Position numbers and translations under genes: made by a program. Shown in pieces: positions 1 through 33,316 of a stretch of 33,316 nt of DNA. Source of the DNA: Helicobacter cetorum (lineage in GTDB: Bacteria > Campylobacterota > Campylobacteria > Campylobacterales > UBA6016); NCBI GenBank assembly GCA_022729705.1, contig DZAX01000023.1, positions 1 to 33,316 on the forward strand, written 5' to 3'. The notes under the pieces were generated by a model. It ran no database searches, was not told the DNA's origin, and worked only from the letters and a program-made list of their open reading frames with translations. Position 1 is the first letter of the stretch; each line of letters starts with the position of its first letter.

Positions 1-122
1 AGTTTTATGCTATTGCTTTGAATGGAATGGTACAACGTGGTGAAACTTGACATATAGTTAATTTGGTATTACCTATTAATCTTCGATAATATTTTTAAAC
101 GCCCTAACAATTTTTTATTTTG

Positions 123-136
123 GGAATATTTTTTGC
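123..136 (+). promoter_or_regulatory. Sigma-54-like -24/-12 promoter
   Basis: GG at 123-124 and GC at 135-136 are separated by exactly ten bases, with TTTT before the GC and A after it. This is the spacing of an RpoN promoter (consensus TTGGCAC-N4-TTGC), although the CAC part is poorly matched. The inferred transcription start near 148 leaves a short leader before the ATG at 177. In Campylobacterota, sigma-54 mainly drives middle flagellar genes. This is a visual motif call only. Confidence 0.45.
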
Positions 137-176
137 ATTAGAAGCTTTAAACAACCAAAAAATAAGGGGTGCTAAG

Positions 177-761
177 ATGAATGTTGATTATATAACAAAA
201 ACAAACCCGTTTTCAGTTTCAGGTACGCAAACGCCAAGAAGCTCGGATGCGGAGATTAAAAAAACATGTGAAACAGAACAAACGGCAAGCGTACAAACTA
301 AAGCGCCAAGTCAAACAAATTTTGTTCAAAAGATTAAAGACACAAATGATGCGGTAGGTTTTATCCAAACAGGTCAAGCTTTTTTGGCGCGTCTTGACAA
401 AGAGGGTGTATCTGATTTTGGCGGCGCTGATGAAGTCGCAAAAAATTTCTCATTCTCACAAAAACCTATTTCATCAAAGCAAAGCTTTGACACAACGGCG
501 GGAATTATCCATATTGATCTAACGTCCGAAGAGCTTGGATACGGCGGTGACTATGAGAGCTGGAAAAAAGAAACCTCTGAGATGTTAAAGTCAAAAAAAG
601 CGCAGATTTCAAGCCCCCTAGCGGCGTTTGGTGCGGCAAAAAAAGAGCAGATGAACGACGCAATGCAAAAAATGAGCACCTCAAATCAAAACCCGAAGCT
701 AGACTCACTTTTTGGCAACATAAATGAAAATCTAAGCAGAATGAGACAAATAGTAGGCTAA
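177..761 (+). CDS. Hypothetical protein, possibly sigma-54-controlled
   Basis: This is a 194-residue protein with no domain I recognise. The reading frame is open further upstream, but the ATG at 177 is preferred because AAGGGG lies about 10 bases upstream and the sigma-54-like promoter at 123-136 would lie inside any longer form. The protein is hydrophilic and rich in Lys, Ser, Gln and Asn. It has no signal peptide or membrane segment, and its C-terminal third is probably helical (a KKEQMNDAMQKM stretch). The promoter type hints at a flagellar or surface-associated role, but nothing in the protein itself proves this. It ends 17 bases before mobA and may be cotranscribed with it, although the functions look unrelated. 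Confidence 0.6.
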   Translation: MNVDYITKTNPFSVSGTQTPRSSDAEIKKTCETEQTASVQTKAPSQTNFVQKIKDTNDAVGFIQTGQAFLARLDKEGVSDFGGADEVAKNFSFSQKPISSKQSFDTTAGIIHIDLTSEELGYGGDYESWKKETSEMLKSKKAQISSPLAAFGAAKKEQMNDAMQKMSTSNQNPKLDSLFGNINENLSRMRQIVG

Positions 762-778
762 GGCGGTAATCCAAAACA

Positions 779-1390
779 ATGCTTAAAACACCATGCGTAA
801 TTCTTTGCGGGGGCAAAAGCTCCCGAATGAGGGAGGATATTGGCGTAGACAAAGCGTATCTTGATTTTTTGGGTAAGCCGCTATATCAAAGACAGTTTGA
901 AAAACTATCACTAATATTTGACTCGGTTTATCTCGGCGCCAAGCTTTTTAGCGCCTACCCAAACATAAAAGTGCAAAACGTCATAGAGGATATAAAAGAG
1001 CTTGACGGATTAGATGTAAACGCTCTTTTTGCACCAGCTCTTGGTATGCTTAGCGCCTTTAAGATGTTGAAGTGTGAAGAGATATTTTTTGTGAGCGTAG
1101 ACTCTCCTTTTATCAAAGAAAAATCCATAGAAACCCTGCTTCAAAACCCCGCAAAAAATAGAGCCGCCGCACACAAAGAGAAGATACACCCCACAATAGG
1201 CGTCTACAACAAAAGCATAATTCCCGAACTAGAGCTGATGATAAAAGAAAATAAACACAAATTAACACTTCTTTTGGAGAAAATAGATACAATTTTTGTA
1301 AATCTTGAAGACGGCGACGAACTTGCCAACCTAAATAGATACGAAGATTACAAGAAAGCGATAAGAGATGGAATTAACCCATTTGGATGA
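779..1390 (+). CDS. mobA: Molybdenum cofactor guanylyltransferase MobA
   Basis: MobA transfers GMP from GTP to molybdopterin to make the guanine dinucleotide form of the cofactor, in the cytoplasm. The N-terminus carries the nucleotide-binding loop LCGGKSSRM (residues 9-17; family LAGGxSxRMG), then [12 protein letters not shown], and a VDSPF motif near residue 117 that matches the family's metal-binding D-x-P segment. At 203 residues the length is normal for MobA. The gene overlaps the moaC start by 23 bases, so the two cofactor genes form a translationally coupled pair. The main alternative would be another MobA-like NTP transferase such as MocA, but the moaC neighbour favours MobA. Confidence 0.88.
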
Positions 1391-1841
1391 AAATAATCTA
1401 CCTAAAATGGTGGATGTATCGGACAAAAACGAGAGCGTAAGAGTGGCGATAGCCAGCGGAACAATCCAGATGAGCGCAGAGGCATACAGGGCTGTACAGG
1501 AGGGGATCACAAAAAAAGGTCCGGTACTGCAAACAGCCGTCATAGCGGCGGTAATGGGAGCCAAAAAGACAAGCGAACTTATTCCGATGTGTCACCCGCT
1601 CGCTCTATCTTCCGTCAAATGCGATATACAAGAGATTGACAAACTACCCGGTTTTAAAATGTTTGTCACCGTTAAAATGGAGGGCAAGACAGGCGTTGAG
1701 ATGGAAGCTCTTAGCGCTGTATCTATAGGGCTTCTCACAATATACGACATGGTAAAAGCGATAGATAAAAGCATGGAAATCTCTAATATAAGGCTAGAGA
1801 GCAAAACCGGAGGCAAAAGTGGAGAATATACTAGAGGGTAA
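1368..1841 (+). CDS. moaC: Cyclic pyranopterin monophosphate synthase MoaC
   Basis: MoaC converts the product of MoaA, (8S)-3',8-cyclo-7,8-dihydroguanosine triphosphate, into cyclic pyranopterin monophosphate, an early step of molybdenum cofactor synthesis. The 157-residue protein shows the family signatures: MVDV near residue 14, [14 protein letters not shown] in the middle, [25 protein letters not shown], and the glycine-lysine end KTGGKSG. Length is typical. It overlaps mobA upstream and the GTG-started DUF493 gene downstream, forming one compact cofactor operon. Identification is secure. Confidence 0.96.
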
Positions 1842-2085
1842 AAAGCTAGAATTGGAGTATCCGGCATCATGGCAGTATAAGATTATAGGCATAGATGAGA
1901 ATGAAATGCACACGCACACAGTGCGAATTTTAAAAGAAAAACCGTTTTCTCTTATGCCATCCAACAAATCCAGTAGCGGCAAATTTGTTAGCCTAACGCT
2001 TGAAGTGATGATATATAGCGACGATGAACGGCTGTATATATATGAAGAGTTGCGAAAGACTCAATGTATTAAGTACATTTTGTAA
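1819..2085 (+). CDS. DUF493 (YbeD-like) family protein
   Basis: This small protein of 88 residues starts at a GTG that lies inside the end of moaC (23-base overlap). Its make-up fits the DUF493/YbeD ferredoxin-like fold: a short [14 protein letters not shown] strand-turn, then [25 protein letters not shown], the characteristic beta-strand followed by a final helix that ends near a terminal ILxx. In this lineage DUF493 proteins commonly sit beside moaC. Members are thought to be small ligand-binding regulators, but no function is established for this one. Confidence 0.75.
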
Positions 2086-2132
2086 ACAGGTCACTGCTAT
2101 AATCTTTGGATATTTTTGAAATAAGGCGATAG

Positions 2133-2840
2133 ATGAAAAAGTTGATATTAATATTCTTGGCGATAGCTTCATTGGCGTTTGCAAAAGAGAGAACAGAGCT
2201 AACCATAATCAGTATAGATTCCGACGGTAGAGGAGCGCTTGCCAAAGGCGGCGCCGTCCAAAAAGGTGCGACTGGTATAGTAGTCTCAAACATCACTCCA
2301 AATAAAGACGCAATAGTCGCCTCCGCCAGAGCGTTAAGTAGTGGAAATGAAATAAAAATAAGCTTTGAAACTATGACCGATTTAGCGCAGGACGCACTTC
2401 CTAGAGCTCTTATTTTGCCAAAAGTAGGTGATAAGGCGCTGTTTTATCTATTTGACGATAGAGCCACTATAATCGCCAAAAATCAATCCGATTATCAAAA
2501 GATTGCTGAGAGCGAAAAAAAGACATGGGTGCATCCGGATTTGTTTGCCGCCCTTTTGACAAAGGAGCGTATTGGGGAGCCGGACGCTAGACACTTTAGC
2601 TCTTTTTGTAAAACATACTCAGTTGGAACAATCTATTTTGCGATAAAAAACAGAGTCTATATCACAGACTGCCAAAGCATGGAGATACTAGAAGAGAGGG
2701 CTTTTGCCTCTGAAAACAAAAATGAGTTTGAATCGCCATTTTTTAAAAGAACCGGAGAGATAGAGACGGGGTATCTCGGAGTGCTAAAATCAAGCGTAAA
2801 AGAGTATGACTCACACTATCTAAAGCTTCTTGGAAAATAA
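2133..2840 (+). CDS. Exported PGBA_N-domain (plasminogen-binding N-terminal) protein
   Basis: This is a 235-residue protein with a clear signal peptide (MKKLILIFLAIASLAFA, cleavage probably after residue 17). The mature part resembles the conserved N-terminal region of Helicobacter PgbA/PgbB, a family largely restricted to Campylobacterota. Family-like segments include GGAVQKGATGIV, the LPRALILPKVGDKALF stretch and WVHPDLFAA. The Lys/Glu-rich C-terminal tail that gives the Helicobacter proteins plasminogen binding is absent, so host plasminogen binding should not be assumed. A periplasmic or outer-surface role is likely. It lies directly upstream of glcD, with only one base between its stop and the glcD ATG. 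Confidence 0.72.
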   Translation: MKKLILIFLAIASLAFAKERTELTIISIDSDGRGALAKGGAVQKGATGIVVSNITPNKDAIVASARALSSGNEIKISFETMTDLAQDALPRALILPKVGDKALFYLFDDRATIIAKNQSDYQKIAESEKKTWVHPDLFAALLTKERIGEPDARHFSSFCKTYSVGTIYFAIKNRVYITDCQSMEILEERAFASENKNEFESPFFKRTGEIETGYLGVLKSSVKEYDSHYLKLLGK

Positions 2841-2841
2841 G

Positions 2842-4224
2842 ATGTTGGATAAAAAACATATAACCGCACTAAAATTAATAGTTGGGGATGATAACTGCTT
2901 TGATGATAAAGCCCACCTAATAGCATACTGCTACGACGCCACAAAAAATAGATATGAGCCCTCAGCCGTCGTATTTCCAAAAGACGAGAACGACGTAAGC
3001 CGCGTCTTGCGATACTGCAACGAACACCGTATAGCGATAGTCCCAAGGGGAGCCGGAAGCGGCTTTACGGGTGGGGCGCTACCTGTGACGGGCGGCGTTG
3101 TGCTAGCCTTTGAAAAGCACATGAACAAAATCTTGGAAATCGACCAAAAAAATCTCGTAGCGGTTGTGCAGCCTGGTGTGGTAAACAAAGAGCTTCAAGA
3201 GGCGGTGGAAAAAGTCGGGCTTTTCTATCCGCCAGACCCTGCAAGCCAAGAGTACAGCACAATAGGCGGCAATGTAGCTGAAAATGCGGGCGGTATGAGG
3301 GCGGCAAAATACGGCATCACAAAAGATTATGTGATGGCGATGAGGGCGGTATTGCCAAACGGCGATATAATCAAAGCCGGCAAGCGCACAATCAAAGACG
3401 TAGCGGGCTACAACCTCTGCGGCATCCTCGTAGGAAGCGAGGGAACACTTGCGGTAACAACCGAAATCACACTAAGACTTATCGCAAAACCAAAGATGAC
3501 CAAAACTGCGATGGGTGTGTTTGAGAGTGTGGAATCGGCGATGGAGGCTGTATATAAGACGTTTGCCGAGGGTATTACGCCTGTGGCAATGGAGTTTCTC
3601 GATAATCTCACCATAAGAGCGGTTGAAGAAGTACACAAAAAAGGGCTTCCTATTGACGCTGGGGCAATACTCATCACCGATGTGGACGGCAATCTTGAAG
3701 CCGATCTTGACTTGCAACTTGAAGCTTTGGAGAGAGTGTTTAAAGCAAACGGCTGCTCTGATTTTGTACGCGCAAAAGATGCGGCGGAAGCCTCAAATCT
3801 ATGGTTTGCTAGACGAAACGCCTCGCAAAGCCTAAAAGTATACGGCAACAAAAAACTAAACGAAGACATCACAGTACCACGCGCCGTCTTGCCGGAGCTT
3901 TTGGCTCAGTACAAAAAAGTAAGCGAAAAATACAGCTTTAATATCCCATGTTTTGGACATACGGGGGATGGCAACGTACACACAAACGTCATGACCGACA
4001 AAAACGACCCGCATAAAGTGGAGATGGCGGAAAAAGCGATAGAAGAGATATTTCAAATAGCAATTGACCTTGGCGGCACGCTAAGTGGCGAACACGGCAT
4101 AGGGTTATCTAAAGCGCCTTTTATGAAAATGGCGTTTACGGAGGCGGAGCTGGAGCTTTTTCGTTCCATCAAGAGGGCGTTTGACCCGAATAATATACTC
4201 AATCCGGGGAAGATGGGGTTGTAA
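2842..4224 (+). CDS. glcD: FAD-linked 2-hydroxyacid dehydrogenase, GlcD type
   Basis: This 460-residue enzyme has an N-terminal FAD-binding PCMH domain (SAVVFPKDENDVSRVLRYC, PRGAGSGFTGGALP, PDPASQEYSTIGGNVAENAGG) and a C-terminal FAD-oxidase domain (FGHTGDGNVHTNV with the metal-binding His residues, LSGEHGIG, and DPNNILNPGKMG at the end). It should oxidise glycolate or D-lactate in the cytoplasm or at the inner membrane, feeding electrons to quinone. The ATG at 2842 is chosen because the TTG twelve bases upstream lies inside the preceding gene. No glcE or glcF partner is visible nearby, so the substrate (glycolate versus D-lactate) is open. Confidence 0.88.
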   Translation: MLDKKHITALKLIVGDDNCFDDKAHLIAYCYDATKNRYEPSAVVFPKDENDVSRVLRYCNEHRIAIVPRGAGSGFTGGALPVTGGVVLAFEKHMNKILEIDQKNLVAVVQPGVVNKELQEAVEKVGLFYPPDPASQEYSTIGGNVAENAGGMRAAKYGITKDYVMAMRAVLPNGDIIKAGKRTIKDVAGYNLCGILVGSEGTLAVTTEITLRLIAKPKMTKTAMGVFESVESAMEAVYKTFAEGITPVAMEFLDNLTIRAVEEVHKKGLPIDAGAILITDVDGNLEADLDLQLEALERVFKANGCSDFVRAKDAAEASNLWFARRNASQSLKVYGNKKLNEDITVPRAVLPELLAQYKKVSEKYSFNIPCFGHTGDGNVHTNVMTDKNDPHKVEMAEKAIEEIFQIAIDLGGTLSGEHGIGLSKAPFMKMAFTEAELELFRSIKRAFDPNNILNPGKMGL

Positions 4225-4227
4225 TTT

Positions 4228-5085
4228 ATGTCCGACTTTAGTTTAATCAAAATAGATGGAGAGTTGTCTAGACCAGCCACCATTTTAATTGAAAAGGTGT
4301 CGGACGCAATTGGCGGCATTTTTAAGCCAATTCAAATAGAAAGAGTTGCAAAAGCCGAAGCTAAAGCAAAACTTATCGAAACAAATACAAAAATTGAGAT
4401 TAGCGAACTTGAGCAAAGAGCGCTAATAAGAATGGTTCGCGAAGAAGGTAAAAAACAAGAAAATATCGAAAACATTACAGCAAAAGCGTTAACATATTTA
4501 ACAGAAGACGCAAAACCTGAAAATATTGAAGACGACTGGTTAGCAAACTTTTTTGACAAGAGCAGGCTTACATCGGACGAACAAATGCAAGAGATTTGGG
4601 CTAAGATTTTGGCTGGGGAGGCGAAAAAAAGCTGTACATACTCTAAACGAACTATAGATTTAGTGTCAACGCTTGATAAATCAGATGCAGAATTATTTAC
4701 AAATCTATGTTCGTTTATTTGGGTGCTGGAAAATAAGCCGCTCATTTATGACGTTAACGCCGATATATATCAACGTGTGAATATTAATTTTGGAACAATG
4801 ACGCATCTGCAAGATATTGGACTTGTTAATTTTAATAATCTTACTGGCTATATACTAGCAAAACTCGAAAAAACTTTACATCTCACGGGCGACGGTGTCC
4901 ATATCGCTTTGGAAATGCCAAATAATGAAAATAATACTTTAAATATTGGAAAAGTACTTCTAACAAAAGCGGGGGAGCAACTTCTTTCAGTAGTAGACTC
5001 GAAGCCTTCCGAAGAATTTAAACAATATGTTATTGCAAAGTGGACTGAATTTGGTTATAAGCCCGCTACGCCAATGCGAGCATAG
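4228..5085 (+). CDS. DUF2806 domain protein
   Basis: This 285-residue cytoplasmic protein matches DUF2806. It has an N-terminal helical part, then QENIENITAKALTYL near residue 78, the DDWLANFFDKSRLTSDEQMQEIWAKILAGE block and the SKRTIDLVSTLDKSDAELFTNLC block near residues 139-162. No catalytic motif is apparent. The gene starts 3 bases after glcD but is followed after only 3 bases by the MntA-type antitoxin gene, so it appears to be the first gene of a DUF2806-MNT-HEPN operon. The sequence is more AT-rich than glcD, consistent with acquisition by transfer. DUF2806 genes have no established role. Its position suggests a sensor or accessory role in the conflict module (inference). Confidence 0.72.
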   Translation: MSDFSLIKIDGELSRPATILIEKVSDAIGGIFKPIQIERVAKAEAKAKLIETNTKIEISELEQRALIRMVREEGKKQENIENITAKALTYLTEDAKPENIEDDWLANFFDKSRLTSDEQMQEIWAKILAGEAKKSCTYSKRTIDLVSTLDKSDAELFTNLCSFIWVLENKPLIYDVNADIYQRVNINFGTMTHLQDIGLVNFNNLTGYILAKLEKTLHLTGDGVHIALEMPNNENNTLNIGKVLLTKAGEQLLSVVDSKPSEEFKQYVIAKWTEFGYKPATPMRA

Positions 5086-5088
5086 AAA

Positions 5089-5376
5089 ATGACCAAATCG
5101 CAAGCCCTATCAATCCTTGAAAACCACAAGGCAGATTTCACCGCTTGTTATGGCGTGGAGCGAATAGGGATATTTGGCTCCGTGGCAAGAGATGAGGCAA
5201 CTGAAAATAGTGATGTAGACATCGTAGCTCAAATGCCGCCCAGTTTTAAAGCCCTTTTAGAGTTGCAAGAAGAACTCGAAAAAGAGTTTGGAACTAAAGT
5301 TGACCTTGTGACACTCCACAACAATATGAAACCGAGATTTAGGGAGCGCATTTTGAGGGAGGCTATATTTGTCTAA
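5089..5376 (+). CDS. mntA: MntA-type nucleotidyltransferase antitoxin
   Basis: This is a 95-residue minimal nucleotidyltransferase. The active-site motif GS-x10-DxD is complete (G30, S31, D42, D44), with a likely third acidic residue in VDLV near residue 75. In characterised HEPN/MNT pairs, MntA antitoxins AMPylate the partner HEPN RNase near its RX4HXY motif and so silence it. The gene follows DUF2806 after 3 bases and overlaps a TTG-started HEPN frame by 8 bases, the classical antitoxin-toxin coupling. The antitoxin looks intact although its partner frame is interrupted. Confidence 0.88.
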   Translation: MTKSQALSILENHKADFTACYGVERIGIFGSVARDEATENSDVDIVAQMPPSFKALLELQEELEKEFGTKVDLVTLHNNMKPRFRERILREAIFV

Positions 5377-5737
5377 CTCTACTCTTTGCGACAAACTTCT
5401 TGATATTTTAGAGAGTATAGAAATCGTGCAAAAGAGAACCTAAACGGTGTTGTCGCCTGATGGTTTTATAGGGGACGATGAAGCTAATCTGCGTTTTGAC
5501 GCCGTACTGATGAGGCTACAAACAATTGGTGAGATACTAAAAAGCGTAGAAAAATCGGATGGTAAATTTCTTGCTAAATTTTTGGATTCTGACATTGCCG
5601 GCGCTATTAAGCTGAGAGATATAATATCGCACCACTACGCCGACATCAACCCTGCCATCATATTTGATGTATGCAAAAACCATCTTGAAAAGCTTAAAAT
5701 AAAAATAAAAGTAATGCTGCAAGAAGCGTGCAGTTAA
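5369..5737 (+). pseudogene. hepT: HEPN (DUF86/HepT-like) toxin interrupted by in-frame TAA
   Basis: Starting from the TTG at 5369, the frame encodes a first helix (CDKLLDILESIEIVQKRT), meets a TAA at 5441-5443, and continues in the same frame through the rest of a DUF86 HEPN domain (DGFIGDDEANLRFDAVLMRLQTIGE) to 5737. The RNase motif RX4HXY is intact as RDIISHHY. A GTG at 5447, three bases after the stop, could allow reinitiation and give a 96-residue product that keeps the motif but lacks helix 1. The gene may therefore be a pseudogene, a split gene or a read-through gene. The intact upstream antitoxin argues for recent loss. The substitution could be a CAA-to-TAA change, but that is a guess. 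Confidence 0.75.
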
Positions 5738-5807
5738 ATCGCATACCGCTTCTATTAAGAAATTTTGCGTAACAATATAGAAAAATTAGCGCAAGGGTAT
5801 AAAAAAG

Positions 5808-6227
5808 ATGGCGTTAATCCTAGAGAGTTGGCAAAAGTCGATAGATTCGCTTGAACGATAGGTCAAAGCCAATGCCTATGCAAAAGAACTCTCGCTAGAT
5901 GCGGACATACTTGAAGCCCTCAAAGCCGGAGTCATCCAAAACTTTGAGATGGTATACGAGCAATCTTGGAAAATGATGAGAAGATGGCTTGTGTCAAATC
6001 TTGGGCGAGAATACGTTGATGGGATAAGTAGAAAAGAGCTTTTCCGTCTCGCTCTCCAAAATAGGCTGATAGATGATTTTGAAGTGTGGCTAGATTTTCA
6101 CCGCTCGCGCAATGAAACTTCGCATATCTACGACCAAACAATAGCAAACGATGTATTTGAAAAAGCCGCAAATTTCTTACTTTACGCAAAAGCACTTTAC
6201 GCCGCTATTGAGTCGAAAAATGATTGA
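5808..6227 (+). pseudogene. HI0074-type HEPN (nucleotidyltransferase substrate-binding) gene interrupted by in-frame TAG
   Basis: From the ATG at 5808 the frame reads as helix 1 of the HI0074-like HEPN family (LESWQKSIDSLER), hits TAG at 5859-5861, then continues without frameshift through KAGVIQNFEMVYEQSWKMMRRWL, the family's characteristic helix, to 6227. Read without the stop it is 139 codons, the usual length for the family. The motif RNETSHIY (RX4HXY) is intact. Unlike the neighbour upstream, there is no close restart codon: the next ATG is at 5949 and would lose 47 residues. The end overlaps the downstream antitoxin by 8 bases, as in functional HEPN-MNT pairs. Confidence 0.75.
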
Positions 6228-6513
6228 TTTATCCCCTGCCCACACGGCTCTTATCAGACAAATACTCAAAAAAGAACTGCCAAATCATGAAGTCGCCGTC
6301 TTTGGTTCCAGAGTAAACGGCATGGCAAAACCATACTCCGATGTAGACCTAGTTGTAATCTCAAAAGAAGGCTTGAATAAAAATAAACTTTGGGAGCTAC
6401 GAGAGGCTTTTGAAGAGTCGGATTTGCCCTTTAGCGTCGATGTTTTGGATTGGAACAGATTGTCTAAAAGTTTTCAAGACAACATCAAAGATAAATATGA
6501 AAAAATAAAATGA
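6220..6513 (+). CDS. mntA: MntA-type nucleotidyltransferase antitoxin (second)
   Basis: This 97-residue minimal nucleotidyltransferase begins at the ATG at 6220, which overlaps the stop of the preceding HEPN frame. A longer upstream frame exists but would lie entirely within the HEPN gene. The active-site motif is complete (G29, S30, ten residues, D41, D43), and FSVDVLDW supplies the later acidic strand. It is the cognate partner of the HI0074-type HEPN gene and is only distantly similar to the antitoxin at 5089, so the two pairs are independent acquisitions rather than a tandem duplication. The stop overlaps a further ATG (ATGA at 6510-6513) leading into a decayed frame. Confidence 0.88.
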   Translation: MIDLSPAHTALIRQILKKELPNHEVAVFGSRVNGMAKPYSDVDLVVISKEGLNKNKLWELREAFEESDLPFSVDVLDWNRLSKSFQDNIKDKYEKIK

Positions 6514-6775
6514 CAAAAACAGAACTATTGAGCCCTCTGAATAAATATGAAATTCTAAGAGCGACTAGCCGCGAGAGCCGTCTGCTGAAGACCTTATTTT
6601 GGGCTTAGCTCAAACGGAATAGTTCTTTATGCCAAATAACTTTTTGCTGCCGTATCAAATCTATATTTTAAAGGCAAAGCAAGATTTGACGCTTGTTGAG
6701 AAAAATATAGATGACAACGAAATAGCAATAGAGATAATATTTTTCCATCTGTAGCAAGCTGCAAACATCGCCTCA
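6510..6775 (+). pseudogene. Decayed third HEPN-type gene remnant
   Basis: An ATG at 6510, overlapping the preceding stop (ATGA), opens a 32-codon frame ending at a TAG. A second frame from the ATG at 6629 reads like helices 1-2 of a HEPN domain: QIYILKAKQDLTLVEKNI, then a spacer, then FFHL-stop-QAANIAS. HEPN proteins usually have FHxQQAAEK here, so the TAG at 6752-6754 replaces the first Gln of that motif. The gene is then cut off by the convergent TauE/SafE gene. An earlier TAG at 6620 lies in the same frame. The remnant also contains one copy of the 30-bp dispersed repeat (6556-6585). It cannot encode a working protein. Confidence 0.55.
6556..6585 (-). repeat. 30-bp dispersed repeat, copy C
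   Basis: The reverse complement of this stretch matches 13785-13814 at 26 of 30 positions, counted by eye. The match weakens beyond it, but the translated frame stays similar (REPSAEDLILG here versus REPSAKELILG there). Confidence 0.6.
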
Positions 6776-7450
6776 CTACAAAACCGCAATCCCTCTATAA
6801 ACCGTATAAACCGCAAACCCAATTATTATAAGCCCCGATATTTTTGAAGCTGATTTTCTAAAATCTGTTTTTTGCAATATTCCAGAGGCGTAGGCTAGGC
6901 TTAGCATTGGGAGCATTGTTGAGACCCCAAAGACGAACATTATTAGGGCTCCTTTTGCGGTGGAGCCGCTGGCGGCGGCGGAGGAGGCGAAGAAGTAGAC
7001 TAGACCGCACGGGAAAAAGCCGTTTATTATGCCTAGACTCAAAAAGGAGGCTTTTGAGTCTGATTTTAGCGTTTTTTGGAATGCGGTTTTGAAAAATCTG
7101 ATTTTGGTAAAGTCGTATTCAAGCAGTCTTGAAGCCCATACAAACCCAAGTAGCCAAAGCCCGACAAGCGCCATAATGACGCCCGCAAACAGATACAAAA
7201 GAGCTTTTGCCGTAGGGCTAAGAGCTACAACTCCGCCAAGCGTTCCCGCAAAAACACCTATAAGCGTATAGCTGATTGTCCTACCGCTATTGTATAAAAG
7301 ATGAGAGATTAGTCTATCTTTTGCACCAAAACACGCTCCCATTTTTGTGGAGCTGTAAGCTAGTACAAAACCGCCGCACATACCGACACAATGCCCAATG
7401 CTCCCAAAAAATGCGGCAACGGCGATAGTCAAAATGCTAAAATCTTCCAA
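6776..7450 (-). CDS. TauE/SafE (DsbD_2 / UreH-like) family membrane protein
   Basis: This 224-residue inner-membrane protein has about six transmembrane segments. It shows the DsbD_2-type hallmarks: GSIGHCVGMCGGFVLAYS in the first helix, NSGRTISYTLIGVFAGTLGG, and NGFFPCGLVYFFASSAAASGS after a cytoplasmic loop. The paired Cys/Pro-Cys motifs in helices are typical of relatives linked to thiol-redox or copper handling and cytochrome oxidase assembly. The start is a TTG at 7450, since no in-frame ATG exists nearby upstream. It lies 45 bases downstream of a copper-type TonB receptor on the same strand, so a role in copper supply is a reasonable inference. Sulfite export, suggested by the family name, is less likely. 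Confidence 0.8.
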   Translation of the reverse strand: MEDFSILTIAVAAFFGSIGHCVGMCGGFVLAYSSTKMGACFGAKDRLISHLLYNSGRTISYTLIGVFAGTLGGVVALSPTAKALLYLFAGVIMALVGLWLLGFVWASRLLEYDFTKIRFFKTAFQKTLKSDSKASFLSLGIINGFFPCGLVYFFASSAAASGSTAKGALIMFVFGVSTMLPMLSLAYASGILQKTDFRKSASKISGLIIIGFAVYTVYRGIAVL

Positions 7451-7495
7451 ACCATATCCAAATATTTTTTTTAAAAACTTATACCCTAGATTGAA

Positions 7496-9616
7496 TTAGA
7501 ATTTTATATTTAAAGCGGTATTAAACGACCTGCCTTCTCCGTTAAGCGAAACTTTTGACGTTTTCGCTGTGCCAATCACATTTACGCCGCCCAAAGGTAG
7601 GGCGTAGTTTTTGTCAAATAGATTTGTTATCGAAAAGTTTACGCTTGCATTTTTCGTAACCTGATAGCTTGTTTGCAAGTCAACTAGCGCATACCCTGGA
7701 GTTTTTGGCTCTTTTCTAATCCCGTTTACTTGCTCTTTTGACGCTACGGTTTCTATGTCTACGCCGCTTGTAAAGGCGCCCCATATATGGCCAAACCCAA
7801 GCTTTGCGTTTAACGGCATTATGTGATACAAAGAGCCGCTACCGTCTGTTCTGTAGGCTCTCGTATACCCCACAACCGCTTTTAGTGCAAAGCTTCCAAT
7901 AGAGTCAGAGCTATAGAGATTTGTACCTGCCGATATATCCGCTCCAAAAAACACAGCGTCGTGGTTTGCAAACCTAAGAAGCTTGATACCAGAGTATCCG
8001 CCAACGCTTGCCGTTCCGAGCAAATCAGCGTCGATGTAGTCTTTTACTATTGAGTAGTATGGCGTTATTTTGACATTCCAATCTTTTTTGGTTGCGTCGT
8101 GTAGCGCAAATGAGGCGCTAAACGTATTTGCAACCTCTGGCTTTAAGTCCACATTTCCGGCATATCCATTGCCGTCGCCATTCCAGTTTATCATAGCCAT
8201 ATCCATCGCTATTGGACCGCTGTTTGTTATCCCACTAGCTCCAGCCCAGCTATATCTTTCATAAAGATTTGGGGATCTAGTTTTTCTAGCATACCCCATC
8301 TCAAAGTCGCTGTTTTTGCTGTTTTCATAAGCTATTGAAGCTGTTATATCATAGTTGTTGTCTGTTTTTTTGCGGTTTTTTGCGTTAAAAATAGCGGCTT
8401 CTACAGGGTTGTTTGACATGGCTCCGCTTATTGTATTATAGCCTACGACGTTATCTGTATCCATCGTCACTATATCTGTTCGGATACCTATATTTGAAAC
8501 CAGTTTTTCACTCCACTGATAGTTTGATTCGGCAAACAATCCAAGCCTATCTCTATATCCGTTGTTGATATTCCAAAACGTGTTTGGTCCCATACCGCCA
8601 ACCGTTGCCGTAGTTGCGGGCCACCAGTCGTTTAGCTTGTATTTGTCTAAGTCGCTTCCGATTTTTAGTATATGCTCGGATGAGAGCGGTATTGTCGCCT
8701 TAATGTTGTAGCCGATTTCGTCCGCCGATGTGTTCATCGGCATATCGCCCGTTCGTTCGCTGAGAATTTTGTTCATATAGTGGCTTGTTAGGCGTTTAAA
8801 GGCGTTTACGTCAAGACCCACATCGCCGACCTTGCCGACAAAACTTAGATTTCCAAAAGTGGATTTATTGCCGTTCATATCCATATACTGATTTGAAAAA
8901 CCTTGATATGGGATTCTCTGTTCGCCTATACTGAGTTTTGCGACTCCGACTTCGCTTTTATACGCTACAGATACGCTTTGATTTTGCTGTTTGTAGAGGG
9001 TGTCTATGACTTTTTGCCCGCCGCCGCTGTAATAGTTTTCAGCTTGTTCCACAAAACCTGAGTAGTTGACGCTTATTTTGTCGTTTGCCGCATTGGCGTT
9101 TACCGATATGCCTTGATTGTGGTTATTGCTTCTATAAAAAACAGAGACGGCAATGTCTTGGAGTAGTTCGTTTGGCGAAGATGCAAAAACCGACTCTTTT
9201 GATTTTACAATAATAGAACCCGCTATACTATCACCGCCTTGACTTACCGGAGCGATTCCGGCTACCGCTTCCATAGTTTGCACTTTTGACGGGTCTATGT
9301 ATGAAAGAGCCGGATTCATGTGGTTTGGACAGGCTGATGTTATCTGCATACCGTCAACCGTTATATTGATACGGTCATCCGCCATCCCGTGAATAGATGG
9401 CAAAGATGAAAAGCCGCCGCCCGTATTAAGGGTTACTCCAGGGGTTTTATTTAGCAAAGAAGCTGTGTCACTTGGGTTTTTCAGTGTTATCAAATCTTCA
9501 TTTCTTACAACGCTCACCCCTTCTCTTTCAGACGCAACCGTCACTTTATCTAGTCTTATCTCTGAGGACAAAAGGGCGGAACTGAGAGCCAAAGAGAGCG
9601 TAAAAAGCTTTTTCAT
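7496..9616 (-). CDS. TonB-dependent outer-membrane receptor, copper type (OprC/NosA-like)
   Basis: This 706-residue outer-membrane receptor has a signal peptide (residues 1-18), a plug domain (about 22-145, with the VDGMQI and GGDSIAGSIIVKS motifs) and a 22-strand-type barrel ending in a typical C-terminal aromatic residue (NTALNIKF). The plug contains SACPNHMNPALSYIDPS, with C96 and M100 forming CxxxM, and the barrel has SHYM with H279 and M281 (HxM). These match the copper-binding arrangement known from OprC and the NosA class, so copper import is the best substrate prediction. The GAGGAAG ribosome site sits just before the ATG. The TauE/SafE gene downstream probably shares the transcript. 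No Fur-type box was recognised. Confidence 0.88.
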   Translation of the reverse strand: MKKLFTLSLALSSALLSSEIRLDKVTVASEREGVSVVRNEDLITLKNPSDTASLLNKTPGVTLNTGGGFSSLPSIHGMADDRINITVDGMQITSACPNHMNPALSYIDPSKVQTMEAVAGIAPVSQGGDSIAGSIIVKSKESVFASSPNELLQDIAVSVFYRSNNHNQGISVNANAANDKISVNYSGFVEQAENYYSGGGQKVIDTLYKQQNQSVSVAYKSEVGVAKLSIGEQRIPYQGFSNQYMDMNGNKSTFGNLSFVGKVGDVGLDVNAFKRLTSHYMNKILSERTGDMPMNTSADEIGYNIKATIPLSSEHILKIGSDLDKYKLNDWWPATTATVGGMGPNTFWNINNGYRDRLGLFAESNYQWSEKLVSNIGIRTDIVTMDTDNVVGYNTISGAMSNNPVEAAIFNAKNRKKTDNNYDITASIAYENSKNSDFEMGYARKTRSPNLYERYSWAGASGITNSGPIAMDMAMINWNGDGNGYAGNVDLKPEVANTFSASFALHDATKKDWNVKITPYYSIVKDYIDADLLGTASVGGYSGIKLLRFANHDAVFFGADISAGTNLYSSDSIGSFALKAVVGYTRAYRTDGSGSLYHIMPLNAKLGFGHIWGAFTSGVDIETVASKEQVNGIRKEPKTPGYALVDLQTSYQVTKNASVNFSITNLFDKNYALPLGGVNVIGTAKTSKVSLNGEGRSFNTALNIKF

Positions 9617-9661
9617 GGTGTCTTCCTCATATTTTTAACTTGTATTTTAAAAAAATATGAG

Positions 9662-9691
9662 AGTATAGATATTTTGTTAATTATTTGTTAA
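9662..9691 (-). promoter_or_regulatory. Putative sigma-70 promoter of the TonB receptor gene
   Basis: On the minus strand, TTAACA (9686-9691) and TATACT (9662-9667) are separated by 18 bases. The -35 box is only one base away from the end of the MITE-like element at 9693, so the element either supplied or replaced the upstream regulatory sequence. The leader to the ATG at 9616 is about 40 bases. Confidence 0.5.
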
Positions 9692-9692
9692 A

Positions 9693-9859
9693 TAGACCTC
9701 TCCTAAAACCTATTCGTTTTTAGTGGCGTTTGCATCGTTGTGGTAGATGTTTACGCTAAAAATTTTTAGCTACTTATTGTAACTATAAATTTTTAGCGTG
9801 AGCATATATCGTAACGGGTGAATGTCAATGAAATTGACATAGGTTTTAGGAGAGGTCTA
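9693..9859. mobile_element. MITE-like element with 21-bp perfect terminal inverted repeats
   Basis: The 21 bases at 9693-9713 are perfectly reverse-complementary to 9839-9859, and the whole element is 167 bp with no coding capacity. The outermost bases are TA on both sides, so a TA target duplication is possible, leaving 19-bp repeats that begin with GACCTC. The interior holds further small palindromes (around 9749-9766, and TGTCAAT/ATTGACA at 9823-9839). This is the structure of a non-autonomous insertion sequence derivative. It lies between the 3' end of gmhA (21 bp away) and the receptor promoter. Confidence 0.72.
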
Positions 9860-9880
9860 ATATGGCGTCGCCCAAAATTT

Positions 9881-10450
9881 CTAATTTGTAAACGCCTCGT
9901 CAATCGCCTGACAAATGATATGCCCAATAGCGATGTGCATCTCTTGAATACGCGGCGTGTCGTATGATGGGATAACAATATTTAGCTCGCAAGCTTCGTT
10001 CATACCGCCGCCGTCTCTACCGCAAAGCCCCATTGTTCTCATTCCTTTCTCTTTTGCCGCGACAAGGGCACTAATGACATTTTTGCTGTTTCCGCTTGTG
10101 GATATGCCGATAGCCAAATCGCCTGCGGCGCCAAGACCGTTAAGCTGTCTATCAAATACTCTATCATATCCGTAGTCGTTGCCTATAGCCGTCAAAGCCG
10201 ATGTGTCCGTGGTGAGAGCGATACACGGCAAGCTTTGGCGCTCCGTTTTGTATCTGCCCATTAGTTCGGCGGCTATATGTTGCGCATCGGCGGCGCTTCC
10301 GCCGTTTCCAAAAATCAGTATTTTATTTCCCGCTTTTAGCGTATCAATCGCCATTTCGCACGCTTTTTGTATCGTCTCACCCATTGTTTCTTCTACTAGC
10401 TTGGCTGTTTTTATGTGTGCGTTTAGTTCGCTTTGAATCATTTTTATCAT
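9881..10450 (-). CDS. gmhA: Phosphoheptose isomerase GmhA
   Basis: GmhA converts sedoheptulose 7-phosphate to D-glycero-D-manno-heptose 7-phosphate, the first step of ADP-heptose synthesis for LPS/LOS core. The 189-residue SIS-domain protein has [17 protein letters not shown] (residues about 47-63, with the Zn-binding His), TSGNSKN for the phosphate, and the C-terminal [12 protein letters not shown] segment carrying further metal and catalytic residues. The ATG at 10450 overlaps the stop of the upstream cytochrome gene (ATGA), which favours it over the internal ATG at 10441. It is the last gene of hldD-hldE-cytochrome-gmhA. Confidence 0.95.
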
Positions 10451-10905
10451 GAGCTTATCCCCGTTATATCTATTTGTTGTTCTTTTTTTATTTTTTGCAT
10501 TTTATTATGTTCGTCTTTATCTTTTGGCTTTGGTGGGAGCTTCGTGACAAATTCTGAAAGCTTTTGTATATCGGCTGGACTCATGCCTTGCACTTGCACC
10601 TGCATAATTTTTTTGTTGGTGCCGCCGTACCCGCCTTGCTGATACCCTGTTATCATCTCTATTAGCCGCTCTTTATTTAGCGTGTTTAGCGGCGGATACG
10701 CCTCTGTTCCATCACCGTTGTCGCCGTGGCATGGCGCGCATTTGCTGTAGAGTTCGGCTCCGCTAAGAGAGCTTGTTTGCGATACATTTGTAAGGACGCT
10801 TTTGTCATTGTCCGGCACAAACGCCATAATAATTGAGTATACGACGGGAGCCACAAGAACTGCCGCCAAAGCGCCAATCGCTATTTTTCCTATGCCTATC
10901 TTCAA
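10447..10905 (-). CDS. Membrane-anchored c-type cytochrome
   Basis: This 152-residue protein has an N-terminal uncleaved membrane anchor (about residues 7-28) and a single class I haem-binding motif, CAPCH, near residue 57. It also has a candidate axial Met in the VQGMSP segment near residue 109 and a charged, Lys-rich tail. It should sit in the periplasm attached to the inner membrane and carry electrons. The start is a TTG that overlaps the TGA of hldE (TTGA), and the stop overlaps gmhA (ATGA), so it is embedded within the heptose operon although it has no obvious role in heptose synthesis. Confidence 0.85.
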
Positions 10906-12350
10906 GGTGTGTTAGCCTTTATTTTTTCTATTGTTTTTGTCGTTGATTTGCCCTCTACAAGCGCTATTGTCATGACCTTACCGCCGTTTTGTGTGACCGT
11001 ATCAAAACCCACAATCTCTTCAGGCTTATAATCGGCGCCTTTGACCAAAATATCAGGAATAACCTCGTTTATAAGTTCAAGCGGCGTCTCTTCGTCAAAA
11101 AAAGTAACAAAATCCACAAACCCCAAAGCCGCCAGCACCCTAGCCCTATCGCTTTCTTGGTTTATCGGTCTAGTCTCACCCTTTAAGACTCTGACGCTTC
11201 TATCGGTGTTTAGCCCGACCACAAGAGCGTTTCCAAGCTTTCTAGCCTCTGAGAGATATTTGACGTGTCCGCTGTGAAGTATGTCAAAACAGCCGTTTGT
11301 AAAGACTACTTTTTTGCCTCTCTCTTTTAATCCCGCAACCGCTTTTTTGAGATACACTCTATCTACTATCTTATCCTCAAAATCTTCGTTTAACTCTTTG
11401 TTTTCAAAGGAGATTATCTCTTCAAGCGTTGCGGTGGCGCTGCCCACTTTGGCGACCACAACCGCCGCCGCTTTGTTGGCAAACCTCGCCGCCTCCACAA
11501 TATCCGCCCCAAGAGCCAAAGCTATCCCAAGAGCAGATATGGCGGTGTCTCCGGCGCCTGTGACGTCAAACACCTCTTGCGCAAGAGTCGGCAATTTCGT
11601 CGTACCTTCTTCGTCAAATATCCCTATTCCGTCTTCTGAAAGGGTAATTACAGAGTGTTTTAGATTTAGCTCTCGCTTTAGCTTTATCCCCGCCGCATAT
11701 AGCGTCTCGTCGTTTTTTATCTCTATCTTTGTCGCCTCTGACGCCTCCTTTTTGTTTGGCGTAAGCAGTGTTGCGCCTCTATATTTTGTATAATCAGAAC
11801 CTTTTGGATCGGCTAGTACCGGAATATTTAGAGAGTTTGCGAGAGTTATCAGCTTTTGCGTTAGCTCATCTGTAAGGGCGCCTTTTTTGTAATCTGAGAG
11901 CAGTATTGCATCAAACTTTGAGGCGTTAGCGTTGGCAAAATCAAATATTTTTTTTTCGCACTCTTTGCCTATCTCGCTTTTTGTCTCTTTGTCAAATCTG
12001 ACTATTTGGTGCGAACCCGCCATTACTCTTGTTTTCAAAGAAGTAACTCTTTCGTTGTTTTCAAAAATCGCTTCCGTGTTTACGCCAAGCTCCGCCAACT
12101 TCTCTTTGATGATTTTTGCCGCTTCATCGCTTCCAAGCACGCTAGACATCGACACGTTTGCACCTAAGCTAACTAGATTTGCCGCCACGTTTCCGGCGCC
12201 TCCTAGGCTTTTGCTCTCTTCTTTTACCGCCACTACGGGTACGGGAGCCTCGGGACTTATGCGCTCAGCCGCTCCCCACAGGTATGAGTCTAGCATGAGG
12301 TCGCCGACTACAAGGATATTTGGGCGTTTTCTCTTTAATCTCTCAATCAT
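10902..12350 (-). CDS. hldE: Bifunctional heptose 7-phosphate kinase / heptose 1-phosphate adenylyltransferase HldE
   Basis: The 482-residue fusion has an N-terminal ribokinase/PfkB domain (VVGDLMLDSYLWG near residue 15, GGAGNVAANL, and the catalytic VTGAGDTAISALG near residue 263). The C-terminal cytidylyltransferase-like domain starts around residue 345 (FTNGCFDILHSGHVKYL with the HxGH nucleotide-binding motif). It phosphorylates heptose 7-phosphate at C1 and, after dephosphorylation by GmhB, adenylylates heptose 1-phosphate. Length and domain order are standard. The start ATG overlaps the hldD stop (ATGA). gmhB is not in the window. Confidence 0.97.
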   Translation of the reverse strand: MIERLKRKRPNILVVGDLMLDSYLWGAAERISPEAPVPVVAVKEESKSLGGAGNVAANLVSLGANVSMSSVLGSDEAAKIIKEKLAELGVNTEAIFENNERVTSLKTRVMAGSHQIVRFDKETKSEIGKECEKKIFDFANANASKFDAILLSDYKKGALTDELTQKLITLANSLNIPVLADPKGSDYTKYRGATLLTPNKKEASEATKIEIKNDETLYAAGIKLKRELNLKHSVITLSEDGIGIFDEEGTTKLPTLAQEVFDVTGAGDTAISALGIALALGADIVEAARFANKAAAVVVAKVGSATATLEEIISFENKELNEDFEDKIVDRVYLKKAVAGLKERGKKVVFTNGCFDILHSGHVKYLSEARKLGNALVVGLNTDRSVRVLKGETRPINQESDRARVLAALGFVDFVTFFDEETPLELINEVIPDILVKGADYKPEEIVGFDTVTQNGGKVMTIALVEGKSTTKTIEKIKANTP

Positions 12351-13318
12351 ATATTAAATTCTCTTGTCGCTATCGTCTTAATCTCCTGTGCATACGCCCT
12401 AATCCCCTCTTCAAGGCTAAATCGAGGCTCATATCCAAGATACTCTCGCGAACTCTCTATATCCGCCTCCGTATGGTTTTGATAAAACTTAAACGGGTTG
12501 TCTATGTACTCTATTTGCGTCTCTACGCCAAGAGTTGTGGTGAGCGCTCCAAATAGCTCGTTAAACTGCCTTGCCGCACCGCTTCCGACATTGTAAACCC
12601 CGCTTTTTTTCGCACAAAGAGCTTTGAGGTTTGCTTGCACCACGTCTTCAATGTAGACAAAATCTCTTTTTTGCTGACCCCATTTAAAGAGCTTTGGAGT
12701 CTCATTTTTTAGTAGTTTTAGCCCTAGTTGAAGTATCATCGACGCCGTGGAGCCTTTATAAAACTCTCTTGCTCCGAAAACGTTGAAGTATCTTAGCCCG
12801 ATTATTTTGATGCTTGGATGGTATTTGATATATCTAGCCGCTAGATTGTCCATCATTAGTTTGCTAAAGCCATACACATTTTCAGGCTCTTCGCCGCTTC
12901 CCACAGAGTTTGGCGCCGCCGAATTGCCATACGTTCCAGCCGAACTTGCGTATACTACGTTTGCATTCATCTCCACAGCAATATCGAGTATATCGCCAAA
13001 TGCGTTTGTGTTTGCCTCCACCATCTTTTTTTGATCCATTACGGTAGTGTCAGAGATTGCCGCTTGATGAAAGATATAATCAAACTTATGACTTTTGAGC
13101 CTCTGCATAGCCACAGGGTCGGTAATATCGCCCGCTATCACTTCGCCCCTAAACCCCTGAAGATTCTTAAAATGCCCCAGCACAAAAGCGTCAAAAATCA
13201 CAATATGCGCTCTTGGGTAATGCTCTTGTATATGAAAAGCGACATTTGAGCCGATAAAGCCCGCCCCGCCCGTTATTAGTATGCTCTTGTCGTTTAGGTC
13301 TATATCGATGTATTTCAT
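12347..13318 (-). CDS. hldD: ADP-L-glycero-D-manno-heptose-6-epimerase HldD
   Basis: This extended short-chain dehydrogenase of 323 residues epimerises ADP-D,D-heptose to ADP-L,D-heptose. It carries the Rossmann motif ITGGAGFIGSN near the N-terminus, an active-site Tyr-x-x-x-Lys in VYGFSKLMMDN, and the family segment YFNVFGAREFYKG. The ATG at 13318, with GGAA about nine bases upstream, is preferred over an in-frame TTG 18 bases earlier. It is the first gene of the heptose operon and is coupled to hldE by ATGA. No clear promoter was recognised upstream. Confidence 0.95.
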   Translation of the reverse strand: MKYIDIDLNDKSILITGGAGFIGSNVAFHIQEHYPRAHIVIFDAFVLGHFKNLQGFRGEVIAGDITDPVAMQRLKSHKFDYIFHQAAISDTTVMDQKKMVEANTNAFGDILDIAVEMNANVVYASSAGTYGNSAAPNSVGSGEEPENVYGFSKLMMDNLAARYIKYHPSIKIIGLRYFNVFGAREFYKGSTASMILQLGLKLLKNETPKLFKWGQQKRDFVYIEDVVQANLKALCAKKSGVYNVGSGAARQFNELFGALTTTLGVETQIEYIDNPFKFYQNHTEADIESSREYLGYEPRFSLEEGIRAYAQEIKTIATREFNI

Positions 13319-13436
13319 TGCTGTTTTCCTTTGCAAATTAGGCTTTTGCGCTTGCTACGCCGCTAGTGAAATAGTATCAAAAACTCTGTTAACGGGGCTT
13401 TGCTTTTTGCGGTGTTCTCTTTCAAGAAGTCTTCGT

Positions 13437-13466
13437 GCCGTCGACTCTCGCGACTAACCGCTCTTG
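13437..13466 (+). repeat. 30-bp dispersed repeat, copy A
   Basis: It matches copy B (13785-13814) at 23 of 30 positions in the same orientation, with a common core CTCTCGC followed seven to ten bases later by CTCTTG. Copies A and B bracket the decayed gene at 13488-13813. Confidence 0.5.
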
Positions 13467-13487
13467 GAGTTTAGAGAGCTTGATTAA

Positions 13488-13813
13488 TCAAATAGTAAGC
13501 CCAAAAAGTCCCTTTGCACACTCCTCATATCGCACAATCTGTTTTTGCATAACGCCGTTTTCTATGATTTTCAGTTCGTCATCCAGCAAGATTTTACGCC
13601 CTTTTGGGGTTTGCATGACGGCTATCTTTTTTTGCGTAAATATCGTATTTGGATGCGTGGCGTTGAAGTAGTTGGCGAGGCTAAACTCTATCCACTCGCC
13701 CGCTACAATGCACTTAGTAGATATTCGCCATTCTTTAGTTCCATCTTAAAGCTATCACCATCTTGCCCCAAAATGAGCTCTTTGGCAGACGGCTCTCGCA
13801 GCTAGCCACTCTT
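13488..13813 (-). pseudogene. Unidentified decayed gene
   Basis: On the minus strand one frame reads REPSAKELILGQDGDSF followed by KMELKNGEYLLSAL and a stop. A +1 shift then continues as VAGEWIEFSLANYF, NATHPNTIFTQKKIAVM and QTPKGRKILLDDELKIIENG, ending at the TGA at 13488-13490. The two parts join smoothly into about 105 protein-like residues, so a frameshift near 13705 has broken a real gene. A TAG also lies just before the REPSA segment. I do not recognise the family. It may have begun at the ATG around 13819. Both flanks carry the 30-bp repeat. Confidence 0.5.
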
Positions 13814-13814
13814 G
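13785..13814 (+). repeat. 30-bp dispersed repeat, copy B
   Basis: Best-matched member of the three-copy family: 26 of 30 identical to the reverse complement of 6556-6585 and 23 of 30 identical to 13437-13466. Confidence 0.6.
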
Positions 13815-13926
13815 AAAATTCATTTTAATCAGAGAGTTCAATTGTACGCCGTAATAAAAAATAATCAGCCATACCACAACAACACGCTAAAATACACAAA
13901 AAGTAAAACACAGGAAAAACCAAAAA

Positions 13927-15246
13927 ATGTCATTTTCAAAACTCGGTCTATCAGAGCGACTACAGCTAAATATTCAAGAGGTGGGGTATACGACTCCAAC
14001 TCCCGTGCAACTAGGCGTTATCCCGCTAGCTCTTAAGGGGCGGGATATTTTGGCGGCGGCGCAGACTGGCACCGGTAAGACGGCGGCTTTTGCGCTTCCG
14101 ATACTTCAAAGGCTCGCAGAATACGCAAGCGAAGATGGGACGCATACGCCAAGGGCTCTTGTGCTTGTGCCTAGCCGCGAGCTGGCTATGCAGGTTTGGG
14201 CGAATATCGAGAGTTACGGCAAGGCTTTGCCTGTTGTGTCGGCGGCGATATACGGCGGGGCAAACATCGCACCTCAATCAAAAAAGCTGCTCGCAGGCGT
14301 AGACCTCATCGTGGCGACCCCCGGTAGGCTACTAGACCATGTCAAGCTAAAAAACGTTTCGCTCTCCAAAATAGAGTATTTCGTGCTTGACGAGGCGGAT
14401 AGTATGCTTGATATGGGGTTTATCCGTGATATTGAAAAGATATTGGAGCTAACACACAAAAGAACCCAAACCATGCTCTTTTCAGCCACGCTCTCAGGCT
14501 CTGTCAAAAGACTCTCAGAGACTATCCTCAAAAAACCGCAACTCGTGCAAGTAGACGACTACGCAAGCGTAACGGACAATATCAAACAAATCGCCTACAC
14601 CGTAGACAAAGAGCAAAAATCAGAGCTTCTCTCCTATCTCATAGGCTCAAAAAACTACTCGCAGGTACTGATATTTTGCAGGACAAAAGCGGGTGCGGAG
14701 GAGATTGCGCAAGATTTTGAGAGTCGCGGACTTGCAAGCGAGTCAATCCACAGCGACAAGACGCACGGAGCCAGAGGAAGAGCTTTGGAGAGTTTCAAAG
14801 AGGGTAAAGTAAGGGTTTTGGTCGCGACAGACTTAGCCGCAAGAGGGCTTGACGTGGATAATCTACCTTTTGTCGTCAACTACGACGTGCCGCACATCCC
14901 AACCGACTACGTCCACCGCATAGGGCGAACGGGGCGCGCCGGAAACGATGGCGTCGCTATTACGCTACTTTCAAGCGCAGAGGCGCATTCATTCAAAAAA
15001 ATAGAAGAGCTACTAGGCAAAACTATCGAAAAAATTGTACTTCCAGGGTATGAGCCGACAACTTTGCCGGAGCCAAAAAAGAAGAACAAAGGAAAAATAA
15101 AAAGCGCTGGAGCGCCAAAAAAAGGCGAAGCTAGACAAAAAACCCCCGGAGCGTTTGGGGCAAAAGCCAAAAAAGAGCCGCTTAGAGGCAGGGCTTTTGT
15201 AGAGTCTAAAACAGCGGGCAAGGGTCGCGGAAATAGGGGTAGATAA
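13927..15246 (+). CDS. DEAD-box RNA helicase, RhlE-like
   Basis: This 439-residue ATP-dependent RNA helicase has every family motif in order: Q-motif region TPTPVQLGVIP, motif I AQTGTGKT (about residue 43), PSRELAMQ, TPGRLLDH, motif II DEAD (about 154), motif III SAT, and the C-terminal RecA-lobe motifs RGLDV and HRIGRTGRAG. The last 70 residues are a basic Lys/Gly/Arg-rich tail typical of RhlE/DeaD-type helicases that aid RNA binding. It probably acts in ribosome assembly or RNA decay in the cold. It stands alone on the plus strand between two minus-strand blocks. Confidence 0.92.
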   Translation: MSFSKLGLSERLQLNIQEVGYTTPTPVQLGVIPLALKGRDILAAAQTGTGKTAAFALPILQRLAEYASEDGTHTPRALVLVPSRELAMQVWANIESYGKALPVVSAAIYGGANIAPQSKKLLAGVDLIVATPGRLLDHVKLKNVSLSKIEYFVLDEADSMLDMGFIRDIEKILELTHKRTQTMLFSATLSGSVKRLSETILKKPQLVQVDDYASVTDNIKQIAYTVDKEQKSELLSYLIGSKNYSQVLIFCRTKAGAEEIAQDFESRGLASESIHSDKTHGARGRALESFKEGKVRVLVATDLAARGLDVDNLPFVVNYDVPHIPTDYVHRIGRTGRAGNDGVAITLLSSAEAHSFKKIEELLGKTIEKIVLPGYEPTTLPEPKKKNKGKIKSAGAPKKGEARQKTPGAFGAKAKKEPLRGRAFVESKTAGKGRGNRGR

Positions 15247-15249
15247 GTT

Positions 15250-15480
15250 TGTAATTGTGTCCGCCCTCTATCCATATCTGTTTTGCCTCGGGGTAGCGTC
15301 TAACAAAATATTGGAAATACAGCCCTCCAGGCGAAAACCCAGCCATAATGTCCGACTCCCGCCAAAATCTCTCGTAGCTCCGCCGTTACGTTTTGTGCGT
15401 CTCTAGGCGTTTGCGGCTTGTTGCTTTCCCCGTATCCAGGGCGATTATAAGCAAGCACGGTAGCCTTTTTTACTATCTAA
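15250..15480 (-). pseudogene. Decayed alpha/beta hydrolase fold gene
   Basis: The minus strand encodes VLAYNRPGYGESNKPQTPRD and AQNVTAELREILAGVG, the strand-turn-helix segment after the oxyanion region of alpha/beta hydrolases. After a frameshift it continues GFSPGGLYFQYFVRRYPEAK, the nucleophile-elbow helix, then IWIEGGHNYKLIYP. In the normal fold the elbow is GHSxGG, but here it reads GFSPGG after the frame change and the stretch between elbow and end is far too short. Both the N-terminal part and the cap/His region are lost. It is a remnant between the helicase and the GT9 gene. Confidence 0.65.
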
Positions 15481-15514
15481 TGCGGTGAAACTGGAGACGT
15501 TAACAAAATACATT

Positions 15515-16714
15515 TTATTTATCAATCTCTTTTTTAAGTATATCATATACGAAAATAGGACTTATGACCTTAACACAAACATTATCATCACAAGCACTCT
15601 TACGATGATTCGCCGCCGACACGCAAGGCGAGCACGCAAGATTTGCGTATATCGGCGTGAAATTTCCAAGACTCCCGTACAACGCCGGAGTCTCGGGACC
15701 GAAAAATACAAACGTCGGTAAGTCCGTCACAGCGGCAAAATGCGCCGGACCGCTGTCGTTTGTGAGCATTAGGCGGCTAACGGCGTATAGCGGGGCTAGC
15801 TCAGAAAATGCCGTGCCTCCCGCAAAGTTTACGCATCTATCTCCAAGCGCTATTCTGATTACATCTAGTCCTTCTCTTTCGCTTGGCGCACCTGTAAGGA
15901 GTATGATGATGTTTGGATAGCTCTCAAGCAGTTTTTGCCCCAACTCTACATAATACTCTCTTGGCCATCTGCGAAGCGGCATTAAATCGGAGGCGTTTGC
16001 GTTGAAGATTACTATCTGTTTTGAGGGTTCAAAGGATGGCATGGCGGCTTTGATTTTTGCCAAAACGCCCTCTTTTGCAAACTCAGAGATATTTGCTTTT
16101 TGCAATTTTATCTCTTCGTCGGTCACGGCTTGCTTGGAAAACGGGGTCTCTTTTTTTTCTGACAACAGAGCGTTTGAGAGTGCGATAAAGTTTTTGGCTA
16201 TATGGATATGCGGATTGTAGGCGACTTTGTGGGTTAGCATATTGCCGCGATATAACCCCTCGTTGAAAAAAGCGTGAAAACCAACGCGACTGCTCGCACC
16301 GCTAAAGCCCGTAAGAAGAGCGGTAAAACGAGAGAATAGCTCAAGGTCTATGACCGAATCAATCTTTTTTTTTCTACACCAAAACAAAAAATTCAGCGTA
16401 TCGACGGCGAGCGTAAAAAGCGAATTTTCGCGTATTGTAAAGATATTCTCTTTTGGCACAGTGTCTAGCAAGGCGAGACTAGGCGCATTTTTTTTGAAAA
16501 TAACAAAATAAAGCTCGCATCCGCTGTTTTTTAGTTTTTGCATCATAGGGTCGCAAAGTATTGTGCTTCCCATCTCGCTAAGCTCTATCATCAATACGTT
16601 TTTCACTTTTTTGGGAGCCTTTAGCGCAAAAAACGGCTTGAGAAGATATGTAGAAAAAAAGCAAAGCGGAGAGCCAGCCCAATAGTCCACTTTTCGCATC
16701 AAATCAATATTCAT
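15515..16714 (-). CDS. Glycosyltransferase family 9 (heptosyltransferase-like)
   Basis: This 399-residue cytoplasmic GT-B enzyme belongs to the family of LPS core heptosyltransferases. It has an N-terminal half with VLMIELSEMGSTILCDPMMQ (the usual GD/ML loop), and a C-terminal half with FNANASDLMPLRRWPREYYVEL, LLTGAPSERE and the donor-binding TNDSGPAHFAA near residue 318, followed by FFGPETPALYG. The C-terminus has extra Cys residues (CSPCVSA, CDDNVC) as in many family members. The donor is probably ADP-heptose, given the nearby hld/gmh operon, but the acceptor is unknown. It follows the flippase-like gene by 9 bases. Confidence 0.85.
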   Translation of the reverse strand: MNIDLMRKVDYWAGSPLCFFSTYLLKPFFALKAPKKVKNVLMIELSEMGSTILCDPMMQKLKNSGCELYFVIFKKNAPSLALLDTVPKENIFTIRENSLFTLAVDTLNFLFWCRKKKIDSVIDLELFSRFTALLTGFSGASSRVGFHAFFNEGLYRGNMLTHKVAYNPHIHIAKNFIALSNALLSEKKETPFSKQAVTDEEIKLQKANISEFAKEGVLAKIKAAMPSFEPSKQIVIFNANASDLMPLRRWPREYYVELGQKLLESYPNIIILLTGAPSEREGLDVIRIALGDRCVNFAGGTAFSELAPLYAVSRLMLTNDSGPAHFAAVTDLPTFVFFGPETPALYGSLGNFTPIYANLACSPCVSAANHRKSACDDNVCVKVISPIFVYDILKKEIDK

Positions 16715-16723
16715 ATTTGACTC

Positions 16724-17656
16724 CTACGCTATATTTTTCGATTTTATCCACGCAAAAAAGCCGGGAAGGGCGGAGGCTATGAGTATCACGCCATAAGCGA
16801 TAGAGACCGCCATAATAGACTCTTTGGGCGCACCGCTCATGGCAAATAGTCCAATCATCGCCCCCTCTCTCACGCCCCAGCCCGCAAACGATATTGGCAA
16901 GATGGTAAGGAGTATCACAAGAGGCATAAGGCACAAAAACGCTCCAAACTCTACGCCAAGTCCGGTCGCAACAGAGATGGTGTAGACGCAAAGAATTGAC
17001 AAAAAGTGTATTAGCGTCGAAAGGGCTATCTGTGTGTTCGCTTTTTTTGCATTCTCATATACTCTAAAAAAGCGTCTTGAAAGTTCGCCTAAAATACGAA
17101 ACTTTGGGATTTTCTCAAAATTAACAAATTTATGCGCAAAAAGTAGCGCCAAAAAGCCGACAAGCCCGCCAAAACTTATCATAAAAACCGTGTATTTGAC
17201 TGTTTCGCTAAGATATGAGGGCGCAAACAAAAGCGCAAAAAGACTAATAATAAGCAGCCCTGTAAGCCCTACAACTCTATCGATAAATATCCCATAAAGT
17301 GAGTCGCCTACTTTGTAGCCCTCGTCTTTTAACGCCAAAAGTCTTATCGCATCACCGCCTACGCTTCCGGGCAGGGCTTGCGAGAAGAAAAAACCTTTGA
17401 AGTATAGGTTTTGGTAAAAAGCAAAATCGCCGCCAAAACCAAGAGAGTTCATCACGATTTTCCAACGCACAGCGGCTATTGAGATAGAGGCAAACTGTAA
17501 AAATACGGCGAGAGCCAATAGATAGTAGTTCATCGAAAAAAATAGTTCCGGAAGCTGTGAATAGTTTAGTTTTTTTGATAAAAACCAAAACGCAAGAGCG
17601 GCAAAGCCGATTTTGACGCTTGTTTTGAATAGTTCGTTTTTGAGTAGTCTTGTCAA
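16724..17656 (-). CDS. Flippase-like / LPG-synthase TM-domain (UPF0104) membrane protein
   Basis: This 310-residue protein has about eight transmembrane helices and the family core (LYFKGFFFSQALPGSVGGDAIRLLAL, then GIFIDRVVGLTGLL). The last part contains LPISFAGWGVREGAMIGLF. Relatives include AglD/YbhN-type proteins and the membrane half of lysyl-phosphatidylglycerol synthase. They are thought to move or modify lipid-linked molecules, but a precise role is rarely known. It lies between two glycosyltransferase genes, which suggests lipid-linked glycan export or assembly. The start is TTG, overlapping the upstream stop (TTGA). Confidence 0.82.
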   Translation of the reverse strand: MTRLLKNELFKTSVKIGFAALAFWFLSKKLNYSQLPELFFSMNYYLLALAVFLQFASISIAAVRWKIVMNSLGFGGDFAFYQNLYFKGFFFSQALPGSVGGDAIRLLALKDEGYKVGDSLYGIFIDRVVGLTGLLIISLFALLFAPSYLSETVKYTVFMISFGGLVGFLALLFAHKFVNFEKIPKFRILGELSRRFFRVYENAKKANTQIALSTLIHFLSILCVYTISVATGLGVEFGAFLCLMPLVILLTILPISFAGWGVREGAMIGLFAMSGAPKESIMAVSIAYGVILIASALPGFFAWIKSKNIA

Positions 17657-19038
17657 TTTGAAACCCTATAAATATAAAAAGTTTTATCTCTGAAGCCGCT
17701 TTTTTTAGCTTTAAACTCCTCTATGAGGGTCGCATTTTTCCATATTTTTTTTAGTTCGCCCGCTCTATCGTCTTTGGAGATGTAAACGCCTGATTTTGAG
17801 GCGAAATCAACCCCTTTTTGCCACTTGTCAAACTCGCTTTTTCTTGTTTGCGTGGGAATAAAAACATCTTGTTTGAGATGATAGCTTAGAGCCGACGCTA
17901 ATGTCAAATGATCGGCAAAAACGTTTTGCGCATCCATTGCGCCTATATGAGATGCGACCTCCTCATAACCAAAAAGCCTCTCATGCGGATTTTTTGCGTT
18001 TTCAAGCCCAAGAGCGAGCGGAAATCTAGCCGCAAAGACCACAACAAGCGAGACGATAAGCCCTGCGATAAATGTTTTTTTCATCTCTTTTTTTGCTATC
18101 AAGTAGCCGACGACAACGCATGCGGAGACAAAGGCGGGAGCCGCCCAGTTTAACTCCATCTTTTTGTAAAGCCCTTTGTATAGAAAAAAAAGTATCGTAA
18201 AAAGAGCCGGAAGCAATACAAAAAGCAGTTTTTCATCCTTGTAAGACTCTTTTTTTATAAACATATAAAGTAAAAGCACAAAAAATACAACGCCAAACAC
18301 GGCGAACATTCCGCCAAAAAACTCCAAATTAAACTTTAGATTAATAGGCTCGGCACCCGTAGCGCTTCCGTGGTTGTATTGAAAAGCAAAACTCTCAAAA
18401 CCGTTTTGAATATTCCAAACGATGACGGGAGAAAACACAACAACGGCGCAAATAATCGCAATATAGAGTTTTGAAGACAAAAATAGCTCTCGTCGCCTTA
18501 AGAGAATAAACAATAGGTAACTAAAAATAAGCAAAATCCCCGTATATTTGGACAAAAGAGCCGCTCCGCCAAACGCTCCCGCAAGTGCGAAATCTAGCAT
18601 TTTGTCTTCAAAAAAAGCTTTTGCGCCAAAATAAAGAGACGCCGACCAAAAAAAGATAAGCGGACTATCCGGCGTCGTGATAGTAAGCCCCATCGTAACG
18701 GCGGGAGAGCAGATAAAAATCAAAAACGCATAAAACGCGCTTTTTTCGTCAAATAGATACTTCGCTGTTTGAAAAACGAAAAAAGCCGCCCCAAAAAAGC
18801 AGAAGATATTAACAAGCCGTATCATCCAGACGCTATCACCAAATGCCGTAAAAAGCCTGATAAGATAAGCTATCATCGGCGGATGGTCTAAGTATCCAAG
18901 CGCCAAATGTTTACTCCAAAGCCAGTAATACGCTTCGTCTATATAGATTGGCAAAAAAGCGTTGTACATGGCGGCAAATATTCCAAAAATAGCGGCGATA
19001 GTTAGCGTTTGTTGTTTTATTGTGAAGTTTTTTATCAA
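17653..19038 (-). CDS. GT39/GT83 (ArnT/PMT-like) membrane glycosyltransferase
   Basis: This polytopic inner-membrane glycosyltransferase has about ten to twelve helices. The catalytic first periplasmic loop shows PIYIDEAYYWLWSKHLALGYLDHPPMIAYLIRLF (Asp-Glu and Asp-His-Pro-Pro), as in lipid-phosphate-sugar-dependent enzymes of the dolichyl-phosphomannose/ArnT class, followed by TTPDSPLIFFWS. Acceptor and sugar are unknown. The open frame extends to 19137, but that part encodes the hairpin repeat at 19061-19115. The TTG at 19038, with GGA nine bases upstream, is the more likely start (461 residues). It heads a three-gene glycan operon with the flippase-like and GT9 genes. Confidence 0.8.
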   Translation of the reverse strand: MIKNFTIKQQTLTIAAIFGIFAAMYNAFLPIYIDEAYYWLWSKHLALGYLDHPPMIAYLIRLFTAFGDSVWMIRLVNIFCFFGAAFFVFQTAKYLFDEKSAFYAFLIFICSPAVTMGLTITTPDSPLIFFWSASLYFGAKAFFEDKMLDFALAGAFGGAALLSKYTGILLIFSYLLFILLRRRELFLSSKLYIAIICAVVVFSPVIVWNIQNGFESFAFQYNHGSATGAEPINLKFNLEFFGGMFAVFGVVFFVLLLYMFIKKESYKDEKLLFVLLPALFTILFFLYKGLYKKMELNWAAPAFVSACVVVGYLIAKKEMKKTFIAGLIVSLVVVFAARFPLALGLENAKNPHERLFGYEEVASHIGAMDAQNVFADHLTLASALSYHLKQDVFIPTQTRKSEFDKWQKGVDFASKSGVYISKDDRAGELKKIWKNATLIEEFKAKKSGFRDKTFYIYRVSN

Positions 19039-19060
19039 AGTTTGTCCACTATTTGATGTT

Positions 19061-19115
19061 ACCCATAAGCAGGGGCAAAGCCCCTGCTTATGGGTAGGGA
19101 CACGAGTGTCCCTAC
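19061..19115. repeat. Double-hairpin REP-like element
   Basis: A perfect 16-bp inverted repeat (19061-19076 and 19080-19095, loop AAA) is directly followed by a second one of 10 bp with a 2-bp loop (19094-19103 and 19106-19115). Together they form a GC-rich double hairpin unlike the surrounding sequence. It lies between the FliK-like gene and the GT39-like gene and may act as a terminator, mRNA-end stabiliser or mobile REP-type unit. Confidence 0.75.
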
Positions 19116-19185
19116 GACCCCCTAAAGCTACCCACACAGGTGCGGGAGAGTAAGAGGAATTTAGGCGCTAATTGGACTATCTAAT

Positions 19186-20976
19186 TTATCCAATAGCGTC
19201 TAAAAAAGAGTTTTTTATCTCTTGAATCTCTTTTATCCCGTGTTTTATTGATACATTTTTGCGGTCAAAAAATGAGAGCTCTTTTAAGTTTTCTTTTAAA
19301 AATCGGTATGAGCTTTCAAACTCCACTTCTATGCTAAGAGAGGTGTGTCCGTTGACGTGCGTTATCTCGCCGCCGATGGGACCTAGCGTCTCAAATGCGC
19401 TATAAAATTGTACCGTTTTGGCGATTAACTCATTGTTGCCCGTTTTTTTAAACTGTAGCACCCCTTTATCTTTTAAAACAAAGGTAAAAACGTCGTTATT
19501 TATTGATATGGCGACGTTTGAGAGCATCTGAAAATCACTTTTTGAGTTTGTTTTTGCTATCTCTTCTAGTAGTTGGGCTTTTAGTTTTGAGACTGGGGAG
19601 TCTGGTTTTGATTTGGCGTTCTCATCTATATCGCTCTCGCCGTTGGAGGTTTGCGCATCGCCCTCTTTTTGTTTTTCTTCATCCAGTGCGTCGCGGACTC
19701 TTTTTTTGCCGCCTCCTTTTACCTCTTGTTCGTTTAGTTTTTTTTCTAGTTGTTCTAAAATTTTTAGTATTACCTCGTCCGCGTCGTGCTCTGGAAGCTT
19801 TCCAAATATTGCGTCCATAATTTGTTGAGTCGCTTCTAAAAGTGTGCTTTGCGCGGCACCCTCAAAGTTTTGCGCTAGCGTAACGGCTATTTTTTCCATC
19901 GTATCGGCTCTTATTGGCTCCGCCGCCAAATCCATAACGTTTAGTTTTTGCTCTCTTTGCGCAGCGGCGACGTCGTGCGCACCTTTGTGGGGATGAAGTG
20001 CTCCCGCTTGCGGTTCCACACTGCTTGATTTTATCGCTGTTTGTTTTTTTGCGGCGTTGTCGTCCGCTTTTATTTTTTCACTCTCCTCTTTTGTAAGCAG
20101 GCTCGCCTGAACGTTTTTAAACTCATTTAGTCGCTCTTTGATATTTTGTAAATTTGGTTTTTCATCGCTTGTCTTTTGGGGTGCCACCTCTTTTGCCACC
20201 TCTTTTGCAACTTCTTTTGCCGCTTGTTTAGGCGCCTCTTTTGTCGCCTCTTCTTTCACGCTCCATTTAATGATATTTGGGGCGCTCTCTTTTTGAATTT
20301 TTGTTTGTATTACGGCAAGTTCTTTAGTCGCCTCTTCTTTAATATTTTTTATCTTTTCAAAGCTCTCTTGAAGCGCCCGTTCATTTATCTTTTTGGGCTC
20401 GTCTTGCTTGTTTGATACTTTTACATCGGTTGTTTTGACGTTTGCGGACTTTACAAGCTCCGTATCTAGCGCCGCCGTCCGCGCTAAGTTTGGATTTTCG
20501 ACGCTTACGCTTTTTTGCGCGGCGCTTTGGGTTGGCGCGGGCTCTGTTTTTTGCTGAGCTTGCGAGGTTGATGGTTTTTGCTCTTGCGCTTTTGCGGCGA
20601 CTGGCGGAGTCTCTGCGGCTTCGTTATTTTTGATGAGCTCTACGAGTTTGTCAAAACCCAAGGCTTTTACGATAACGTCGTTTTTAAAAACAGCGCCTGA
20701 AAGTATTTGCGGTTTTTCTACGAGATTTTCAAGTGCGATAAGGTTTTGCTTTTTTACGCCGTCCGCCCAATACTTTGCGCCAAGCTCAAGCTCTTTTCGA
20801 CTAAACACCTCCGTGGTTACCCCGTCGATATTTGCAAAATACTTAAAGCCGTCTTTTGTGTCCACAATCTTTTGCAAAATTTCGACCGTAATTGGCAAAG
20901 AGAGCTTTTTATCCAAATTTTGCACAAGAGCCGTCAGCTCTCTTAGCGCACTAACCCCTCTTATGCCGTCTATCAT
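19186..20976 (-). CDS. Low-complexity protein with FliK-C-like end
   Basis: This 596-residue soluble protein has a conserved-looking N-terminus (about residues 1-115) and a long linker rich in Lys, Ala, Glu and Gln (about 120-460) with short repeats of the KEVAKEVA type. The compact C-terminal domain (about 465-596) contains LGPIGGEITHVNGHTSLSIE followed by VEFESSYRFLKENLKEL. This layout, a disordered middle and a small beta-alpha end with an L-G-x-(I/V) strand pair, resembles the flagellar hook-length control family FliK, but the similarity is by pattern only and no other flagellar gene is present. The ATG overlaps the coaBC stop (ATGA). Confidence 0.6.
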   Translation of the reverse strand: MIDGIRGVSALRELTALVQNLDKKLSLPITVEILQKIVDTKDGFKYFANIDGVTTEVFSRKELELGAKYWADGVKKQNLIALENLVEKPQILSGAVFKNDVIVKALGFDKLVELIKNNEAAETPPVAAKAQEQKPSTSQAQQKTEPAPTQSAAQKSVSVENPNLARTAALDTELVKSANVKTTDVKVSNKQDEPKKINERALQESFEKIKNIKEEATKELAVIQTKIQKESAPNIIKWSVKEEATKEAPKQAAKEVAKEVAKEVAPQKTSDEKPNLQNIKERLNEFKNVQASLLTKEESEKIKADDNAAKKQTAIKSSSVEPQAGALHPHKGAHDVAAAQREQKLNVMDLAAEPIRADTMEKIAVTLAQNFEGAAQSTLLEATQQIMDAIFGKLPEHDADEVILKILEQLEKKLNEQEVKGGGKKRVRDALDEEKQKEGDAQTSNGESDIDENAKSKPDSPVSKLKAQLLEEIAKTNSKSDFQMLSNVAISINNDVFTFVLKDKGVLQFKKTGNNELIAKTVQFYSAFETLGPIGGEITHVNGHTSLSIEVEFESSYRFLKENLKELSFFDRKNVSIKHGIKEIQEIKNSFLDAIG

Positions 20977-22235
20977 AATCTTTTTGCGTTTTCCAGTATC
21001 GCAAAAGCCACGCTTAGCTTATCCGCTTTTTCTATTTTTATCTCATCTTTTTGCGTCACAAAAACCACCTCGTTTTCATCGCTTCCAAAGTTTATATCGC
21101 CGCCTAATACATTTAGACAAACTGCGTCTACGCCTTTTGAGATAAGCGCGTTTTTGGCGGCGGACATAGCGTTTGCGCTGTCCATCTCAGCTTTGAAGGC
21201 TACTGTTTTGATATTTTCTTTTGGTAGTGATTTTATTATATCGTCTGTTTTTGAAAGCTCTAGCGCGAATGCGTCCAGCCCCTCTTTTTTTATCTTGCCG
21301 CTAACCTTTTGTGTCGGCGCAAAGTCTCCTACGGCTGAAGCCATAAATAGATAAGGCTCTTTGGATACGTGACGCACAGGTTCGCTCGTAAGAAGGCTTG
21401 GTTTTGTACTTTTGGGTAGTTTTGCGCCCTCTAAGAGCGAACTTAGTCTTGCCGACAACTCTTTTGCGCTTTCAAAGCGTATGGTTTTGATAAGAGCCGA
21501 CTCCTCCAAAGCTGTTTTTGAGGTTAGCAACCGTACATCAGCGCCTTTGATATATAGCGCCGTAGCCAAAGCGTCCGCCATTTTGCCGCTTGAGAAGTTG
21601 CCGATATATCGCACGTCGTCTATGCGCTCCATCGTACCACCGCCAGTCACCGCAACATTTCGATATTCCCAAAACTCATCTTTTAAAAGAGCCCTAGCGG
21701 TTGCCAAAAAAATATCCTCCACATTTGCAAGAGCTCCATTGCCAATATCGCCGCACGCCAGCGTCTTTACCTTGCTATCTACAATATCATAGCCGCAAAG
21801 AGAGAGCATTTTGAGGTTTGCTTTTGTGATTGGATGCTCCATCATCGCCGTATTTGCCGCCGGAGCCAAGACCTTGGGCACCACGCTTGCCAGAAGCGTT
21901 TGAAGTAGTAGATTGTCCGCTGTAGCGTTAGCTAGTTTGGCTATCGTATTTGCTGTTGCGGGAGCTACGACAAACACCTCCGCCCATTTGGCAAGCCCGA
22001 TATGATTGTTTTCATCCGCCCAACTCTCGGTGCCCGAATGCAACACAATATGCGAGCTTAGCGATTCAAACATAAGCGGAGCTACAAACTTCTTAGCCTC
22101 CTCGCTCATCACAACCCGCACTTTAGCGCCTGCTTTGGTGTATAGCCTTATGAGTTCTAAAGCTTTATATATCGACACGGAAGCGGTTACGGCTAGACCT
22201 ATTTGTCTGCCTGTTAAGAGGTTGTTGTGGTTCAT
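20973..22235 (-). CDS. coaBC: Bifunctional phosphopantothenoylcysteine decarboxylase / phosphopantothenate-cysteine ligase CoaBC
   Basis: This 420-residue enzyme makes 4'-phosphopantetheine for coenzyme A. The N-terminal flavin-dependent CoaC part has LAVTASVSIYKALELIR, the active-site His segment NHIGLAKWAEVFVVAPATANT, and the substrate-recognition clamp with its catalytic Cys in KTLACGDIGNGALAN. The usual PAMNxxMW motif reads PAANTAMMEHP, a mild variant. The CoaB part begins near residue 193 with VTGGGTMERIDDVRYIGNFSSGKMA and ends with the usual INFGSDENEVVFV segment. Length is normal. It lies downstream of nth and is coupled to the FliK-like gene. Confidence 0.95.
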   Translation of the reverse strand: MNHNNLLTGRQIGLAVTASVSIYKALELIRLYTKAGAKVRVVMSEEAKKFVAPLMFESLSSHIVLHSGTESWADENNHIGLAKWAEVFVVAPATANTIAKLANATADNLLLQTLLASVVPKVLAPAANTAMMEHPITKANLKMLSLCGYDIVDSKVKTLACGDIGNGALANVEDIFLATARALLKDEFWEYRNVAVTGGGTMERIDDVRYIGNFSSGKMADALATALYIKGADVRLLTSKTALEESALIKTIRFESAKELSARLSSLLEGAKLPKSTKPSLLTSEPVRHVSKEPYLFMASAVGDFAPTQKVSGKIKKEGLDAFALELSKTDDIIKSLPKENIKTVAFKAEMDSANAMSAAKNALISKGVDAVCLNVLGGDINFGSDENEVVFVTQKDEIKIEKADKLSVAFAILENAKRL

Positions 22236-22262
22236 TTGTTTTTACTCAATATCGCCATGCTG

Positions 22263-22910
22263 TTATGCCGGCTTAAAATTAGACTTATCTTGGCAAAATT
22301 CTAGCAAAAAACACTCCGTATCGCAAAGCGGATTTTTTGCTTTACAGATATAACGTCCAAAGAGCACCATCGCTTGGTGAAGTATCGCAAGCTCTGTGAC
22401 AAAAGTTTTTGAGAGCTCTTCTTCTGTCTTTGTCGCCGTTGTCGCAGTTGAGAGTCCTAGCCTGTGCGATGTGCGAAAGACGTGCGTGTCTACCGCCATG
22501 TAGTTTTTTTGCAAAAACTCTATCATGAAGACGTGCGCAGTTTTTTGCCCTACGCCCGCCAAGCTTTTTAGTGCGTCTTCCTCATGCGGGATAGAGCCGC
22601 CAAAGTTTGTTACTACGCTTTGCGCCATTGAGAGTAGGTTTTTTGCTTTGGCGTTAAAAAAGCTACATGATTTGATGTGCAAGGCTATCTCCTCTATGGA
22701 CGAAGCCGCCATCGCTTCCACTGTGGCAAGCGCTGCAAATAGCTCTTTTGTGATGATATTGACCCGTTTGTCCGTGCATTGGGCGGATAGTATGATGGCG
22801 GTCAAAAGCTCATAATCGCTTCCAAACTCCAGTTCTGTTTTGGAGGAGGAGTATCTATCTATAAATCTTTTTTTAATTTCGGCTATATTTTTTTTGGAGT
22901 GTTTTTTCAA
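22263..22910 (-). CDS. nth: Endonuclease III
   Basis: This base-excision repair glycosylase/AP lyase removes oxidised pyrimidines. The 215-residue protein has the helix-hairpin-helix LAGVGQKTAHV with the catalytic Lys, VDTHVFRTSHRLGL with the catalytic Asp, and a C-terminal Fe-S cluster loop. The cluster cysteines read C-x6-C-x3-C-x5-C rather than the textbook C-x6-C-x2-C-x5-C (one extra residue in DTE). The start is a TTG at 22910, because no in-frame ATG lies nearby. It is followed by coaBC after 27 bases. Confidence 0.93.
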   Translation of the reverse strand: MKKHSKKNIAEIKKRFIDRYSSSKTELEFGSDYELLTAIILSAQCTDKRVNIITKELFAALATVEAMAASSIEEIALHIKSCSFFNAKAKNLLSMAQSVVTNFGGSIPHEEDALKSLAGVGQKTAHVFMIEFLQKNYMAVDTHVFRTSHRLGLSTATTATKTEEELSKTFVTELAILHQAMVLFGRYICKAKNPLCDTECFLLEFCQDKSNFKPA

Positions 22911-23034
22911 AGGCGACTCTTTTTTGTTGCAAAGATATACAAAAATAGTTTAAAAAGGTTTTTCAAAAAGTATTTGGTACTATCCATAAGACAAGCATAC
23001 AAGACTATTTTGAGCGGTGTGAGGATTTTAAGAA

Positions 23035-24324
23035 ATGACGCAATCAAAGAGCATAAAACCAAGCAATACGCTATCGCACAATGAAGTATGGATACAAAAA
23101 CTATGGGCTTGGGCGGATAAAAACCGTGTGCCAAATCTTGAGCTAGTAGAGGAGCACGGTGGCTATTGGGTCGGGCTTCCAAGGGATAAGCAGAGATTGT
23201 TAAAGCTTACCTGTCTTAGGCTAAACGCCAATAATATATCAGAACTTCCAAAAGAGATAGGTAATTTAACCGAGCTAAAAGAGCTCTCTTTGTATAAAAA
23301 CAAGCTAACATATTTACCGAAAGAGATAGGTTCTTTGGAGGAGTTGACTAGACTTTGGCTTGGGGATAACGGCTTATTGGCGTTGCCTGAAGAGATAGGT
23401 TCTCTCGCGAGTCTAACTACTCTAAACCTAAAAAATAACAGTCTAACAAGCCTGCCGCACAGCATAATCAATCTGACGAAGCTTACAAAAATATGGCTTG
23501 GCGGTAATCCGCGCCTCAACTGGACGGAGGAGCAGATAGAGTGGATATGCGACCTAAAGGCGTGCGGCTGTACGCTGGAGGTGGACTCGTATCTGCTTAG
23601 GCTGCTGGCTGAAGTAGAAGAGGGGGGAAGCAGGCGGACGCTTTGCCTACTTGACGAGTATGACCATAGCCGCAAAAGACTTGAGTCTGAAGCGGACGAG
23701 TCGGATGAGTCGCAGGTAAATCTATGGACAAACGAGCCTGAAAAGTGGGACGCTCCAGATCTTACGAAACTAGAAGACGACGGCAGAGGGTGCGATACAC
23801 TCTCAAGCGAGCCCGATGAAGAAGAGCATGGGGTTGTGCGCGAGGTTGCGTCTTTGCTTGATGCGGATTTGATAGACAAAGAGAGGAACGAAGACGCCAA
23901 CTGGCCGCAAAGAATATGGGAGTGGGCTGATAGGAGCTCTATACCATCTACTCATATACCAAGACAAAAAGAGGCTCTTACGACTCTTGCCACGCTAGAC
24001 CTTCGCAATAGAGCCCTTACGTCGTTGCCGCACGAAATAGGCAATTTGATAAATCTAAAAGAGCTGTCGCTTCTGGGCAACAATCTAAGAGTTTTGCCAA
24101 GCGAAATAGGAAATCTAATCAACTTCACATGGCTAGGTCTTGCAAACAACTATCTTACCGAACTGCCGACGGAGATAGTAAACTTGGAAAAATTAACATT
24201 TTTGAGACTCGCCGAAAATCATGATTTGGTCTTGACCGAGGGGCAAAAAAGATGGATAGGGCGGCTAAAATCTGACGGTTGCAGGGTCTCCATTGACGAT
24301 GATTTGTTTGAGAGGGAGGAGTAG
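23035..24324 (+). CDS. Leucine-rich repeat protein with tandem-duplicated module
   Basis: This 429-residue protein has no signal peptide or membrane segment, so it is probably cytoplasmic. It consists of two versions of one module. Module 1 (about 19-185) has a Trp-rich cap (WIQKLWAWADKN), four LRRs of the LPxxIGxLxxLxxLxLxxNxL type, and a closing cap (LNWTEEQIEWICDLKACGC). Module 2 (about 290-423) repeats this with WPQRIWEWADR, three LRRs and TEGQKRWIGRLKSDGC. The acidic linker (186-288) is rich in Asp/Glu/Ser. GAGG precedes the ATG. The stop is followed after one base by the GTG of a HEPN toxin gene, so the three genes LRR-HEPN-MNT form an operon. LRRs normally bind protein ligands, and a sensing role is inferred. 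Confidence 0.85.
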   Translation: MTQSKSIKPSNTLSHNEVWIQKLWAWADKNRVPNLELVEEHGGYWVGLPRDKQRLLKLTCLRLNANNISELPKEIGNLTELKELSLYKNKLTYLPKEIGSLEELTRLWLGDNGLLALPEEIGSLASLTTLNLKNNSLTSLPHSIINLTKLTKIWLGGNPRLNWTEEQIEWICDLKACGCTLEVDSYLLRLLAEVEEGGSRRTLCLLDEYDHSRKRLESEADESDESQVNLWTNEPEKWDAPDLTKLEDDGRGCDTLSSEPDEEEHGVVREVASLLDADLIDKERNEDANWPQRIWEWADRSSIPSTHIPRQKEALTTLATLDLRNRALTSLPHEIGNLINLKELSLLGNNLRVLPSEIGNLINFTWLGLANNYLTELPTEIVNLEKLTFLRLAENHDLVLTEGQKRWIGRLKSDGCRVSIDDDLFEREE

Positions 24325-24325
24325 G

Positions 24326-24814
24326 GTGATAGACAAAGTCGAGATACTTGAAAAAAGATTTGCAAAACTAGACAAACACTATGTAGCGCTCAAAGAGTAT
24401 AAGCTTTTGATTGACGACTTGCTTTGCGCAAGAAATATTTATGAACCCTCAGTATTTAATAGTTTGGAGCCTGAAAAAAGGGCTATTTTGGATGCTTACC
24501 TTAAGCGTTTTAGCTCTATTCAGGATTATTTAGTGGCGAAGGTATTTTCTTTGGTTCTTGATATTGCGGGTATCGGGAGTCAAAAAATGAGCGACGTGCT
24601 CTATCATGTAGAAAAAGAGCAAATTATTGATACTTTGCAAGAGTGGCTAGAACTAAGAGATATTAGAAACGAACTAGAGCATGAATATCCCGAGCATCTG
24701 CAAAAAGCGTTGGATGATTTGAAGTTTTGCGTCGATAGTTTTGCAAAACTAGAAAAGTACTATTTTAATACTATAGAGTTTGCGCAAAGGCACATCGGTG
24801 CGACTATCGGGTAG
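24326..24814 (+). CDS. HEPN RNase toxin
   Basis: This 162-residue all-helical protein has an RX4HXY motif (R114, H119, Y121 in RDIRNELEHEY), the catalytic signature of HEPN RNases of HepT-like type-VII systems. It is longer than DUF86 proteins because of an extra N-terminal helix pair. The GTG at 24326 is chosen as the start: it lies one base after the LRR stop, with GGAGG inside the last LRR codons serving as ribosome site. The C-terminus overlaps the MNT antitoxin start. Unlike the HEPN genes at 5369-6775, this one has no internal stop, so this operon looks functional. Confidence 0.8.
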   Translation: MIDKVEILEKRFAKLDKHYVALKEYKLLIDDLLCARNIYEPSVFNSLEPEKRAILDAYLKRFSSIQDYLVAKVFSLVLDIAGIGSQKMSDVLYHVEKEQIIDTLQEWLELRDIRNELEHEYPEHLQKALDDLKFCVDSFAKLEKYYFNTIEFAQRHIGATIG

Positions 24815-25088
24815 ATTATTAGATGTTATAAAACGAGCTGCGTTTGAGAGCTTTGGCGACGCTGGAGTTTATCTTTTTGGAAGTCGCACGGGCGACGCTA
24901 AAGTCGGCGGAGATATAGATTTGGCTATAGATGCACAGATGTCAACGGAGGAATTTAGACACAAAAAAGCTGCGTTTTTCGCTTATATGATTAGGGCGGA
25001 ATATGATTTGAAAATAGATATAGTCCAATATAATAGCGATGACCCGTTGCTGTTTAGCGAGATAAGAAGCAGTGGTGTTAGATTGTGA
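24798..25088 (+). CDS. MNT nucleotidyltransferase antitoxin (copy 1)
   Basis: This minimal nucleotidyltransferase of about 96 residues has a GS-x9-DxD active site (FGSRTGDAKVGGDIDLAID; S29, D39, D41) and a KIDIVQY strand with the third acidic residue. The GTG at 24798, which overlaps the HEPN gene by 17 bases, is preferred. A TTG at 24780 is possible. From 24806 to the stop and 12 bases beyond, the DNA is almost identical to a second copy at 29180-29474. It is expected to neutralise the adjacent HEPN toxin by nucleotidylation, as in known MNT/HEPN systems (inference by family). Confidence 0.85.
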   Translation: MRLSGRLLDVIKRAAFESFGDAGVYLFGSRTGDAKVGGDIDLAIDAQMSTEEFRHKKAAFFAYMIRAEYDLKIDIVQYNSDDPLLFSEIRSSGVRL

Positions 25089-25100
25089 TGTTGTGCGCTA
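24806..25100 (+). repeat. 295-bp direct repeat, copy 1
   Basis: The DNA from the ATCGGG at 24806 to GCGCTA at 25100 recurs at 29180-29474 without gaps (constant offset 4374) and with about six mismatches counted by eye. Similarity stops sharply at both ends. The repeat covers nearly the entire MNT gene. Confidence 0.9.
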
Positions 25101-25136
25101 GCGCAAGCGTGTAGCGAAGCGAAACTCCCATTGTGT

Positions 25137-25169
25137 AAAAAAAAAGGGGGGGGTAGCCTGCCCCTTTTT
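25137..25169. terminator. Bidirectional intrinsic terminator with A9G8 tract
   Basis: A9 (25137-25145) and G8 (25146-25153) are followed by a short loop and CCCCTTTTT (25161-25169), so AAAAAGGGG can pair with CCCCTTTTT on either strand. It lies between the convergent MNT gene (+) and the LRAT-vWA gene (-), exactly where a shared terminator is expected. The G8 run could slip, but no coding frame crosses it. Confidence 0.7.
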
Positions 25170-25261
25170 ACCCTTTTTTGGTTGGGCTAAGTATAGTTTT
25201 AGGTAAGTAAAATAGTACTTAAAATGTGCGTAGATGATATTTGGCTGTGGTGTTGTGGACT

Positions 25262-26905
25262 TTAAATTGTTATAGTCTCATCGCTTAATTTGTCATTAGT
25301 TCTGTTGCCTGAACATAAAACGGTGTAAATCATGCAATCCAAAGCCTCTTTTGTCGTAGTTGCCGTCTTAATAAATTCCCCAGAAAGGGTGTAATCTCCG
25401 TCTGTAATTACCAGTATGTCTGCTTTTTTGTATGATTTTTGAGACTTTACAATCTCAAAAGCTCTTACGAGTGGCGTTTCAAAGTCCGTCCCGCCCCCAA
25501 AACCGTATCTTAAAAACCCTAACAATTGAGAGGAACGACTACTATCTTCCGCCGAAAATTCTCTTATTTCGCCTTTGCCACCAAATAACAATACATATAG
25601 CGAGCGGTGCTCTTTTTTTAAGATGCCGCTTATAGCTAGGAGTAGAGCCTTTGCCTTTATGAGCGGTTCGCCGTCCATACTGCCAGATGTGTCTAGGCAA
25701 GCTATGATGGGACCTGTGGTTTTTGTTGTTTTCTCTATCTCGTTTTTTTCTTCAAAGCCAGCCCCTCTTAGCTCATAAGATGCTAGGTTTTTTTCTAGCA
25801 ATTTAGCATAAAATAGCGTTTCAAGCTCTTCGTCTTCAAGGTTTATTAGTTCCGATGGGAGTAGTCGCATTAGGTCGTCGCTACGATGAGTTCCGTATAT
25901 TTCGTCCTTATTGCGTCCAGCCACGCGCGTTTTTCGTTTTTTTTCTTCGCTTATGTACTCTCTGCCCATCTTGCGAACTAATTTTTTAATCTCTGCATTA
26001 TTTTTCATCTGAGTTGCTAGAGCGGCAAAATTTTCGTTGCTTGATTTTAGGCTTGAGTATGAAAATTTCATACTTTGATTAAGGGCTAAAAACTCTTTAA
26101 CCTCTTCATATTTTTGGACAATATTTTGTAGGGTTTGCCTGAATACGACAAGTTTTTTTCTGACGTCCTCCGGTATTTTCTCGTCTGAAATTTCCGCTTC
26201 ATACTCTTGTAGTCCGTTTAGTTCTTGCTTTATCGCTTGAATGGAGCTTGCGTTTAATATCCTATCTTCAAAAAAGTTGTTGATAGCCTCCCAATCCGGT
26301 TCTGGCTCTTTTTTGTCATTTTTCCAATCCCATAGTAGCCACTTCGTAGCCCCTAGTTTTTGGCGAGCCGTCAATTTTAGATTTCTTAATGTGGGCTCCA
26401 TTGTTATATCAAAACTTAACAGGTTGTGCAACCCAAATCCATAATCGGAGTCAGCATAATTTACACATTTTTCGCAAAACTGATGACAGTTTTGTATTAT
26501 TAGCCCATAAAAAGCCCTCTCGCCTAAATGCTCTATTGCTCCCTCACAGACCGTATCGTCCCCTACCGCTCCACCGGCGTCGCAGGAGACGTAAATTTTT
26601 TGCCCTAATATACTTTTGGCGGTAAAGTCTTTGGGCTTACTGCTACGCACGGAGCTCTCAAAAAAACCGTCAACGACGATATTTGCTATTTTGTTGTCGC
26701 CGATATAGATACCCGAATGCTCTACCGCAACCCACAAATCGCTATAGAGTACGCTTCCCTCTATTGGCTCAACTTTTTGACGGAAATTGTCGTCTATAAA
26801 ATACTTTATCGGTTTTAGTCCGGCAAGAGCTGCGGTATAGGCGAGCCCTCCTGCTTTTGAGACCGCCCCGAGTACCGTCGAGGCTATTTGGGCTATTAGA
26901 GCCAT
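25262..26905 (-). CDS. LRAT-like (NlpC/P60-type) domain fused to vWA domain
   Basis: This is a 547-residue protein. An N-terminal hydrophobic helix (about 1-30) precedes an LRAT-like papain-fold domain (about 45-150): H63 in VEHSGIYIGDNKI fits the conserved His, and C140 in NCHQFCEKC fits the NCxxF nucleophile of LRAT/NlpC-type enzymes. A charged helical spacer (about 200-390) leads to a C-terminal vWA domain with a full MIDAS (D405, S407, S409 in LDTSGSM, then GGTDFETP and ITDGD). It starts 10 bases inside the MoxR gene, so the two are translationally coupled. MoxR/vWA pairs act as chaperone-like or conflict-system cores. The fused Cys/His domain is the likely effector (inference). Confidence 0.82.
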   Translation of the reverse strand: MALIAQIASTVLGAVSKAGGLAYTAALAGLKPIKYFIDDNFRQKVEPIEGSVLYSDLWVAVEHSGIYIGDNKIANIVVDGFFESSVRSSKPKDFTAKSILGQKIYVSCDAGGAVGDDTVCEGAIEHLGERAFYGLIIQNCHQFCEKCVNYADSDYGFGLHNLLSFDITMEPTLRNLKLTARQKLGATKWLLWDWKNDKKEPEPDWEAINNFFEDRILNASSIQAIKQELNGLQEYEAEISDEKIPEDVRKKLVVFRQTLQNIVQKYEEVKEFLALNQSMKFSYSSLKSSNENFAALATQMKNNAEIKKLVRKMGREYISEEKKRKTRVAGRNKDEIYGTHRSDDLMRLLPSELINLEDEELETLFYAKLLEKNLASYELRGAGFEEKNEIEKTTKTTGPIIACLDTSGSMDGEPLIKAKALLLAISGILKKEHRSLYVLLFGGKGEIREFSAEDSSRSSQLLGFLRYGFGGGTDFETPLVRAFEIVKSQKSYKKADILVITDGDYTLSGEFIKTATTTKEALDCMIYTVLCSGNRTNDKLSDETITI

Positions 26906-29031
26906 ATATTTGCGCGAACCTGAGCGACTAGCGAATCCTCCGTTTGCGCAGAGTCATTCGTACCGCCGTTTTGCCCGTTTGTCTCCTCTAGTTGCGACAA
27001 TCTAAGTTTTGGTATATTCTCCGCATCGTCCCACTCCCAGTTGTTTTCAAAATCAAAGCCCAAGGTATGCTCAAAAAAACGTTGTTTGAATAGAGCGGCT
27101 GGGATGGTTTTGCCATCCTTGCCATTTACATTATCCTCGCCTTTAACCGTGTCGATGGCGGCGTTATTGTTAAGACTCGGACTGGTGGAGTCGCCTATTG
27201 ATAAAAAAAACGCACCGTAAAATCCAGAGTTAGTGCTCGACTCGATAGAACAGACTATACGTTTTACAGTAGCGCCTTTAATAGTAAAATGCCCCGTGGC
27301 ACAACTGGTAATTTTTGAGCTTTCATCTATTCCGCCGGCTATTCCACCGAAACTCACATCTCTATTGTTTGTCGTTAAGCTACCAGACGCAAAACAACGC
27401 TCAATTGTGGTACTCTTCGCCGTCCATACAATACAACCAAACATAGAAGATTCAGGTATGCCATTTGCCTCTATTGTAGCCGAACAATCCGAAATAGTGC
27501 AGTTTTTTGCATTTTTCAATAACGAGTTCCATGTCGTTTCGCAAAGAGTGATTTTACAGTCGGTAGTGCTTGTGGCTATATGGTTACCAGACGAGCACCT
27601 TGATATATCGCAATCTTTAGCCTCTTTGCTGATTAGATATTCGCCTGCAAAACAATAGTCGATTTTGCATTTTTCTACCTGCTCTGCGATTGATTTGTCT
27701 GTTTTGCAGTTGTATATTTTGGCGTCGATTGCTTTTTTCGCTAGATAGCAAGACGATAACGTCATATTTGCCACCTCCGAATCCGCCTGAATTTCGGCAA
27801 AGATATACGGGTCGTTTTGTGGCATATTTGTTATCTTATAGCCGTCTCCGTCATACTTTCCTTTGAATGTTATCTGATTCCAGTGGGTTAGCGCAGAGCA
27901 GTCTATATCGCCCGTTTGTAGAAAATAATAATCCTTAACGCCGATGTCGGTGCGATTTATGTCGGACAAATCCTCAACAGACGCTATGAGTATCGGGTCG
28001 TCTTTTGTTCCGCTGCCGCTAAACCCTTTTATGACCCCTGTCGAGGCTTTGCGCATTGGGGTTATGGCTTCGCTTTTGGCGTTTTGATTGTTGTTTGTAT
28101 CTTGCGAGATTGGTATCTGGACGCTAAAGCGCTTTAAGGTTTTTAGTATGATGTCATGCACTTTTTTGATATTGTCGTTGTGGTTCCATATAGAGTTTTT
28201 GAGCAGCAATACATCAGACAAGTCCACCTCGCTACGTCCGTTTGTGGCGGCTGAAAAACGTAAAAATTTGATAACTTTTTTGAGTCTTCTATCGGATAGA
28301 ATCTCTCTATTATCCTCTTTAAATTCAGTTTTGTGCCTTGACCAAATAGCCTGCAAAACATCTACAATATGCTCAGGCACAACTACTTTGTCCGCATATT
28401 TTGATATTGACGACAAATCATCTTTTGTCAATTTCTCGTATGTATCGGACTCTTTTGATTCTGCAAATAGTTCTCTAAAATTTTCATCAGACACATAATC
28501 AACAAAAGTCCTAACCAAAAAACGGTCATACAAGGCAGACAACTCGCCCTCTCCCGTAGGTAGTTCGTTTGAGGCTGATATGAGCGATAACAATGGAATT
28601 TTTTGGGGCTTTGAGCCGTTGTGAAAAATCCGTTCGTTGAGAATACTTAGCAGAGAGTTTAGTATAGAGGAGCTAGCCTTGAAAATCTCGTCCAAGAAAG
28701 CGATTTTTGCCGTTGGCAAATACCCCTCCGTATTTCGCTTGAAACGATCCGCTTTTAGCTCGGCGATAGACAATGGACCAAAAATCTCCTCCGGGGTAGA
28801 AAACTTGGTAAGCAGATATTCAAAATATTCGTTATCGTTATCTTGCTCTATGCAGTCTGCGACCTTGCGGGCTATCATACTCTTGCCTGTTCCGGGTGGA
28901 CCTATGAGTACTATGTTTTCGCCGCTAATAGCGCATAATAGCGCAATTTTTAACGCTTCTTCCCGCTCCACTAGACCATGATTTAGTTGGATTAAAATCG
29001 TTTGTATTTTTTGTTTGATTGTATTTTCCAT
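26896..29031 (-). CDS. MoxR-family AAA+ ATPase fused to C-terminal beta-helix (GLUG-like)
   Basis: This is a 711-residue protein. Residues 1-305 form a MoxR/RavA-type AAA+ module: Walker A GPPGTGKS (44-51), Walker B IAFLDE (110-115), sensor 1 SASNE (152-156) and the DRF motif (169-171). After a short linker, residues 335-680 look like a right-handed beta-helix: GSGTKDDPILIASVEDLSDI, then DYYFLQTGDIDCS, then KGKYDGDGYKITNM, then Cys/Ser/Asn-rich rungs, ending NWEWDDAENIPKLRL. This is the layout of GLUG-type regions of secreted adhesins, yet there is no signal peptide. The ATG at 29031 with GAGGG just upstream is preferred over the TTG three bases earlier. It overlaps the LRAT-vWA gene. Confidence 0.85.
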   Translation of the reverse strand: MENTIKQKIQTILIQLNHGLVEREEALKIALLCAISGENIVLIGPPGTGKSMIARKVADCIEQDNDNEYFEYLLTKFSTPEEIFGPLSIAELKADRFKRNTEGYLPTAKIAFLDEIFKASSSILNSLLSILNERIFHNGSKPQKIPLLSLISASNELPTGEGELSALYDRFLVRTFVDYVSDENFRELFAESKESDTYEKLTKDDLSSISKYADKVVVPEHIVDVLQAIWSRHKTEFKEDNREILSDRRLKKVIKFLRFSAATNGRSEVDLSDVLLLKNSIWNHNDNIKKVHDIILKTLKRFSVQIPISQDTNNNQNAKSEAITPMRKASTGVIKGFSGSGTKDDPILIASVEDLSDINRTDIGVKDYYFLQTGDIDCSALTHWNQITFKGKYDGDGYKITNMPQNDPYIFAEIQADSEVANMTLSSCYLAKKAIDAKIYNCKTDKSIAEQVEKCKIDYCFAGEYLISKEAKDCDISRCSSGNHIATSTTDCKITLCETTWNSLLKNAKNCTISDCSATIEANGIPESSMFGCIVWTAKSTTIERCFASGSLTTNNRDVSFGGIAGGIDESSKITSCATGHFTIKGATVKRIVCSIESSTNSGFYGAFFLSIGDSTSPSLNNNAAIDTVKGEDNVNGKDGKTIPAALFKQRFFEHTLGFDFENNWEWDDAENIPKLRLSQLEETNGQNGGTNDSAQTEDSLVAQVRANIWL

Positions 29032-29179
29032 CAATCCCTCTAAATGTTGAATATCTTTGGATTATATACAAAAAAACTTAACTAGACACCTGCGAGCTAA
29101 AAAAATTTTACTAAAGGGATCCCGCATGATACCAACAAGCAAACCAGCTATAGTAAAAACAGAGTTTTAAAGCAACAAC

Positions 29180-29474
29180 ATCGGGTAGATTGCTAGATGT
29201 TATAAAACGAGCTGCGTTTGAGAGCTTTGGCGACGCTGGAGTTTATCTTTTTGGAAGTCGCACGGGCGACGCTAAAGTCGGCGGAGATATAGATTTGGCT
29301 ATAGATGCACAGATGTCAACGGAGGAATTTAGACACAAAAAAGCTGCGTTTTTCGCTTATATGATTAGGGCGGAATATGATTTGAAAATAGATATAGTCC
29401 AATATAATAGCGATGACCCGTTGCTGTTTAGCGAGATAAGAGGTAGCGGTGTTAGATTGTGATGTTATGCGCTA
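29180..29474 (+). repeat. 295-bp direct repeat, copy 2
   Basis: Near-identical to 24806-25100, in the same orientation. Its left boundary (ATCGGG at 29180) lies where copy 1 has the end of its HEPN gene, so only the antitoxin part was copied. Confidence 0.9.
29190..29462 (+). CDS. Orphan MNT nucleotidyltransferase antitoxin (copy 2)
   Basis: This frame of about 90 codons encodes a protein nearly identical to copy 1, with the same FGSRTGDAKVGGDIDLAID active site. Only a Ser-to-Gly change (RSSG to RGSG) near the end is obvious. The upstream part of copy 1, including the GTG start and the HEPN toxin, is absent. The only available start is TTG at 29190, with no good ribosome site, so expression is doubtful. 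It may be a by-product of the duplication that brackets the MoxR/vWA pair, or a free antitoxin protecting against the HEPN toxin. Confidence 0.65.
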   Translation: MLDVIKRAAFESFGDAGVYLFGSRTGDAKVGGDIDLAIDAQMSTEEFRHKKAAFFAYMIRAEYDLKIDIVQYNSDDPLLFSEIRGSGVRL

Positions 29475-29565
29475 ATAACTACCGTTGCCCATCTTTCACC
29501 TATGCATAGAATGTCTATAATGCCGCCATTTGTCAAAAAAAGCTTTTAAAACCAAAAGAGATAAT

Positions 29566-29682
29566 ATGTCCACAAAATTACTAATCGCAAACTCAAAACT
29601 AGAGCGGATAGAGCGTGCATACAAACTGCTCTCGAAATCAGATGGGATGGGAGTACCTGGGTTTAATGAAATAGTGGATTAA
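29566..29682 (+). CDS. Small 38-residue ORF, possibly a truncated gene
   Basis: The ATG at 29566 follows AAGAG at a good distance and opens a 38-residue frame (MSTKLLIANSKLERIERAYK, ending GVPGFNEIVD). The helical, charged start looks like the N-terminus of a longer protein cut short at a TAA. I do not recognise it. The flanks (29475-29565 and 29683-29707) show nothing coding. Confidence 0.3.
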   Translation: MSTKLLIANSKLERIERAYKLLSKSDGMGVPGFNEIVD

Positions 29683-29707
29683 AAGGGGCTGACGCATTTA
29701 ATCAATT

Positions 29708-29736
29708 TTGACTGCCTTTCTAATGCTTTCTTTAAT
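29708..29736 (+). promoter_or_regulatory. Sigma-70 promoter of the DUF262-ATPase operon
   Basis: TTGACT (29708-29713), a 17-bp spacer and TTTAAT (29731-29736) form a good housekeeping promoter. AGAGGAG (29752-29758) follows as ribosome site six bases before the ATG at 29765. Confidence 0.65.
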
Positions 29737-29764
29737 AAAACAAAAACCTCAAGAGGAGTAACTA

Positions 29765-31453
29765 ATGGCGCTATCACTTTCGGCAGAACAAAAATCAATC
29801 AAAAAAATACTTACTAATGATAAATTTTTAATTCCATCTTATCAGCGACCATACTCTTGGACAGAAGACCAATGTCGTGAATTATGGAATGACTTGACTG
29901 CATTTTTCAAAAGTGAAAAACGTAAAGATGGATATTTTCTTGGAAATATTATTTTTGCAAAAAGCGATGAAATAGAAGACTTGGAGGTTATCGATGGACA
30001 ACAAAGACTCATCACACTTTCGCTTTTGTTGAAAGCGCTTTCTTTTTACGATATAGATAATGATCTGATAAAAGAATGCCTATGGCAGACCGATAGGAGG
30101 GATAAAAATAAAACAACTCCTAGACTTAAAACAGTAGTTTTTGAAGAAAAAGACAATGATTTATTTATAGCTTGTTTAGTACTAAAAGATGAAGATATCT
30201 GCAATAATGGTCAAAATAAAAACAATCGTTTTAAAACCAATCTATGTTTTTTTATAGGTCAATTCCAAGAAAATTGCAATAAACTAGAGGGCGACAAAGA
30301 ACAAATTGAAATAAGTGATTTTTCCGATTTTTTACTTGACAAAGTTTATGTGCTTCCTATTGCATCAGTAGACAAAGAGCAGGACAATGCGAGAGAACAA
30401 GCATTGACTATTTTTGAGACAATTAACAATCGTGGTCTTGACCTCAGTGACGCTGATATTTTCAAAGCACAATTATTCAATTCAGCACTAAATAATGGAC
30501 GGCACGAAGATTTTATTATAAATTGGAATCAACTGGAAGAATTTTGTAATGAAGCAATCCCTGCAACAAAGAAAAATGATTTTAGACCTCTCGTAGATGT
30601 TTTTAGAATTTATATGCAAATTTTACGCGGGAAAAACAAAACTATCAATAATGAAATTGGACTAAGACAATTTTTTACAAATCTACCGCTGAAAAGACAA
30701 GACGACATCGGGACAATGACTGATTTGAACCGTATTGTTGCATCGGTTAAATTTGCTGATGACATTTTAACAGGGAAGTCAGTTATAAATAACCCAGAGC
30801 TTAGAAAGTGGCTACAGTTAATAGACCTATACTCAAACCTGTACCCAAAATATGCAATTTATGTATATCTGTTTACAAATGTCGATTTTGACAATTACAA
30901 CATCACTCTTAGCAAGCCAGCAATTGATGGGTTTGTTTCACTAGCCAAAGAACTTGTTAGATGCGCATACTACACAGGATCAACATCAAAAATAAAATAT
31001 GATATCTACAAGGCTATTGTAAAAATTTCAAGCAGAGAATCTTACAAATTCAGCTTAGATGAAAAAAATTTCAACGAAACAAGTCTTTCATACTTTGGAC
31101 TAATCAAAAAAGGGGTTGTCCTTTTGGCAATGTATCTTGATAAAAATCAACCGCCTATTGATACTACTTTATATCTAGATAATATAGTTACAACAACAAA
31201 TTGTAAAACAGACAAGAACTGGAATGGCGTTGAAGTAAATGATTATATTGATACGCTTGGCAATTTATATTTGACCGACAACAAAAATGCTACTGACAGG
31301 AGATTGCTTCCAAGCAAAAAAATACAACAATTACAAACATTGTCTTTTATTGATGATAGCACTTTGGAACAGCCTTGGACTGTCGATACATACAAAAATA
31401 GACAAAGCATCTTAACGGTAACACTACGAGAGTTCTTTTTAGGAAAAATCTAA
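29765..31453 (+). CDS. DUF262 (GmrS/SspE-like) protein with degenerate DUF1524 end
   Basis: This 562-residue protein has a DUF262 ParB-like NTPase/nuclease domain at the N-terminus: IPSYQRPYSW (23-32), GYFLGNII, VIDGQQRLITL (75-85) and FETINNRGLDLSDADIFKA (about 216-234). The C-terminus has the outline of DUF1524 (LGNLYLTDNKNATDR near residue 500, and the final W-x-n-I-x-R-Q-x-L segment). However, the HNH nuclease's EHIxPQ histidine motif expected just before it is absent, so the nuclease is probably inactive. Relatives GmrSD and SspE restrict modified phage DNA. The gene has a good promoter, is AT-rich compared with its neighbours, and is followed with no gap (TAAATG) by an ATPase gene. Confidence 0.82.
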   Translation: MALSLSAEQKSIKKILTNDKFLIPSYQRPYSWTEDQCRELWNDLTAFFKSEKRKDGYFLGNIIFAKSDEIEDLEVIDGQQRLITLSLLLKALSFYDIDNDLIKECLWQTDRRDKNKTTPRLKTVVFEEKDNDLFIACLVLKDEDICNNGQNKNNRFKTNLCFFIGQFQENCNKLEGDKEQIEISDFSDFLLDKVYVLPIASVDKEQDNAREQALTIFETINNRGLDLSDADIFKAQLFNSALNNGRHEDFIINWNQLEEFCNEAIPATKKNDFRPLVDVFRIYMQILRGKNKTINNEIGLRQFFTNLPLKRQDDIGTMTDLNRIVASVKFADDILTGKSVINNPELRKWLQLIDLYSNLYPKYAIYVYLFTNVDFDNYNITLSKPAIDGFVSLAKELVRCAYYTGSTSKIKYDIYKAIVKISSRESYKFSLDEKNFNETSLSYFGLIKKGVVLLAMYLDKNQPPIDTTLYLDNIVTTTNCKTDKNWNGVEVNDYIDTLGNLYLTDNKNATDRRLLPSKKIQQLQTLSFIDDSTLEQPWTVDTYKNRQSILTVTLREFFLGKI

Positions 31454-32920
31454 ATGGCAAAGATTAGTCAAATTGCTCTCAAAAATATTAAATTCTTTCA
31501 CAATGAAACTATCAGGATAAATAAAAATATTTTGTTTTATGGTGAAAATGGCAGTGGGAAAAGTTCGCTATTTTGGGCGCTAAAAGTTCATTTTGAACAT
31601 TTGACGGGGATTATCAGCGATGATGACAAAGATGAGTTTTTTAATGCACAAAATCCAAAAAATCTACGCAATCGAAATTATCCTGGAGATGAGTGTAGTA
31701 TCGTAATAACACCTCACGATATAGTCACATCAAAAGATTCAATACATTTTATAAATCATCAGTTGCTAGCAAAATTATTTTCATTTGATATAGATGGAAC
31801 GGCTAACTTTTTTAATGTTCTAACTGATGATTTAATGAGTAAATATTCACTTTTTTCTGAGTTAAAAGAGATTATTGGCAATGTCACTAAAAACGCACAA
31901 GAGAATAATATTGAAGACATCGAAAACAATATTATTCTATACCAAGAAAAACTAGTAATAATTCTTCAAAATATTGGAGATAAAGCAAACATAATTATTA
32001 GTGAAAAATTTGATGAAAGTTTATTTCAAATTACATTGAGCATCGTAGAAAATCCCTCTTCTAAAGACACATATCTTGGATATTATAAAATTGAGGATCC
32101 AAAGATTATTTTGCAGGTAAATCAAATTTCAAATCCGCAACACCATTTTAATGAAGCCAAACTCAAGCTTATTTCTTTGGCTATTTATTTTGCAATCATC
32201 GAATTATCAAAACCAAATGAAGATTACAATGGATTACGATTGGCAGTTTTTGATGACTTCCTGCAAAGCTTAGATATGAGTTATCGTGATGTGGTTTTGG
32301 ACTATATTTTTCAAAACTTTCAAAATTACCAAATAATCATGATGACACATGACCTACAATTTTTTAAACTTCTGAAACGAAAAACAGAGCTTTATAATGT
32401 GGTTAATAATTGGGAGTATAAAAATATTTATATTCGAGAGAGCACTGCAAGCCAAATAGCTAAAATTGGGCCAGTGGTTTATGATTTCAAAGGAAGTGAT
32501 AATTATATGCAAACCGCCAAAGAAGCCTTGCTGTCAAATGATTTTGAAACTTGCGGCAATAATTGTCGCAAAGAATTGGAGAAGATAATTGCCAATCTAG
32601 CACTCGATTTACAGATTGGATTAAGAGGACAATTAAAAGATTTTCTAGAGCTTTTTAAGAAGAGAGAGTATAGCCAATACACCCATTACTATTTTAGCCC
32701 ACAAGAGGTTATTAAAACACTTTTGGAAAGAGGGACTGAACCCGATACTTTTAGCAAAGTTAATCTAGGACAGTTACGGGAATGCTTAAGAAAGTCTGAG
32801 TTTTATACAAATATTGTGTTGAATCCCTCTTCTCATGATAATGAGGGCGAAAGATACAAAAGGGAATTTGAGTCTGTTATTAAAAATATTGAAGAGCTTA
32901 AACAGATCACTCAACAATAA
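31454..32920 (+). CDS. SMC/RecF-like ABC ATPase with C-terminal helical domain
   Basis: This is a 488-residue ABC-type ATPase with Walker A GENGSGKSS (30-38), a signature-like FNEAKLKLISLAIYFA (232-247), Walker B LAVFDDF (263-269), D-loop SLD and H-loop MTHD (297-300). The insertion between the lobes is short, so it is not a long coiled-coil Rad50/SMC protein but closer to RecF-size defence ATPases. The C-terminal part (about 350-488) is helical and ends with LNPSSHDNEGERYKREFE. This resembles the NPxSHD motif of HEPN-like tails, though the RX4-6H Arg is missing. It is strictly coupled to the DUF262 gene, and the pair is likely an anti-phage system (inference). Confidence 0.8.
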   Translation: MAKISQIALKNIKFFHNETIRINKNILFYGENGSGKSSLFWALKVHFEHLTGIISDDDKDEFFNAQNPKNLRNRNYPGDECSIVITPHDIVTSKDSIHFINHQLLAKLFSFDIDGTANFFNVLTDDLMSKYSLFSELKEIIGNVTKNAQENNIEDIENNIILYQEKLVIILQNIGDKANIIISEKFDESLFQITLSIVENPSSKDTYLGYYKIEDPKIILQVNQISNPQHHFNEAKLKLISLAIYFAIIELSKPNEDYNGLRLAVFDDFLQSLDMSYRDVVLDYIFQNFQNYQIIMMTHDLQFFKLLKRKTELYNVVNNWEYKNIYIRESTASQIAKIGPVVYDFKGSDNYMQTAKEALLSNDFETCGNNCRKELEKIIANLALDLQIGLRGQLKDFLELFKKREYSQYTHYYFSPQEVIKTLLERGTEPDTFSKVNLGQLRECLRKSEFYTNIVLNPSSHDNEGERYKREFESVIKNIEELKQITQQ

Positions 32921-33216
32921 AAAGAGCTAAAAACAAGCCTGGTAAACCATGCAAAAAGCAAGGCTATATATTGCACCTTATCCACGAGTTCATAGTTCCG
33001 GTGCCTACGGGCTTTGATTCAAGAAATTTCTCCAAATAGCAAATAAATCAGGCAAAAAGTCAACTCTTGCTATCGCCTCTTCGCCATATCAGTTTTTGCC
33101 GCAAACTGCAACGATTTACAAAAGACAATAGAAGTGGAAAGAGTGCGAGTCGATAAAAGAGAGTAGCTCGGATATGGCATAATTGCACCAAAAAAGAAGC
33201 GTCCTAGGAGCAACAT
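32921..33216 (+). other. Non-coding stretch with dnaE-type leader
   Basis: No convincing gene is present. A short open stretch at 32962-33039 (GYILHLIHEFIVPVPTGFDS) looks protein-like but is unidentified and stops at a TAG. CATAAT at 33178-33183 may be a -10 box, and AGGAG at 33206-33210 is a ribosome site for the following TTG. Confidence 0.4.
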
Positions 33217-33316
33217 TTGAGCGCATTGCCATTTACTCATCTTCATCTACACACTGAATACTATAATCCCCCAAGAAAAACAAACAATTTCCTAGAAAGT
33301 CTTATTCCTTGTGAGT
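33217..33316 (+). CDS. dnaE: Partial dnaE-like start (DNA polymerase III alpha PHP domain), possibly interrupted
   Basis: From TTG at 33217, preceded by AGGAG, the frame encodes LSALPFTHLHLHTEY, which is the signature N-terminus of replicative DNA polymerase III alpha (xFxHLHLHxEYSLLDG, the metal-binding PHP domain). After TEY the sequence becomes YNPPRKTNNFLESL instead of the SLLDG continuation, and runs open to the window edge. The gene is therefore either interrupted after 15 codons by an insertion or rearrangement, or it is a short duplicated dnaE 5' end left at the island border. A different protein with the same start is possible but unlikely. Confidence 0.5.
   Translation, partial: MSALPFTHLHLHTEYYNPPRKTNNFLESLIPCE

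Follow-up and report, generated by a model that had tools for sequence, protein, structure and literature searches.

A degraded cluster of HEPN–MNT toxin–antitoxin modules downstream of glcD

Why should three HEPN toxin frames lying within 1.3 kb all be interrupted by in-frame stop codons, and MNT antitoxin genes directly beside them be open? The question is raised by a gene cluster on contig C67, which has a length of 33,316 bases (the window) and belongs to the 2.19-Mb draft genome G000 of 75 contigs. An earlier note on this DNA had pointed to a TAA at 5441-5443, a TAG at 5859-5861 and a TAG at 6752-6754 in the three frames, and all of these codons were present. The explanation that we favour, with a probability of about 0.82, is a decaying pile-up of three HEPN–MNT modules behind glcD, for which ordinary toxin loss would be sufficient and no special mechanism would be needed. 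The comparison within the genus, which is also the comparison within the family, comprises three genomes (G000, G001 and G002), and the three HEPN stops are known from one consensus genome, G000. The features of the locus are as follows.

2830-4224, plus strand: glcD-like gene for a FAD-linked oxidase (PF02913/PF01565), the stop codon of which marks the presumed landing site of the modules
4228-5085, plus strand: DUF2806 gene (PF10987, E 4e-38), cargo between glcD and module 1
5089-5376, plus strand: MNT1, whole gene of a MntA-type antitoxin (PF01909/PF18765; GSX10DXD motif)
5369-5737, plus strand: HEPN1, HepT toxin gene (PF01934, HepT-like, E 6e-15 when read across the stop)
5808-6227, plus strand: HEPN2, gene of a PF08780-type toxin (PF08780, E 8e-34 when read across the stop)
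6220-6513, plus strand: MNT2, whole antitoxin gene of module 2 (PF01909/PF18765), overlapping the end of HEPN2
6510-6639, plus strand: MNT3 remnant, recognised by frame reading and by likeness to MNT1 and to the MNT gene of contig C41; no Pfam match
about 6524-6608, plus strand: truncated copy of a dispersed repeat inside MNT3, with the core GAGAGCCGTCTGCTGAAGAC at 6573-6592
6629-6775, plus strand: HEPN3 remnant, N-terminal part only, recognised by its frame; TAG at 6752-6754
6776-7450, minus strand: DsbD-like gene in convergent orientation, against the boundary of which the HEPN3 remnant ends

Damage in the three modules

On the plus strand, glcD is followed by the DUF2806 gene, MNT1, HEPN1, HEPN2, MNT2 and the remnants of MNT3 and HEPN3. 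HEPN1 begins with a TTG codon overlapping the end of MNT1, and past its TAA the frame was directly seen to stay in register to 5737 with no other disruption; the same applies to HEPN2, which continues past its TAG in register to 6227. A search of the genome likewise yielded one internal stop each in HEPN1 and HEPN2. The claim that both frames retain the RX4HXY motif beyond the stop was borne out by the peptides RDIISHHY in HEPN1 and RNETSHIY in HEPN2, the motif definitions for RX4HXY and GSX10DXD being those of PMC7641770. Since the matches to PF01934 and PF08780 cover nearly the whole profiles when the stops are read across, HEPN1 and HEPN2 can be regarded as real HEPN frames. Because of the premature stops the full-length proteins would not be made, and we take both toxins to be inactive. 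The GSX10DXD motif is represented by GSVARDEATENSDVD in MNT1 and by GSRVNGMAKPYSDVD in MNT2, and both proteins probably retain their enzymatic function but have no target left at the locus.

A comparison of MNT1 with its counterpart in G002 gave a dN/dS of about 0.13 at a dS near saturation, and for the part of HEPN1 after the stop the synonymous sites are saturated (pS 0.77), which renders the dN/dS unusable. The stretch of HEPN2 shared with G001 gave a pN/pS of 0.11-0.14 (0.14 for codons 19-59), indicating that this toxin gene was constrained through most of the divergence. PADLOC assigned MNT1 and MNT2 to the candidate family PDC-S09, matched MNT2 additionally to the N-terminal 96 of the 485 positions of a type I specificity model and matched nothing in the HEPN frames. 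As a candidate family and a partial match were all that was obtained, no named defence system was assigned. A plasmid collection searched with the DNA of the locus gave no match.

The third module is damaged in both genes. The remnant of MNT3 starts with the ATG at 6510, which overlaps the stop codon of MNT2, and its first residues (MTKTE) resemble those of MNT1 (MTKSQ) and of the MNT of contig C41 (MTKTEA). A frame that ends at 6639 with SNGIVLYAK and a stop codon probably represents the last ten codons of MNT3 and overlaps the start of HEPN3. The interior of the gene has apparently been replaced by the dispersed repeat, and the third antitoxin appears to be destroyed. HEPN3 comprises about 49 residues, ends where the DsbD-like gene begins and lacks the RX4HXY motif, and it is thus 3'-truncated as well as interrupted. 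Neither fragment of module 3 matches Pfam, those of MNT3 being too short, and their likeness to HEPN–MNT was judged by eye; a search for clear relatives of HEPN3 in 150 genomes of the class produced none, with one very weak match. We take module 3 to be dead. Accordingly, the description of three interrupted HEPN genes holds for HEPN1 and HEPN2 and has to be modified for the third, which is a remnant, and the description of the antitoxins as undamaged holds for MNT1 and MNT2 with their GSX10DXD motifs and had overlooked MNT3.

The core of the dispersed repeat gave 51 matches in G000 and none with a reversed-pattern control, and a second copy in the window is located at 13767-13845. The element measures approximately 96-110 nt, has the core GAGAGCCGTCYGCTGARGAC, is bounded by terminal inverted repeats (TTGAACCCTCTGATTAA at one end and TTAATCAGAGGGTTCAA at the other), and contains three internal hairpins with paired changes in their stems. 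Ten copies were observed in G001 and two in G002; tandem copies were observed on contigs C35 (period 96), C49 and C6 (both with period 75). A search of the window against Rfam at gathering score returned nothing, so that the repeat corresponds to no listed RNA family; it looks like a MITE or an ERIC-like element.

The glcD 3' end and further HEPN–MNT genes

The glcD proteins of G002 and G001 are 92% and 91% identical to that of the window, and in both genomes a HEPN/MNT module begins no more than 15 bp from the glcD stop codon. Directly after this stop, G002 contains a MNT1–HEPN1 module in which HEPN1 is complete and free of stops, and G001 (contig DIZY01000018.1, Helicobacteraceae bacterium UBA6016) contains HEPN2. 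Over residues 1-59, HEPN2 of G001 shares 83% identity with its counterpart in the window, and its frame is free of a stop at the position of the window's TAG. It is cut after residue 59, where pieces of a transposase (DDE_Tnp_1 and DDE_Tnp_1_assoc) follow on the opposite strand, and MNT2 was sought in this genome and not found, the assembly being 84% complete and the contig ending at that point. Both the differing module content of the site within the genus and the different kind of HEPN2 damage in G001 were therefore directly seen. A MNT or HEPN motif 3' of glcD was detected in 0 of 16 genomes that belong to the order but not to the genus and in which the end of glcD could be located, one of them with only about 0.5 kb of sequence downstream of the gene; 11 further loci that were fetched were unscorable. 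Since modules stand at this place in three genomes of the genus and in none of the 16 outside it, the glcD 3' end is best read as a genus-specific landing site, which would have received only module 1, only module 2 or the full set of three. In the window, the DUF2806 gene is an exact insertion between glcD and module 1, and neither G001 nor G002 has it there.

Pairs with both genes complete are present in G000 on contigs C16, C35, C48 and C58 and at 24293-25088 of the window. The latter includes the HEPN gene at 24326 that had been cited as complete; its match to PF08780 is weak (E 0.009), but it keeps a RNxxxH motif and overlaps a whole MNT gene (24780-25088, PF18765/PF01909), and the two genes credibly form an intact pair. 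A 295-base direct repeat with 98% identity was observed at 24806-25100 and 29180-29474; its first copy spans nearly the entire MNT gene of this pair and the second is without an adjacent HEPN gene. Between the two copies lie a vWA gene (25262-26905) and a bpMoxR ATPase gene (26896-29034), an arrangement suggestive of an inserted cassette. In G001, a whole MNT–HepT pair was observed on contig C70 (L108, L115) directly 3' of the C-terminus of cas9, which is backed by the Pfam domains HNH_4 and RuvC_III, and before an apparent cas1 that was recognised by eye.

The reverse damage was found on contig C41 of G000 (L006, 407-1300), where a complete HepT gene with RX4HXY lies beside a broken MNT gene in which a block of GGGTGTCAGGCACTC-type repeats has taken the place of the segment carrying the GS motif. 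This MNT gene region has 79% identity to MNT1 over its first 67 bases, and the HepT protein is 32% identical to HEPN1. Contig C19 of G000 contains a fragment of a MNT2-like gene beside a GGGTGTCAGGCACTC-type repeat. On the basis of C41, C19 and MNT3, the view that toxins break and antitoxins stay was rejected as a genome-wide rule for G000. The proposal of the earlier note that toxins were lost and antitoxins kept applies to modules 1 and 2 and fails for module 3, C41 and C19; the further MNT damage that it had named as evidence to the contrary was found in part, in MNT3, the MNT of C41 and the fragment of C19.

Proposed decay of the modules and alternative explanations

In the proposed course of events, HepT/MntA-type modules would land directly behind glcD and stack up to three. 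HEPN1 and HEPN2 would then have been inactivated recently and separately by nonsense mutations, and in module 3 a nonsense mutation, a 3' deletion and the dispersed repeat would together have eliminated both genes. MNT1 and MNT2 would still be open because an addiction pair tolerates the loss of the toxin first, whereas loss of the antitoxin first should be harmful. The loss of toxin activity and this order of events are what we infer from the damage, and the C41 pair with its broken MNT and complete HepT is counter-evidence to decay as a strict toxin-first rule. The 218 codons past the first two stops (97 in HEPN1 and 121 in HEPN2) are free of further stops and of frameshifts. A neutral substitution model in which transitions have a weight of 2 predicts about 23 stops per unit of substitutions per site in these codons, and zero further stops therefore correspond to a 95% upper age limit of approximately 0.13 substitutions per site. 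As the synonymous distance of glcD in G000 to both G001 and G002 is about 1.4, the losses would be recent relative to the genus, if the codons evolved neutrally.

Two whole antitoxins beside two broken toxins are also compatible with selection for the antitoxin, in which case MNT1 and MNT2 would be retained to neutralise related HEPN toxins, either mobile or encoded in the genome. Both genes are open with a full GSX10DXD motif, anti-addiction by chromosomal antitoxins has been documented for ccdEch (PMC2654758), and a possible target is the HepT of C41, the MNT partner of which lacks the GS part and resembles MNT1 in its first 67 bases to the extent given above. However, open antitoxins require no selection if the stops are as recent as they look, the low identity of HEPN1 to the C41 HepT makes a cross-action doubtful, the MNT genes of module 3, C41 and C19 are all damaged, and MNT2 was not found in the 84% complete G001. 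Retention by selection is thus unlikely, and it would be a bold guess to regard MNT1 and/or MNT2 as stand-alone adenylylating antitoxins that keep further HEPN RNases in check, perhaps the HepT of C41. More improbable still is that the stops are sequencing or assembly errors and are not present in the organism. The draft state of the genome in 75 contigs would allow for such errors, but three in-frame stops in 1.3 kb all fall into HEPN frames without any frameshift, other tested genes of the contig look whole, and the same site in G001 shows toxin damage of a different kind. Since comparable damage was not seen in the other Pfam-tested genes of the 33-kb contig, the damage in the HEPN frames does not appear to be due to chance, and we infer that the stops are real.

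The continuation of the HEPN frames past the stops, including RX4HXY, had also suggested a regulated stop read-through, and internal initiation would be a related possibility, as a GTG at 5447 stands three bases past the first stop and an ATG at 5949 opens 92 codons. This explanation was examined with 58 fetched loci encoding relatives of HEPN2, a sample picked by HEPN likeness and thus biased towards intact HEPN genes. A regulated stop should be conserved among relatives, but a sense codon occupies the HEPN2 stop position in all 57 loci readable there, the HEPN1 of G002 is open, and the HEPN2 of G001 is stop-free at the same site but cut by a transposon. Furthermore, the three stops of the window occupy unrelated positions, involve two different stop codons and affect three HEPN types; TAG serves as a normal terminator at this locus, as it ends the DUF2806 gene at 5083-5085, three bases before MNT1; and no tRNA gene that could provide a suppressor is located within the window. 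Translation from the internal starts at 5447 and 5949 would cover 96 and 92 open codons that include RX4HXY, and shortened products may be formed in this way that would miss the N-terminal 26 and 47 residues, respectively. Neither start is preceded by a clear ribosome-binding site, and we know of no conserved internal start in the HEPN family. Programmed read-through or internal initiation is accordingly the least credible of the explanations, with hardly any probability left to it, and the claim of a regulated read-through was abandoned.

The same loci provided a view of HEPN–MNT damage beyond the genus. HEPN and MNT are both open in 52 of the 58 loci, no MNT2-like gene was recognised nearby in four (in two of these owing to a contig end or a cut gene), and stops inside the HEPN gene occur in two, in one of which (L055) the MNT gene is open. 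The latter, from a Chlorobiaceae MAG (6001-6800), carries a HEPN2 relative with two in-frame stops, followed by an open MNT, and can be counted as an independent case of a broken HEPN beside an open MNT. An open HEPN together with a recognised, stop-bearing MNT was found in none of the HEPN2-relative loci. In L021 and L026, no gene recognised as MNT2-like follows the open HEPN2 relatives immediately downstream (after 6420).

Relation to known toxin–antitoxin systems

HEPN–MNT modules have been described as probably the most abundant type of toxin–antitoxin system. The locus is a degraded cluster of this known family and reveals no new mechanism. It represents a snapshot of modules arriving at one chromosomal site and then being lost, with three contents of one site in three genomes and HEPN2 broken in two different ways in two of them. 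Should the open antitoxins act on other HEPN toxins, the locus would matter more and would constitute a natural example of HepT/MntA immunity that acts in trans and without a toxin.

A working HepT is a RNase, and MntA silences it by transferring AMPs to the tyrosine in the RX4HXY motif; PF01934 with PF01909 and PF08780 with PF01909 are the two HEPN–MNT pairings that have been counted (PMC7641770). In comparison with HepT/MntA of Shewanella oneidensis (SO_3166/SO_3165; PMC7641770), module 1 combines PF01934 with PF01909 and module 2 combines PF08780 with PF01909, and both likewise have RX4HXY in the HEPN and GSX10DXD in the MNT protein. In contrast to that system, both toxin genes contain a premature stop and neither pair would yield a full-length HepT. 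Modules 1 and 2 thus agree with HepT/MntA in adjacency and motifs and differ from it in lacking a complete toxin ORF, and they are, as sequenced, degraded members of the family.

Comparable cases are known from other chromosomal toxin–antitoxin systems. The ccdEch module of Erwinia chrysanthemi acts as an anti-addiction module (PMC2654758), and by analogy an open MNT might conceivably confer protection against a related toxin, with the difference that ccdEch was tested experimentally and the MNT proteins of the window are known from their sequences. Decay has been reviewed for ccdO157 and for inactivated hok-sok copies of E. coli (PMC2654758), in which, as in the modules behind glcD, the function of a chromosomal toxin–antitoxin system is being lost to point mutations, insertion sequences and rearrangements. 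Unlike those examples, the present locus involves a HEPN RNase and an adenylylating antitoxin, with three modules stacked at one site.
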